Shown: one piece after another, positions 1 through 64,000 of the stretch | How the letters are laid out: each line of letters starts with the position of its first letter | Position numbering within the stretch: the first letter of the stretch is position 1 | Assembly (NCBI RefSeq): GCF_014108865.1 | Contig: NZ_CP053928.1 | Location: 4,650,001-4,714,000 of the forward strand | Length of the DNA: 64,000 bases | Direction of reading: 5' to 3' | Source of the DNA: Nocardioides sp. WS12 | GTDB taxonomy: Bacteria > Actinomycetota > Actinomycetes > Propionibacteriales > Nocardioidaceae | Made by a program: the position numbers and the translations under genes | The notes under the pieces: generated by a model | What the model was told of the DNA's origin: nothing | The model's input: the letters and a program-made list of their open reading frames with translations, nothing else | The model's database searches: none

Positions 1-399
1 ACCGGATCGGGAGCGGGTGCGGAGTCCGGCTCGATCGGGCTCGGCTTCGCGATCCCGATCGACGAGGTGCTGCCGATCATCGAGCAGTTGCGCAGCGGGG
101 AGACCCCGACGCACGCGCGACTCGGGATCCAGGTCTCCAACGCGGCCGGCACCGCCGGCTCCAGCGACACCACCGTGTCGGGCGCGAAGATCGAGGAGAC
201 GGAGAAGGGCTCAGCCGCCTCCGACGCCGGCCTCAAGGCGGGCGACGTGATCACGGCGATCGATGATCGCCGGATCGAGGACAGTGACGGCCTGATCGCG
301 ACCGTGCGCTCCTACCGCCCCGGTGACACCGTGAAGGTGACGTACCTGCGGGGCGGCAAGGAGAGCACAACCGACCTGAAGCTCGCGTCGGACGGCTAG
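1..399 (+). CDS. HtrA/DegP-type serine protease, C-terminal part (5' truncated by window)
   Basis: Reading frame 1 is open from the first base to a TAG at 397-399 and gives 132 residues. The first part (GLGFAIPIDEVLPII) matches the end of a trypsin-like domain of HtrA proteases. The rest is a PDZ domain with the usual GLKAGDVITAIDDRRI segment, which binds C-terminal peptide ends. The catalytic triad would lie upstream, outside the window. In the family these are envelope-associated quality-control proteases, often membrane-anchored in Actinobacteria; location cannot be judged here. The next gene is convergent, 11 bp away. Confidence 0.85.
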   Translation, partial: TGSGAGAESGSIGLGFAIPIDEVLPIIEQLRSGETPTHARLGIQVSNAAGTAGSSDTTVSGAKIEETEKGSAASDAGLKAGDVITAIDDRRIEDSDGLIATVRSYRPGDTVKVTYLRGGKESTTDLKLASDG

Positions 400-410
400 A
401 AAGCCAGGGC

Positions 411-593
411 TCAGGAGCCGCCGCCACCGGCCTTGCGGCGGTGCATCTTCGGAGCGCCACCGACGACTTCGGAGCCGTGGGCCTTCTCCTTGCCGGGGAC
501 TTCCTCGGTCAGGCTCTTGCCCTTGTTGTTCTTGCGGTCGAGGGCCTCGCGCATCTTGGCCTTGAGGTCGTCGTTCGCGTTGCTGGCAGCCAT
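411..593 (-). CDS. DUF5302-type small protein
   Basis: A 60-residue, highly charged protein beginning MAASNANDDLKAKMREALDRK, with a Lys/Arg-rich middle and a glycine tail (GGGGS). This pattern resembles the short actinobacterial DUF5302 family of unknown function. The ATG at 593 was chosen because a purine-rich AGGAAGG stands about 8 nt upstream; a longer frame to 965 has no such support and overlaps the neighbouring acetyltransferase. No membrane segment or signal peptide. Function unknown; the family call rests on overall pattern. Confidence 0.6.
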   Translation of the reverse strand: MAASNANDDLKAKMREALDRKNNKGKSLTEEVPGKEKAHGSEVVGGAPKMHRRKAGGGGS

Positions 594-658
594 GGGGGCA
601 TTTCCTTCCTTCGTGCGGACGGTGACGGTTCCACCGTAGTCGCACAACGGGGAACCGA

Positions 659-1687
659 TCAGGTCAGTTTCTTCTGGAACTCGCCGCTGCGGGCTCCGCA
701 CACGAAGCCCAGGCGCTCGTTGATCGCGATCATGTGGTCGTTGACCCCGGCGTTCCAGGTGACGGTACGACGACCCGACACGTCGGCGCCGTCCTGGAGA
801 GCGCGGTGATTGGCCACCTTCACGGCCAGTCCCAGCCGGTGGCCGCGGTGCTCGCGGTGGACGAGGGTGCCCCACTGGAAGAGGAACGGGTTGTCGGGGT
901 GGGTCTCGGCCACCTGCGTGTAGGCCACGACCGTGCCGGTGTTGTCGAGCGCCACCGTGTGCCACATCGTGCGGCCCTGAGCGGCCTGGTTGGCCTCGGA
1001 CTCCCGGAAGGCCGGTACGTCGACGGCCTCGTTCTCGTGCTCCCCCGTGCCCGCCGGCGCCTCGGTCGCGAGCGTCGAGGAGAGCTCGAGCCAGCTGACC
1101 ACGAGGTCGTCCGGAATCGGCCCGGACCAGGTCCGGATCTCGTAGTCGCGGTGGTACGGCGCGGCCTCGTCCGCGAGTTCCTGCAGCAGGTTCTCAGGCA
1201 TCGGGAGGCTGAGCTCGCGCTGGATCTCGCCGAGCGTGAACGTGTAGCCGTGGGCCCGGGCGAACTCGGCGCCCGAGGTTCCGGCACCGTCCTCGGGTGC
1301 GTCATAGGGCCACGGCGGCAACGCATCGAGCTTCGTGCGGCCGCCAGCCAGGGCGATCGCCTCGAGATGGGTGAGCATCGCGCTGCCCAGCCCGCGTCGT
1401 CGTACCTCGGGACGGACGCCGACGTGCAACTCCGCGTTGTCGAGGTTGTCCTTCAACGGCAGCGCCATCCGGGCGACCGCGACGACTTCGCCGTCGAGGG
1501 TGCCGCTGAAGAGCCGGAACTGCCGCAGCCCGCTGGCGTCACCGACGATCGGGAGCAGCTCTTCGTAGGCCCAGTACGTCGCGTGGTCGCCGACGTCGTG
1601 ACGCTCCGCGGCGATCGCCGTGTCGACCCAGGCAGCGACTCCTGCCTCGTCGCCGCGTTCGAGTTCGCTGATCTCCAGCTGGCTCAT
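659..1687 (-). CDS. GNAT family N-acetyltransferase, two tandem domains
   Basis: 342 residues with two GNAT-like halves. The first has the acetyl-CoA binding pattern RPEVRRRGLGSAML near residues 95-110; the second has a related block (HREHRGHRLGLAVKVANHRA) near residue 285. Tandem GNAT proteins of this size occur widely in Actinobacteria (mycothiol synthase is one example), but the substrate cannot be read from sequence. The start at 1687 gives an ATGA overlap with the stop of the upstream ABC-F gene, so the two are probably translationally coupled. A start 10 codons further upstream is possible but would lie deeper inside the ABC-F gene. Confidence 0.85.
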   Translation of the reverse strand: MSQLEISELERGDEAGVAAWVDTAIAAERHDVGDHATYWAYEELLPIVGDASGLRQFRLFSGTLDGEVVAVARMALPLKDNLDNAELHVGVRPEVRRRGLGSAMLTHLEAIALAGGRTKLDALPPWPYDAPEDGAGTSGAEFARAHGYTFTLGEIQRELSLPMPENLLQELADEAAPYHRDYEIRTWSGPIPDDLVVSWLELSSTLATEAPAGTGEHENEAVDVPAFRESEANQAAQGRTMWHTVALDNTGTVVAYTQVAETHPDNPFLFQWGTLVHREHRGHRLGLAVKVANHRALQDGADVSGRRTVTWNAGVNDHMIAINERLGFVCGARSGEFQKKLT

Positions 1688-3399
1688 CGCGTCCGCACCA
1701 CCCTCGCCTCGTCCCACACCGGGTCATTCGATTCGTAGACCGAGCCGTCGGACCCGAACACGCAGAACCGGTCGAAGCCGCGGGCGAACCAGCGGTCGTG
1801 GGTCACCGCGACAACCGTCCCGTCGAAGGCCGCAAGGCCCTCTTCCAGCGCCTCGGCCGACTGGACATCGAGGTTGTCGGTCGGCTCGTCGAGCAGCAGC
1901 AAGGTCGCGCCGGACAGTTCGAGCAACAGGATCTGGAACCGCGCCTGCTGGCCACCGGACAGCGACTCGAACTTCTGCTCCGAGCTCGCCGCGAGTTCGT
2001 AGCGATCGAGTACCCGTGCCGCCTGTTCGCGGCCCATGCCCTTACGCCCGTTCGGCGATCCGTCGCCCCGATGCAGGATCTCCAGCAGCGTCCGGCCGGT
2101 CAGTTCGGGGTGTTCGTGGGTCTGCACGAACCAGCCGGGCCGCACCCGCGCGCCGAGCCGGGCACGGCCGGTGTGGGGCACGGGGACGATCTCGGCGTCG
2201 CCGACGGGCTGGTGCTCGATGTCGGGGTCGCTCCCGCCCGCGGCGAGCAGCCGCAGGAAGTGGGACTTGCCGGAGCCGTTCGATCCGAGCACGGCCAACC
2301 GGTCGCCGTACCAGACCTCGAGGTCGAAGGGCTTCATCAAACCGGTGAGCTCGACGTCCTCGCAGACGATGGCGCGCTTGCCGGTGCGGGCTCCGGAGAG
2401 GCGCATCGTGACCTGCTGCTCGCGGGGCTGCTCGGTCGGCGGGCCCGCCTCCTGGAACTTGCGGAGCCGGGTCTGTGCCGCCCGGTACTGCGACGACATG
2501 CCGTCGTTGTACTCCGACTTGATCTTCAGCCGCAGCACCAGCGCCTTGAGCTTCGCCTCCTCCTCGTCCCAACGACGGCGGAGCTCGGCGAAGCGGGCGA
2601 AGCGGTCCTGCCGCGCCTCGTGGTACGACGTGAAGGTGCCCGCGTGCGTCCAGGTGCTGTTGCCGCCGCCACCCGCCCCGAGCTCCACCGTGACGACGTG
2701 GGTGGCGGTGTTGGCGAGCAGTTCGCGGTCGTGGCTGATGAAGAGAATCGTCTTGTCCGATGCGGCAATTCGCTGCTCGAGCCAGATCTTGCCGGGCACG
2801 TCGAGGAAGTTGTCAGGCTCGTCGAGGAGCAGCACTTCTTCGGGGCCGGCGAGGAGGTACTCCAGCACCAGTCGCTTCTGCTCGCCGCCCGACAGGGTGC
2901 GGAGCTCGCGGTACTTCGCGCGGTCGTACGGCAGCGCCAGCGCCTTGACCGTGCAGACGTCCCACAGCACCTCGACGTCGTACCCGCCGGCGTCGGCGTA
3001 CTCCGACAACGCCGTGGCGTAGGCGATCTGGGTCTTCTCGTCGTCGGTGTCCATGAGCGCTAGCTCCCACCGATCGACCTCGGCCTGCGCGCGACGGACG
3101 CGTTCGGGAGCGAGGCTGAGCAGCAGGTCGCCGACGGTCGGTGATCCCTCGTTGATCGAGCTTGTCGAGATCCGGTCGACCATCTGGCGCATCACGCCGA
3201 GCCCACCGGAGCGCGTAACGACACCAGCGTGCGGCGACAGATCCCCCGTGATGATCCGGAACAACGTGGTCTTGCCCGCGCCATTCGCGCCGACGAGCGC
3301 GACCTTGGCGCCCTCACCCACCCGGAACGCGACATCGTCGAGAAGGACCCGCCCGTCAGGCAGTTCGTACCGGAGACCTGCAACCTCTACGTGACCCAC
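1684..3399 (-). CDS. ABC-F family ATP-binding protein
   Basis: 571 residues with two ATP-binding cassettes and no membrane segments, the ABC-F layout. Cassette 1 has Walker A GANGAGKTT (about 37-45), signature LSGGEQKR (about 169) and Walker B LLLDEPDNFLD. Cassette 2 has GSNGSGKSH (about 371), LSGGQQAR (about 478) and LLLDEPTDNLD. ABC-F proteins act on the ribosome, as translation factors or in antibiotic resistance; which applies is not evident. A charged, probably coiled linker (RRRWDEEEAKLKALVLRLK) joins the cassettes. The start codon is GTG. It is followed by, and overlaps, the acetyltransferase gene. Confidence 0.9.
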   Translation of the reverse strand: MGHVEVAGLRYELPDGRVLLDDVAFRVGEGAKVALVGANGAGKTTLFRIITGDLSPHAGVVTRSGGLGVMRQMVDRISTSSINEGSPTVGDLLLSLAPERVRRAQAEVDRWELALMDTDDEKTQIAYATALSEYADAGGYDVEVLWDVCTVKALALPYDRAKYRELRTLSGGEQKRLVLEYLLAGPEEVLLLDEPDNFLDVPGKIWLEQRIAASDKTILFISHDRELLANTATHVVTVELGAGGGGNSTWTHAGTFTSYHEARQDRFARFAELRRRWDEEEAKLKALVLRLKIKSEYNDGMSSQYRAAQTRLRKFQEAGPPTEQPREQQVTMRLSGARTGKRAIVCEDVELTGLMKPFDLEVWYGDRLAVLGSNGSGKSHFLRLLAAGGSDPDIEHQPVGDAEIVPVPHTGRARLGARVRPGWFVQTHEHPELTGRTLLEILHRGDGSPNGRKGMGREQAARVLDRYELAASSEQKFESLSGGQQARFQILLLELSGATLLLLDEPTDNLDVQSAEALEEGLAAFDGTVVAVTHDRWFARGFDRFCVFGSDGSVYESNDPVWDEARVVRTR

Positions 3400-3511
3400 A
3401 AGATGCGATTGTCCGGCATCGGGTCGCTGGGTGCGAACGGGTTACGGCGTCGGGTGGCTGAGGAGGTCGCGCAGCGACCGTAACCCAGTGGTCGAGGTGC
3501 GAGCGGGCACC

Positions 3512-3616
3512 AGTTCGTCGAGTAGTGGCGAGCGCCAGGCCGCGCAAGTTCGTCGAGTAGCGGCGAGCGCCAGGCCGCGCAAGTTCGTCGAGTAGCGGGG
3601 AGCGCCAGCGAGCCGC
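3512..3616. repeat. Three head-to-tail 35-bp repeats
   Basis: Copies start at 3512, 3547 and 3582, each opening with AGTTCGTCGAGTAG followed by a GGCGAGCGCCAG-like part. Copies 1 and 2 differ at one base; copy 3 diverges in its last third (GCGAGCCGCG instead of GCCGCGC). There are no unique spacers between copies, so this is not a CRISPR array. Confidence 0.85.
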
Positions 3617-3632
3617 GTATCGAGACGCCGCC

Positions 3633-3733
3633 CCGGTGGTTGAGGTGCGAGCGAAATCTGGCGAGCCCGGTGGTTGAGGTGCGAGCGAAGCGAGCCCGGT
3701 GGTTGAGGTGCGAGCGAAGCGAGCCTCGAAACC
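3633..3733. repeat. Tandem ~29-bp intergenic repeats (GGTTGAGGTGCGAGC type)
   Basis: Copies start at 3633, 3667 and 3696 and read CCGGTGGTTGAGGTGCGAGC then GAAGCGAGCC. The last two are identical with a 29-bp step; the first has a small insertion (AAATCTG). The array ends in TCGAAACC, which is nearly the reverse complement of the GGTTGAGG opening, so a full unit is imperfectly palindromic. A degenerate half copy lies at about 3485-3506. Confidence 0.8.
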
Positions 3734-3828
3734 CCCGGCCCTGACCATCAACTCTCCACAGGCTTGGTGGGGACTTTGCCCTGTCCACAGGCGGGTTTCC
3801 GCCGCTTCGTCATGTCGGAGGTCGGTGA

Positions 3829-3834
3829 TCTAAT
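3829..3834 (+). promoter_or_regulatory. Probable -10 box (TCTAAT) for a leaderless DUF222/HNH transcript
   Basis: TCTAAT differs from TATAAT at one base and ends 6 nt before the ATG at 3841, which puts the transcription start on or next to the start codon. No Shine-Dalgarno is present and no convincing -35 is seen. Confidence 0.5.
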
Positions 3835-3840
3835 ACATGT

Positions 3841-5160
3841 ATGGATCTCGGAACCGACACCCGCTCTGATCGGGCCTTGCTGTCCGACCTCAGCAACGGC
3901 GTCAAGTCCCGCCAGGCTGCGCTGGTCAAGGAATGGGTCGACATCGCGACCTGGGCTAGGCGCAACATCGTCACCAGCCCCGAGCATGCCGCGACCATCG
4001 TCGACGGGATCATCGACACCGGTGTCCCGATCGCGGGCGCCGGTGCACCGCTGGTGTCAGAGTTCAACCTGATGGAACTCATCGCCGTCCTCGGCAGGTC
4101 CCCTGATGGTGGACGTGGGTACGTCGGCCGGGTCATCGAGTGCGCCTGGCGCCTCCCCGGCATCTACACCTCGGTCGTTGAGGGCAGGTTGGAGCCGTGG
4201 CGGGCCGAACGCATCGCCGACCTCACCCACTCGTTGAACGCCGAAGCGGCTGCGTTCGTCGACCGCCAGCTCGCTGCCGTCGGCGGCGTCGGCTGGGCAC
4301 AGCTCGAACGCCTCGTCACCGAAGCGATGATCCGGTTCGACCCCGAACGCGCCGAAGCCGAGCGCCAGGCCGCCGCCGATGCCCGCCGGGTCGATGTCGG
4401 TGAGGTCGACGCGAACGGGCAGGTCGAGTCGCACTCGGTTCTGGACGCCGCGGATGCTCATGACTTCGACCTCGCGTTGTCGCGTCGAGCCAAGATCCGC
4501 GGGCAGCTCGGTGACACCGACTCCTTCGACGTCCGCCGCTCCAAGTCCGTTGGCGACCTGGCCCGCCAGGACCTGTCCCTGGACCTGCTGTTCACCGACG
4601 AGGAAACCGGTGAAGTCGTGGCCCAGTCACCCGGCCGCAAGGTCGAGCTGAGCGTCCACATCACCGACACCACCCTCACCTCTGACGATGAGGACAACCC
4701 GTTCGTGAACCCCGTCGGGCGCTGGGACGAGGGCCGGGCACCGATCTCCACTCAGCAGATCAAGGAATGGCTCCGCGCCCGCGACACCACCGTGATCGTG
4801 CGACCGGTCATCGATCTGGCTGATTGTGTCCCGGTCGATTCCTACGAGATCCCCGACCGCATCCGCCGCAGGGTCGAGCTCCGCGACCACCAATGTCGGT
4901 TCCCCGGTTGCCCGCACCGGGCGTCCCGGTGCGATCTGGACCATGCGCAACCGCACGGTCAGGGCGGTGCGACGTGTCCGTGCAACCTGGTCCCGCTGTG
5001 CCGACGACATCACCGCGCCAAAACCCACAGCAGGTGGCGCTACACGATCGTCCTACCCGGCCACTACCTGTGGACCAGCCCGCATGGCCGACACTTCCTT
5101 GTCGGCCCCGACGGCACCCGCGCCCTCGACCCGCCCCGGTCACCCGACCCCGCCGAATAG
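3841..5160 (+). CDS. DUF222 and HNH endonuclease domain protein
   Basis: 439 residues. The N-terminal two thirds matches the DUF222 pattern common in multicopy actinobacterial proteins. The C-terminal part is an HNH nuclease fold: RDHQCRFPGCPHRASRCDLDH (residues about 345-366) followed by NLVPLCRRHHRAK (about 382-393), giving the Cys pairs and the D-H, N and H-H residues of the motif. These proteins are presumed nucleases; some lie near mobile DNA, and here the upstream repeat arrays fit that. Expression is probably leaderless from TCTAAT. Biological role unknown. Confidence 0.88.
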   Translation: MDLGTDTRSDRALLSDLSNGVKSRQAALVKEWVDIATWARRNIVTSPEHAATIVDGIIDTGVPIAGAGAPLVSEFNLMELIAVLGRSPDGGRGYVGRVIECAWRLPGIYTSVVEGRLEPWRAERIADLTHSLNAEAAAFVDRQLAAVGGVGWAQLERLVTEAMIRFDPERAEAERQAAADARRVDVGEVDANGQVESHSVLDAADAHDFDLALSRRAKIRGQLGDTDSFDVRRSKSVGDLARQDLSLDLLFTDEETGEVVAQSPGRKVELSVHITDTTLTSDDEDNPFVNPVGRWDEGRAPISTQQIKEWLRARDTTVIVRPVIDLADCVPVDSYEIPDRIRRRVELRDHQCRFPGCPHRASRCDLDHAQPHGQGGATCPCNLVPLCRRHHRAKTHSRWRYTIVLPGHYLWTSPHGRHFLVGPDGTRALDPPRSPDPAE

Positions 5161-5311
5161 CTTCCCCGCCCCGCACCCCGCCCACCAGCGGGGCCAGCGG
5201 CATGCCCGGGACAAGTCAGTAGTGAGACAGCGGACCCGCACGCACATGCCGATGTCCGGGGCGTTCGCGTGGCTCAGCACCGCAACGTACTAGGCACGGA
5301 ATAGTGCACTC

Positions 5312-5794
5312 ATGATCGACCGGCGCACCCTTCGACGTATGTTCCTTTCGGCGTTCGACGCCGAAGGCTTGAAGTACGCGAACGGTGGTTGTCAGCTCGT
5401 CCACAAGGACCTCAAATGGTCGATTTCAATCGTGGTCGACGGGAGCGGAAAACGAGCCCCCTACCGGCTGATTCTGGGCGCGTCACTTCCTCAACTTGGG
5501 GACCTCGCGCCCCGCAATGCTGAGGACTGCTACCTATTCCTGCCCTTGCCTTATGGCGACGGAGAGGACGAAACGGAAGGGGCCATCCCCTTCATCCCGG
5601 ACGCGGCGTTTCCGGACTGGGCTGGTGAGAATGAAGTCCGAGCAGCGGCGATCGCCAGATGCGTCGCCCAAGTGATCCGCTACGCCCAGGGGGTCGATTC
5701 ATCCGATGCCCTGCGAGCACGCTACGTCGCTGGCGACTACAACGGCGCGTTCATCATCGCGCCGATGCGTTCACTGCTGGACGTCGGTAGCTGA
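5312..5794 (+). CDS. Hypothetical protein, 160 aa
   Basis: I do not recognise this family. It is a soluble, acidic protein with no signal peptide or membrane segment. The N-terminus (RRTLRRMFLSAFDAEGLKY) is basic, and the centre holds aromatic and acidic stretches (CYLFLPLPYGDGEDETEG). The ATG at 5312 follows AATAGT by 6 nt, which suggests leaderless expression. It opens a run of four unrelated orphan genes downstream of the HNH gene, with rarer codons (for example CTA, TTG, AGA) than neighbouring core genes, hinting at recent acquisition. Its size would suit an immunity or accessory protein, but nothing proves this. Confidence 0.6.
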   Translation: MIDRRTLRRMFLSAFDAEGLKYANGGCQLVHKDLKWSISIVVDGSGKRAPYRLILGASLPQLGDLAPRNAEDCYLFLPLPYGDGEDETEGAIPFIPDAAFPDWAGENEVRAAAIARCVAQVIRYAQGVDSSDALRARYVAGDYNGAFIIAPMRSLLDVGS

Positions 5795-5869
5795 TCCGCG
5801 CTGTCATGCCGCCGAGCGCGCGGCCGTGCCGAGGAGCGCGCATTCGGCCGAAGCGGCAGACTGCAAGTT

Positions 5870-6304
5870 GTGGACTCCCAACGTTGGTCCGATCTGGTGT
5901 CGGAGATGTACTGCCTCGTGCGGGAGCAAGCCTTCCTGCACGAGGTGACCCATCAAGTCACCGACCTTCACGGTGACGGGCGCGACGTCGTGCACGGCCC
6001 TTGGCTGCCACGCGAGTGCCAGGCCGCCCTGACGCCTTGGCACCGAGCGGGCTGGATCGACCTAATCGCTGATGCAGACCCTCCTGTCGCCCTCTCCGGC
6101 GCCGCGTGGCGCGCAGGTGCGACTCAGAACGACTCCTACCTAGTCCTGGCGGCAACAGACGCGAGCGCCCTCCTACGCGAACCCTCGCGCTGGAGCGCCC
6201 ACACCGCCGACGGGCACGTCATGTTGTGCCTCAGTGACGAGGGAGACCGCCACGACTACCCCGAGTGGCTGGCACTCGCGGAGCAAGGCGCGTCTGCAGT
6301 CTAG
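5870..6304 (+). CDS. Hypothetical protein, 144 aa
   Basis: Unrecognised soluble protein starting at a GTG (MDSQRWSDLVSEMYCLVREQ). It is rich in Trp and His and has no transmembrane or secretion signal. The middle (PWHRAGWIDLIADADPPVALSG) and the end (GDRHDYPEWLALAEQGASAV) show no catalytic motif I can name. No clear Shine-Dalgarno. It lies 75 bp after the previous orphan gene on the same strand. A real gene is likely because the frame uses G+C-rich third positions through its length; function unknown. Confidence 0.55.
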   Translation: MDSQRWSDLVSEMYCLVREQAFLHEVTHQVTDLHGDGRDVVHGPWLPRECQAALTPWHRAGWIDLIADADPPVALSGAAWRAGATQNDSYLVLAATDASALLREPSRWSAHTADGHVMLCLSDEGDRHDYPEWLALAEQGASAV

Positions 6305-6411
6305 GAAGCGTCGGACGTTGCCGCAGCGAGGCGAACGGCCCGCACATTCCGCTGTCGGGACGGTGCGAAACCCCCGTGATGCGAACACGGTTGGAGCGCA
6401 TTCAGACAACC

Positions 6412-6417
6412 TATGAT
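6412..6417 (+). promoter_or_regulatory. Probable -10 box TATGAT, leaderless
   Basis: TATGAT sits 6 nt before the in-frame GTG at 6424. A TTGGAG at 6391 could serve as a weak -35 with a 15-bp spacer. This box decides the start of the following gene, which could otherwise be extended upstream into the previous one. Confidence 0.5.
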
Positions 6418-6423
6418 GGTCGG

Positions 6424-6897
6424 GTGGCCGACGGTGAAGTGAGCAGCACTGCTCGCTGCGACGAGGACGGTGGTGTCGTGAACACTCCATCGACGGGCGT
6501 GACCGCATCGCGGTGGTTCGGCATCCGCGCCGAATACGAGTACGTCTCTCCATGGCGCAAATTCGCAGTAGCTCTACGCCAGTTCTTCGTTGGCCTCGCC
6601 AGTCTCGGGTTGACCCTCATCGAGTACAACCCGAAGCGCTGGTGCAACGTGATCGTTTACGACCGTCTTGATGGCCGGCCAGTACAGGTGTTCGCACACT
6701 CCCATCTGGGCCCGGCCGATTCTCACGCAGTCAATCTCCTGGAGCGCGCGCGAACCATGGACGTCGTTGACTTCTGTAGAGAACTTCGCATCGCGCCGGA
6801 GAAGGTGCTCGGCGACGGCCTTGAGCCTCCCCAGCAACACCTGATCGATTGGGTAGAGGTCAAGCCTGACGGCTCTCGTACCTCGCGAACGCACTAG
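6424..6897 (+). CDS. Hypothetical protein, 157 aa
   Basis: Unrecognised protein. The GTG at 6424 was chosen over upstream codons because it follows a TATGAT box by 6 nt and avoids overlapping the preceding gene; a GTG at 6478 is an alternative. The centre has one moderately hydrophobic stretch (FAVALRQFFVGLASLGLTLI, about residues 43-62), perhaps a membrane helix or amphipathic segment. It is followed by a soluble part with VNLLERARTMDVVDFCRELR. Third of the orphan genes in this patch. Confidence 0.5.
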   Translation: MADGEVSSTARCDEDGGVVNTPSTGVTASRWFGIRAEYEYVSPWRKFAVALRQFFVGLASLGLTLIEYNPKRWCNVIVYDRLDGRPVQVFAHSHLGPADSHAVNLLERARTMDVVDFCRELRIAPEKVLGDGLEPPQQHLIDWVEVKPDGSRTSRTH

Positions 6898-6992
6898 GGC
6901 TGTCGCCACAACCTCGACGCACTCACATGTCGCTGTCGGGCCGTGCCGACGACAGGTCTTCTGACTGACAGGCCTTCCCAGGCTTCTCCGGG

Positions 6993-7583
6993 ATGAGTAC
7001 CACAACCCTGCTCATTGGACACCGCGACCGCGAGGCTCCACCTATGCAGCCCAAGCGGAGCGGCCCACCGGTCCCGGCCGCTCCCAAACGCAACGCTCCG
7101 CGCCTTCCGACACTGAGCGAGGGCCTGAGCGGTCACCTCGTTCTCGCGGTGCTGGGCGCGGTATTGCTCGTGACCCTCTCGGGTCCGTTGCACCGGGGCC
7201 CAGTCTTGGACTTCGAGGAATGGGTGTGGACGGGGTTGCTTGTGCCGGCGGCCGCGCTGGGTGCGGTGGCGGGGCTTCTTGACGGCGCGCTCACTGCCTC
7301 GTCGGAAGCGGGAACCGCCGGCCGGGTGTTCGCGGTCGTGCTCGACTTCGCGGTTCTGGTGCCGCTGTGGTGGATCGCGGTGTTCATGCTGGGTTGGTCG
7401 GGGCAGATCGAGGGGCAGAGCGCCGACCCGTCCACCGTCGTGGTGCCAATCGTGGGTTGGCTGGCTGGGCCGGCGGTCCTGCACCTTGTTGCCGGAAGGT
7501 TCCGCCGTCATTTGCGAGCGGCAGAGGCTTCGCCGCGTTCGGATCCAGCTCTGCCGTCGTCGACGAGTGACCGCGAGCAGTAG
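6993..7583 (+). CDS. Hypothetical membrane protein, 196 aa
   Basis: A proline-rich, basic N-terminus (about 45 residues) precedes four hydrophobic segments: LVLAVLGAVLLVTLSG, a second around VPAAALGAVAGLL, a third around VLDFAVLVPLWWIAVFML, and a fourth around VVVPIVGWLAGPAVL. The tail is basic and hydrophilic. The third segment recalls RDD-type proteins, but the signature residues are not clear, so I leave it unnamed. An ATG at 7044 (MQPKRSG) is an alternative start. Convergent with the next gene. Confidence 0.6.
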   Translation: MSTTTLLIGHRDREAPPMQPKRSGPPVPAAPKRNAPRLPTLSEGLSGHLVLAVLGAVLLVTLSGPLHRGPVLDFEEWVWTGLLVPAAALGAVAGLLDGALTASSEAGTAGRVFAVVLDFAVLVPLWWIAVFMLGWSGQIEGQSADPSTVVVPIVGWLAGPAVLHLVAGRFRRHLRAAEASPRSDPALPSSTSDREQ

Positions 7584-7619
7584 CGCCCTCACCTGCCGCG
7601 GACAGATCACATCCCGCCA

Positions 7620-7634
7620 CCGGGTCTCACCCGG
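7620..7634. terminator. Short hairpin between convergent genes
   Basis: CCGGGT and ACCCGG pair around a CTC loop. The stem is only 6 bp, has no T-tract, and overlaps the stop codon of the minus-strand gene, so a terminator role is tentative. Confidence 0.3.
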
Positions 7635-8046
7635 GCCGGCTGCGCACCCGCGCGATCAGGTCGGTCGTGGAGATCTCGCCGGTCCGAGGGACGAGGCGGA
7701 GCATCCCGGCATCAACGGCTGCTCCGTACACATCGGCTGCGGCGCTGGGGTCCACGTCGTCGCCGTGGACGACGAGTGCAAGACGGTGCTCCTCGAGGAA
7801 CTCAGGGGTGAGCCGGTTGGGGGCGTCCGGGACGACCTCGTCGACGTACCGACAGGCTTCGATCACCGCTACGCGCTCGGCCAGGGTCATGATCGGTTGG
7901 CGCTTGTAGGCCGCAACTGTTGCGTCCGAGAGGACGCCGACCACCAGTTCGTCGCCCAGCTCGCGGGCGGCGCGCAGCAACGCGACGTGGCCGGCGTGGA
8001 AGAGATCGCCGACCATGTCGACGTACACACGGATGGACTCGGTCAT
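7627..8046 (-). CDS. Cytidylyltransferase-like nucleotidyltransferase
   Basis: 139 residues with the catalytic HxGH motif (HAGH, residues 17-20) and a C-terminal RTGEISTTDLI block, equivalent to the RTxGISTT signature of glycerol-3-phosphate cytidylyltransferase (TagD) and related enzymes. Such enzymes transfer CMP or AMP to an alcohol phosphate. The substrate is not determined: glycerol phosphate, ethanolamine phosphate and sugar phosphate are all possible. It starts 7 bp after the membrane gene next to the sigma factor, so it may be the third gene of that operon. Confidence 0.8.
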   Translation of the reverse strand: MTESIRVYVDMVGDLFHAGHVALLRAARELGDELVVGVLSDATVAAYKRQPIMTLAERVAVIEACRYVDEVVPDAPNRLTPEFLEEHRLALVVHGDDVDPSAAADVYGAAVDAGMLRLVPRTGEISTTDLIARVRSRPG

Positions 8047-8053
8047 CTGCCGC

Positions 8054-9307
8054 TCACTGATTGTTGATGGCCGAGGTGCACGCGTTGTCGAACGCGGTGG
8101 CCTCGCCCGGGTCGACCTTGCCCTGCCCGATCAGGCCACCTGCTGTGCTGTCGTAGGCGGCGTACTCGCCGGTGGAGTTGTTGACGAGGCAGAACAGGAC
8201 GCCCGGTTGCATCGTGAGCCGGAAGTAGTTGTGCAGCCCGTGGCCCGGCTCGAACGGTGCGAGGTCGCCGTCCTCCATGAGGCCCTCCACAGCGAACATG
8301 TCGATCGGATAGTCCTCGCCGCTGGCGTAGAGGCGTGCCAGGTCCGCACCGAAAGCAACGGCAGCATCACCGGTGGCGGTCGTGACCGTCGCCGACTCCT
8401 CGCTCTCGACCGGAGCGCCGGAACTCCCCTCGGGCGGCAGCAATCCGACGGCGAAGTCTTCCTCGGCGCACCCGCCTCCGACCGCGTCCGGAGCCTCGTT
8501 GAGCGAGGCCCACACGATGTCGGCCACCGCACTGGTCGGCGCGGTGATCGTGACCTGATGGTTGCCGAAGGGCCTGTCGTACCGGTAGAGGCGGTCATCG
8601 AGTTGCTCGCCGACCCCCTCGTCGAGGGCGCCCGACACCGCACAGACGGAGTAGCCGCTCCGGTCGCCCCGGTGGCCAACGCCCCAGAAGGCCGGGACGT
8701 CATAGCCGATCCCGTTGCGCTCGAACGACACCCATAGGCCTCCGTCGATCACCGGCTGCCCGTCGTGCCGGGCGGTGGCAAGGATCTGGCGCGTGAGGTC
8801 GCGGTCGGTCGAGGTCACGACAAACGCCCAATCATCGAGGTACACATAACTGGTCCAGTACGCGGCCCCACCGGCCGGCCGCCGCACCACCACGCCCGCA
8901 GCATCCCGGGGCTCGAAGATCGCGCGCTCCTCGAAGAGCGTGCCGGTGCCGTCCGCACACGGATCCTCGTCCGGCCCCGCAAAGACGGTGTCGCCGTCGT
9001 TGCAGTCGTACGCCTTCCAGTCGGGCGGGATCGAAGCGCGGAGGTCACCCTCCGAGATCGTCTGCCAGGCACCCGACGGCGTCTCGGTCGCGTCCTCGGC
9101 GATGTCCGGGTTCCCACCGTCGCGCGCCACGAGCGCCACGGCGGACACCGCTACGACGAGGGTAGTCGCGACTCCCCCCACGGCGATCCGGCGCTGGCGT
9201 CGTACCCGATGACGACGGCGCGCCCCGGCGGCCAGGCGACCAGCGTCCGGCGCGTCCTCGGCGACGACGGCGAGCGTCGCGCCCACCTGCTCCTCGAAGT
9301 CACTCAT
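8054..9307 (-). CDS. Membrane protein next to SigE-type sigma factor (possible anti-sigma)
   Basis: 417 residues. The N-terminus (about 1-35) is cytoplasmic and Arg-rich, followed by one transmembrane helix (VGGVATTLVVAVSAVALVA) and a large outer domain of about 340 residues with several cysteines. It overlaps the sigma factor stop by 8 bp (ATGAGTGA), the usual arrangement for a sigma factor and its membrane regulator. I see no zinc anti-sigma HxxxCxxC motif, so the anti-sigma role is inferred from topology and position only. A GTG at 9316 is an alternative start. Confidence 0.7.
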   Translation of the reverse strand: MSDFEEQVGATLAVVAEDAPDAGRLAAGARRRHRVRRQRRIAVGGVATTLVVAVSAVALVARDGGNPDIAEDATETPSGAWQTISEGDLRASIPPDWKAYDCNDGDTVFAGPDEDPCADGTGTLFEERAIFEPRDAAGVVVRRPAGGAAYWTSYVYLDDWAFVVTSTDRDLTRQILATARHDGQPVIDGGLWVSFERNGIGYDVPAFWGVGHRGDRSGYSVCAVSGALDEGVGEQLDDRLYRYDRPFGNHQVTITAPTSAVADIVWASLNEAPDAVGGGCAEEDFAVGLLPPEGSSGAPVESEESATVTTATGDAAVAFGADLARLYASGEDYPIDMFAVEGLMEDGDLAPFEPGHGLHNYFRLTMQPGVLFCLVNNSTGEYAAYDSTAGGLIGQGKVDPGEATAFDNACTSAINNQ

Positions 9308-9845
9308 CGCGCTCACCCATGTCCTGGTCGTTCAGATGGCCCAGTTCGGTCCTGAGTACGGCGATCCCGCGGGACACCCGTGAGCGGACGGAGCCCTCGC
9401 GGACCCCGGTCAACGCTGCGATCTCGTCGTACTCGAGTTGTTCGTAGAAGCGCAGGACGACGGCCGTCCGCTGCGCCTCGGGAAGCGCCTGGCAGGCCGC
9501 CCAGATCCGCGCCCGTTCGTCGTGCCCCGGACCCTCGCCCGGACCGGCGACGACCTCGCTGCCGCCGACGAACTCCGACGGCGACTCGCGTCGCCGGAAC
9601 TTCCGCCACCACGAGGTGTGCGCGTTGACCACCATCCGACGCACGTAGGCGTCGAGGTTCTCGACCCGAGCGATCCGCTCCCAACGAGGCAGCGCACGCG
9701 ACAGGGCGTCCTGGACGACGTCCTCCGCATCGGCGGCGTTGCCGGTCAACACGTAGGCGAGACGCAACAACGCCGGGCCACGCGCCGCGACCCAGTCATC
9801 GAAGGTCGGGGCGAGCACCGCGGGGTCCGCCCCGTTCGACTCCAT
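9300..9845 (-). CDS. SigE family (ECF-type) RNA polymerase sigma factor
   Basis: 181 residues with sigma region 2 (RLAYVLTGNAADAEDVVQDALSRALPRW) and region 4 (LPEAQRTAVVLRFYEQLEYDEIAALTGV then a recognition helix ending SVRSRVSRGIAVLR). Region 3 is absent, as in ECF factors. The form matches the actinobacterial SigE (SigE-family, about 170-180 aa) group. The ATG at 9845 was used; nearby GTG codons at 9848 and 9857 are possible because a GGAGG lies just upstream of them. It is first in a three-gene set with the membrane protein and the nucleotidyltransferase. Confidence 0.88.
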   Translation of the reverse strand: MESNGADPAVLAPTFDDWVAARGPALLRLAYVLTGNAADAEDVVQDALSRALPRWERIARVENLDAYVRRMVVNAHTSWWRKFRRRESPSEFVGGSEVVAGPGEGPGHDERARIWAACQALPEAQRTAVVLRFYEQLEYDEIAALTGVREGSVRSRVSRGIAVLRTELGHLNDQDMGERDE

Positions 9846-9914
9846 CACTGCTTCCACACCCCTCCAACGCTGCAAGTCCCGATCCTGTTGCGAGTCTGCT
9901 GCAAGGATTCCTTC

Positions 9915-10583
9915 ATGGAGTGGATCGACCTGCTGCAAACGACAACTGATCGGTTCGCCGAGGTGCTGGAGTACGGCGACCTGGCGGCGCCCGTGCCCGA
10001 CTGCCCCGGATGGACGCTGACCGAACTCGGCGAGCACACCCGGTGGGTGCACGCGTGGGCGGCCAACGCCGTCACCGCCGGCAATCCCGACGGCGCCACG
10101 GACCCCGTCGGGACCGACCGGGCGTCGCTCGTCGCCGGCTACCGGGCAGCGGCCGGCACCCTGCTCGACGCGCTGCGACGGACGGCTCCCGACGAGCACG
10201 TGTGGACCTTCGGCCCCGAGCCGATGAGCGCGTTCTGGCGACGCCGCCAGACCCAGGAAGTCACCATCCACCTGTACGACGCCCTCGCGTCCCAGGGACG
10301 CGCAGCCGAGTGGGTGGTCACGCCCGAGCTCGGCTGGGACGGCGTCGACGAGGTGGCGACCCTGTTCTACCCGCGCCAGATCAAGCTCGGCCGGACCGAG
10401 CCCCTGCAGGGCACCGTGCGGCTCGTCGCGACCGACCTCGACCAGTCACTCGACCTCGGCGACACCGACCCCGTCGTCGAACTCGCCGCGCCCGCAGCCG
10501 ATCTGCTGCTGATGCTCTGGGGCCGTCGGCCGGTCGAAGGCCCGGCCGCCGACGTACTGGCGACGGCAGCCGTCGTTCCCTAG
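9915..10583 (+). CDS. Maleylpyruvate isomerase family mycothiol-dependent enzyme (DinB-like)
   Basis: 222 residues. The N-terminus (LLQTTTDRFAEVLEYGDLAAPVPDCPGWTLTELGEHTRWVH) has the CPGWTxxELxxH pattern of the MDMPI/TIGR03083 family. The last third resembles the MDMPI C-terminal domain. Family members with known function use mycothiol as thiol cofactor; most are of unknown substrate. AAGGA stands about 7 nt before the ATG. It is divergent from the sigma factor gene with 69 bp between them, and convergent with the next gene. Confidence 0.82.
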   Translation: MEWIDLLQTTTDRFAEVLEYGDLAAPVPDCPGWTLTELGEHTRWVHAWAANAVTAGNPDGATDPVGTDRASLVAGYRAAAGTLLDALRRTAPDEHVWTFGPEPMSAFWRRRQTQEVTIHLYDALASQGRAAEWVVTPELGWDGVDEVATLFYPRQIKLGRTEPLQGTVRLVATDLDQSLDLGDTDPVVELAAPAADLLLMLWGRRPVEGPAADVLATAAVVP

Positions 10584-10584
10584 G

Positions 10585-11265
10585 TCATTCAGCGACGAAG
10601 CGCGCGTCCACCTGCGCGGACACCTCGATGTCCTCGGGCGAGAGCTCCAGCTCGCTGGCCCCGGCGGAGTCCTTGGCCATGCCGGCCATCCGCATGTACG
10701 GCGCCGAACCGCCGCCGTCCATGGGCGAGATGCCCATCGTGAGCATCCCGGCATCGGCCACCGCGACGGGTCGGACCTGTCCGAGGTCGAGCGCGTCGGC
10801 GTACTCCTGGGCGCGGCGCGCGGCGTCCTGGACCGCGCGGGTGCGGACGGCCTTCTCGAGGTCCTGCCGGTTGTTCTCGGTGAGCGCCCACACGACGCCG
10901 TCGAGGCTGAAACCGGCCGTCTCGGTGACGTGACGGCCGACCCAGTCGGTGAGCTTCGTGAAGTCCTGGAACTTCACCTCGAGGCTGATGCTCGCGTGGT
11001 GGACGAGGGGCAGTTGCTTGCCGTCCTGGTTCCACGGGCGGTTCGCCCACGTGCGGATGTGCTTGGTCGCCCACCAGGTGACCGGACCGTGCTCGGGGTT
11101 GTGCAGCACCTGGATCGACTTCTTCACCGCATCGAGGTCGCTGACGACGCGGTTGTAGACGGGCTTGAGGGCCGGCCCCTCGAAGCCGAGAGTGGCCATC
11201 ACGGTGCCCCGCTCAGGGCTCTGGAAGGCAGTGTGCGAACCGCGGACGGTGAACTCGGTGGGCAT
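10585..11265 (-). CDS. SIMPL (DUF541) domain protein
   Basis: 226 residues that fit the SIMPL/DUF541 family: an N-terminal strand set (TEFTVRGSHTAFQSPERGTV), a central VEVSL-like block (HHASISLEVKFQDFTKL) and a C-terminal helix with AVQDAARRAQEYADALDL, then a beta tail. There is no signal peptide, so it is probably cytoplasmic, unlike many SIMPL proteins. Family function is poorly defined. Its stop is 1 bp from the stop of the convergent isomerase-like gene. Confidence 0.75.
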   Translation of the reverse strand: MPTEFTVRGSHTAFQSPERGTVMATLGFEGPALKPVYNRVVSDLDAVKKSIQVLHNPEHGPVTWWATKHIRTWANRPWNQDGKQLPLVHHASISLEVKFQDFTKLTDWVGRHVTETAGFSLDGVVWALTENNRQDLEKAVRTRAVQDAARRAQEYADALDLGQVRPVAVADAGMLTMGISPMDGGGSAPYMRMAGMAKDSAGASELELSPEDIEVSAQVDARFVAE

Positions 11266-11289
11266 GCGCCCACCCTAGACACGCACCGG

Positions 11290-11889
11290 TCAGGCGCGGC
11301 GGGTTTCGAGCACCCGGAAACCCTTGGCGCTGGCGATCCGGGTGGTCGGGAAGCCCTGCTCGCCGAGCCAGCGCTGCAACGAGTCGGCGCCGAGGTTCTT
11401 GCCGACCACCATCACCGCGCGACCGTCCGGCGCCAGTCGCGGCAACCAGGTCAACAACAGTTCGTGCAGCGCTTCCTTGCCGATCCGGATGGGCGGGTTG
11501 GACCAGATCTCGTCGAACTCCGCCCCGGCCGGAACCTCCTCCGGCACCGACGCCGTGAAGCGGTCGGTGACGCCGAGCGACGCGGCGTTCTCGTTGGCCA
11601 GCAGGACCGCGCGCTGGTTGACGTCGACGGCCGTGACCACCGCGTCCGGCACCGCCGCCGCGACGGCGAGGCCGATGACGCCGTACCCACATCCGAGGTC
11701 GAGGATCCGTCCACCCTTCGGGGGTTCGGTCTCGCGGAACAGGATCGACGTACCGCTGTCGAGGCGGCCGCGCGCGAAGACGCCCGAACCGCTCTGGAGC
11801 TGGAGTTCGAGCCCCCAGACGGCCGCGTACGCCGTCTCGCGCTGGAAGGGCACCGACGGGTCGGCGGTGAAGTAGTGCTCGTCGCTCAT
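11290..11889 (-). CDS. Class I SAM-dependent methyltransferase (RsmC/RlmG-like)
   Basis: 199 residues with the SAM-binding motif I LDLGCGYGVIGLA (about 64-76), motif II VTAVDVN and the catalytic NPPI tetrad (SNPPIRIG) typical of N-methylating enzymes acting on rRNA bases such as guanine N2. The layout matches the MTS domain of small and large subunit rRNA methyltransferases. It overlaps the truA stop by ATGA, so the two RNA-modification genes are likely co-translated. Exact rRNA target unknown. Confidence 0.82.
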   Translation of the reverse strand: MSDEHYFTADPSVPFQRETAYAAVWGLELQLQSGSGVFARGRLDSGTSILFRETEPPKGGRILDLGCGYGVIGLAVAAAVPDAVVTAVDVNQRAVLLANENAASLGVTDRFTASVPEEVPAGAEFDEIWSNPPIRIGKEALHELLLTWLPRLAPDGRAVMVVGKNLGADSLQRWLGEQGFPTTRIASAKGFRVLETRRA

Positions 11890-12719
11890 GCAGGTGCCTC
11901 GGTGGAAGTACGGCGGGCGGCGGTCTGCTGGGCCCGGACTGCGAGTTCGGCGTCCTCGGGATACCGGACCTCTTCGAGGGTCAGCCCGTGCGCGGGTACG
12001 ACGGTGACGCCCTGGTCCCGCTGCTTGCCGGTCAGCACCCCGGTCGCCCAGGCGACCGACCGGCGTCCCTCGCCGACGGCGACCACGCACCCGACGAGTG
12101 CGCGCACCATCGAGTGACAGAAGGCGTCGGCCTGCACGTGGCCGACCAGGATCCCGCTGTCGTCCCGGCGCCAGTCGAACTCGAGCAACGTGCGGATCGT
12201 GGTCGCGCCCTCGCGCTTCTTGCAGAACGCGGCGAAGTCGTGGAGGCCGATGAGGGTGGCCGCAGCCTCGTTCATGGCGTCACCGTCGAGGTGCCTTCCC
12301 CAGCGCAGCACCTCACGGCGGCGCAACGGGTCGATCAGGGCGGGCGCATCGGCGATCCGGTAGGCGTAGCGCCGCCAGAGCGCGGAGTAACGCGCGTCGA
12401 AGCCTTCCGCCGCCGGACCGATGTGGTGGACGCGGACGTCGCGATCGAGCACGCCGTTGACGCGGCGACCGAGGCGATAGAGCTGGTCAGCCGCGACCGC
12501 CACCGAGTCATCGGGAACGTCGACATGGGCGACCTGGGCACGCGCGTGCACGCCCGCGTCGGTTCGCCCGGCGACGGTCACGGTCAGCGAGCCCTCAGGG
12601 ATGCGCAGGACCGTCGTCAGAGCCGAGGTCAGGTCTTCCTGCACCGTCCGCAGCCCCGGCTGGGTGGCCCACCCCCGGAATTCGGTGCCGTCATAGGCAA
12701 GATCGATCCGCAACCGCAC
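11886..12719 (-). CDS. truA: tRNA pseudouridine(38-40) synthase TruA
   Basis: 277 residues. It converts uridines 38-40 of the anticodon stem to pseudouridine. The catalytic Asp lies in AGRTDAGVHARAQV (about residues 53-66), and the family's FCHSMVRALVG block occurs in the C-terminal half. Length is normal for the family. The GTG at 12719 was chosen because the reading VRLRIDLAYDGTEFRGW starts exactly where TruA proteins do and a TACGAT box lies 6 nt upstream. A longer frame upstream overlaps the neighbouring kinase. Confidence 0.95.
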   Translation of the reverse strand: MRLRIDLAYDGTEFRGWATQPGLRTVQEDLTSALTTVLRIPEGSLTVTVAGRTDAGVHARAQVAHVDVPDDSVAVAADQLYRLGRRVNGVLDRDVRVHHIGPAAEGFDARYSALWRRYAYRIADAPALIDPLRRREVLRWGRHLDGDAMNEAAATLIGLHDFAAFCKKREGATTIRTLLEFDWRRDDSGILVGHVQADAFCHSMVRALVGCVVAVGEGRRSVAWATGVLTGKQRDQGVTVVPAHGLTLEEVRYPEDAELAVRAQQTAARRTSTEAPA

Positions 12720-12725
12720 GCGTGA

Positions 12726-12731
12726 ATCGTA
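12726..12731 (-). promoter_or_regulatory. Probable -10 box TACGAT for leaderless truA
   Basis: On the minus strand TACGAT is followed by 6 nt and then the truA GTG at 12719. It lies in the 17-bp gap after the kinase gene stop. Confidence 0.45.
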
Positions 12732-12736
12732 GAGCC

Positions 12737-13663
12737 CTAGCCGAGTTCTGCACGGGTCGGCGGGTCCGCACCCACCCGACCGACGGTGATCGCCGCTGCC
12801 TTGGCGGCGTACTCCAGCGCAGCGATCCACTCCTCCGCCTCCAGCGCCGCGATCCGGTCGGCGCCACCGACGCCGAGCAACGACCAGAGGTGGTCGATCA
12901 GTGCGGCGCCGAACGTGTCGCCCGCACCGATCGTGTCGACGACCTCGACCGTCTGGGCGTGGATGCCGCCGGTGCACCAGTCGCAGCCGCAGCGCGAGTG
13001 CCACGACGCGCCGCCGTCGCCGTGCGTCACGACGACCGCCGCCGCGCCGAGCTCGAGGAGCAGGGCCGCCGACTCCCCCGGGTCCTGGTCGGGCCACAGC
13101 GCCAGCAGGTCCTCGTCCGAGGCCTTCACCAGGTGGGCGAGCGCCGCCATCCGGGTCACGCCCGCGAGTACCTCGGGTCCGGTGCCGGTGATCGCGGGGC
13201 GGAGGTTGACGTCGTACGACACCGTGGTGGTGGTCCTGAGTTGCTCGACCAGCGCGAAGACGTCCGCAGCGCCGGGGTCGAGCAGCGGCGCCAGCGAGGT
13301 CACGTGCACCACGTGCGGCGCATCGGTCCCCTGGCCGGTCGGCACGTCAGGGGGCAACTGCCACCCCACCTCGAACGTGTACGACGCCGCGCCGGTCGCG
13401 TCGATGACGGCGTCCGCGCGCGGGGTGGATGCCAGGACGTGCGGGTCGGCGGCGAGGTCGACCCCCGCGGCGCGCAGGTGACCGTCGAGGAGTTCGCCGG
13501 CCCCATCGGCCGCGTAGGAGGTCGCGAGCCGCACCGGGCGCCCGAGCCTGGCCAGGGCGACAGCGACGTTGACCGCCGAACCTCCCGGCCGCTGCACGGG
13601 GTCGGTGCCCGTCGCCTGGACCACGTCGAGCACTGCTTCGCCGATCACCAGGGCTGTCGTCAC
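12737..13663 (-). CDS. PfkB family carbohydrate kinase
   Basis: 308 residues. Signature 1 (PGGSAVNVAVALARLG, about 25-40) and signature 2 (VDTIGAGDTFGAAL, near residue 245, with the catalytic Asp of GAGD) identify a PfkB/ribokinase-type sugar kinase. The GTG at 13663 gives the normal N-terminus TTALVIGEAVLD; a start 18 codons upstream adds an Arg-rich tail. Just before signature 2 there is an unusual cysteine cluster (CGCDWC). The sugar substrate (fructose, ribose or another) is unknown. It is followed after 17 bp by truA. Confidence 0.85.
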   Translation of the reverse strand: MTTALVIGEAVLDVVQATGTDPVQRPGGSAVNVAVALARLGRPVRLATSYAADGAGELLDGHLRAAGVDLAADPHVLASTPRADAVIDATGAASYTFEVGWQLPPDVPTGQGTDAPHVVHVTSLAPLLDPGAADVFALVEQLRTTTTVSYDVNLRPAITGTGPEVLAGVTRMAALAHLVKASDEDLLALWPDQDPGESAALLLELGAAAVVVTHGDGGASWHSRCGCDWCTGGIHAQTVEVVDTIGAGDTFGAALIDHLWSLLGVGGADRIAALEAEEWIAALEYAAKAAAITVGRVGADPPTRAELG

Positions 13664-13709
13664 GGCCCCACTGTGCCGTCGACGTCGCCGCGAGGGAAGA
13701 GGACTCGCC

Positions 13710-14171
13710 TCAGTCACTCGATGCGGTGCACTGACCGGGCTGAGTCGACGTGTACGCCGGCCGGACGCCGGGCGAGGTCAACGACGAGAACTCCACCACC
13801 TCGACGCACATCGCCGGTTCGTCGTCGTCCCCGACCGTGACGGTGAAGCCGTAGGCGTCCTCCGTGGGATCGTCATCCGCGACCTCCTGCCGGCTGATCA
13901 CCACCGGTCGACCGAGTCGGTCCTCGACCTCGACACGGATCCGGTCCTGGGTCACCCCGCCGAGCGAACCGTCCACCGCGGCGGCCGCGTCGATGGTCGC
14001 CCGGGACAACTCGTCCTCCGAGACCGAGAAGTGGTCGAAGGTGAGCCAGACGGCGATGATCAGGACGATCCAGATCGGTCCCGAGGTCCGCAGCGACGAC
14101 TCGGGCTTCAGCACGAGGGCGGCGAGCAGTACGAACAGGATCACCCAGGGCAGCCACAGCGGGAAGGTCAC
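13710..14171 (-). CDS. Hypothetical two-helix membrane protein
   Basis: 153 residues. Two hydrophobic segments at the N-terminus (WLPWVILFVLLAALVL and IWIVLIIAVWLTF) are followed by a soluble acidic domain of about 100 residues ending QPGQCTASSD. I do not recognise the family. The GTG at 14171 has GGAGAGGG about 8 nt upstream. It is divergent from xseA with 87 bp between them. Confidence 0.65.
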   Translation of the reverse strand: MTFPLWLPWVILFVLLAALVLKPESSLRTSGPIWIVLIIAVWLTFDHFSVSEDELSRATIDAAAAVDGSLGGVTQDRIRVEVEDRLGRPVVISRQEVADDDPTEDAYGFTVTVGDDDEPAMCVEVVEFSSLTSPGVRPAYTSTQPGQCTASSD

Positions 14172-14245
14172 ATGTCGACCCTCTCCAGCAGAGCGGTTTC
14201 CAAACGACGAGACGGCGCAGACGGACGCTTGTCGGCCCCATGAAA

Positions 14246-14251
14246 TAGGCT
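14246..14251 (+). promoter_or_regulatory. Probable -10 box TAGGCT for leaderless xseA
   Basis: TAGGCT is followed by 7 nt and the GTG start of xseA at 14259; no Shine-Dalgarno is visible. Confidence 0.45.
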
Positions 14252-14258
14252 CGCGGGC

Positions 14259-15491
14259 GTGACCCTGGAGACCTCGCTCGAGAAGCCGGCTCCAGTCCGG
14301 GCGATCGCGAACGCGATCTCGGGCTGGATCGACCGTCTCGGTGCCGTGTGGGTCGAGGGCCAGGTCACCCAGATCAGTCGCCGGCCGGGCCTGGCCACGG
14401 TCTTCCTCACGCTGCGCGACTCGGTCGCCGACATCTCCGTGCCCGTCACCTGTTCGCGGGTCCTGTTCGACGGGCTGGCGACGCCGGTGACCGAGGGCGC
14501 GAGCGTGGTCATCCACGCGAAGCCGACGTACTACGCCAACCGCGGCAGCATGTCCCTGCAGGCGCGCGACATCCGGATGGTGGGGCTCGGCGAGCTGCTC
14601 GCCCGCCTCGAACAGCGCCGCCAACTCCTCGCTGCCGAGGGCCTGTTCTCCACCGAACGCAAGCGCCGGTTGCCGACCCTGCCGGGGCGCGTCGGCCTGG
14701 TCACCGCGGCCAACTCCGCCGCCGAGCGCGACGTGGTCGAGAACGCCACCCGCCGCTGGCCCGCCGTGTCCTTCGAGATCGCCTACGCGTCGATGCAGGG
14801 CCACAAGTCGGCCGCCGAGGTGATTGACGCCGTACGACGCCTCGATGCCCACCCCGAGGTCGACGTGATCGTGATCGCGCGGGGCGGCGGTTCGGTCGAG
14901 GACCTGCTGCCCTTCTCCGACGAAGGCCTGATCCGCGTGGTTGCGGCCGCCCGCACACCGGTCGTGTCGGCGATCGGCCACGAGCCCGACTCACCGCTCC
15001 TGGACCTGGTCGCCGACCTCCGTGCCTCCACCCCCACCGATGCGGCCAAGCTGATCGTGCCGGACATGCTCCAGGAACGAAGCCGGGTGATCGAGGCCCG
15101 CTCACGCATCCGCCAGGCCGTGACGATGCGGCTGGACCGGGAGCAGGGACAACTCGACGCCCTCCGGTCGCGGCCCGTCCTCGCCGACCCGCGCACGCTT
15201 CTCGACGCACGAGCAGGTGAACTCGACGACTGGCGGGTCCGGATCCGCCGCCAGCTCGAGACCCGCCTCGACCGGGCCGCCGACGACATCGACCACCGGC
15301 GGGCGCGGGTCAAGTCGCTCTCGCCGCTCGCCACCCTGCAGCGGGGCTACGCCGTCCTCCAGGACGCCAACGGCCACGTCGTCACCTCGGCCGCGGACAT
15401 CGCCACCGGCGCCGCTCTCACGGTCCGCGTCGCCGACGGCCGGATCAACGCCACTGCCACCACGACCGAACTGATCGAGGAGAACCCGTGA
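14259..15491 (+). CDS. xseA: Exodeoxyribonuclease VII large subunit
   Basis: 410 residues. XseA with XseB forms exonuclease VII, which degrades single-stranded DNA from both ends. The N-terminal OB-fold ([22 protein letters not shown]...FLTLRD) is followed by the catalytic domain with [31 protein letters not shown] and [23 protein letters not shown], all family hallmarks. The C-terminus is a long helical region with [11 protein letters not shown]. It overlaps xseB by GTGA. Confidence 0.96.
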
Positions 15492-15700
15492 GTGAGTTGA
15501 CTGACGAGACCCCGTCCTACGAGGACGCCCGGGCGGAACTGGTCGAGGTGGTCCGTCAGCTCGAGGCCGGCGGCACCACGCTCGAGGAGTCGCTCACGCT
15601 CTGGGAGCGCGGCGAGAAGCTCGCCACCATCTGCCAGGACTGGATCGACGGTGCCCGAGCCCGGCTGGACGCCGTACTCGAGGCTGCCGACGAGGACTGA
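15488..15700 (+). CDS. xseB: Exodeoxyribonuclease VII small subunit
   Basis: 70 residues, of normal length for XseB. The typical sequence [21 protein letters not shown] followed by [15 protein letters not shown] identifies it. It starts with GTG inside the xseA stop (GTGA overlap), consistent with stoichiometric synthesis of the two subunits. Confidence 0.95.
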
Positions 15701-15703
15701 CCC

Positions 15704-16843
15704 TCAAGGAGTCGGGCTCCAGGACCAGACTTCGTTGCTCCGGTTGGCCTCGTTCGAATCGCGGTTCGCCTGCCCCGTGACCACGACGAGGGTGTCACCC
15801 GCCCACACGGCCGGACCCGGCTGCTTCGCCGCGTCGGATGGCCGCCCGATCCGCTGCCAGGTCCCCGCGCTGTCGTCGTACACGTAACCCTCGTTGGCCA
15901 TCAGTCGCCCCTCAGGCGCGTAGACGGCCCAGCCGCCGGAGCCCTCCTCCGGTGCAGCGGGGAGGTCCGACCACGTGCCCGTGCGTACGTCGAGGCGGCC
16001 GCCCCCCGGGACCTGACGGCCGTAGTCGCCGGGCGGGTCTCCGCCGCCGTTCGTCGTCATCAGGCTGAGGCTCACGACGCGGTCGCCTGCCGCGGACAGG
16101 ACCCAACCGCCCACCTGACCACTGGGGCCGAACTCTCGCCACTTCCCGTTCGGACCCAGCAGCGCAGCCTCGAGGTACGACGGGTTCGCACCGCCGCCCG
16201 GCTGGGCAACGAGATCGTGGGCGCCGAGCAACAACCCGTGCGGCGTACTCACGGCAACCCGGTCGTACGACGGTCCGAGCGGGTCGTCGGGCAGTGGGGT
16301 CCACTGGCCGGTGGCGGGGTCGTAGGCGAGGTCGGGCAGCACCTCGGTCTCGTCGCTGCCCCGAATGAGCACCAGGCGATCGCCGTCCGCGACGAGTTGG
16401 TTCCCCGGTTCGAGGTCCCGCGGGACGGTCTCCCACCGGTCGGCGCGGACGTCGTACGACAGCAGGGCCCGGTCGACATGCACGAAGAACAGGTCTCCGA
16501 CCAGGGCATGCGGGCTGTACGACGGCACCGGGATCGGAGCGTCGGCGATCCGCCGCCACTTCCGGGTGGCCGGGTCGAGCGCGGCGCCGTCGACGGCCGA
16601 CTCGTTGGGCTGGCCGCAGTCGGCGTTGGGTGGGCACTGGTCGCCGGTGTCGCCGCCGAGGGCGAGCACCTCAGCGCCGGTCCACGCCACAAGGGGGCCG
16701 TCCCGCTCGGCGAGCGGGAAGTCGGGCAACCGCTGCCAGTCGGACTGTGCACCCTGCTCCGACGACGGTGCGGAGTCCTCGTCGCCGCAGCCCGACAGCA
16801 CCACCAAGGTCAGGGCAAGGACGACAGGCAACAGGCGGCGCAT
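15704..16843 (-). CDS. Kelch-repeat lipoprotein
   Basis: 379 residues. A lipoprotein signal peptide ends in LVVLSGC (Cys about residue 19), so the protein is probably tethered outside the membrane. The mature part has kelch-like blades, each with a small GG/DG turn and a W (for example DWQRLPDFPLAERDGPLVAW, DPATRKWRRI, DPATGQWTPLPDDP, GTWSDLPAAPEEGS), predicting a beta-propeller. Ligand or enzymatic role unknown. Convergent with xseB, 3 bp between stops. Confidence 0.8.
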   Translation of the reverse strand: MRRLLPVVLALTLVVLSGCGDEDSAPSSEQGAQSDWQRLPDFPLAERDGPLVAWTGAEVLALGGDTGDQCPPNADCGQPNESAVDGAALDPATRKWRRIADAPIPVPSYSPHALVGDLFFVHVDRALLSYDVRADRWETVPRDLEPGNQLVADGDRLVLIRGSDETEVLPDLAYDPATGQWTPLPDDPLGPSYDRVAVSTPHGLLLGAHDLVAQPGGGANPSYLEAALLGPNGKWREFGPSGQVGGWVLSAAGDRVVSLSLMTTNGGGDPPGDYGRQVPGGGRLDVRTGTWSDLPAAPEEGSGGWAVYAPEGRLMANEGYVYDDSAGTWQRIGRPSDAAKQPGPAVWAGDTLVVVTGQANRDSNEANRSNEVWSWSPTP

Positions 16844-16878
16844 GGCCCTACGACGCTCTCACGGCGCCAGCGGTTCCG

Positions 16879-17460
16879 TCAGCCGATCGGCGCGGTGGTC
16901 AGGCTGTCGACGATGGCCTGGAGGTCCTTGGCCGGGGCCGACCCGAACACGATCAGGGAGTCGTCGCCGTACTCGGCAGCGAACGCGGTGTCGCCACCGT
17001 CGTCGGTGTAGCCCTTCCAGTCGCGCACGACGGGGGCGGACACGCTGGCCGGAACGGCATGGGCGTCGGCGACCTGGGTCTCCTCGTCCACCCACTTCGC
17101 CAGCAGGGCCGGGATCGTGGAGTCCTCCTGGCGCACCCCGACGAAGTCTCCGTCGTCGGTCAGCAGGCGGACCATGAAGACCGGGTCGTCGCCGGGAACG
17201 ATGTCAACGCCCGTCGCGATCCAGCCCTCGGGAAGGGTGGCGGGGTAGACCGGCGTGAGCCCGGCCTGCTGCGCCGACGCGATGGTCTCGGCGTAGTCGA
17301 TCGCCTCGGGCTTGATCTCGAGGTCGTGCCGGAAGGCGCCGGTGAAGTAGAGCAGCGCGCCAAGGCCGATCACGGTCACGACCAGCGAGGTCACCAGGCC
17401 GGCGGCCGATCGCTGGTAGCGGCCGGCCTTGCCGGTGGGCTCTGTCTTCGGGGTGCTCAT
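16879..17460 (-). CDS. DUF4245 membrane-anchored protein
   Basis: 193 residues. A short polar N-terminus and one transmembrane helix (SAAGLVTSLVVTVIGLGALL) precede an outer domain with the ATLPEGWIATGVDI and VRDWKGYTDDGGDTAFA blocks typical of the actinobacterial DUF4245 family. Function unknown. It lies near xseAB and glpX, a common actinobacterial neighbourhood as I recall it. Confidence 0.8.
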   Translation of the reverse strand: MSTPKTEPTGKAGRYQRSAAGLVTSLVVTVIGLGALLYFTGAFRHDLEIKPEAIDYAETIASAQQAGLTPVYPATLPEGWIATGVDIVPGDDPVFMVRLLTDDGDFVGVRQEDSTIPALLAKWVDEETQVADAHAVPASVSAPVVRDWKGYTDDGGDTAFAAEYGDDSLIVFGSAPAKDLQAIVDSLTTAPIG

Positions 17461-17570
17461 GACGGGTCAAGTATCCCGGCGGCGCCTCAGCGATCGGCAG
17501 TCGGGGACGCCGTCGCCGCAAATGCGGCCCCTTTGGCTCGAAACAGACGCACATGCGGCAGACTGGCGCC

Positions 17571-17972
17571 ATGACCGACTACCGCGTCGCCGAGGCTGCC
17601 GAACTGCTCGGGGTCAGCACCGACACCGTGCGCCGCTGGATCGACGCCGGCCGGGTGCCGAGCAGCACCGTCGAAGGCCGCACCGTCATCGTCGGCGCCG
17701 ACCTCGCCGTCCTCGCGACCTCGCTGGTCGACGAGGCCGAGCACGACCGCACCCGCGCGGGAGCGGTCAGCGCGCGCAACCGGATGACCGGCATCGTCAC
17801 CCGCGTCGTCACCGACACCGTGATGGCGCAGGTCGAGATGGTCTGCGGGCCGTACCGCGTGGTGTCCCTCATGAGCACCGAAGCCGCCGTCGAACTCGGC
17901 CTCGAACCCGGCGTCCGCGCCATCGCCTCGGTGAAGTCCACCAACGTCGTCGTCGAAAGGCCGGTCCGATGA
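17571..17972 (+). CDS. Excisionase-type HTH plus TOBE domain regulator of molybdate genes
   Basis: 133 residues. Residues 4-40 ([26 protein letters not shown]) form a MerR/excisionase-type helix-turn-helix. Residues about 68-130 are a single Mop/TOBE domain ([22 protein letters not shown]), which in this family binds molybdate. It overlaps modA by ATGA. The likely role is a small molybdate-responsive regulator of the mod operon; this is inferred from domains and position. A CAGACT box 6 nt before the ATG suggests leaderless expression. Confidence 0.82.
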
Positions 17973-18727
17973 GGCGCCTGCTCACCCTGCTGCTGCTGCT
18001 CCCCCTCACCGCGTGCGGCGACGACGCCGGCAGCAGGGACGGCGAGAAGGAGACGCTCACCGTCTTCGCCGCGGCGTCGCTGACCAAGACCTTCGAGGAG
18101 CTGGAGAAGCAGTACGAGGACGATCACCCGGACGTCGACGTCAAGCTCTCCTTCGCCGGCTCCTCCGACCTGGTCGCGCAGATCACCGAAGGCGCCGAGG
18201 CCGACGTGTTCGCCTCCGCCGACAACAAGTACATGGACAAGCTGGTCGACGCCGACCTCGCCGCGGGCGACCCGGCCGAGTTCGCGACGAACACCCTGAT
18301 CATCGCTGTACCCCCGGGCAACCCGGCCGGCGTGAAGACGCTCGCCGACCTCACCAAGAAGGATCTCCAGCTGGTCGTGTGCGCCCCCGAGGTCCCGTGC
18401 GGCAGCGCCGCGGTGACGGTCGCCGAGAGCGCCGGCCTGACACTGAAGCCGGTCAGCGAGGAGCAGTCGGTGTCCGACGTCCTCGCCAAGGTCGAGGCCG
18501 GCGAGGCCGATGCCGGACTGGTCTACGTCACCGACGTGAAGGGTGCGGGCGACAAGGTCGAGGGCGTCGCTTTCCCGGAAGCCGCCTCCGTCGTCAACCA
18601 CTACCCCCTGGTCGCGGTGGAGGGCTCGGACAACGCCGACCTCGCGCAGGAGTGGATCGACCTGGTCCTGAGCACCGAGGGCCAGCAGGTGTTCGCCGAC
18701 GCCGGATTCGGACCGCCCTCCTCATGA
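17969..18727 (+). CDS. modA: Molybdate ABC transporter substrate-binding lipoprotein
   Basis: 252 residues. The signal peptide ends in a lipobox (LTAC, Cys16). The mature part shows ModA hallmarks: [43 protein letters not shown] and [13 protein letters not shown]. It binds molybdate or tungstate outside the membrane and delivers it to ModBC. It overlaps the regulator upstream and modB downstream by ATGA. Confidence 0.93.
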
Positions 18728-19509
18728 GTCGCACCCGACACGTCGGCCTGCCGCGCTGGGTGTTCATCCCCGCGCTGCTGGCCGTCGTGTTCGTGGCGCT
18801 CCCGGTGGCCTCGTTGGCCACCCGGATCAACTGGGCCGACTTCGGGTCGCTGATCACCTCCGACGCGGCGATGTCCGCGCTCGGCCTGAGCATCCGCACG
18901 TCGGCGGCGAGCACCCTGCTGTGCCTGCTGTTCGGCGTCCCCCTGGCTGTCGTGCTGGCGCGCAGCGAGTTCCGCGGACTCGGCCTGCTCCGTTCCGTCG
19001 TGCTGCTCCCCCTCGTCCTTCCGCCGGTGGTCGGCGGCATCGCGCTGCTCGCGACCTTCGGTCGCCAGGGACTGCTGGGCGAGCACCTCGAAGCGTTCGG
19101 CCTGCGGATCGCATTCACGTCGATCGCGGTCGTGCTGGCGCAGACCTTCGTCTCCCTGCCGTTCCTGGTGGTCAGCCTCGAAGGCGCACTGCGCACCGCA
19201 GGAGAGAAGTACGACGTCGTGGCCGCCTCGCTCGGCGCCGCACCCACCACGGTCCTGCGTCGCGTCACGCTCCCCCTGGTCCTTCCCGGGCTGGCCTCGG
19301 GCGCGGTCCTGGCCTTTGCCCGTTCGCTCGGCGAGTTCGGCGCGACGATCACCTTCGCCGGCAGCCTCGAAGGCACCACCCGGACCCTGCCGCTGCTGAT
19401 CTACAACCTCCGGGTCACCGACGCCGACGCCGCTGTCGCGATGTCCCTGCTGCTCGTGGTCGTCGCCGTCGTCGTCATCGGCCTGGTGCGCCCGCGGGTG
19501 GCGTCATGA
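18724..19509 (+). CDS. modB: Molybdate ABC transporter permease
   Basis: 261 residues with about five to six membrane helices and the cytoplasmic EAA-type loop ([22 protein letters not shown]) that contacts the ATPase. Later segments ([16 protein letters not shown]) are characteristic of ModB. It starts in the modA stop and ends in the modC start, both ATGA overlaps. Confidence 0.93.
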
Positions 19510-20546
19510 GCGTCCTGATCGAGGCGACCGTCGCCGACCGCGGCCTCGACGTCGCGTTCGAGGTCGCCGAGGGCGAGACCGTCGCGCTCCTCGGTCCCAA
19601 CGGGGCCGGCAAGTCCACGGTGCTTGCCGTGCTCGCAGGCCTGCTCCGGCCTGACACGGGGCGGGTCGTCATCGACGGCGAGGAGGTCACCGGTCCGGAC
19701 CGCTGGGTCCGCCCGCACGCCCGCCGCACGGCCCTCCTCGCCCAGGAAGCGCTCCTCTTCCCCCACCTCACGGTGCTCGACAACGTCGCCTTCGGTCCGC
19801 GCAGCACCGGCACCGGGCGCCGGGAGGCCCGGTCCACGGCCGAACACTGGCTCGCCGAGGTCGACGCCAGCGACCTGGCCGGCCGGCGGCCCGCACAACT
19901 CTCCGGCGGACAGGCCCAGCGGGTTGCCGTCGCCCGGGCCCTCGCCGCCGATCCCCGCCTGCTCCTCCTCGACGAACCCATGGCCGCGCTCGACATCGCC
20001 GTCGCCCCCGCGCTGCGCCAACTGCTCCGCAAGGTCCTCGCCGACCGCACCACCGTGATCGTCACCCACCACGTCCTCGACGCGCTGCTCCTGGCCGACC
20101 GGGTCGTGGTGATGGACGGCGGTCGGATCGCCGAACAAGGCCCGGCGGACGTCGTACTCTCTCGACCGCGGAGCGCGTTCGCCGCCCGCTTCGCCGGCCT
20201 CAACCTGGTCGCCGGCCTCGCCTCTCCCGAGGGAGTACGACGACCCGACGGCACCCTGCTCCACGGAACCGCCGCCGACCCCGCGCCCAGCAACGGCTCC
20301 GCGGCGGTGGCCGTCTTCCGTCCGTCCGCCGTCGCCGTGCACCGCGAGGCGCCCGGGGGCAGCCCCCGCAACGCGATTCCGGTGCAGATCACCGAACTCG
20401 AGCCCATCGGTGACGTCGTCCGGGTCCGGGCCGGAGACCTCGCCGCCGACGTCACCCTGGCGTCGGTGGCGGAACTGGGCCTGGCGCCGGGGATGGCGGC
20501 GACGTTCGTGGTGAAGGCCACCGAGGTCGACGTCTACGCGCACTAG
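19506..20546 (+). CDS. modC: Molybdate ABC transporter ATP-binding protein
   Basis: 346 residues. Walker [10 protein letters not shown] (30-38), signature LSGGQ (about 132-136), Walker [13 protein letters not shown] and the switch His (VTHHVLDAL) give a complete ATPase. The C-terminal 60 residues ([22 protein letters not shown] onward) form a TOBE domain, as in ModC. It energises molybdate uptake with ModAB. A large frame on the opposite strand here is a shadow. Confidence 0.93.
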
Positions 20547-20602
20547 ACGCGAGTGGTTGTCCGGCACGCCCTGCAAAGTCACGACTGGGCCCTTGATCCA
20601 GA

Positions 20603-20608
20603 TAAGGT
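20603..20608 (+). promoter_or_regulatory. Probable -10 box TAAGGT for leaderless glpX
   Basis: TAAGGT is followed by 7 nt and the glpX ATG at 20616. There is no Shine-Dalgarno in the gap. Confidence 0.5.
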
Positions 20609-20615
20609 TCGCCCC

Positions 20616-21629
20616 ATGAACGACGCCCTCACTGTGGAGCCGCCCGCCCCCGACCGCAACCTTGCCCTCGAGCTGGTGCGCGTCACGGAGGCCGCAGCGA
20701 TGGCAGCGGGCCGCTGGGTCGGCCGGGGCGACAAGAACGGCGCCGACGGCGTGGCCGTGCAGGCGATGCGCGTGATGATCTCGACCATCGGCATGGACGG
20801 CACCGTCGTCATCGGCGAGGGCGAGAAGGACAACGCCCCGATGCTCTACAACGGCGAGCGGGTCGGCGACGGCACGGGCCCCGAGTGCGATGTGGCGGTC
20901 GACCCGATCGACGGCACCACGCTGACCGCGAAGGGCATGGCGAACTCCATCGCCGTCCTCGCCGTCTCGCCGCGCGGCACCATGTACGACCCGTCCGCGG
21001 TGTTCTACATGGAGAAGCTGGTCACCGGACCGGAGGCGGCCGACGTCGTCGACATCCGCTACCCCGTCTCCGAGAACATCCACCAGGTTGCCAAGGCCAA
21101 GGGCTCCAACCCGTCCGACGTGACCGTCGTGCTGCTCGACCGCCCGCGTCACAACCAGCTGGTCGATGACATCCGGGCCACCGGTGCGCGGATCAAGTTC
21201 ATCTCCGACGGCGACGTCGCCGGCGCCATCATGGCCGCCCGCGCAGACACCGGCATCGACCTGATGCTCGGCATCGGCGGCACCCCGGAAGGCATCATCG
21301 CCGCCTGCGCGATGAAGGCCCTCGGCGGCACCATCCAGGGGCGCCTGTGGCCGACCGACGACGAGGAGCGCCAGCGCGCCATCGACGCCGGCCACAACCT
21401 GGACTCGGACTTCATCCTCACCACCGACACCCTGGTCACCGGCGACGACTGCTTCTTCGTCGCGACCGGCATCACCGACGGCGAACTGGTCCGCGGCGTG
21501 CGTTACCGCGCGGGCGGCGCCACCACCCAGTCGCTCGTGATGCGCTCGCGCAGCGGCACGATCCGCACCATCACCTCGGAGCACCAGCTCTCGAAGCTGC
21601 GCGGCTACTCCAGCATCGCCTTCGACTGA
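20616..21629 (+). CDS. glpX: Class II fructose-1,6-bisphosphatase
   Basis: 337 residues. Hydrolyses fructose 1,6-bisphosphate to fructose 6-phosphate in gluconeogenesis. GlpX motifs are present: [32 protein letters not shown], and the metal site [13 protein letters not shown]; the late block [20 protein letters not shown] is also diagnostic. The start at 20616 is favoured over a longer frame because of the TAAGGT box and the normal N-terminus. It is separated from modC by 69 bp with its own promoter signal. Confidence 0.96.
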
Positions 21630-21654
21630 GTCGGCGCAGCCGCAGCCGCAGCCG

Positions 21655-22488
21655 TCAGGCAGTGGCGACGGCGGTCAGGTCCCCCGCGAAGGCGGCGCTC
21701 TGGTGCAGCAGTGACGCCGAGACGATGTCGATGACCCGCGGGTCGACGGCCAGGCCGACGTGCGAGGCGCGCACCTCGACGGCGCGACCTTCCGGGTCGA
21801 TGCAGGCCTTCCAGTCGACGATGCCGTCGCGCCGGGAGTAGACGTTCGTCATCTGTACGTCGGCGCGCAGCGGCTCCTGGACCTCGACGAAGCTCAGGTG
21901 GGCACACTCTCCGCCGACGCAGTCGCTCGACATGACGCCGGGCAGACCTGCGTCGGAGAGCCGGTTCAGGGCGCGCACGCCGCGGGTCAGCAGCGCGTGG
22001 TGCGCAGCCGGGGCGCGCATGGGGCTCCCCATCGTGACCAGACCGGCCACGAGATCGGGGCGCCGAGCCGCGAGTCCGCGGCCGATCATGCCGCCGAGGC
22101 TGTGGCCGACGATCTGCACGCGGGAGCCGCGCCGCTCGACGAGCTGCTCCAGCCGCGTCTCGAGGTCGAGGGCGGACTTCAGGGTGCAGTTGACGTTGGC
22201 GTGGATGTGCGAGCGGTACGTGCGAAAGCCCCGCTCGCGCAGTTCCTTGTTCATCGCCGCCAGCGTCCAGTCACCGGCGAGGAAGCCGGGAATGAGCAGC
22301 ACGGGCTCCGCCGCGCGAGCGGCAGCCCCTCCCGCGAAGGGAGTACGACGACGGGTGTGCCGGGTGGCGCCACGGCGGACCGCGAAGCGGCCGGCCTCGG
22401 TGACCACGCTGCCCTCGCGCAGGAGCGCCGCCAGTGCCGGACGGCCGTAGCCGTCGGGCAGCAGCCAGGGCGCCATCGTGTTGCTCAT
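21655..22488 (-). CDS. Lipase-like alpha/beta hydrolase
   Basis: 277 residues. The nucleophile elbow GHSLGG (Ser130) and the oxyanion region VLLIPGFLAGDW place it among class 2/triacylglycerol-lipase-type hydrolases. The acid and His would be in VYSRRDGIVDWKACIDP and RASHVGLAVDP near the C-terminus. No clear signal peptide, so probably cytoplasmic or released by another route. A TAACAT box ends 7 nt before the ATG. It is divergent from the next hydrolase with only 57 bp shared. Substrate unknown. Confidence 0.82.
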   Translation of the reverse strand: MSNTMAPWLLPDGYGRPALAALLREGSVVTEAGRFAVRRGATRHTRRRTPFAGGAAARAAEPVLLIPGFLAGDWTLAAMNKELRERGFRTYRSHIHANVNCTLKSALDLETRLEQLVERRGSRVQIVGHSLGGMIGRGLAARRPDLVAGLVTMGSPMRAPAAHHALLTRGVRALNRLSDAGLPGVMSSDCVGGECAHLSFVEVQEPLRADVQMTNVYSRRDGIVDWKACIDPEGRAVEVRASHVGLAVDPRVIDIVSASLLHQSAAFAGDLTAVATA

Positions 22489-22495
22489 TTTCGGG

Positions 22496-22501
22496 ATGTT
22501 A
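22496..22501 (-). promoter_or_regulatory. Probable -10 box TAACAT, leaderless
   Basis: On the minus strand TAACAT, then 7 nt, then the ATG at 22488. A CACACT 6 nt before the plus-strand ATG at 22546 lies in the same 57-bp divergent region, so the two hydrolase promoters are packed back to back. Confidence 0.45.
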
Positions 22502-22545
22502 CGTGGTTGAAACAGCAACTTCCGGCAATTGGGCACACTGGAGGC

Positions 22546-23487
22546 ATGTCTGGCCCCACGCAGAACGCGACCCCACCCGAAGTGACCATCTCGGATGAAC
22601 TGCTCGCACCAGTGACCCCGACCGTCGAACTGTGCTACCAGACGTTCGGTGATCCGGGTGCCGATCCGCTGCTCCTGGTGATGGGCCTGGGCGGTCCGAT
22701 GACGTGGTGGGACACCGAGCTGTGCACCCAACTGGCCGCGGCCGGCTTCTACGTCATCCGCTACGACAACCGCGACACGGGCAAGTCGACGCGCAGCCCC
22801 GGCCGCGTGCGTCGCGCTCACCTGGTCCGCGCGTTCGTCGGCGCACCGACCTCGGCGCCGTACTCCATCCACGACCTGGCGGGCGACGCGTTCGGCCTGC
22901 TCGATCACCTCGGCATCGAGTCGGCCCACCTCGCTGGCGTGTCGATGGGTGGCATGGTCGCCCAGACGATGGCCCTGGAGAAGCCCGAGCGGGTGCGCAG
23001 CCTGGCCAGCATCATGTCGACGACCGGGCGCCGCAGCGTCGGACGCCAGCACCCGAGCCTGATACCGACCCTGATCGCCAAGCGCGGCCCGGAGCGCGAC
23101 GCCTACATCGCGGGCAGCGTCGCGGTCTGGAAGATCATCGGCTCCCCGCGCTTCCCCCAGACCGAGGAGAAGCTGCGCTCGCGCGCCGGCGACACCTACG
23201 ACCGGGGCGTTTCCCGCGCCGGCGTGTTGCGCCAAATGATGGCGGTGCTCACCCAGCCCGACCGCACCCGTGCGCTCGCGGACCTCGCCGTTCCGACACT
23301 GGTCATGCACGGCCTCGCCGACAAGATGGTGCACGTCTCGGGTGGACGCGCCACGGCGGCCGCGATCCCGGGCGCGCGCGTCACGCTGATCAGCGGCTGG
23401 GGGCACGACATGCCGGCTGCCCTGTTCCCGACGTACACCTCTGCGATCCGCAGCAACGCCGACCGCGTCACCCCACCCGCCTCCTGA
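22546..23487 (+). CDS. Alpha/beta fold hydrolase
   Basis: 313 residues. Nucleophile elbow GVSMGG (Ser133), oxyanion-side HG-like MGLGGPMTWW, and a late GWGHDMP His; the acid is probably in MHGLADKMVHVSG. The RYDNRDTGKS block is typical of the PcaD/DhmA-like esterase and epoxide hydrolase relatives. Soluble, no signal peptide. It is divergent from the lipase-like gene. Substrate unknown. Confidence 0.83.
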   Translation: MSGPTQNATPPEVTISDELLAPVTPTVELCYQTFGDPGADPLLLVMGLGGPMTWWDTELCTQLAAAGFYVIRYDNRDTGKSTRSPGRVRRAHLVRAFVGAPTSAPYSIHDLAGDAFGLLDHLGIESAHLAGVSMGGMVAQTMALEKPERVRSLASIMSTTGRRSVGRQHPSLIPTLIAKRGPERDAYIAGSVAVWKIIGSPRFPQTEEKLRSRAGDTYDRGVSRAGVLRQMMAVLTQPDRTRALADLAVPTLVMHGLADKMVHVSGGRATAAAIPGARVTLISGWGHDMPAALFPTYTSAIRSNADRVTPPAS

Positions 23488-23639
23488 GCCCCGCGCAGGG
23501 CCACCCCACGTCCACAGCGCTCCGCGTCGGAATCCGTCCTCCACAGCGCGGGCACGCGCGGGCGCCAAATCCGGTCGCACGCTCCTAATGTCTGCCTCCC
23601 GCGCCGGACAGGTCGGCGCACGATGACCGAGGAGTGCAG

Positions 23640-24017
23640 ATGGGACTGAAGAGGATCGGTGTGCCGGGAGCCCTGGCGGTGGTGGTCACGGGCCTGGTGG
23701 CGGGCCTGCTCGCCGGGCCCGGTGACGCCGCAACCGCCCTGCGGGAGCGAGGCCCGCGGTGGCAACCGCCGGGCGACACGATCGTGGCCGTCGAGGGCGA
23801 CGCGGACAACGGCTTCACCATCCACCAGTACGACGGCACGGCGCTCTCGCCGCCGACCCTGTCCGAGACCACGGCGGAGTGCGGTGAGTACGACACCGAG
23901 GTGCAGGCGGTCGCCTGTCAGGTCGAGGTCGAGACGTGGTTCCGCGACCTGGCCGACCTCCAGACGGCGATCGCCTGGGCGAGGTACGACGCGGCGCGGC
24001 CCCGACCGGGGACCTGA
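23640..24017 (+). CDS. Small secreted hypothetical protein
   Basis: 125 residues. A basic N-terminus and hydrophobic core (PGALAVVVTGLVAGLLAGPGDA) form a signal peptide, followed by a short acidic domain with two cysteines (TAECGEYDTEVQAVACQVEV) that could form a disulfide. No lipobox. GAGGAG stands about 6 nt before the ATG, so it is translated with a leader; TAATGT at 23586 is a possible -10. Family unknown. Confidence 0.65.
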   Translation: MGLKRIGVPGALAVVVTGLVAGLLAGPGDAATALRERGPRWQPPGDTIVAVEGDADNGFTIHQYDGTALSPPTLSETTAECGEYDTEVQAVACQVEVETWFRDLADLQTAIAWARYDAARPRPGT

Positions 24018-24023
24018 GTCAGG

Positions 24024-25226
24024 TCAGCCGACCGGCGCCTCCGCGCCGAGCACCCGCCCGGCGTTCGCGAGGTCGACCGTCAGGTTCTCGCCGGTCGTCG
24101 GTTCGAACAGGTGCATCTTGCGGCCGTCGACCCAGATCTCGGCCTCTTCGCCCTCCTTGATCCGGCTCGCGCCGTCCAGGGACACCACCAACTGGGTGCG
24201 CATGCCCTCGCCGTCGAGGTCCTTCTCGAGTTGCTGGAGCTGCTGGGTCACCTCGGGCGGGGACTCGAACGGGATGTAGGCGTAGGTCTCGTTGCCGAGC
24301 CACTCGACGACGTCGACCTTCGCGCGGAAGGTCGAGCCGGTGCGCGCCTCCTCGGAGGCCAGCGACGCGTCCTCGAAGTGCTCGGGGCGGACGCCGGCGA
24401 TGAGCAGGCCGCGGCCGGCGACCCGTTCGGCCTTGTCTGCCGGGATCTCCACCTTGCCGAATGGCAGCTGCACCGAGGTTCCCTCGACCGTCGCCGGCAG
24501 GAAGTTCATCGGCGGCGAGCCGATGAAGCCCGCGACGAACAGGTTGCCCGGGTTCTCGTAGAGCTCACGGGGCGTCGCCAGCTGCTGCAGGATGCCGCGC
24601 TTGAGTACGGCGACCCGGTCGCCCAGCGTCATCGCCTCGGTCTGGTCGTGCGTGACGTAGACCGTGGTGATGCCGAGGCGCTTCTGCAGCCGCGAGATCT
24701 CGGTGCGCATCTGCCCACGCAACTTGGCGTCGAGGTTGGACAGCGGCTCGTCGAAGAGGAACGCGTCCGCCTGCCGCACGATGGCGCGCCCCATCGCCAC
24801 CCGCTGCCGCTGGCCGCCGGACAGGTTGCCGGGCTTCCGCTCCAGGTGCTCATCAAGCTCGAGCGTGCCGGATGCGTCGCGCACCAACTTGTCGATCTCG
24901 GCCTCGGGCATCTTGGCCAGCCGGAGCGGGAACGCGATGTTCTCGTAGACCGTCAGGTGCGGGTAGAGCGCGTAGTTCTGGAACACCATCGCCAGGTTGC
25001 GATCACGGGTCGCGAGATCGTTGACCCGACGTTCCCCGATGATCATGTCGCCGGAGGTGATGTCCTCCAGCCCGACGATCATCCGCAGCAGGGTGGACTT
25101 CCCGCAGCCCGAGGGCCCGACGAGGATCATGAACTCCCCGTCAGCGACGTCGATGGAGATGTCGTTCACGGCAGGGAAGCCGTCGCCGTACTTCTTGACG
25201 ATGTGGTTCATCGTGATGGCGGCCAT
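24024..25226 (-). CDS. sugC: SugC/UgpC-type sugar ABC transporter ATP-binding protein
   Basis: 400 residues. Walker A GPSGCGKST (37-45), signature LSGGQRQR (about 135), Walker B AFLFDEPLSNLDAKLR and a C-terminal regulatory OB/TOBE region of about 150 residues are the CUT1/MalK layout. It is the last gene of an operon ordered substrate-binding protein, permease, permease, ATPase, the same order as mycobacterial lpqY-sugA-sugB-sugC, which imports trehalose. The symbol is by homology and order; the substrate could be another alpha-glucoside. Confidence 0.85.
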   Translation of the reverse strand: MAAITMNHIVKKYGDGFPAVNDISIDVADGEFMILVGPSGCGKSTLLRMIVGLEDITSGDMIIGERRVNDLATRDRNLAMVFQNYALYPHLTVYENIAFPLRLAKMPEAEIDKLVRDASGTLELDEHLERKPGNLSGGQRQRVAMGRAIVRQADAFLFDEPLSNLDAKLRGQMRTEISRLQKRLGITTVYVTHDQTEAMTLGDRVAVLKRGILQQLATPRELYENPGNLFVAGFIGSPPMNFLPATVEGTSVQLPFGKVEIPADKAERVAGRGLLIAGVRPEHFEDASLASEEARTGSTFRAKVDVVEWLGNETYAYIPFESPPEVTQQLQQLEKDLDGEGMRTQLVVSLDGASRIKEGEEAEIWVDGRKMHLFEPTTGENLTVDLANAGRVLGAEAPVG

Positions 25227-25237
25227 GGCAGCAGCAC

Positions 25238-26083
25238 CTATCCCTTCACTGCGCCGGAGGTCAGCCCGGCAACGATCTTGCGCTGGAAAATCAGGACGAT
25301 GATGATGATCGGGATCGTGGCGATGACGGCACCCGCAGCCAGCAACGACGCAGGTCGGTTGAACGGGTCGGCGCCGACGAAGAACGACAACGAGGCCGGG
25401 ATCGGTCGGGCGTTCTCGGTCGAGGTGAGCGAGATGCCGAAGACGAAGTCGTTCCAGGCGAAGAAGAAGGTCAGGATCGCGGCGGTGAAGACCCCCGGCG
25501 CGGCCAGCGGCACGATCACCTTGCGGAACGCCTGCCACGACGTGGCCCCGTCCACCTGGGCCGCCTGCTCCATCTCCCACGGGATCTCCCGGAAGAAGGC
25601 CGACAGGGTCCAGATCGCCAGCGGGAGGGTGAAGGACATGTACGGGATGATCAGGCCCGGCCAGGTGTCGTAGAGACCCGTCACCCGCCACATGTCGAAC
25701 AGCGGACCGACCAGCGACACGACCGGGAACATGGCGATCGCCAGCGACAAGGACAGCACCAGCTTCTTGCCCTTGAACTCCAGGCGGGCGATGGCGTACG
25801 CCGCCAGGGTGGCCACCACGACCGAGAGCACCGTGGCGATCAGGCTGATCCCGATGGAGTTGAAGATCGCGCGGCGGAACTGCTCGTTGTCCCAGACCGC
25901 CTCGTAGTTCGCCCAACCGGCACCGCCGCCGTCGGCGGGGAAGAAGCCCGGGCTGCCGTTGGTGATCGCGGCCTCGGACTTGAACGACAGCGAGATGATC
26001 CACGCCACCGGCAACAGGCACCAGATCATGATCAAGGTGCAGCCCACGATGAGCCCGACGCGACTTCCGATGCGACTGTTCAT
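25238..26083 (-). CDS. sugB: Sugar ABC transporter permease (SugB/MalG type)
   Basis: 281 residues with six predicted membrane helices and the EAA loop EMEQAAQVDGATSWQAFRKV (about 190-209) that docks with the ATPase. It belongs to the MalG half of CUT1 permeases. It starts 1 bp after the sugA-like stop and ends 11 bp before the ATPase start. Confidence 0.85.
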   Translation of the reverse strand: MNSRIGSRVGLIVGCTLIMIWCLLPVAWIISLSFKSEAAITNGSPGFFPADGGGAGWANYEAVWDNEQFRRAIFNSIGISLIATVLSVVVATLAAYAIARLEFKGKKLVLSLSLAIAMFPVVSLVGPLFDMWRVTGLYDTWPGLIIPYMSFTLPLAIWTLSAFFREIPWEMEQAAQVDGATSWQAFRKVIVPLAAPGVFTAAILTFFFAWNDFVFGISLTSTENARPIPASLSFFVGADPFNRPASLLAAGAVIATIPIIIIVLIFQRKIVAGLTSGAVKG

Positions 26084-26084
26084 G

Positions 26085-27011
26085 TCAGGACTCCTGCCGT
26101 GCTTGGGCCAGGTCGACGCGGAAGAGTCTGACGATTCCGAAGGCGATCAGCAGGACCGAAAGGAACAGCAGCACCGACAGGGCCGAGCCCATGCCGAGCT
26201 GGAACTGCTCGATGGTTTGTCGGTAGGTCAGGAAGCTGATCGATTCGGTCTTCGCGGCACCGGCCGTCATCACGAAGATGTTGTCGAAGATCCGGTAGGC
26301 GTCGAGGGCACGGAACAGGACGGCCACCATGATCGCGGCGCGCATGTTCGGCAGGATCACCTTGGTCAGCCGTTGCGTCCACGTGGCGCCGTCGACCTTC
26401 GCGGCCTCGAGCATGTCCTCACTGACCTGGGCCAGGCCCGCCAGCAGGAGCAGCGACATGAACGGCGTGGTCTTCCAGATCTCCGACACCATGATCGCGA
26501 TCACGGCCGGCGTCGTCTCGCCGAACCAGTTGAATTCGTCGCCGATGAACGGGAGCCAGCCGTTGATGAAGCCGTTCTGGAAGGAGAACGCGAACTGCCA
26601 GGCGAAGCCCGAGACGACGGTGATGATGCCGTAGGGAATCAGGATCGAGGTCCTGATCACGCCGCGGGCGAAGATCACCCGGTGCATGACCATCGCGAAG
26701 ATGAAACCGATGACGAGCTCCACCGCGACGGTGACCACCATGTACACGACCGTGACCGCGGTGGTGCGCCAGAACAGCGGGTCGGACAGCGCAGTGATGT
26801 AGTTGCTGAGACCGATGAAGTTACGGTCATCGGGCGCCGTCAGCGCATAGTCGAAGGTCGAGAGGTAGATCGCGCGCAGCATCGGGAACGCGGTGACCAC
26901 CAGCATCAACACGATCGCCGGCGCCACCAGCTTCTGCCCCAGCCTGGTCTCTGCCTTGGCCCGGTCGCTGAGGACGGGCTTGCCCTTCTCGGGCGTGATC
27001 ACGGCACTCAC
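26085..27011 (-). CDS. sugA: Sugar ABC transporter permease (SugA/MalF type)
   Basis: 308 residues, about six helices. Segments such as LIPYGIITVVSGFAW, EIWKTTPFMSLLLLAGLAQV and LFRALDAYRIFDNIFVMT closely match what I recall of mycobacterial SugA. The EAA loop is SEDMLEAAKVDGATWTQRLT. The start is GTG at 27011, overlapping the substrate-binding gene by GTGA. Confidence 0.86.
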   Translation of the reverse strand: MSAVITPEKGKPVLSDRAKAETRLGQKLVAPAIVLMLVVTAFPMLRAIYLSTFDYALTAPDDRNFIGLSNYITALSDPLFWRTTAVTVVYMVVTVAVELVIGFIFAMVMHRVIFARGVIRTSILIPYGIITVVSGFAWQFAFSFQNGFINGWLPFIGDEFNWFGETTPAVIAIMVSEIWKTTPFMSLLLLAGLAQVSEDMLEAAKVDGATWTQRLTKVILPNMRAAIMVAVLFRALDAYRIFDNIFVMTAGAAKTESISFLTYRQTIEQFQLGMGSALSVLLFLSVLLIAFGIVRLFRVDLAQARQES

Positions 27012-28348
27012 AGCAGTGACTTCCCTTCCAGCACGTCCTTCAGGTACTTCGCGGAGTCCTCGGGTGTGCTGTCCGGATCAACCGAGTTCGGCGAGTGCCA
27101 CCGGGCCTGGACGGCGCCCGAGATCATCGCGTAGAACGCGCTCTCGGGACGGGGACCGCCCTCGTCGACACTGGTCCGGAACAGGGTGACGAGGTCCGCG
27201 GGGTACTGACCGCTCGCCGCCACTTCGTCGTACGCCGCATTGGTCGACGGCATCAGGCCGGCCTCCAAAGCGAGGTCGACCTGGGCCTGCGTGGAGGTGA
27301 TGCACTGCGCCGCAGCCATCGCCCATTCCGGGTGCTCGGAGTAGTTGCCGACGCCGATGTCGATGCCACCGACCGGCGGCTTGGAGGCCTCGCCCTCGAC
27401 GGTCGCCGGGTAGCGCGCCCAGCCGAGGTCCGCGAAGGCCGTCTTGTCGGCCGGCCCGCCGGGCTGACCGATACCGCCCTCGTAGTTCTTGTAGACGAAG
27501 GTCCAGTTCGTCATGAACTCACCGGCGCCGTCGGCCGGGAACATCTGGCCGAGGCTGGTGCCCTCGTTCGAGACCGTCAGGTCCGGTTGCGCGGCCGCGG
27601 AATCGGCCAGCTTCTTGATGATCTCGGCGGCCTTGCGCCCGGCGTCCGAGTCGAGGCCCACCTTCGCGTCGCGACCGGCTTCGGTGTCGGAGACGATGTC
27701 GCCGCCGGCGCCCTGGATCATCGCGTTGATCCACACGACATAGGCCTCGTAGCGGTTGGCCTGGACCCCGACCGTGCCGCCGTTGTCGGCAGCAGCATCG
27801 ATCACCTGGTCCCAGGTGACGGGCTTGGTCATGTCCAGTCCGGCCGCCCTTGCCAGGGACTTCCGGTACCAGAGCAACTGGGTGTTGGCCCACAGCGGGA
27901 TCGCGTAGACCTTGTCGTCCCAGGTGACCGTCTCGGCAGCGCCGGACAGGTAGGCACCTTCACCCCCGGCACTTTCGGTGATCGTGGCAGCGAGGTCGCC
28001 CTTGACCTCCTGGAGCCAGCCGGCGTTGGCGAACTCCGCCACGAAGACGGGGTCCAGGTTCATCAGGTCAGTGGAGGAGTCCTGCGCTGCGAGCCGCCGT
28101 GCGAGCTGGGTGCGCTGGTCGGTGGCCGACGAGGGCAGCTGCTGGACCTCGATGTCGTAGTCACCGGTGCTGCAGGACTCGGCGTACTTCATGAAGACGG
28201 GAACCCCGTCGGGGTTGACGTACCAGTTCAGCACCGGCTTGTCGGAGCCGCCGCACGCCGCAAGGGCGCCGGCTGCCAGCACCGCCGAAGCCGCGACAGC
28301 GACCCTCCGACGCCGTCTGCCTTGTGTCGAAAAATTCAACCAAGCCAC
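27008..28348 (-). CDS. lpqY: LpqY-like sugar-binding lipoprotein
   Basis: 446 residues. Twin features of a lipoprotein: an Arg-rich start and a lipobox LAAC (Cys32). Blocks QRTQLARRLAAQD, LDPVFVAEFANAGW and NTQLLWYR parallel mycobacterial LpqY, the trehalose receptor. The start is uncertain: the GTG at 28348 has GGAGG only 2 nt before it, while a TTG at 28339 has the same GGAGG about 11 nt upstream; either leaves the signal peptide intact. It heads the importer operon and is divergent from the DUF4032 gene. Confidence 0.84.
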   Translation of the reverse strand: MAWLNFSTQGRRRRRVAVAASAVLAAGALAACGGSDKPVLNWYVNPDGVPVFMKYAESCSTGDYDIEVQQLPSSATDQRTQLARRLAAQDSSTDLMNLDPVFVAEFANAGWLQEVKGDLAATITESAGGEGAYLSGAAETVTWDDKVYAIPLWANTQLLWYRKSLARAAGLDMTKPVTWDQVIDAAADNGGTVGVQANRYEAYVVWINAMIQGAGGDIVSDTEAGRDAKVGLDSDAGRKAAEIIKKLADSAAAQPDLTVSNEGTSLGQMFPADGAGEFMTNWTFVYKNYEGGIGQPGGPADKTAFADLGWARYPATVEGEASKPPVGGIDIGVGNYSEHPEWAMAAAQCITSTQAQVDLALEAGLMPSTNAAYDEVAASGQYPADLVTLFRTSVDEGGPRPESAFYAMISGAVQARWHSPNSVDPDSTPEDSAKYLKDVLEGKSLL

Positions 28349-28440
28349 CCCCTCCGAGTGTGGGCTGCGTCACTCAGGCCTACCGCAGCCGAGGGGGTGT
28401 TGTCCATCGTTGACGGCTGTCGAGGCCGAACCTTTACGCG

Positions 28441-28446
28441 TAGGTT
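28441..28446 (+). promoter_or_regulatory. Probable -10 box TAGGTT, leaderless DUF4032 gene
   Basis: TAGGTT, then 7 nt, then the ATG at 28454; no Shine-Dalgarno in between. Confidence 0.5.
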
Positions 28447-28453
28447 GCGGGTC

Positions 28454-29653
28454 ATGGCGCTCCATGTCGTCGCCGCCCGCACCGACCCCGCACTGTTCCA
28501 ATTACCGTGGTCGACGCCGCTGGCCGAGTGGGACAGGCAGTACGTCGTCCCACTCCCCCTCGGGCTGTCCCGACACGTTGTCCGGGTGGTCCGGATCAAC
28601 CACCAGTTCCTCGCCGTCAAGGAGACCGAGGAGACGATCGCGCTGCGCGAGTACGACATGTTGCGGACCCTGCAACGCCTCGGCCAGCCCGCCGTCGTAC
28701 CGCGCGGAGTGGTGCGGGGACGCACTGACATCGAGGGCAATCCACTGCCGACCGCGCTGCTCACCGAGCACCTGCACTATTCGCTGCCGTACCGCACCGT
28801 CTTCCAGCACGGCCTGCGTCCTGACCAGGTGCCGGCCCTCATCGACGCGCTCGTGGTGCTCCTCGTGCGGCTCCACCTGGCCGGGGTCTACTGGGGCGAC
28901 GTGTCCCTGTCGAATGCTCTTTTCCGCCGCAGTGCAGGGGGATTCGCGGCCTATCTCGTCGACGCCGAGACCAGCGAGCACCACCCGACGGTGTCCGACG
29001 CGCTGCGCGAACACGACGTCACCGTCGGCATCGAGAACATCTTCGCGGAGCTGATGGACCTGCAGGCCAGCGGCGACACCGACGTCATCGTCGACGGGTT
29101 CGAGATCGTCACCCAGCTCGGCGATCGCTACCACGCCCTGTGGGACGAACTGACCGTCGCGGAGGAGTTCGGCAACGACGAGTGGTATCGGATCGAACAG
29201 CGCATCGGTCGCCTCAACGACCTCGGCTTCGACGTCGACGAGCTCGACGTCCAGGCCGAGTCCGACCGGGTCCGGATCCAGCCCCGGGTGGTCGAAGCCG
29301 GCCACCACTGCCGCGAACTCCGCCAACTGACCGGCCTCGACGTCGAGGACAGCCAGGCCCGCAAGCTGCTCAACGACCTGGCCGCGTTCACCGCCCACGG
29401 CGGGTACGACGACGAGGACCGCGAGACGGTGGCGCGCCGGTGGCTGGCCACCGTCTACACGCCGATCGTGGAGATCCTGCCGATCGACCAGCGCCGCAAG
29501 ATCGCACCGGCCGAGTTCTTCCACGAGGTGATGGAGCACCGGTGGGCGCTGTCCGACATCGCCGGGCACGAAGTCAACATCTTCGACTCCGCCCGCGACT
29601 ACGTCGCGACGGTGCTGCCGGACCGGCCGTCCGACACCCCGACCCTGAGCTAG
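28454..29653 (+). CDS. DUF4032 protein with kinase-like fold
   Basis: 399 residues. The block HLAGVYWGDVSLSNALFRR (about 140-158) resembles the catalytic loop of protein and lipopolysaccharide kinases (D in place of HxD, then N), and FLAVKETEE resembles the ATP-binding Lys strand. The C-terminal half is the DUF4032 region. Whether it phosphorylates anything is unknown. Soluble. It is convergent with the asparaginase gene, with stop codons overlapping by 3 bp. Confidence 0.78.
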   Translation: MALHVVAARTDPALFQLPWSTPLAEWDRQYVVPLPLGLSRHVVRVVRINHQFLAVKETEETIALREYDMLRTLQRLGQPAVVPRGVVRGRTDIEGNPLPTALLTEHLHYSLPYRTVFQHGLRPDQVPALIDALVVLLVRLHLAGVYWGDVSLSNALFRRSAGGFAAYLVDAETSEHHPTVSDALREHDVTVGIENIFAELMDLQASGDTDVIVDGFEIVTQLGDRYHALWDELTVAEEFGNDEWYRIEQRIGRLNDLGFDVDELDVQAESDRVRIQPRVVEAGHHCRELRQLTGLDVEDSQARKLLNDLAAFTAHGGYDDEDRETVARRWLATVYTPIVEILPIDQRRKIAPAEFFHEVMEHRWALSDIAGHEVNIFDSARDYVATVLPDRPSDTPTLS

Positions 29654-30651
29654 GGGCGCCCGCGGACCTCGAACGCATCGATCACGTCCTGTCGGCTCGG
29701 CGGCCCACCCAACGCCAGTGCCCAGAGCAGCAGTCGGGCCTTGACCGGCGAGAGCCAACCGGCGCCGACCGCACCCCGTGCGATGAGATCGATCTCCGAA
29801 CCGGGGTAGCCGTACATCGCCCGCCCGGTGGGCCCGGAGCCCGTGCGGGACGCGAACACCACCGGCACCTGACGCGCGATCCGGCCCACCGCTTCGGCCA
29901 TTGCCGCCGACACGTGTCCGGCACCGAAGCCGGCGATCACGAGCCCGTCCACGTCGTCGGGGCGGATCGCGTCGACGACGTACCCGTCGTCCCCGAGGTA
30001 GGTGGCCAACAGCGGCACCCGGGGATCGTCGGCCTCCTGCCCTGCGGACAGGCGCAGCGGCGCGACACGGCCGGCCGGGACGCCGTACGCGACCTCGGCC
30101 TCGACGCACCGACCGATCGGCCCGAACACCGCCGAACGGAACGCACTGGTCGACATCGAGTCCGTCTTCGCCACCCACCGCGCCTGGTGGATCTCGTCAT
30201 CGAACGCGACCAGGACGCCACGGTCCCGCGAGGACGGGGCCAGGGCACAGCGCACCGCGGTGAGCAGGTTCGCCGGACCATCGGCCCCGGCCGCCTGCGG
30301 CGAGCGCATCGCGCCCGTCAGCACCAGCGGTTCGGGCAGGTCCCAGAACAGGTCGAGCAGGTACGCCGCCTCCTCCAGGGTGTCCGTCCCCTGCGTGAGT
30401 ACGACGCCCGTCGCTCCCGCATCGACCGCGGCCTGCGCCCAGCGAAGTGCCCGCAGGATGGTGGGTTCGTCGAGAGAAGGACTCGGCAACATGGCCAGCG
30501 TCTCGGCCCGGATGTCCGCGATCTCAGCAAGACCGGGTACGGCGTCAGCGAGCAACGCAGCCGAGAGGGTGGGCACGACCTCGGCGCCGTCGGTCGAGGT
30601 CGACGCGATCGTGCCGCCGAGGGCACCGATCGCCACCACGGGAAGACTCAT
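29650..30651 (-). CDS. L-asparaginase family protein
   Basis: 333 residues. The first nucleophile motif GGTIAS (Thr14) and the second TQGTDTLEE (Thr89, Asp90) are present, with the Lys partner probably in LVLTGAMRS region Arg/Ser substitutions aside. No signal peptide, so a cytoplasmic type I-like enzyme hydrolysing asparagine to aspartate and ammonia. Length is standard. CAAGAT ends 6 nt before the ATG on the minus strand. Confidence 0.87.
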   Translation of the reverse strand: MSLPVVAIGALGGTIASTSTDGAEVVPTLSAALLADAVPGLAEIADIRAETLAMLPSPSLDEPTILRALRWAQAAVDAGATGVVLTQGTDTLEEAAYLLDLFWDLPEPLVLTGAMRSPQAAGADGPANLLTAVRCALAPSSRDRGVLVAFDDEIHQARWVAKTDSMSTSAFRSAVFGPIGRCVEAEVAYGVPAGRVAPLRLSAGQEADDPRVPLLATYLGDDGYVVDAIRPDDVDGLVIAGFGAGHVSAAMAEAVGRIARQVPVVFASRTGSGPTGRAMYGYPGSEIDLIARGAVGAGWLSPVKARLLLWALALGGPPSRQDVIDAFEVRGRP

Positions 30652-30703
30652 GACGCCATCTTGTCCGATCGCCGCTGTCGGCGGCGGGTGGCAGGCTGGG
30701 GGC

Positions 30704-31375
30704 ATGGCGAAGGACACTGCACCGGGCCGGATGGGCGGCAGCACCGAGCGGCCCGCCCGCTTCTTCAAGGATGCCGCCGAGTTCGGTGCCTGGCTGGCCG
30801 CGAACCACGACACCGCGACCGAGCTGTGGATGGGCATCAACAAGAAGCACGTCCCCGACGGCGGGCTGACCTGGGCGCAGGCGGTGCCCGAAGCCCTGTG
30901 CTGGGGCTGGATCGACTCCGTCGCCCAACGCATCGACGAGAACGCCGTCCGGCAACGCTGGACCCCCCGCAAGAAGACCAGCAACTGGAGCAAGGTCAAC
31001 CTCGACTTCGTCGAGCAACTGCGGGCCGAAGGCCGGATGCAGCCCAGCGGGCTGGCCATCTGGGCGCAGCGCAAGACCGACGCGGCGCCGTACACGCACG
31101 AGGTCGACGGCGAGATCGTCCTGCCCGACGCCTACGCCGCCCAACTCGCCGGCGACCCGGCCGCCACCGCCTTCTGGGAAGCCGCCACGAGGACCTACCG
31201 CAAGGTGTGCTCCAACTGGGTGCTCAGCGCCAAGCAGGAAGCCACCCGTGACCGCCGCATGGCCCAACTGGTGGCGGAATCCGCCGCCGGCCAACTCATC
31301 CCCATGCAGCGCTACGGCGAGATCCCCAAGTGGGTCGAGCGAGCGGCGGAGGCCGCCCGGGCTGCGGACCTGTAG
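30704..31375 (+). CDS. YdeI/OmpD-associated family protein
   Basis: 223 residues. The N-terminal half has the YdeI pattern FFKDAAEFGAWLAANHDTATELWM, then LTWAQAVPEALCWGWIDS and RRxxxWTPRKKTSNWSKVN, all typical of this uncharacterised family. The last third (WVLSAKQEATRDRRMAQLV) is the usual helical tail. Function unknown, cytoplasmic. CAGGCT lies 6 nt before the ATG, so it may be leaderless. Confidence 0.85.
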   Translation: MAKDTAPGRMGGSTERPARFFKDAAEFGAWLAANHDTATELWMGINKKHVPDGGLTWAQAVPEALCWGWIDSVAQRIDENAVRQRWTPRKKTSNWSKVNLDFVEQLRAEGRMQPSGLAIWAQRKTDAAPYTHEVDGEIVLPDAYAAQLAGDPAATAFWEAATRTYRKVCSNWVLSAKQEATRDRRMAQLVAESAAGQLIPMQRYGEIPKWVERAAEAARAADL

Positions 31376-31424
31376 CCGCCGTTTCTTTACGGAGCAGCCC
31401 CTGCCGATCGGCCCGAGGCAGCCC

Positions 31425-31430
31425 TAGAGT
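31425..31430 (+). promoter_or_regulatory. Probable -10 box TAGAGT, leaderless secreted protein gene
   Basis: TAGAGT, then 6 nt, then the ATG at 31437. Confidence 0.5.
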
Positions 31431-31436
31431 CGAGGC

Positions 31437-36772
<5,336 letters not shown>

Positions 36773-36795
<23 letters not shown>

Positions 36796-37819
36796 GCCGT
36801 TCCTTTCCTTGCAGGGTGCATCCCGTGGTGAACCGCCGCGGATCGACCGAGGGGTCGACCGGGGCGCCGTCGAGGTGGTCGGCCACGAGGCGGGCCGTGA
36901 GGGGAGCCAGGAGCACGCCGTGCCGGAAGTGGCCCGCAGCGAGAAGGACCCCGTCGACGCCACTGGCACCGATGAGGGGGCGCCCATCCGCGGTGGTGGG
37001 CCGGTCACGAGCCGTCGACTCGATGAGCTCGGCGCGATCCAGCCCGGGCCACAGGGCGCGCGCAGCGGTGAGCAACCGGTGGACGCCACCGGCGGTCACC
37101 ACGGGAGGTACCGAGTGCTCCTCGGAGGTGGCGCCGACCACGACCTCACCGTTGCCGCGCGGCACCAGGTAGATCGGCTCACCGCCAACCCAGCCGCGCA
37201 CGGTGTGCGTCGGCGGGTCGTCGGCACGGACGCGGAGGATCTCGCCGCGCACGCCACGGACCAGTCCGGTCCACGGTTTCGGAAGACGGGCACCCGTGGC
37301 GACGACCGTGACGTCCGCGCCCCCGGGATCGCGGGACACCACAGGGATGCGGGAGAGCAGCGCCCCGCAGACCGCCCGCGGATCGACACTCATCTCCCCC
37401 GCAAGCAGGGCCGCACCCGCGACCCGCGCCAACACCGGCTCGCACGCCCGCACCGCCACACGGTCCAGCAGCGTCGCCCCGCCACCCAGGCCACCGACCA
37501 GCGACACCTGCCGTTCGACCTGCTGGAGGTCCCCGGCGTCGTACCCGACAAGAAGGGTGGGGTCGGCCCGCAGTTCCACGCCGAGTCGGCCGGCCAGGGC
37601 AGGCCACAGCGCCAGGGACGCCGTACCCAGCCGGAGGATCTCCTCCTCCCCGTGCCAGACCTCGGCTGCCGGGCTCAACATCCCCGCGGCTGCGTACGAC
37701 GCCCCGCTGGCCGGGTGCGGATCGACAACCGTCACCGTGTGCCCGCGGCGGATCAGTTCGTCGGCGACGGTCAGGCCGATGATGCCGGCGCCCAGGACGG
37801 TGACGCGCATGCCGTTCAC
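36773..37819 (-). CDS. thiO: Glycine oxidase ThiO
   Basis: 348 residues. FAD-binding GAGIIG (10-15) and YAAAGMLSPAAEV mark the DAAO-type oxidase family; C-terminal RPTTADGRPLIGAS and HFRHGVLLAPLTA are typical of ThiO. It supplies dehydroglycine for thiazole formation in aerobic bacteria. The GTG at 37819 makes a GTGA overlap with thiE; the ATG at 37810 is an alternative. Confidence 0.93.
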
Positions 37820-38418
37820 CCGATGGCCGCGAGGAGCTCCTCTGCTGCCACGACGGGATCGGGTGGGTGCCAGATGCCGCCGATCACGGCGACGCCGGCC
37901 GCGCCAGCTGCGAACACGTCGGCAGCACCGGACGCGGTGATCCCCCCGATCGCGATCACCGGCAACCGACCCACGACGCTCCGCAGGCCCGTCGTCCCGA
38001 GCGGTTCGGGCAACCCGGCCTTGCTCGTCGTGGCGAACACCGGGCCGACGCCGGCGTAGTCGGCACCTTCCGCTGCTGCGGTCTCGACATCGGCGAGGGA
38101 CCGGCAGGTCGCACCCAGGAGCAGGCCGGGAGCGAGGGAGCGGGCGACCGCGACCGGCAGGTCACCGGACCCGAGGTGCGCACCGTCGGCGCCCGCCGCG
38201 ATGGCCACGTCGACGCGGTCGTTCACGATGACGGTCGCTCCGACCGGGCGGACGGCCGCGATGACGGTCCGGGTCAGCTCGATCAGCCGGCGGGCGTCGT
38301 ACGCCTTCGACCGGACCTGGAATCCGTCGACGCCGAGCTCGGCCAGGCGGGTCAGGACCGAGAGGTCGTCGTGTTCGGAGACGAGGCAGGTGATCCTCGG
38401 GACCGTTGAAAAGCGCAT
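37816..38418 (-). CDS. thiE: Thiamine phosphate synthase ThiE
   Basis: 200 residues. Joins HMP-PP and thiazole phosphate. It has QVRSKAYDARRLIEL (QxRxK), IVNDRVDVAIAAGADGAHLG and GVGPVFATTSK, all ThiE motifs. AAGGAG lies 6 nt before the ATG at 38418, inside the 3' end of the riboswitch leader. It is the first gene of the operon. Confidence 0.92.
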   Translation of the reverse strand: MRFSTVPRITCLVSEHDDLSVLTRLAELGVDGFQVRSKAYDARRLIELTRTVIAAVRPVGATVIVNDRVDVAIAAGADGAHLGSGDLPVAVARSLAPGLLLGATCRSLADVETAAAEGADYAGVGPVFATTSKAGLPEPLGTTGLRSVVGRLPVIAIGGITASGAADVFAAGAAGVAVIGGIWHPPDPVVAAEELLAAIG

Positions 38419-38430
38419 GGGCTGCTCCTT

Positions 38431-38520
38431 CTCTTCCTTCGCCGGTATGAGCCGGATCAGGTTCGACGGTCGGAGCAGCTTCAGCTCCCTCTCAGCCCGC
38501 TGCTGCGGACTCCCGTGGGA
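38431..38520 (-). promoter_or_regulatory. TPP riboswitch (THI element)
   Basis: On the minus strand this shows the conserved parts of the TPP aptamer in order: CACGGGAG, GGGCTGAGAGGG, GACCGTCGAACCTGATC, then CCGG with CATACCGGCGAAGGAA. It ends just before the thiE Shine-Dalgarno, suggesting control by ribosome access or early termination when thiamin pyrophosphate is abundant. It should set expression of all seven thi genes. It overlaps the last codons of the upstream flavoprotein gene. Confidence 0.95.
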
Positions 38521-39631
38521 TGGATGTCGCAGACGATAGCCGACCGTCGAGTTCCGCCAGATGGCGGCGTACGGCGACGGCGGCCGCACGCCCGGCGCGG
38601 TTGCCCCCGATGGTGCTGGCCGAGGGCCCGTAGCCCACCAGGTGCACGCGGGGGTCGCGCTCGACCGTGGTGGCCGTCTGGACATCGGCGCCGGTCTGCA
38701 GCAGCGCGATCCCGCCGAGCTCGCTGCGCAGGTGCAGCGGCGCGAGGTGCGCGACGGCCGGTCGGAAGCCGGTGGCCCACAAGATCACGTCCACGGGTTC
38801 GAAGGTGCCGTCGGCCCAGCGCACGCCGTCGGGCTCGATCCGGGCAAACATCGGGCGGCGCCGTTCGTAGGCGCCCAGCCGCGCGGCCTCCTGCTCCTGT
38901 GGGCGCAGGCCGAGCCCGGTCACGCTCACGACGCTGGCCGGCGGCAGGCCGGCCCGCACGCGCTTCTGGACCAGCTCGATCGCATCGCGACCAGAACGCT
39001 CGTCCCAGTCCGAGCGCCACACGGGCGGACGCCGGGTCGCCCAGAGCACGTCGGTCCGCGGTGCGAGTTCGCCGATGAACTGCACCGCCGACGCGCCACC
39101 GCCCACGACCAGCACCCGCTTGCCGTCGAAGTGCTCGGGGCCGGGGTAGTCGACGGTGTGCAGTTGCTCGCCGCGGAACGACTCCGCACCGGGGTAGTAC
39201 GGCAGGAACGGTTGGGTCCACGTGCCCGTCGCGTTGATCAGGGTGCGGGTCCACCAGGTCCGCGCTCCCGCGTGCACGCCGAGCAAGTCGCCTTCGGATG
39301 TCACCCGGTCCACCCGGACCGGACGGACGACCGGCAGCCCGCGCTCCGCCTCGTAGCGCGCGAACCAGTCGGGCAGGACCGCATTCGCCCGATCGCTCGA
39401 GCCGCCGGGCGCTGCAGCGTCAGGCAGGTCGGCGACGCCGTGGACGTCCTGCATGCTCAGCGAGTCCCACCGGTGCTGCCACGCTCCGCCGGGCTGCGCG
39501 TTGGCGTCCAGCACGACGTGGTCGAGGCCCAGGCGAGCCAGGTGGTACGACGCCGACAGGCCGGCCTGGCCTGCTCCGATCACCACGACGTCGTACACCT
39601 TCACGGTGGTGGAACAGCCGGCCCCGTCCAT
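38492..39631 (-). CDS. Flavin-containing monooxygenase-like NAD(P)/FAD oxidoreductase
   Basis: 379 residues. FAD site GAGQAG (19-24), a second dinucleotide motif VLVVGGGASAVQ (NADPH side, about 170-181) and the late ILWATGFRP identify an FMO/Trk-type flavoprotein. Substrate unknown. Its stop codon lies within the TPP aptamer: the TGA is part of the conserved CTGAGA. An internal GTG at 39604 (VKVYDVVVIG) is an alternative start. A possible link to the thi operon is positional only. Confidence 0.85.
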   Translation of the reverse strand: MDGAGCSTTVKVYDVVVIGAGQAGLSASYHLARLGLDHVVLDANAQPGGAWQHRWDSLSMQDVHGVADLPDAAAPGGSSDRANAVLPDWFARYEAERGLPVVRPVRVDRVTSEGDLLGVHAGARTWWTRTLINATGTWTQPFLPYYPGAESFRGEQLHTVDYPGPEHFDGKRVLVVGGGASAVQFIGELAPRTDVLWATRRPPVWRSDWDERSGRDAIELVQKRVRAGLPPASVVSVTGLGLRPQEQEAARLGAYERRRPMFARIEPDGVRWADGTFEPVDVILWATGFRPAVAHLAPLHLRSELGGIALLQTGADVQTATTVERDPRVHLVGYGPSASTIGGNRAGRAAAVAVRRHLAELDGRLSSATSIPRESAAAG

Positions 39632-39813
39632 CTATGCCGCCGCTGTGCCGCCCGCTGTGCCGTCCGCGATGAGAACCCCGGTTACCAACCGTGACCTTCT
39701 ATGGCTAACCTTCGTTAAATCTGCGGAAAGTACTCGGATTTCCTCCCGAACAGGCGGAGAGTTACCTCCAAAGCTTGCAACTCAATACTTGTCATCAATG
39801 GGAATGGGGTCCC
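39632..39813 (+). promoter_or_regulatory. A+T-rich divergent upstream region
   Basis: 182 bp between divergent genes, clearly more A+T-rich in its second half than the rest of the window (for example GTTAAATCTGCGGAAAGTAC). It likely holds the promoter of the secreted protein gene at 39814, with several TA-rich candidates and no single clear -35/-10 pair. It opens with two near copies of a 12-bp unit starting GCTGTGCCG. Confidence 0.4.
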
Positions 39814-41109
39814 GTGAACACGCGGAAGATTGTCTCTGTAGTCACCTTCGCCCTCATGGGCGCGGGCTTGACGCTCACGCCTACGACGGCGCAAGCCGCT
39901 GAAAATGTGGTCTGGAGTTACGCAGCCAGCACAGGCGGAACGTACGTCAAGGTCCAGGACAGCTTGGTCAACTCTGACCTCACGGCCCAGTCCTCGGTCA
40001 CCGGAGGCGCGAAGTCGTCCTCCTCCAAGAACAGCACTGCTGCTGCGAACGTCGCTGGCCTGCTCTCGGTCGGCGCCATCGAAACCAGCACCAGCGCGAA
40101 CGTCAACACGGTCGCGAAGACCACGACGCTCAACGGCTGGGCACGCACGGCCAAGGTCGACCTGCTCGGTGGCCTGATCCGGGTCGACGCCCTCACGACG
40201 ACGATCTCCACGGTCGGTCGCGCGGACGGCACCGCCTCGCACACGGCCAACACCCAGTTCGCGGGCATCAAGATCGTCGGCGTCAACCTGCCGCTGAACA
40301 TCCCGAAGAACTACGGCGTCACCATCCCCGGCGTCGCCAGCATCAGCCTCAACATGTCGATCCACGGCAAGGTCGACCGCACCGCCGGCACCATCGGCTG
40401 GGCGCTCGGCGTCACGCTGCTGCAGCCGACCGGCGGCTACCCGGCCGGCGTCACGATCCTGGTCAACCCGGTCAACCAGTACCTCTCCGAGGTCGACCCG
40501 TCCTCGGGCGCTGGTCTGTCCGGCACGGCCTACGGCACCCGCGTCGAGGCCAACGTCAGCGACCAGATCCAGGTCATCAGTGACCCGACCGCTCGCGTCG
40601 GCACCCCGTTCGGCTCCAGCAACGGCAAGACGCTGACGAACTCGACGCTCAGCGTGAAGATCCCCGGCCTGCTCACCACCGGTGTGGTGAGTTCGACGAC
40701 GACGTCCACCAAGGACGCCTTCGGCAACGCTGAGGTCACCAACACCAACCAGACGGCCGGGCTCAACCTGCTCGGTGGTCTGATCAAGGCGAACGCCATC
40801 AAGGTGACGGCGACCGGCAAGCTCCAGGACGGCGTCTGGACCAGCTCCATGAAGATGGAACTCGTCAACCTGGTCATTGCCGGCAAGCAGATCCCGATCA
40901 ACGTCTCCCCGAACACCGTCATCAACGTGGCGGGCCTCGGCGAGGTCGCGATCAACCTGCAGCGCAAGCACCCGGGCGGTGCGTACTTCAACCGCATCGA
41001 CGGTGTGCGCATCACGCTCAGCACTGCTCAGGCCGGTCTTCCGGTCGGTGCCGTGATCGAGCTCGGCGTGGCCAGCACGGCGATCTCGCCGCAGCTCACG
41101 GCGCCCTGA
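39814..41109 (+). CDS. Choice-of-anchor P family secreted protein
   Basis: 431 residues. The GTG at 39814 gives a clean signal peptide (MNTRKIVSVVTFALMGAGL, cleaved after AQA). The mature protein is Thr/Ser/Ala-rich and built of two related halves, each with a LLxxG(A/V) start and a LLGGLI core (LLGGLIRVDALTTT and LLGGLIKANAIKVTA). This pattern is that of the actinobacterial choice-of-anchor P family, thought to be surface or secreted. No sorting signal is seen. A strong terminator follows. Confidence 0.75.
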   Translation: MNTRKIVSVVTFALMGAGLTLTPTTAQAAENVVWSYAASTGGTYVKVQDSLVNSDLTAQSSVTGGAKSSSSKNSTAAANVAGLLSVGAIETSTSANVNTVAKTTTLNGWARTAKVDLLGGLIRVDALTTTISTVGRADGTASHTANTQFAGIKIVGVNLPLNIPKNYGVTIPGVASISLNMSIHGKVDRTAGTIGWALGVTLLQPTGGYPAGVTILVNPVNQYLSEVDPSSGAGLSGTAYGTRVEANVSDQIQVISDPTARVGTPFGSSNGKTLTNSTLSVKIPGLLTTGVVSSTTTSTKDAFGNAEVTNTNQTAGLNLLGGLIKANAIKVTATGKLQDGVWTSSMKMELVNLVIAGKQIPINVSPNTVINVAGLGEVAINLQRKHPGGAYFNRIDGVRITLSTAQAGLPVGAVIELGVASTAISPQLTAP

Positions 41110-41126
41110 TCGAAGCAGACAACTGA

Positions 41127-41155
41127 GGGGCTGGGTCGCTATGCGACCCAGCCCC
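41127..41155 (+). terminator. Strong hairpin terminator
   Basis: A perfect 13-bp stem (GGGGCTGGGTCGC with its complement) around a TAT loop, 17 bp after the stop codon, followed by TTCGTCATT. There is no long T-tract, as is usual for high-GC genomes. Confidence 0.85.
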
Positions 41156-41176
41156 TTCGTCATTCCGGATCAGCGA

Positions 41177-41182
41177 TATCCT
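41177..41182 (+). promoter_or_regulatory. Probable -10 box TATCCT, leaderless fumarase
   Basis: TATCCT, 8 nt, then the GTG start at 41191; no Shine-Dalgarno. Confidence 0.45.
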
Positions 41183-41190
41183 CGGTAGTC

Positions 41191-42879
<1,689 letters not shown>

Positions 42880-42894
42880 TCGACCCGTCCGGCG

Positions 42895-43503
42895 TCAAAG
42901 ACCCACTCCGCCACCGATCCCGGGCATGGTCCCCAAGATGGCGGCCCACTGGGCCAGGTCGGCCTTGCGCTGCTGCAGGTCCTGACGGACCACGGCACCC
43001 AGGCCGATCCCGCGCGCGACATCGAGGGTCAGTCGTACCGACGACTGCACCTCCTGCCGGCTCGGGTCCGCATGCAGCAGCTCGATGGTGAGTTCCTCCA
43101 TCTCGCGGCTGAACCGGCGTTCGATCGGGACCACGAGGGCCCGCAGGGTCGGGTCCGAGGCCGCCGCAACCCACAGGTTCAACGCGGCCCGGCCGACCAC
43201 GTCGGTCCAGACGCTGGTCAACCGGGTCAGCACGTCGAGCACCGGGTTGTCGTCGTGCTCGTCGGCCGGCTGCGTGCGGAGCCGGTCACCGAGGCCGTCG
43301 GCCACGCGTTGCACGGCGTCGCGGACCAGGTCGTCGCGGCTCGCAAAGTGGTGCTGGGCGGCGCCGCGGGAAACTCCCGCGCGCGCCGCCACAGCAACAA
43401 CGGTGGTGCCGTGCCACCCGACTTCGGCGAGGCTCTCGATCGTTGCGTCGAGAAGGCTCTCCCGGGTGGCCCGGCTCCGGTCCTGCTGAGGTTCGCGCCC
43501 CAT
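42895..43503 (-). CDS. TetR family regulator
   Basis: 202 residues. The N-terminal helix-turn-helix (TRESLLDATIESLAEVGWHG then VAARAGVSRGAAQHHFASRDDLV) is typical of TetR. The C-terminal part should sense a ligand. It starts 19 bp after the acyl-CoA ligase stop, so it probably forms an operon with it and may respond to acyl-CoA or fatty acids; this is inference from position. Confidence 0.87.
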   Translation of the reverse strand: MGREPQQDRSRATRESLLDATIESLAEVGWHGTTVVAVAARAGVSRGAAQHHFASRDDLVRDAVQRVADGLGDRLRTQPADEHDDNPVLDVLTRLTSVWTDVVGRAALNLWVAAASDPTLRALVVPIERRFSREMEELTIELLHADPSRQEVQSSVRLTLDVARGIGLGAVVRQDLQQRKADLAQWAAILGTMPGIGGGVGL

Positions 43504-43522
43504 GCGCTGTCCTGCTGTCCGC

Positions 43523-45283
43523 TCAGGCGTAGAGCGAGTCGATCTGCGCCGAGTACTTCTCGGCGATCGGCTTCCGCTTGAGCTTGAGGGTCGGGGTGAG
43601 CTCGTCGCCACCGGGCATCCAGAAGGTCGGGACGACCTCGAACTTCTTGACCTGCTCGACGCGCGACAACTTCGCGTTGCCGGCGTCGATGCCCTGCTGG
43701 ATCAGGGCCAGCACGCCCGGGTCCTTGGCGAGCACGGCCGGGTCGGCGGCGACGCCGGCCTTCTCGGCGTACGCCGCCGCAGCGTCGGGGTCGAGCACGA
43801 TCAGCGCCGTGTTGAACGCCCGGGCGTCACCGATGCAGACGATCGCGGCGGCCAGCGGGGTGCTCACCTTGAGGGTGTTCTCGATGTTGGACGGCGACAT
43901 GTTCTTGCCGGAGGCGCTGATGATCAGCTCCTTCTTGCGGTCCACGATCGAGTAGTACCCGTCCTCGTCGACCGTGCCGATGTCACCGGTGTGGATCCAG
44001 CCGTCGGCGTCGAGCGCTTCGGCGGTCTTCTCGGGGTCCTTGCGGTAACCGATCATGTTGCCCGGGCCGCGGACCAGGAGCTCGCCGTCCTCGGCCAGCT
44101 TGATCTCGATGCCGGGGATCGCCGGTCCGACCGTGCCGAGCTTCTGCTTGCCGGGAGGGTTCAACGTCGAGCCGCCGCAGGTCTCGGACATGCCCCACAA
44201 CTCGCAGACCTCGATGCCGAGGCCGATGAAGAACTTGAGCGTCTCCGGGGAGATGGCGGCAGCGCCAGACCACGCCCAGGTCAACTCCTGCATGCCGAGG
44301 GCCTCGCGGACCTTGGACAGCACGAGCTTCTCGGCCACGGCGAACTTGACCTTGTCGATGGGGTTCAGCGACTTGCCGGCAAGACGGGCGTCCGCCTTCT
44401 TGTCCGCCATGGCAAGGGCGAACTGCGCGATCTTCTGCTTCTTGGCATCGGGTTCGTTGGCGACCTTCGCCTCGACGCCGGCCTTGATCTTCTCCCAGAC
44501 GCGCGGGACGGCGAACCAGATGGTCGGCTTGCAGTCGGGCAGGGCCGCGGCGATGGTGCGCGGGTCGGCGATGTAGGTGACCTGGGTGCCGCGGGCGCAC
44601 AGGCCGTACTGCGAAGTCGCGCGGTCGGCGATGTGGGCCATCGGCAGGAACGAGGTGATCCGGCCGCCGAACGGCATCGGGAAGTTGGCGGTCACCGACT
44701 CCAGGATGCTCATCAGGTTGCCGTGGGTCAGCTGCACGCCCTTGGGCGGGCCCGTCGTACCGGAGGTGTAGATGAGGGTGAGGAGGTCGTCGGGCGTGAC
44801 GGCCTTCCACGCGGCCTCGAAGTCGAAGTCGGGGTCGCCCGCAGCCTCGAGCTCCTCCAGGCTCATCGTGGCGCCCTCAGGCTTCCCGTCCACCACGATG
44901 ATGTGATCGAGCGGGGCGCCCGACGCGAGGACGACCGGCAGCAGCGCGGTCTCGGTGAAGATGACCTTGTTCTCGGCGTTGCTGAAGAGGTACGCGACCT
45001 GCTCCGGCGCCGAGGTGTTGTAGATCGAGAAGGCGGTCGCACCCAGGTGCATCGCGCCGGCGTCGATCCAGGCCGACTCCGGCCGGTTCGTCACCATGAT
45101 GGCGACGGTGTCGCCGCGCTTCACACCGAGGCTCGCCAGACCCGCTGCGACCTTGCGGACGCGGTCGGACAGTTCGCGCCAGGTGACGGAGACCTTGTCT
45201 CCCGGGGTACGGACAGCGACAGCGTCGGGGTTGACCTTGGCGGTCTGCTGGAAGGCCTGGCAGACAGTGATGGACGAGCTCAA
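43523..45283 (-). CDS. Long-chain acyl-CoA ligase (FadD-type AMP-dependent synthetase)
   Basis: 586 residues. Activates a fatty acid to acyl-CoA through an acyl-AMP. The P-loop is LIYTSGTTGPPKG (about 168-180), then WGMSETCGG, then GWIHTGDIGTVDEDGY and IVDRKKELI with the hinge and catalytic Lys near the C-terminus (TPTLKLKRK). The closest named relatives are the FadD15-like ligases. The start is TTG at 45283, supported by GAGGAG 5 nt upstream. Followed by the TetR gene. Confidence 0.88.
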   Translation of the reverse strand: MSSSITVCQAFQQTAKVNPDAVAVRTPGDKVSVTWRELSDRVRKVAAGLASLGVKRGDTVAIMVTNRPESAWIDAGAMHLGATAFSIYNTSAPEQVAYLFSNAENKVIFTETALLPVVLASGAPLDHIIVVDGKPEGATMSLEELEAAGDPDFDFEAAWKAVTPDDLLTLIYTSGTTGPPKGVQLTHGNLMSILESVTANFPMPFGGRITSFLPMAHIADRATSQYGLCARGTQVTYIADPRTIAAALPDCKPTIWFAVPRVWEKIKAGVEAKVANEPDAKKQKIAQFALAMADKKADARLAGKSLNPIDKVKFAVAEKLVLSKVREALGMQELTWAWSGAAAISPETLKFFIGLGIEVCELWGMSETCGGSTLNPPGKQKLGTVGPAIPGIEIKLAEDGELLVRGPGNMIGYRKDPEKTAEALDADGWIHTGDIGTVDEDGYYSIVDRKKELIISASGKNMSPSNIENTLKVSTPLAAAIVCIGDARAFNTALIVLDPDAAAAYAEKAGVAADPAVLAKDPGVLALIQQGIDAGNAKLSRVEQVKKFEVVPTFWMPGGDELTPTLKLKRKPIAEKYSAQIDSLYA

Positions 45284-45445
45284 TTTGTCTCCTCGGTGAC
45301 GGGTTCGCGCAGAACGTAAGCCACGTCACACCGGCAAAGCAAGCACTTCTGCTTGTTTTGGGACCCTTTGGTCAGGCAGGGCAGGAACTGCGGGCAACCG
45401 CCGTCCGTTGACGCGGGTGTACCCCCTGCGAAAGGAACCCTGCTG

Positions 45446-45739
45446 ATGCGTTGCCCCGTCGACGAGACCACGCTGGTGATGAGCGAGCGAAGCGGAATCG
45501 AGATCGACTACTGCCCCCAGTGTCGCGGCGTCTGGCTGGACCGCGGTGAACTGGACAAGATCATCGACCGTTCCGTAGCCGAGCCGGCACCCCAGCAGGC
45601 CGCCCAGCAGGCCCCGCCGCAGCGTCAGCCCGAGTACGACGGCTACCAGACGCCCCGCCAGCAGTACGCCCCGCAGCAACAGCACGGCTACAACAAGAAG
45701 CGCAAGAAGGAGTCCTGGCTCTCCGAGCTCTTTGATTGA
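45446..45739 (+). CDS. TFIIB-type zinc-ribbon protein
   Basis: 97 residues. MRCPVDETTL and CPQCRGVWLDRGELDKII form the zf-TFIIB-type motif; the first knuckle has C3 with Asp6 in place of a second Cys, the form common in this family. The rest is Gln/Pro-rich and ends in a basic KKRKKESWLSELFD tail. AAAGGA about 10 nt before the ATG supports this start. Function unknown. Confidence 0.8.
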   Translation: MRCPVDETTLVMSERSGIEIDYCPQCRGVWLDRGELDKIIDRSVAEPAPQQAAQQAPPQRQPEYDGYQTPRQQYAPQQQHGYNKKRKKESWLSELFD

Positions 45740-45894
45740 GGCGCCGACGATTGGCGGAGCGCCGTAGCCCGTTCGGGCCACTTGCCCGGGGCCCTTGTTC
45801 CCGAGTTCCGGCCAATTGCGACTGACCACGCCGTCCGGGCCGATCTGGGGACTGTCACGACAAGACCGTCGCGACGAGTCACGCAAGGACCGTC

Positions 45895-48800
45895 ATGCTC
45901 GAACAGCCATGGGGCCGCTGGACTGCTCCCAACAGCGCGCTGGCGTTCGCCGTGGCTCCCCGACGGTCCAGGCCATGGCTCATGCTCTACACGCTCGTCG
46001 CGGTTCCGCTGTACGTGTCGTACGTCGCGCTGCCTGACGCACCGCGCTACCTGTGGACCGCCATCGGACTGCTCTCGCTCACCGGGCTGGTCGTCGGCAC
46101 CATCGTGAACCGGCCGCGGCGGCGCCTGCCGTGGTGGCTGGCCACCCTGGGCGTGGCCGCTCTCATGGCAGGTGACACGACCTACGACCTGCTGACCGGC
46201 GTGTTCGGCCAGCTCAACCCCTACCCCTCCGCTGCCGACGGGTTCTACCTCGCGATGTACCCGCTGGTTGCGGGTGGGCTGCTCGTGCTGGTCCGGGTGA
46301 TCAAGCCGCTCGGCGACAAGCATGCCGCCATCGATGCCAGCATCGTCACCGTCGCTCTCGGGCTGCTGGTCTGGGTCTACCTGGTCGAGCCCTACACACA
46401 GGACGCGACGCTGACCTGGGGCCAGAAGGCGGTGTCGATCAGCTACCCGCTCGGAGACGTCCTGATCCTCGCCTTCCTGGTGCGACTCCTCATTGGCACC
46501 GAGCGGCGATCGCACTCGCTGTGGTTGCTCAGCATCGGCACCGTCGGCCTGCTCGCGTCCGACACCGTCTACGGGCTGATCCAGCTCAACGGCAACTGGT
46601 CCACCGGCAGCCTCGTCGACCTCGGCTGGATGTTGTTCTACGGAGCCTGGGGCGCGGCGGCTCTGTCACCGGACATGGCGCGGTTGACCGAGCCGGTGCG
46701 GCGGACACCACCACAGACCTCGAGCCGCCGTCTGCTCCTCTTCACCCTGGTCCCGCTCGCTGCTCCTGGCCTGCTGCTGTGGGAGCTCTCGCGCGGCGGC
46801 TCTGGCCACATTCTCGAGACCGCAGGGACCGCGGCAGTGCTCTTCCTCCTGGTGTCGCTGCGCCTCAAGGGCCTGGTCAACGCCGCCCACGAAGCGACCC
46901 ACCGGGAGAACGCCATGCGCCGCACCGGTGAGGCCCTGGTCGCCGCCTCGGACCCGGACACCGTCTACCGCGTCGGCCTCGCGGCCCTGGCCGACGTCAC
47001 CTGCCACTCGCCCCGCCTCCTCGTCGCGACCGGCCACCCCCTCCGGGTGGTGTTCGACTCCAGCGACAGGCACCGGAGCAGGGACGACGAGGACCTGGAG
47101 CCGCTCCTTCGGTGCCACGAGCACGAACTGCTCAGCCAGCAGTTCGTCCTCACCACGGCTGCGGGGTGCGGTCCCGCCCTCGCCGCGGCCATCGGCGCAG
47201 GCGAGACGGTGCTGCTGGCCGCGATGGTGCGCGACGAACGGATCAGCGGACTGCTGGTGGTCCACGGCCCCGGCGTCGAGCGGCCCGAGAGCATCGACCC
47301 CATCTGCAGCCTGGCGTCCCAGATGATGCTCGCCCTCGACAGCATCGAGCTCACGGCACAGGTCGCCGAGCGGAGGAGCGAGGCGCACTTCCGGTCATTG
47401 TTCCAGCACGCAGCCGACATCATCCTCGTGTTCGATGAGCAGCTCCGGCTTCGGTTCAACACACCCTCTGCGCAGACCGTGCTCGGATGGGAACCAGAGG
47501 GTGCACGTGACCGAACCGTGGATTCGATGGTGATCGCCGGCGACGTCTCCAAGGCCCGCCTGCTGCTCGGCCGGGTCCTGCTCGGCGAGCGGCGCTCGGG
47601 GCGCGGACCGAGCGACGAGTGGCGGATCGTGGATCGCGGTGGCCGGGTACGCCTGTTCGAGGTCTCCTGCCGGAACCTGATGGACGACCCGAGCGTTGGC
47701 GGCGTGGTCGTCACGCTCCACGACATCACCGAGCGTCGCCAGCTCGAGAGCGACCTGGCGTACCAGGCGTTCCATGACTCCCTGACCCAGCTGCCCAACA
47801 GGGCCATGTTCCTCGACCGTGTCGAGCGTGCCCTCGCGCCCAGCGGCCCCGACCGCGACCTGATCGCGGTCGTCCTGATCGACCTGGACAACTTCAAGAT
47901 CATCAACGACACCCGCGGCCATGCCGCAGGTGACGCACTGCTCGCCAGCGTCGGGCAGCGTCTGCAAGCCGCCCTGCGGCCCTCGGACTCGTGCGCGCGG
48001 CTCGGCGGCGACGAGTTCGCGGTCCTCGCCAACGGCGTGTCGAACAACGAGGAGGCCTGCGAACTCGCCGCGCGTCTGCTCGAGCACCTCCGGTCGCCGT
48101 TCGACATCGGCGGCGAGAGTGTTCACGCAGGAGCCAGCTTCGGCGTCACGACCAGCGCCTACGGCCAGGAGGCGGCGGAGCTGCTGCTCCAGGCCGACCT
48201 CGCGATGTACGCCGCGAAGGACGCCGGAAAGGGTGGCGTGCAGTTCTTCCGGCCAGCCCTGATCGATGCCATACAGCTGCGGGCACGGACCGTCAGCGAG
48301 CTCGAACTGGCCGTGCAGCGCGACCAGTTCGTGCTCCACTACCAACCCATCATCGCGCTCGACACCGCCTGTGTCGTCGGGTTCGAGGCCCTGATCCGCT
48401 GGCAGCACCCGGAGCGTGGGCTGCTGTCTCCTGGCGACTTCATCGACGTCGTCGAGGACAGTGAGCTCGCCATCTCCGTCGGCGCCTGGGTGATCGACAA
48501 GGCGATCGAGCAGGCCGCCCAGTGGCAGGGCACCGGGCCCGACAGCGGATTGCTGAAGATCGGTGTGAACGTGACGCCGCACGAGTTCGCCCACCCGGGA
48601 TTCGTCGACGTCGTCATCACCGCGCTGGAGCGCCACGGCCTGCCGCACGAGGCACTCGTGCTGGAGATCACCGAGCGCATCCTCGCTGGCGGGGACCCCC
48701 AGATCATCCGCGCGATGGCCGAATTGCACGAACTGGGCGTTCACCTGGCCATCGACGACTTCGGGACCGGCTACTCGGCCCTCGGCTACCTTCGGCGGTT

Positions 48801-49092
48801 CCCCGTGAGCATTCTGAAGATCGATCGGAGCTTCGTGGACGGCATCGGTACCTCCAGCGATGACCGGGCACTCGTCGAGGCCATCGTCCGACTCGGCGAG
48901 ACGTTCGGTCTCGACGTCGTTGCCGAGGGGGTGGAGACAGAGCAGCAGCGCGACGAGCTGGTCGGGCTCGGATGCCACTTCGCCCAGGGGTATCACTACT
49001 CCCGGCCACTGCCCGCGGCGCAGGCCACGAGGTTCGTCCACGAGTGGTCGGCACCCCAGCTGACGATCACGCCCGCTCCCGCCGCTGGCTGA
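45895..49092 (+). CDS. Membrane-bound GGDEF-EAL protein with PAS domain
   Basis: 1065 residues. About eight to ten membrane helices (residues 25-320) are followed by a GAF-like region, a PAS domain (about 498-615, beginning HFRSLFQHAADIILVF), a GGDEF domain (GGDEF at about 704-708) and an EAL domain (EAL about 831-833). GGDEF is intact and preceded by RPSD, five residues upstream, a c-di-GMP inhibitory I-site. The EAL residues needed for catalysis (EALIRWQHP, LEITE, DDFGTGYSAL, LKIDRSFV, AEGVE) are all present. So both c-di-GMP synthesis and breakdown look possible. Confidence 0.93.
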   Translation: MLEQPWGRWTAPNSALAFAVAPRRSRPWLMLYTLVAVPLYVSYVALPDAPRYLWTAIGLLSLTGLVVGTIVNRPRRRLPWWLATLGVAALMAGDTTYDLLTGVFGQLNPYPSAADGFYLAMYPLVAGGLLVLVRVIKPLGDKHAAIDASIVTVALGLLVWVYLVEPYTQDATLTWGQKAVSISYPLGDVLILAFLVRLLIGTERRSHSLWLLSIGTVGLLASDTVYGLIQLNGNWSTGSLVDLGWMLFYGAWGAAALSPDMARLTEPVRRTPPQTSSRRLLLFTLVPLAAPGLLLWELSRGGSGHILETAGTAAVLFLLVSLRLKGLVNAAHEATHRENAMRRTGEALVAASDPDTVYRVGLAALADVTCHSPRLLVATGHPLRVVFDSSDRHRSRDDEDLEPLLRCHEHELLSQQFVLTTAAGCGPALAAAIGAGETVLLAAMVRDERISGLLVVHGPGVERPESIDPICSLASQMMLALDSIELTAQVAERRSEAHFRSLFQHAADIILVFDEQLRLRFNTPSAQTVLGWEPEGARDRTVDSMVIAGDVSKARLLLGRVLLGERRSGRGPSDEWRIVDRGGRVRLFEVSCRNLMDDPSVGGVVVTLHDITERRQLESDLAYQAFHDSLTQLPNRAMFLDRVERALAPSGPDRDLIAVVLIDLDNFKIINDTRGHAAGDALLASVGQRLQAALRPSDSCARLGGDEFAVLANGVSNNEEACELAARLLEHLRSPFDIGGESVHAGASFGVTTSAYGQEAAELLLQADLAMYAAKDAGKGGVQFFRPALIDAIQLRARTVSELELAVQRDQFVLHYQPIIALDTACVVGFEALIRWQHPERGLLSPGDFIDVVEDSELAISVGAWVIDKAIEQAAQWQGTGPDSGLLKIGVNVTPHEFAHPGFVDVVITALERHGLPHEALVLEITERILAGGDPQIIRAMAELHELGVHLAIDDFGTGYSALGYLRRFPVSILKIDRSFVDGIGTSSDDRALVEAIVRLGETFGLDVVAEGVETEQQRDELVGLGCHFAQGYHYSRPLPAAQATRFVHEWSAPQLTITPAPAAG

Positions 49093-49127
49093 CTCCGCCA
49101 CCAGTGGCCGTGGCATGGCGTGCCGAG

Positions 49128-49133
49128 TAGCGT
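49128..49133 (+). promoter_or_regulatory. Probable -10 box TAGCGT, leaderless fumC
   Basis: TAGCGT, then 7 nt, then the fumC GTG at 49141. Confidence 0.45.
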
Positions 49134-49140
49134 CGTGGGC

Positions 49141-50550
49141 GTGACGAGCGACGCCAGCTTCCGGACCGAGCACGACTCCATGGGCGAGGTGCGGGTCCCG
49201 ACAGCGGCACTCTGGCAAGCGCAGACCCAGCGGGCGGTGGAGAACTTCCCGATCAGCGGCACGCCGATCGAGCCCGCGCTGATCCACGCGCTCGGCGAGG
49301 TCAAGGCCGCAGCCGCTCGCGCCAACGGCGACCTGGGCGTTCTGGCGGCCGACCTCGCCGCGGCCATCGAGGCGGCGGCCCACCAGGTCGCCGAGGGCCG
49401 GTACGACGACCAGTTCCCGATCGACGTGTTCCAGACCGGGTCGGGCACCAGTTCCAACATGAACGCCAACGAGGTCGTGGCCACGCTGGCCGGGCAGGCC
49501 GGGGTCGAGGCCCACCCGAACGACCACGTCAACGCCAGCCAGTCCAGCAACGACACCTTCCCCACGGCGATCCACGTCGCCGCGAGCCTGGCCGTCGTCC
49601 GCGACCTGGTGCCGGCGCTCGCCGTACTCGCCGGGTCGCTCGAGGCGAAGGCCACGGAGTTCGCCTCGCTGGTGAAGTCGGGCCGCACCCACTTGATGGA
49701 TGCCACCCCCGTCACGCTCGGTCAGGAGTTCGGCGGGTACGCCGCGACCGTGCGCTACGGCGTCGAACGGCTGGAGGCCGTGCTCCCTCGCGTCCGTGAG
49801 CTGCCCCTGGGCGGCACAGCGGTCGGCACGGGCATCAATACGCCGCCCGGGTTCGCTGCGGCCGCCATCGGGGCGTTGAGCGCCGCGACGGGCGAGCCGT
49901 TCACCGAGGCGCGCAACCACTTCGAGGCGCAGGGCACCCGGGACTCGCTGGTCGAGCTCAGCGGCGTGCTGCGCACCATCGCGGTCGGCCTCACCAAGAT
50001 CTGCAACGACCTGCGCTGGATGGGCTCGGGCCCCACGACAGGCCTGTCCGAGATCCACCTCCCCGACCTGCAGCCGGGGTCCTCGATCATGCCGGGCAAG
50101 GTGAACCCGGTCCTGCCCGAGGCCACGTTGATGGTCTGCATGCAGGTGATGGGCAACGACGCCGCGGTGACGATGGCCGGCGCGAGCGGCAGCTTCGAGC
50201 TCAACGTCGCGATGCCGGTGATCGCACGCAACGTCCTGGAGTCGATCCGCCTGCTCTCGACCGCCAGCACCACGCTCGCCGGGCGCTGCATCGACGGGAT
50301 CACTGCCGACGAGGACCGGATGCGGCGCTACGCGGCATCCTCACCGTCCGTGGTCACACCGCTCAACAAGCACCTCGGCTACGAGGCTGCCGCCAAGATC
50401 GCGAAGCAGGCACTCGCGACCGGCAGCACCATCCGCGAGACGGTGCTCGCCCTGGGGTACGTCGACCGCGGCGAGCTCACTCTCGAAGCACTCGACGCCG
50501 CGCTCGACCTGGATGCCATGACCCGCCCCGACGGGACGCCTGGTCCCTGA
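49141..50550 (+). CDS. fumC: Class II fumarate hydratase
   Basis: 469 residues. Iron-free, heat-stable fumarase of the citrate cycle. The signature [10 protein letters not shown] (about 313-322) is present, along with [16 protein letters not shown] and [19 protein letters not shown]. The start GTG at 49141 is favoured by the TAGCGT box; a start 7 codons upstream is possible. It is independent of the class I enzyme 6 kb away. Confidence 0.94.
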
Positions 50551-50575
50551 CCGGAGCGGGTCACCGCGTTGTCCG

Positions 50576-50890
50576 TCAGGTCGTCTTGCGACGTCCGGTG
50601 AGGATGGACCCGGCAATCACGGCAACGGCCGCCACCGCGATCTGCCAGAGGTGGCGGATCCAGTCGATGCCGTTGGTGGCGTTGGTCATCTCGGCGGCGT
50701 GCCCGTCGAAGGGGCCGTTGTTGTTCCCGGCGATCGCCCAGTAGAGGGCACTGCCGACCAGCATGCCGACGATGCCACATGCGGTCGTCAACCAGAGCGG
50801 GAACCTGGTTCTGTCGCCCGGCGCCACGGCCTTCCCGATGAGACCGATGATCGTGCCACCGACAATCGTGACGATGATGCTCCAGAGCAT
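50576..50890 (-). CDS. GlsB/YeaQ/YmgE-like small membrane protein
   Basis: 104 residues. Glycine-rich hydrophobic segments MLWSIIVTIVGGTIIGLIGK and FPLWLTTACGIVGMLVGSAL are typical of the GlsB/YeaQ/YmgE family. A third helix near the end (IAVAAVAVIAGSILTG) and an Asn-rich loop (GNNNGPFDGHAAEMTNATNG) are added compared with the usual 80-90 aa. The family is linked to envelope stress. It is convergent with fumC. Confidence 0.72.
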   Translation of the reverse strand: MLWSIIVTIVGGTIIGLIGKAVAPGDRTRFPLWLTTACGIVGMLVGSALYWAIAGNNNGPFDGHAAEMTNATNGIDWIRHLWQIAVAAVAVIAGSILTGRRKTT

Positions 50891-51180
50891 GGGAGCGCCC
50901 CTTCCGTCGCGCGGGACACCGATGTCCCGCGATGGGGGCATCATGCACCGGCCTGCGCCTTTACCTGCGAAGGCGCGGCGTAAGCGCGACACGCGCTGTC
51001 GGCTGCTCAGGGACGTCGAGCGACGGAGCGAAGAGAGCGACGCAGGAGCGACCGGAGTGGAGGAATCGACGTACCTGAGCGTCGACTGTCTTGCCGCCAG
51101 GCCAACTCAGCCCATGCCAAGACAGCTGCGGCGCGGCAGCGTGTCGGAGCGGAGCGACGACATCGCTCGCGCCATCCAAC
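50891..51180. other. 290-bp intergenic region with a structured dispersed element
   Basis: Between the GlsB-like gene and the transglycosylase-like gene, both on the minus strand. Its right half carries element A of a two-copy dispersed repeat, with an 8-bp inverted repeat CTGTCTTG/CAAGACAG (51087-51094 and 51119-51126). The left half is GAGCG/GACG-rich without a clear feature. Confidence 0.5.
51087..51142 (+). repeat. Dispersed two-block intergenic element, copy A
   Basis: Block 1 at 51087-51113 starts CTGTCTTGCCGCCAGGCCAA and ends CTCAGCC; block 2 at 51129-51142 is GCGGCGCGGCAGCG. Both blocks recur in the same order, one mismatch in block 1, on the minus strand at 61897-61954. Block spacing is 15 nt here and 17 there. 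Confidence 0.8.
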
Positions 51181-51834
51181 TCAGTACCAGTTGTGGCTCT
51201 CGGAGTGCGCCCAGGCGCCGCAGGGGCTGCCGTAGCGGTTCTGGATGTAGCCGAGGCCCCAGCGGATCTGGGTGGCCGGGTTGGTCGCCCAGTCGGCTCC
51301 GGCCGAGGCCATCTTGGAGCCGGGGAGCGACTGCGGGATGCCGTAGGCGCTCGACGAGGGGTTGTCGGCGTTCCAGCGCCAGCCGGACTCGCGGGTCCAC
51401 AGCGAGTCGAGGCAACCGAACTGGTCGGAGGAGAATCCGAACTCACCCAGGAGCGCGCGGGCGATGTCTCGGGGGTCCGAATCGGAGAGCTTGCGCTCGT
51501 CGGTCAGCGCAGCGGGGCCCGTCTCGTCCAGGCCTGCAGCCTTGGCCGGGTCGGCCTCGGGGCGGCGGTCGTCGCGGGAGACCACTTCACGGCGCTCGGT
51601 CGCGACGGTGACGTCGGCGGTCCGGGCAGCGGTGAGGGCGTCGAGGTCAGCGCTCGCAGCGGGCGGAGCAGCGTCCTGGCCGAGGACACCGGCGGCCACG
51701 GACACGCCCGTGACAGCCACGGCAACCGACGACAGGACGACCACGTTGCGGGCAGCCTTGCGAGGCGCCTGGGCAAGGTGAGCGTGCTTAGGTGCTCCAC
51801 GGTGCTTCGGTGAAGGGTTCGCGTGCTTCGACAA
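51181..51834 (-). CDS. Secreted transglycosylase-like protein (aggregation-promoting factor type C-terminus)
   Basis: 217 residues. A basic N-terminus precedes a hydrophobic segment (VVVLSSVAVAVTGVSVAAGV), a signal peptide or anchor. The C-terminal 95 residues (DSLWTRESGWRWNADNPSSSAYGIPQSLPGSKM) follow the SLT/aggregation-promoting-factor pattern with a likely catalytic Glu in TRESGW. Expected to act on peptidoglycan outside the cell. The start is a TTG at 51834, the only start codon in frame after an upstream stop apart from CTG codons; no good Shine-Dalgarno. Confidence 0.75.
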   Translation of the reverse strand: MSKHANPSPKHRGAPKHAHLAQAPRKAARNVVVLSSVAVAVTGVSVAAGVLGQDAAPPAASADLDALTAARTADVTVATERREVVSRDDRRPEADPAKAAGLDETGPAALTDERKLSDSDPRDIARALLGEFGFSSDQFGCLDSLWTRESGWRWNADNPSSSAYGIPQSLPGSKMASAGADWATNPATQIRWGLGYIQNRYGSPCGAWAHSESHNWY

Positions 51835-51873
51835 GTGCTCGAATCTCGGGCTCGACAGCAGGACCTGATCACC

Positions 51874-51885
51874 GCCCGATCGGGC
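51874..51885. promoter_or_regulatory. 12-bp perfect palindrome upstream of transglycosylase-like gene
   Basis: GCCCGATCGGGC lies 40 bp before the TTG start, a possible operator or hairpin in the leader. No regulator for it is identifiable here. Confidence 0.3.
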
Positions 51886-51957
51886 CCGACTCCATTGTCA
51901 TCACCGCCGGCGACCAGCGACCACCATGCCTGAGTGATCTCCCTCAAGCAAACCGAA

Positions 51958-52011
51958 GCGCCCGTTTCGTTCGTGGTTTCAGACCTCGTCTGCCACGAAC
52001 GCCACGGGCGC
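51958..52011 (-). terminator. Nested hairpin between phoH and the transglycosylase-like gene
   Basis: Three consecutive perfect stems: GCGCCCGT/ACGGGCGC (8 bp), CGTTCGTGG/CCACGAACG (9 bp) and CAGAC/GTCTG (5 bp) with a CTC loop, separated by small bulges. It begins 36 bp after the phoH stop, and the minus strand continues TTCGGTTTGCTTG. Best read as the phoH terminator, or a structured leader of the next gene. Confidence 0.65.
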
Positions 52012-52047
52012 CTCAGTTGTCACACCAACCCCAGGCTTCGCAGAGGG

Positions 52048-53370
52048 CTACACGACGACGTTCTCCAGCATCTCGGTGACCAGTGCGGCGATCGGCGAGC
52101 GCTCCGACCGGGTCAGCGTGACGTGCGCGAAGAGCGGGTGGCCCTTGAGCTTCTCCACGACCGCGACGACGCCGTCGTGGCGGCCGACCCGCAGGTTGTC
52201 GCGCTGGGCGACGTCGTGGGTGAGCACCACCTTGGAGTTCGCGCCGATCCGCGACAGCACCGTCAGCAGCACGTTGCGCTCGAGCGACTGCGCCTCGTCG
52301 ACGATCACGAACGAGTCGTGCAGCGACCGGCCGCGGATGTGGGTCAGCGGCAGCACCTCGAGCATGCCGCGGTCGAGGATCTCGTCCACCACGTCCTTCG
52401 ACGTGAGGGCACCCAGGGTGTCGAACACGGCCTGACCCCAGGGCGACATCTTCTCCGACTCCGAACCGGGGAGGTAGCCGAGCTCTTGGCCACCGACGGC
52501 GAAGAGCGGGCGGAACACGACGACCTTCTTGTGCTGCTGGCGCTCCATCACCGCTTCGAGGCCCGCACACAGCGCGAGCGCCGACTTGCCGGTGCCGGCG
52601 CGGCCGCCGAGCGACACGATGCCGACCTCGGGGTCCAGCAGGATGTCGAGGGCGACCCGCTGCTCGGCGCTGCGGCCGTGCAGGCCGAAGGCCTCGCGGT
52701 CGCCCTTGACGAGGTGCACCTGCTTGTCCGGTCCCACGCGCCCGAGTGCGGAGCCGCGCTCGGACAGCATGACGAGGCCGACGTGGCAGGGCATCTCGCG
52801 CGCCTCGGCGAGGTCGAGGGTCCCGTCGTCGTACAACTCGTCGAGGGCTTCGGCCGACACCTCGATCTCGGCCATCCCCGAGTAGCCGGTGTCGGAGTCT
52901 CCGAGCGTTTCGCCGCGGTACTCCTGCGCGTCCAGCCCGACGGCCGATGCCTTGATCCGCATCGGCAGGTCCTTGGAGACCAGGATGACTTCGTGGCCTT
53001 CGTCGGCGAGGTTCCGGGCGACGGCGAGGATCCGCGTGTCGTTGTCCCCGAGCCGGAAGCCGGAGGGCAGCGACGAGGCGTCCGTGTGGTTGAGCTCGAC
53101 GCGGATGCTGCCGCCGTCGTCGCCCACCGGGACGGGTGCGTCCAGCCGGCCGTGCTTGACCCGCAACTCGTCGAGCATCCGCAGCGCGCTCCGGGCGAAG
53201 TACCCGAGCTCTGGGTGGTGCCGTTTCGCTTCGAGTTCGGTGATCACCACCACTGGCAGGACGACCTCGTGTTCCTCGAACCGGCGCAGGGCGGCCGGAT
53301 CAGCCAGCAGCACGCTGGTGTCGAGGACATAAGTACGACGGATGGTGGCCTGGGCCTTCGTGTTCGACAC
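52048..53370 (-). CDS. PhoH-family ATPase with PIN domain
   Basis: 440 residues. The N-terminus ([13 protein letters not shown]) is a PIN nuclease fold with its first acidic residue; the C-terminal half is a PhoH ATPase with Walker [10 protein letters not shown] (about 251) and Walker B VIVDEAQ (about 353). Such PhoH2-type fusions act as RNA helicase/nucleases in some Actinobacteria. The GTG at 53370 is supported by GGTGAGG about 6 nt upstream. Confidence 0.9.
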
Positions 53371-53558
53371 GTGAAACCTCACCGGACCGCGCCCCTGGAG
53401 GGCCCCGGCCCTATCCCTGGTAGACGGACCGGGTTGCACAGTCGTGTTGGTTCACGTTTGGCCTCCCGATGTGGCCGGCTTCCCCACCTGCCACTGATCG
53501 GAAAGTACGCCCGTCATCCAACTGTTGAGGGCGCCACGCCGCATCGCGGAAGTTAATG

Positions 53559-54295
53559 TCAGGTGACGCGTCGGTACGCGAAGTCCGCGATCTCGCGGTC
53601 CTTGGCCAGCCCCTTGCGTTCGAACTTGGTCACCGGCCGCTCTTCCCACCGCTCCACCGGACCACCCGAGAGCAGCCCCTCGGCACCGAGCACCGACTCC
53701 ATCTGCTCCGCATAGTCGGCCCAGTCCGTCGCCAGCCGCCACACCCCACCCGGCACCAGCCGCGATGCCATCAGGTGCGCGTTCTCTGCGTTGACCAGTC
53801 GCCGCTTGTTGTGACGCGCCTTGTGCCACGGATCAGGGAAGAACGTCCAGATCTCGGCAACACTCGCTTCGGCCAGCAGGTGCTCGAAGGTCCACACCGC
53901 GTCGACCCCACAGAACCGCACGTTGGAACAACCAGCGTCCCCCACCCGCCCCAGGCTCTCCGCCACCCCCGGCAGCCAGACCTCGAGCGACAAGACGTTG
54001 TACGTCGGCCGCGCGCCGCCGCCAAAGCAGCCGTCGCCTCCCCCACACCCCCACCGATCTCCACGATCAACGGAGCCTCCCGAGAGAACCACGAGCCGAA
54101 GGAGAAGTCCGGCGCATCCACGGCCTCATCCGGAATGACCCACCGGTCGGCGTACTCGTCCCACCCCAACTGCTGCTTGGGCGTGAACCGACTCCCCCGC
54201 CGCGCATAGGTCAACACCTCCCGCTCCCGCCGACCATCGTCGGTGAACTTCTGATGGGGCCGAGCCGGGCGCACTCCGTGATTCACGACAGACAT
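53559..54295 (-). pseudogene. trmB: tRNA (guanine-46-N7)-methyltransferase trmB, frameshifted
   Basis: Two reading frames together give a full TrmB. The first (start ATG at 54295) runs through PLIVEIGGGVGEATAALAAAR, the SAM site. At about 54004-54020 the frame shifts, and the second frame continues PTYNVLSLEVWLPGVAE, then AEIWTFFPDPWHKARHNKRR and WRLATDWADYAEQM, to a stop at 53559. One base more, or two fewer, in a GC-repeat (GCGCGC) would restore the frame. It could be a true pseudogene, a sequencing error at the repeat, or frameshifting. Confidence 0.85.
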
Positions 54296-54571
54296 TCTCC
54301 CGGCCGGACGAGAGGGAGCGAAAACCAGAGGACCGACCGGGCGCTGCGTGCGCAGGCCGGACCACCCCTCGAGGGCGCTTCGGTCCGTGCCGGCGGCGCC
54401 CGTCGTACCAAGGTCACGCAATGGCGAAAGCCAGGGCGCCGACGGCGGGGACCGCTCCTAAGCCATCGAGGGGTGGGGAGGCCGGCGCACGCAGCGCCCA
54501 CCCAGCCAGCCAAAACGCAGGAACCCCCACCGCCCGAAGGCGATGGGGGAACCTGGTGAAGAAGGGTCAGA
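54296..54571. other. 276-bp region between tuf and trmB
   Basis: Apart from the tuf terminator I see no gene or RNA here. Frames through it are proline/arginine-rich shadows. The trmB promoter is presumably near its right end of the minus strand (about 54300-54400), but no clear box is seen. Confidence 0.5.
54524..54549 (-). terminator. tuf terminator with TTCG tetraloop
   Basis: On the minus strand CCCCCATCGCC, loop TTCG, GGCGGTGGGGG: an 11-bp stem with one G-T wobble, starting 23 bp after the tuf stop and followed by TTCCTGCGTTTT. Confidence 0.9.
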
Positions 54572-55765
54572 TCACTTGGTGATCTTCGTGACCCGGCCGG
54601 CGCCGACGGTGCGGCCACCTTCACGGATCGCGAACTTCAGGCCCTCGTCCATGGCGATGGGCTGGATCAGCTCAACGGCCATGTCCGTGTTGTCGCCCGG
54701 CATGACCATTTCCGTGCCCTCGGGGAGGGTGACGACGCCGGTGACGTCGGTGGTCCGGAAGTAGAACTGCGGGCGGTAGTTGTTGAAGAACGGCGTGTGA
54801 CGGCCGCCTTCTTCCTTCGACAGGATGTAGACCGACGCGTCGAAGTTGGTGTGCGGGGTGGTCGTGCCCGGCTTGATGACAACCATGCCGCGCTCGATCT
54901 CTTCGCGCTTGGTTCCACGCAGCAGCAGACCGACGTTCTCGCCAGCCCGACCCTCGTCGAGGAGCTTGCGGAACATCTCGACACCGGTGACGGTCGACTT
55001 CATCGCGCCCTCGCGGATGCCGATGATCTCGACCTCCTCGTTGACCTTGACGATGCCGCGCTCGATACGACCGGTGATGACGGTTCCACGACCGGTGATC
55101 GTGAAGACGTCCTCAACGGGCATGAGGAACGGCTTGTCGACCTCACGCTCGGGCTGCGGGATGCTGGCGTCGACCGCGTCGAGCAGCTCGAGAACCGAGT
55201 TGCCCCACTTCTCGTCGCCCTGCAGTGCCGGGAAGGCAGCAACGCGAACGACCGGGATCTCGTCGCCGTCGTAGTCGTACTCGGAGAGGAGCTCGCGCAC
55301 CTCCATCTCGACGAGCTCGATGAGCTCTTCGTCGTCGACCATGTCGCACTTGTTGAGCGCGACGACCAGGGCGGGAACGCCGACCTGGCGGGCGAGCAGC
55401 ACGTGCTCACGCGTCTGCGGCATCGGACCGTCGGTCGCGGCAACCACCAGGATCGCGCCGTCCATCTGCGCGGCACCGGTGATCATGTTCTTGATGTAGT
55501 CCGCGTGACCGGGGCAGTCAACGTGCGCGTAGTGGCGCGCTTCGGTCTGGTACTCGATGTGTGCGATCGAGATCGTGATGCCGCGCTGACGCTCTTCGGG
55601 AGCCTTGTCGATCTGGTCGAACGCCGAGGCCTCGTTGAGGTTCGGGTACTTGTCGTGCAGGACCTTCGAGATCGCCGCGGTCAGCGTGGTCTTGCCGTGG
55701 TCGATGTGACCGATGGTGCCGATGTTGACGTGCGGCTTGGTCCGCTCGAACTTGGCCTTAGCCAT
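54572..55765 (-). CDS. tuf: Elongation factor Tu
   Basis: 397 residues, standard length. GTPase that brings aminoacyl-tRNA to the ribosome. G1 GHIDHGKT, G3 [10 protein letters not shown]4 NKCDMVD are intact, and the C-terminus has TAELxxx-type EF-Tu blocks ([13 protein letters not shown]). AGGAGG stands before the ATG. Last gene of the str operon, with its own terminator. Confidence 0.99.
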
Positions 55766-55845
55766 TGCTGGCTCCTCCTGGGATTGTTACTTGACTCGTA
55801 CTGGGTTGGGTGATGCGCCGAGGGCGGCGGAAAGCAGTCGGAAGA

Positions 55846-57960
<2,115 letters not shown>

Positions 57961-58043
57961 GTGAGTCAGCGTTCCTTAGATCTTGGGATGGAGAAGGTGG
58001 GTGCCGGAGCGGGCGCCGCCGTAACGGGCCCGCTCCGACGAAA

Positions 58044-58514
58044 TCACCAGCGGTAGTGAGCGAAGGCCTTGTTGGATTCGGCCATCTTGTGCGTGTCCTC
58101 GCGCTTCTTCACCGCGGCACCGAGGCCGTTGGCTGCGTCGAGGATCTCGTTCTGCAGGCGCTCGGCCATCGTCTTCTCACGACGGTCGGCGGCGTAGCCG
58201 ACGAGCCAGCGGAGCGACAGCGTGGTGCCACGCGTGCCCTTGACCTCGATCGGGACCTGGTAGGTCGCGCCACCAACACGGCGGGACTTGACCTCGATGG
58301 CGGGGCGCACGTTGTCGAGCGCACGCTTGAGGGTGATGACCGGGTCGATACCGGTCTTTTCGCGGGTGCCTTCGAGCGCGGTGTAGACGATGCGCTGTGC
58401 AACCTGCTTCTTGCCGTCCTGCAGCACCTTCGACACGAGCTGGCTCACCAGCTGCGACCCGTAGACCGGGTCCATGTCGATCGGCCGCTTCGGCGCGGGG
58501 CCCTTGCGCGGCAT
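58044..58514 (-). CDS. rpsG: 30S ribosomal protein S7
   Basis: 156 residues, the usual length. Binds 16S rRNA and starts assembly of the 30S head. [22 protein letters not shown] and the C-terminal [13 protein letters not shown] are typical of S7. The start at 58514 is 1 bp after the rpsL stop; a longer frame upstream overlaps rpsL. Confidence 0.98.
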
Positions 58515-58515
58515 G

Positions 58516-58890
58516 TCAGCTCTTCTCCTTCTTGGCACCGTAGCGGCTGCGAGCCTGCTTACGGTTCTTCACGGCCTGGGTGTCCAGAGCGCCGCGGATG
58601 ACCTTGTAGCGAACACCGGGGAGGTCCTTCACACGACCGCCGCGGACGAGCACGATGGAGTGCTCCTGCAGGTTGTGACCCTCACCCGGGATGTAAGCGG
58701 TGACCTCGACGCCACTGGACAGGCGCACGCGGGCGACCTTGCGCAGAGCGGAGTTCGGCTTCTTCGGGGTGGTGGTGTAGACGCGGGTGCAAACACCGCG
58801 ACGCTGGGGCGAACCCTTCAGGGCAGGCGTCTTGGACTTCGACACCTTGTCCTGGCGGCCCTTGCGGACCAACTGATTAATGGTGGGCAC
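58516..58890 (-). CDS. rpsL: 30S ribosomal protein S12
   Basis: 124 residues. Decoding-centre protein. The streptomycin-related segments [11 protein letters not shown] and [13 protein letters not shown] are the wild-type forms, predicting streptomycin sensitivity. The GTG at 58890 gives [12 protein letters not shown], the family N-terminus; the frame continues 17 codons upstream without support. Operon order rpsL-rpsG-fusA-tuf. Confidence 0.98.
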
Positions 58891-59097
58891 CTGGTGGTTC
58901 CCTTTCCTTTTGCTCTCACGTGCCGGCGCCTTGCCGGGCACGGATGTGTTGCGTTACTGCGTGCCGAATGAGTGGCCTCTGGTCGTTCGCTCCCCAAGAA
59001 ACTTGAAACTCAAGGGTGCGATCGCGTTGAGGGCATGCTCGACGTGCCGGGTCACCCCAGACACGAGAATCGAGATTACCGGCCGGTCAGGGGCCGG
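58891..59097 (-). promoter_or_regulatory. Leader/promoter region of the str operon
   Basis: 207 bp before rpsL on the minus strand, with a long probable leader. It contains A+T-rich tracts (TTGAGTTTCAAGTTTCTTGG) and AAAGGAAAGGGAACC just before rpsL. I cannot name a single -10/-35 pair. Confidence 0.35.
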
Positions 59098-59098
59098 T
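59078..59098 (-). terminator. Hairpin after MFS gene
   Basis: ACCGGCC and GGCCGGT pair around a 7-nt loop directly after the MFS stop codon (the stem reaches into it), followed by AATCTCGATTC on the minus strand. Moderate stem, no T-tract. Confidence 0.45.
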
Positions 59099-60363
59099 CA
59101 AAATGCCGGTGCACCGGCCCGATCGGGCTGGGGGACGCTCAGACCCACCCGGCGCTCCGCCAGAGCGCGTACGGCGACCGCGGCAGCCACTCCCACCAGC
59201 ACCAGCGTACCGCTCACGAGGAGGGTCCAGCGGGCGCCGTACTGCTCCCCGATCCAGCCGATCACGGGGGCACCGAGGGGCGTTCCACCCATCACGATGG
59301 TCATGTAGATCGCCATCACGCGACCGCGCAGGGCGGGGTCGGACTCGACCTGGAGCAGGGCGTTGCAGGAGTTCAGCACGGTGATGACCGAGAAGCCGAG
59401 CAGGGGGCACAGCAGGACGAAGGTGAGGTACGTCGGCATGAGACCGGCCGCGATCTCGACCAGGCCGAACGCGACGGCGGCCACCAGGAGCAACCGGACC
59501 CGCACCCGGGTGCGACCGGCGGCGACGAGTGCCCCGGCCAGCGAGCCGACTGCGAGAGCGGAGCCGAGGACGCCGTACTCGGTGGCGCCCTTGTCGAAGA
59601 TGTCGGTCGCCATCAGCGCGGAGGTGATCTGGAAGTTCATGCCGAACGTCCCGACGAAGAACACCAGCACGAGGATCATCAGCATCTTCGGCTCGCTCCG
59701 CATGTACGAGAAGCCGGCGCGGAGCATCCCGGGCGCCCGGGCCACGGGACGCGGTGAGTGCAGCTCGGTCGCGTCCATCCGACGCAACTGGAGGATCACG
59801 GCGGCGTAGGACACGGCGTTCACGAGGATCACCCACCCGGTCGCGCGCATGCCACCGCCACCGAGGCCGATGAGCAGGCCGGCAAGGCCGGGGCCGATCA
59901 TCCGGGCGGCGTTGAATGCGGCGGAGTTCAGGCTCACCGCATTGGCGACGTCGTCAGTCCCGACCATCTCGGAGACGAACGCCTGGCGGGCGGGCGCGTC
60001 GAAGGCGGCGCCGATGCCGAAGATGAACGCCAGCAGGTAGACGTGCCACGTCTCGGCGACGCCGAGGGCGGCGATCACGCCGAGCGTGAGGGCGGCGCCG
60101 GCCATCACGGCCTGCGTGACCTGCAGCAGGCGGCGCTTGGAGAAGCGGTCGGCCACGACGCCGGCGTACGGCGACAGGAGCAGGACCGGGACGAACTGCA
60201 GGCCGGTGGTGATGCCGAGCGCGGCACCACCGTTGCCGGGGATGGTGAGCACCAGCCAGTCCTGGGCAATGCGCTGCATCCAGGTCCCGATGTTGGAGAC
60301 CAGGCTGCCGGCAAAGTACAGGCGGTAGTTGTGGTGGGCCAGGGAGCGGAATCGGGGGCTCGT
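59098..60363 (-). CDS. MFS transporter with apparent ACG start
   Basis: 421 residues, about 12 membrane helices, of the class with FRSLAHHNYRLYFAGSLVSN and GTWMQRIAQDWLVL at the start and motif A-like VVADRFSKRRL near residue 75. In these proteins the N-terminus is right there. The only codon at the right place is ACG at 60363, with AAGGAG exactly 6 nt upstream; no ATG, GTG or TTG is near in frame. It follows marR by 25 bp. Substrate unknown (multidrug-type is likely). Confidence 0.82.
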   Translation of the reverse strand, partial: TSPRFRSLAHHNYRLYFAGSLVSNIGTWMQRIAQDWLVLTIPGNGGAALGITTGLQFVPVLLLSPYAGVVADRFSKRRLLQVTQAVMAGAALTLGVIAALGVAETWHVYLLAFIFGIGAAFDAPARQAFVSEMVGTDDVANAVSLNSAAFNAARMIGPGLAGLLIGLGGGGMRATGWVILVNAVSYAAVILQLRRMDATELHSPRPVARAPGMLRAGFSYMRSEPKMLMILVLVFFVGTFGMNFQITSALMATDIFDKGATEYGVLGSALAVGSLAGALVAAGRTRVRVRLLLVAAVAFGLVEIAAGLMPTYLTFVLLCPLLGFSVITVLNSCNALLQVESDPALRGRVMAIYMTIVMGGTPLGAPVIGWIGEQYGARWTLLVSGTLVLVGVAAAVAVRALAERRVGLSVPQPDRAGAPAF

Positions 60364-60388
60364 GGCGGGCTCCTTCGGGTCGGTTCGG

Positions 60389-60847
60389 TTACAGGGTCTG
60401 TTCGGATTCGGCGAGCCGCTGGAGGATCGGGGCGGCCCGGCGCAGGATGTCGCGCTCGTCAGGGGTGAGCTCCTCCAGGCGCATCGACAGCCAGCGGTCG
60501 CGACGGGCGGCGTCGGCCAGCACGATCGAGCGACCCGCGTCGGTGATGCGTACGACGACCTGCCGGCCGTCGTCGGGGTGGTCATGCCGTTCGACCAGTC
60601 CCCGCTCGCCGAGTGCGGTGACGGTCCGGGTCATGGTCGGCGGCCGCACCTGCTCGCGCGTGGCCAGGGCACCCACGGTCTGGTCGCCGCGACCGTGCAG
60701 CACCCACAACACGGCCATCGCGGTGAGGCTGAGGTCGTTGTCCGGGTGGCGCTCGCGCACCAGCCGGCGCCGCAGGCGCATGACCGAGAAGCGGAGCTCG
60801 GTGGCTAGCCCTGCTGTCGAGCGCACGTGCTTCTCCAGAATCGGCAT
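60389..60847 (-). CDS. MarR family regulator
   Basis: 152 residues. Winged-helix MarR pattern: SLTAMAVLWVLHGRGDQTVGALATREQVRPPTMTRTVTALGERGLVERHDHPDDGRQVVV. Likely represses itself and the MFS gene downstream, with a ligand release. TAGACT (60854-60859 on the minus strand) ends 6 nt before the ATG, suggesting leaderless expression; the same site carries a palindrome. Confidence 0.9.
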   Translation of the reverse strand: MPILEKHVRSTAGLATELRFSVMRLRRRLVRERHPDNDLSLTAMAVLWVLHGRGDQTVGALATREQVRPPTMTRTVTALGERGLVERHDHPDDGRQVVVRITDAGRSIVLADAARRDRWLSMRLEELTPDERDILRRAAPILQRLAESEQTL

Positions 60848-60851
60848 GTCG

Positions 60852-60860
60852 TTAGTCTAA
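60852..60860. promoter_or_regulatory. Candidate MarR operator TTAGTCTAA overlapping its -10
   Basis: TTAG-T-CTAA is a perfect palindrome around one base and covers the TAGACT -10 box of the marR gene. A second A+T-rich half-palindrome (TTACTTTGCGTAA) lies at 60866-60878. Position fits autoregulation. Confidence 0.45.
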
Positions 60861-60915
60861 GTCATTACTTTGCGTAACTATTCCCCGGGACGGCGCCGGG
60901 AACCGGCCGCCGGGC

Positions 60916-60921
60916 TACCAT
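60916..60921 (+). promoter_or_regulatory. Probable -10 box TACCAT, leaderless DUF2530 gene
   Basis: TACCAT, 6 nt, then the GTG at 60928. Confidence 0.5.
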
Positions 60922-60927
60922 CGGGTT

Positions 60928-61218
60928 GTGGAGCTCCGTGATGACCAGCCGACGCAGCACGAGATCGGCAAGCGCACCTACCTGATCGCTCCTGTCGAGC
61001 CGCTCGACGTTGACGGAGTCCGGACCGTCCAGGTCGGCACCGGCATCTTCCTGCTGGCGTTCCTCGGACTGCTGCCGTTCTGGGGCCGCCTCGAGGAAGA
61101 GGGCCAGACCTGGCTGCTGTGGATGTGCCTGACGGGCGTCGGCCTCGGCCTCCTCGGCACGGAGTACTGCAAGCGCCGCCGCGGGATCCGCGCCGAGCGC
61201 GCCGCCGATGGCGAGTGA
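60928..61218 (+). CDS. DUF2530 membrane protein
   Basis: 96 residues. Starts at GTG. A soluble N-terminus with LIAPVEPLDVDGVRTVQVG is followed by two helices (GIFLLAFLGLLPFWG and WLLWMCLTGVGLGLLG) and a basic tail KRRRGIRAERAADGE, the pattern of actinobacterial DUF2530. Function unknown. Overlaps the methyltransferase gene by 11 bp and is divergent from marR. Confidence 0.8.
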   Translation: MELRDDQPTQHEIGKRTYLIAPVEPLDVDGVRTVQVGTGIFLLAFLGLLPFWGRLEEEGQTWLLWMCLTGVGLGLLGTEYCKRRRGIRAERAADGE

Positions 61219-61864
61219 CGCCGCCCCGCTTCCGCCGACCCGTTGGGCTCTCGGCGGAGCGAAGAACAGCGGCTACGGCGAGCGCTTCGCCGAACTGATC
61301 AACCAGGGCAAGGACGTCGACGGCGAGGCCCGCCTGGCCGACACCCTCGTCGACCGGGGCGCCCGGATCCTCGACGCGGGCTCCGGCATGGGCCGGGTCG
61401 CGGGCTACCTGCAGGCCCACGGCCATCGCGTGGTCGCAGCCGAGCCCGACCCGGTGCTCGTCGAGCAGTCCCGGCTGACCTATCCCGCGCTGGACGTGGT
61501 GCCCCTCGAGATCCTCGACCTCACCCGCGAGGCCGTGGCCGCAGCGGGTGTGGCGGACGGGTTCGACCTCATCGTGTGCGTCGGGAACGTGTTGACGTTC
61601 GTCGCGGACGGCACCGAGGTGGCTGTCCTGACCCGTCTGCGCGAGCTCCTCGCACCGACCGGACGAATCCTCGCGGGCTTCCACCTCCGGGGCGGTCCGA
61701 GCTCGGCCCGGCCCTACTCCCCCGACGAGTTCATCGCCGACGCGACGTCAGCGGGACTCCGGATCGACCACCGGTTCGGTGGCTACGACCTGCGACCGGT
61801 CGACGACAACTACGCCGTCTGGGTGCTCAGTCTGGCGCGAGACGCGTCTCCGGCGCAGAACTAG
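61208..61864 (+). CDS. Class I SAM-dependent methyltransferase
   Basis: 218 residues. SAM site ILDAGSGMGRVAGYL (about 53-67), then VVAAEPDP (motif II acidic) and LIVCVGNVL; no NPPY, so not a base N-methylase of that class. Target unknown. It starts within the DUF2530 gene, so they are co-translated. Confidence 0.82.
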   Translation: MASDAAPLPPTRWALGGAKNSGYGERFAELINQGKDVDGEARLADTLVDRGARILDAGSGMGRVAGYLQAHGHRVVAAEPDPVLVEQSRLTYPALDVVPLEILDLTREAVAAAGVADGFDLIVCVGNVLTFVADGTEVAVLTRLRELLAPTGRILAGFHLRGGPSSARPYSPDEFIADATSAGLRIDHRFGGYDLRPVDDNYAVWVLSLARDASPAQN

Positions 61865-61896
61865 GGGCAGCGAGCTGCCGTCGGCGCCTCCCGCCG

Positions 61897-61954
61897 CGCT
61901 GCCGCGCCGCGGTCGTCCCGCGTAGATGGCTGGGTTGGCCTGGCGGCAAGACAG
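61897..61954 (-). repeat. Dispersed two-block intergenic element, copy B
   Basis: On the minus strand block 1 (61928-61954) starts CTGTCTTGCCGCCAGGCCAA and ends CCCAGCC, block 2 (61897-61910) is GCGGCGCGGCAGCG, with 17 nt between. Copy A is at 51087-51142 on the plus strand. It lies between convergent genes. Confidence 0.8.
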
Positions 61955-61967
61955 CTCGTCCACGTCA

Positions 61968-61989
61968 GGCGCGAGACGCGTATCGCGCC
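61968..61989. terminator. Hairpin at the end of the convergent DUF3027 and methyltransferase genes
   Basis: GGCGCGA and TCGCGCC form a 7-bp stem around an 8-nt loop, which is itself nearly palindromic (ACGCGT). It touches the DUF3027 stop and could stop transcription from both sides. Confidence 0.5.
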
Positions 61990-62765
61990 TAGAACACTTC
62001 CAGGTCGTCGGTGCCGATGGTGTCGATGACCGGCGGGGCCGGGGGCTGCGACTGCTGGCGCTTGCTGAGGCGGACCTCGGAGTGCGCACCGCAACCGTGC
62101 TGGAAGGCGACCACACGAGCGTCGTCGTTGGCGTCGCCGTTGGCGCAGACACCGAACATCTCCGACAGCGGGCCGGCGAGGCGGACCAGGAAGCCACAGG
62201 AGTAGCACTGGTGCGGGGCCGACTTGGCGATCGGCGCGTCCGGGCCGGGTTCGCCGTCGTACCAGCGCTCGGCGGCGATGTCGCGACCCTCCGGGGAGAG
62301 CACGCGGACCCGGCCGAGGCCGAGGTCCTTGGCGACATCGCGGATCTGGGTCTTCTCGTCGGTGTCGAGCGCGTCGTCGCCGAAGGAGTACGTCGGCACG
62401 AGGCGCGGGTCCTCGTCGGAGACGGGCAGCAGGTCACCGGGCGACAGGTCGCCGGGCTGGAGGCGGTCGCGGTAGGGCACCCAGGCGGGAGCGATGATCG
62501 CTTCGGCGCCGGGAAGCAGCACGACCTCGACGACGGTCACCTTGCGCTGGCGGGACGCCCGCGTCAGGGTCACCGCCCACTGCCAGCCGTGGTAGCCCTT
62601 GCGGTTGCACCCGAACAGGTGGGTGACGACCCGCAATCCGTCGACCTGGAGGCCGAGGTGGTCACCCACGTCGGCAGCGTCGACCTCGTTGAGCAGCGCG
62701 GTGCGCGCTTCATCAACGGCGTCGGCCGCGACGGCGTCGGTCAACTTGCGCTCGAGTGTGGACAC
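61989..62765 (-). CDS. DUF3027 protein
   Basis: 258 residues. Central WQWAVTLTRASRQRKVTVVEVVLLPG and the Cys-rich HQCYSCGFLVRLAGPLSEMFGVCAN, then FQHGCGAHSEVRLSKR, are typical of actinobacterial DUF3027 proteins and suggest a zinc site. Function unknown. The GTG at 62765 is favoured because GATGCT stands 7 nt upstream; ATG at 62777 is possible. Confidence 0.85.
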   Translation of the reverse strand: MSTLERKLTDAVAADAVDEARTALLNEVDAADVGDHLGLQVDGLRVVTHLFGCNRKGYHGWQWAVTLTRASRQRKVTVVEVVLLPGAEAIIAPAWVPYRDRLQPGDLSPGDLLPVSDEDPRLVPTYSFGDDALDTDEKTQIRDVAKDLGLGRVRVLSPEGRDIAAERWYDGEPGPDAPIAKSAPHQCYSCGFLVRLAGPLSEMFGVCANGDANDDARVVAFQHGCGAHSEVRLSKRQQSQPPAPPVIDTIGTDDLEVF

Positions 62766-62866
62766 GGGGCACAGCATCCCTCATTCGGGCGATGCTCGTC
62801 ACGTCGGGGGACCGTGCCGGGACGTCGGGGGGTGTCGCTTCGACACCAGCAGGCAAGATGGACGTC

Positions 62867-64000
62867 GTGAGCTATCCGCCTCCACCACCTCCTCCGCCAC
62901 CGCCGCCGCGCGACGGTTCCGGTGAGGTCCCGGACGCAGATCTGAGCGAAACAGGATCGATGCGCGCCGTCGGCGCGGGCCTCGGGACCGGTGCGAAGGC
63001 CACGGCCCGCGGCCTCAAGGCCACCGCGGCGGTGACCGGCCGCGCCAGTCGGGCGACCTTCCGACAGGCCCGCAAGGCCGCCGGCGCCCAGGGCGCGGAG
63101 CGATCCGGGCTCAAGCGGCTCATCGAACTGCATTCCTTCAACGCCGCCGGCGACTCGGCCTTCGCCATCGCCCTGGCCGGAACGGTCTTCTTCGCCGGAG
63201 CGACGAGTGGTGAACGCGGACCGGTGCTGCTGTTCCTCGGCCTGACGATGGTGCCGTTCGCGATCGTCGCCCCGCTGATCGGACCGTTCCTCGACCGGTT
63301 CAGCCACGGCCGACGCTGGGCGATCGGCTCGACCTTCGCGCTGCGCGCCTTCCTCTGCTGGATCCTCGCGGGCACGCTCGCCGACGGCTCCCCCTGGTTC
63401 TACGTCGCGGCGCTCGGCGTCCTCGTGTCGTCGAAGGCGTACGGCGTCGCGAAGGCCTCCGCCGTACCCCGACTGCTTCCCCACGAGATCACCCTCGTGA
63501 AGGCGAACGGCCGCGTCGCCCTCGCCGGCGTCGTGGGCGCGTGCGTGTCCGCCCCGCTCGCGGGTGCGGCGTACTGGATCGGCCCCGAGTGGGCCTGCCG
63601 CTACGCGTTCGTCGTGTTCGCCGTCGGCACGGTCGCCGCGATCCTGCTGCCGGACCAGGTCGACTCCTCGACCGGCGAGGAGTCCGTCGAGTCTCCCCGC
63701 GACGCCGTCACCGGCGCGCGCCGTACGACCGGACTGCCGCCGAAGGTGGCGTTCGCACTGCGCGCGAACTGCGGTCCCCGTCTGTTGTCGGGCTTCCTGA
63801 CGATGTTCATGACGTTCGTGCTCGCCACCGAACCGCTCGACGGCTGGGAGACCACGACCAAGTCGACCGTGCTGCTCGGCCTGGTCATCGGCGGCGCAGG
63901 CCTCGGCAACACGATCGGCATCTTCGTGGCGTCCCTCGCGCGCAAGATCAACCCGGTCGTGATGGTGGTCGTCGCCCTGCTCGCCGACATCGTTGCCCTG
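62867..64000 (+). CDS. MFS transporter, N-terminal part (3' truncated by window)
   Basis: 378 residues up to the window edge; the gene has no stop inside. A polyproline N-terminus (SYPPPPPPP...), then a basic stretch, then about ten membrane segments (for example AFAIALAGTVFFAGA, VLLFLGLTMVPFAIVAPLIG, VLLGLVIGGAGLGNTIGIFV). GTG at 62867 is chosen because CAAGAT lies 7 nt upstream; ATG at 62858 is possible. Family within MFS unclear; the polyproline head is unusual. Divergent from the DUF3027 gene. Confidence 0.75.
   Translation, partial: MSYPPPPPPPPPPPRDGSGEVPDADLSETGSMRAVGAGLGTGAKATARGLKATAAVTGRASRATFRQARKAAGAQGAERSGLKRLIELHSFNAAGDSAFAIALAGTVFFAGATSGERGPVLLFLGLTMVPFAIVAPLIGPFLDRFSHGRRWAIGSTFALRAFLCWILAGTLADGSPWFYVAALGVLVSSKAYGVAKASAVPRLLPHEITLVKANGRVALAGVVGACVSAPLAGAAYWIGPEWACRYAFVVFAVGTVAAILLPDQVDSSTGEESVESPRDAVTGARRTTGLPPKVAFALRANCGPRLLSGFLTMFMTFVLATEPLDGWETTTKSTVLLGLVIGGAGLGNTIGIFVASLARKINPVVMVVVALLADIVAL

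Follow-up and report, generated by a model that had tools for sequence, protein, structure and literature searches.

REP-like repeats (REP, repetitive extragenic palindrome) shape gene ends in many bacteria, and in the well-studied cases their movement is tied to RAYT (REP-associated tyrosine transposase) enzymes. Other short bacterial repeats, including MITEs, ERIC, BOX and MIRU, are non-coding, dispersed and clade-specific, and occur as modular length variants. Integron attC sites lie directly behind genes and are conserved in structure rather than in sequence. Compensatory changes have been reported for REPINs (PMC3116915), and the termini of GTAG REPs often provide flanking ORFs with a stop codon (PMC3733652). 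As cited in PMC12306157, E. coli REPs located within 15 nt of a stop codon were reported to stall ribosomes, and about half of the E. coli REPs were reported to be near enough for this effect. Neither the family analyzed here nor any REP from Nocardioides was described in the open-access literature searched.

The window analyzed here is a stretch of 64,000 nucleotides (positions 4,650,001-4,714,000 of a single 5.17-Mb contig), in which two copies of a dispersed two-block element had been predicted. With a probability of roughly 0.6, these blocks belong to a non-autonomous, REP-like repeat that forms hairpins and is spreading in a clade of what is probably Nocardioides. The existence of the repeat family itself is firm.

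The repeat unit and its two copies in the window

Block 1, searched with up to three mismatches, gave eight matches in the 5.17-Mb genome and none for a reversed control, and the two-block pattern with a gap of 15-35 nt gave seven exact matches against none; the similarity of the two blocks, proposed to be non-random, was thereby borne out. The pattern was present in eight of 147 same-genus genomes, and its control had no match in any listed genome. In the genome harboring the window, a covariance model (R1) built from 16 full copies gave at least 35 matches with E below 1e-4, all copy counts per genome being lower bounds, as a limited number of candidates was scored in each. A lack of further copies or of any conserved spacing had been named as the outcome to be expected if the original prediction were wrong; the search for it returned instead at least 35 copies whose layout is conserved, and together with strong covariation they make the element a dispersed and structured one.

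Alignment of the copies with their flanks showed that conservation extends well beyond block 2, to a 3' end reading CGCTCGCGC. Since many R1 matches cover the right-hand half only, the core of the repeat was assigned to the right-hand hairpin. This is an imperfect hairpin of 65-76 nt, composed in order of an outer stem, a two-base GC bulge, an AGCGCG/CGCGCT stem, a purine-rich internal loop (GRGA / GRAGA), an inner stem and a cap hairpin, GGCAGCTTGCTGCC. Both predicted blocks are real, but neither is a natural unit. The core hairpin has block 2 as its first (5') arm, and the partner arm lies 3' of the interval reported at first. About one in three copies of this genome also carry block 1, which is a 5' module. 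This module and a GA-rich domain are optional 5' extensions of the core.

Almost all copies are intergenic and most are dispersed singly, direct tandem arrays (about 80 bp) being present in several genomes, with the same arrays in the same-genus genome G145. Several variants of the layout were also observed. A direct tandem pair of the core hairpin is located at G000:C1:4714348-4714507, 0.35 kb to the right of the window end, and each unit of this pair carries a copy of the sequence around the neighboring stop codon (TGTCACAG). Three tandem units of the block 1 module on its own, with a period of about 47 bp, lie upstream of a single core hairpin at L006 (G000:C1, about 384909-385130). G145 and G099 also contain elongated elements of about 147 nt that have an additional, large inner hairpin, and a third repeat, GGTTTCGAGGCTCGG...CACCTCAACCACCGG, is interleaved with the elements at L082, L097 and L100 (G145).

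Copy A, on the plus strand, carries the 27-bp block at 51086-51112, one base to the left of the start first given for it, and the 14-bp block (GCGGCGCGGCAGCG) at 51128-51141, with a spacing of 15 nt. In copy B, identified on the minus strand by the block search, the two blocks are found at 61954-61928 and 61910-61897, with a spacing of 17 nt. Block 1 differs by one mismatch between the copies and is preceded in both by CCTGA, as had been described.

The full inserted segment of copy A (50986-51172, plus strand) has about 185 nt, compared with 13 nt at this site in the closest relative, G093. It consists of a GA-rich 5' domain (GACGTCGAGCGACGGAGCG..GGAGCGACCGGAG..TCGACGT; 51008-51080, plus strand), the block 1 module (CTGTCTTGCCGCCAGGCCAACTCAGCC) and a short form of the right-hand hairpin without inner stems (51129-51175, plus strand), which was identified by folding and by a match to a second model, R2 (E 7e-4). 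Model R1 matches copy A at 51083-51173 (E 3.5e-9), and block 2 forms the 5' arm of the hairpin, pairing with about 51160-51172. The segment has a second copy in the same genome, at G000:C1:2137389-2137570, where 180 nt recur with 89% identity. Sequence related to the GA-rich domain was found in this second copy, and at the same gene end in three relatives (G081, G134 and G086); single-strand folding of this domain was no better than that of shuffled sequences. The right-hand hairpin stops a few nucleotides short of the stop codon (51181-51183) of a minus-strand gene (51181-51834) with an aggregation-promoting-factor type C-terminal domain (NF052397, E 1.3e-38), a region conserved in 146 of the 147 genomes of the genus.

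Copy B (61834-61957, minus strand; R1, 100.9 bits, E 1.7e-16) combines the 5' module with a full core hairpin (61832-61909, minus strand; R2, 74.5 bits, E 3.1e-14) that includes the outer stem, the purine-rich internal loop, the inner stem and a CAGCTCGCTG cap; its 5' arm is block 2. It is flanked on its 5' side by a DUF3027 gene (61989-62777, minus strand; PF11228, E 6.8e-80) and is inserted at the 3' end of a gene with a methyltransferase domain (61208-61864, plus strand; Pfam PF08242/PF13649). Both copies had been placed outside genes, which holds for copy A but only in part for copy B, as its 3' end (61834-61864) overlaps the 3'-terminal part of the methyltransferase ORF. The closest relative does not have the element at this site, where just a short palindrome, GGCGTGAGACGCGTCTCGCGCC, separates the two genes, and the additional segment of the window genome amounts to about 130 nt. 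The stop codon of the methyltransferase gene, TGA in G093, reads CGA here, and the reading frame continues for eight codons within the element, to a TAG at 61864. Its last eight codons and its stop codon are therefore supplied by copy B.

Conserved loops and covarying stems

The pairing of the core was evaluated on 116 core matches, in an alignment fitted to the model. Standard pairs occupied 95% of the cells, and 16 of the 23 pairs displayed double changes. The number of double-change cells was 262, against 83.5 in shuffles (none of 500 reached the observed value), a result that may partly reflect inherited subfamilies and that was the same on 38 sequences. Controls in which the pairing was slid reached at most nine pairs and 48 double-change cells. 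The stems are free in sequence; the loops, the bulge and the internal loop are near-invariant. The 8-bp stem proposed in the original prediction (CTGTCTTG/CAAGACAG) can be drawn in most copies of the module, with 80% of cells paired, but showed no covariation beyond that of shuffles, 64 of 500 of which reached its score.

Single-sequence folding is a weak guide in DNA of such GC content. Folding of single strands was modestly better than for shuffles (mean z -1.31) and recovered 69% of the consensus pairs in the MFE structure, and the core of copy B alone did not fold better than its shuffles. On the element strand, 30 wobble pairs were counted against 14 A-C mismatches, about half of the wobbles coming from one pair; this excess is a weak hint that the element strand is the one that folds.

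The manner in which the outer stem varies deserves particular attention. Among near-identical copies (loop distance of at most 2), it differs by 41 double changes versus nine single ones, and pairs 4-89 and 5-88 each show about 50 double changes with no single-sided intermediate. Copies L118 and L122 are identical over their whole interior, and their outer arms read CGCG/CGCG and GTCG/CGAC, respectively. Point mutation followed by compensation does not easily explain this exchange of complementary outer stems, which palindrome correction, or a copying step rewriting both arms, would produce. Covariation could accordingly stem from the mutation process itself, template switching in quasi-palindromes rewriting one arm from the other in the absence of any selection on structure. 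This is a possibility to be taken seriously, if on balance an unlikely one: pure palindrome correction would not keep the loops, the bulge and the internal loop both near-invariant and unpaired, and the inner stem contains single as well as double changes. Such an explanation is limited to the stems and does not conflict with a mobile repeat. That the outer stem is acquired from the target site was an idea raised by a single site (L122 in G035); the other sites did not suggest it, and it was rejected.

Distribution, gene-end placement and empty sites

The core model was positive in 19 of 147 same-genus genomes, six of which hold from 22 to at least 32 core copies each. The genomes rich in the element include G000, G056, G086, G093 and G134. 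In a ranking by the identity of a neighboring conserved gene, the closest relatives of the window genome account for nearly all carriers, with four non-carriers (G034, G139, G042 and G002) among these close relatives. A sample of 197 genomes of the order yielded a single match outside the genus, and a marginal one. The repeat is thus clade-specific. Near-identical copies are carried by Nocardioides sp. J54, the only genome for which a contig scan with a 17-mer core of block 1 was informative, the other matches being mostly unrelated chance matches. A distant genome of the same genus (G138), far from the main clade, showed 22 weaker core-model matches (best E 1.7e-8) that probably represent a diverged subfamily.

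Genes around the copies were called with a simple codon-position script and ARAGORN, which missed some genes. Among 96 sites, which include orthologous ones shared among relatives and are in this respect not independent, 62 had an opposing gene (or tRNA) with its 3' end at most 10 nt from the 3' side of the element; the 5' side of the element was that near a 3' gene end at 11 sites only, and each side adjoined a gene start once. In 60 of 76 gaps with an opposing right-hand gene, the copy was located at most 9 nt from the end of this gene. Random placement within these gaps would give 17.5 such cases, and none of 5000 simulations reached the observed count. Contact was confined to the right in 52 cases versus two to the left. 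The stop codons at contacted ends were 38 TGA, 20 TAG and three TAA; as all three kinds are used, the target as such is not the sequence of a particular stop codon. At 14 of the remaining 34 sites, the element is directly followed by four or more consecutive A and then by a strong hairpin, an arrangement corresponding to an intrinsic terminator that ends in a T-run on the other strand. The common denominator of placement is that an opposing transcription unit has its 3' end there.

The genes adjoined are ordinary ones, such as rplS, ahcY, rpoA, an acyl-CoA dehydrogenase and an M23 peptidase. The short and strict distance to the stop codon, the strong structural constraint and the presence of the housekeeping genes rplS, ahcY and rpoA among carriers would also be expected of a selected 3'-UTR signal, whose hairpin ends transcription, shields the 3' end of the mRNA or influences ribosomes during termination; the proximity to stop codons reported for about half of the E. 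coli REPs (cited in PMC12306157) points in the same direction. We nevertheless consider such a signal, as opposed to a mobile parasite, to be unlikely. About 14 copies lie beyond a same-side intrinsic terminator and would be outside the mature mRNA, rplS and ahcY have their own downstream hairpin, with the element between this hairpin and the stop codon, and the flank following the element's hairpin is not T-rich. Close relatives, moreover, are without the element at most compared sites. The copies beyond terminators and the relatives without the element both weaken a reading of the placement as selected.

Eleven further sites of the window genome were compared with G093 and G035. At eight of them the element was absent from both relatives, and at one it was shared with G035 and absent from G093; G093 had a different core at another and a partial copy at the last, gains and losses not being separable at every compared site. 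The cleanest case was L130, where four bases separate two convergent stop codons in G035 and where the element stands exactly between them in the window genome. The family is inferred to spread since sites filled in this genome are often empty in close relatives. At orthologous gene ends of different species, cores sometimes diverge more than the flanking genes, suggesting that the same gene ends were reused or that copies were replaced. Gene-end placement and empty sites both point to a mobile REP-like repeat.

Class membership and comparison with known systems

With at least 35 copies, a 23-pair hairpin and a nearly always intergenic location, the element is a REP in the broad sense, and its size, palindromic structure, copy number and contact with gene ends suggest by analogy that it may work like one. 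These same features (size class, palindromic and extragenic nature, clustering near gene ends) would fit a REP family of the classical kind, mobilized by a RAYT that escaped detection or has lately disappeared, and the compensatory changes reported for REPINs (PMC3116915) could be cited in its favor. This origin is nonetheless very unlikely. No Y1 transposase (PF01797) was detected in any of 46 genomes, including the window genome and all 19 carriers, with positive control genomes. Outside the outer stem, no invariant tag of the GTAG/CGTC type was found in 109 distinct aligned copies, the 3' side showing a weak C-C/A-A preference only, and arrays consist of direct tandems rather than of the inverted doublets of RAYT-associated REPs and REPINs.

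A free-standing small RNA, or a trans-acting structured RNA expressed from each copy, is even less probable. The original prediction of a structured RNA or protein-bound repeat was right as to a structured dispersed repeat, and nothing found supported a free-standing small RNA. The RNA-like covariation and the wobble excess would agree with such an RNA, but the copies are antisense to, and tight against, the end of another gene, and mobile repeats typically have such a copy number and turnover. When six element loci were compared with Rfam 15, no match at E of at most 1 was obtained except for tRNA and two chance-level matches. A scan of the window against Rfam gave nothing at gathering score for the element; elsewhere in the window, a TPP riboswitch (RF00059, 38417-38526, minus strand) scored 59.1 bits, above its gathering score.

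Sites resembling attC, used as single-stranded hairpins by a tyrosine recombinase, would account for sequence-free stems, extrahelical bases and bulges, fixed orientation and a position directly after genes, but are the least probable alternative, as copies are mostly single and dispersed, the consensus has by inspection no RYYYAAC/GTTRRRY core boxes, and no integron integrase (TIGR02249) was above the family cut-off in 15 genomes, sub-threshold matches being generic tyrosine recombinases that were matched in all control genomes too.

Two further candidates were rejected. A MITE of a DDE transposon was discarded on the basis of target sites and termini. The apparent excess of target-site duplications came from tandem arrays and disappeared upon their removal, 165 of 1000 permutations then reaching the observed value, and inspection revealed no terminal repeats of the transposon type. 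An intrinsic terminator was discarded as the flank after the hairpin (left flank, in the sense of the gene), where a T-run would be expected, is not T-rich (34% A+T); separate terminators adjoin several copies. Other repeats were encountered as well. Three tandem 35-bp units with CGCTACTCGACGAAC are located at 3513-3597 of the window (minus strand), and a short stretch with a similar motif (GTCTCGATACGCC...GGCTACTCGACGACC) was found beside another element, in the terminator region of L135. As this stretch matches dozens of places in G093 and G035, a second and more abundant dispersed repeat family exists.

For the mobile REP-like repeat, we infer a mobilizing mechanism in which a trans-acting enzyme would recognize a folded single strand (ssDNA or RNA) mainly by its loops and insert it, in antisense orientation, at the 3' end of a transcription unit. 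After insertion, the element would form a strong hairpin in the 3' UTR of the gene or immediately behind the terminator of this gene, where it may influence termination, translation or the decay of the mRNA in the manner of REPs in E. coli. A bolder version, which we regard as rather improbable, is a structure-defined mobile element of which the loops alone are recognized, which inserts antisense at transcription-unit 3' ends with no RAYT, and whose copying replaces both arms of the outer stem by a complementary pair. If it were true, each insertion could gain a new stem around an identical interior. The family has spread after recent species splits, with no Y1 transposase in the genomes examined; its preference for gene 3' ends is unusually strict and one-sided, and its stems change as complementary units. 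The many sites filled in one genome and empty in another offer a clean system in which the copying of hairpin repeats and their effects on adjoining genes can be studied.

Placement and the capture of an ORF end both have precedents, since ribosome stalling by E. coli REPs and stop codons provided by GTAG REPs have been reported (the former as cited in PMC12306157, the latter in PMC3733652). The element resembles the RAYT-associated REPs and REPINs of Pseudomonas and E. coli (PMC3116915, PMC3733652) as a short, extragenic, hairpin-forming palindrome in tens of copies, with compensatory stem changes, clusters and contacts with gene ends. It differs from them in the lack of a detected RAYT in its carriers and of a fixed tetranucleotide tag, in its direct rather than inverted arrays, in its conserved internal loops and in its fixed antisense orientation at the gene 3' end. 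The E. coli REPs near stop codons (study cited in PMC12306157) belong to the same class of stop-codon distance, whereas sequence and host are unrelated; placement of the element is, in contrast to theirs, tied to one element end and one orientation, and extends beyond terminators and next to tRNAs. Like MITEs, ERIC, BOX and MIRU, the element is non-coding, dispersed, modular in length and clade-specific, but neither transposon terminal inverted repeats nor target-site duplications were detected. It differs from integron attC sites in the absence of an integron integrase, of attC core boxes and of cassette arrays, and shares with them a structure that is kept where sequence is not and a location directly behind genes.
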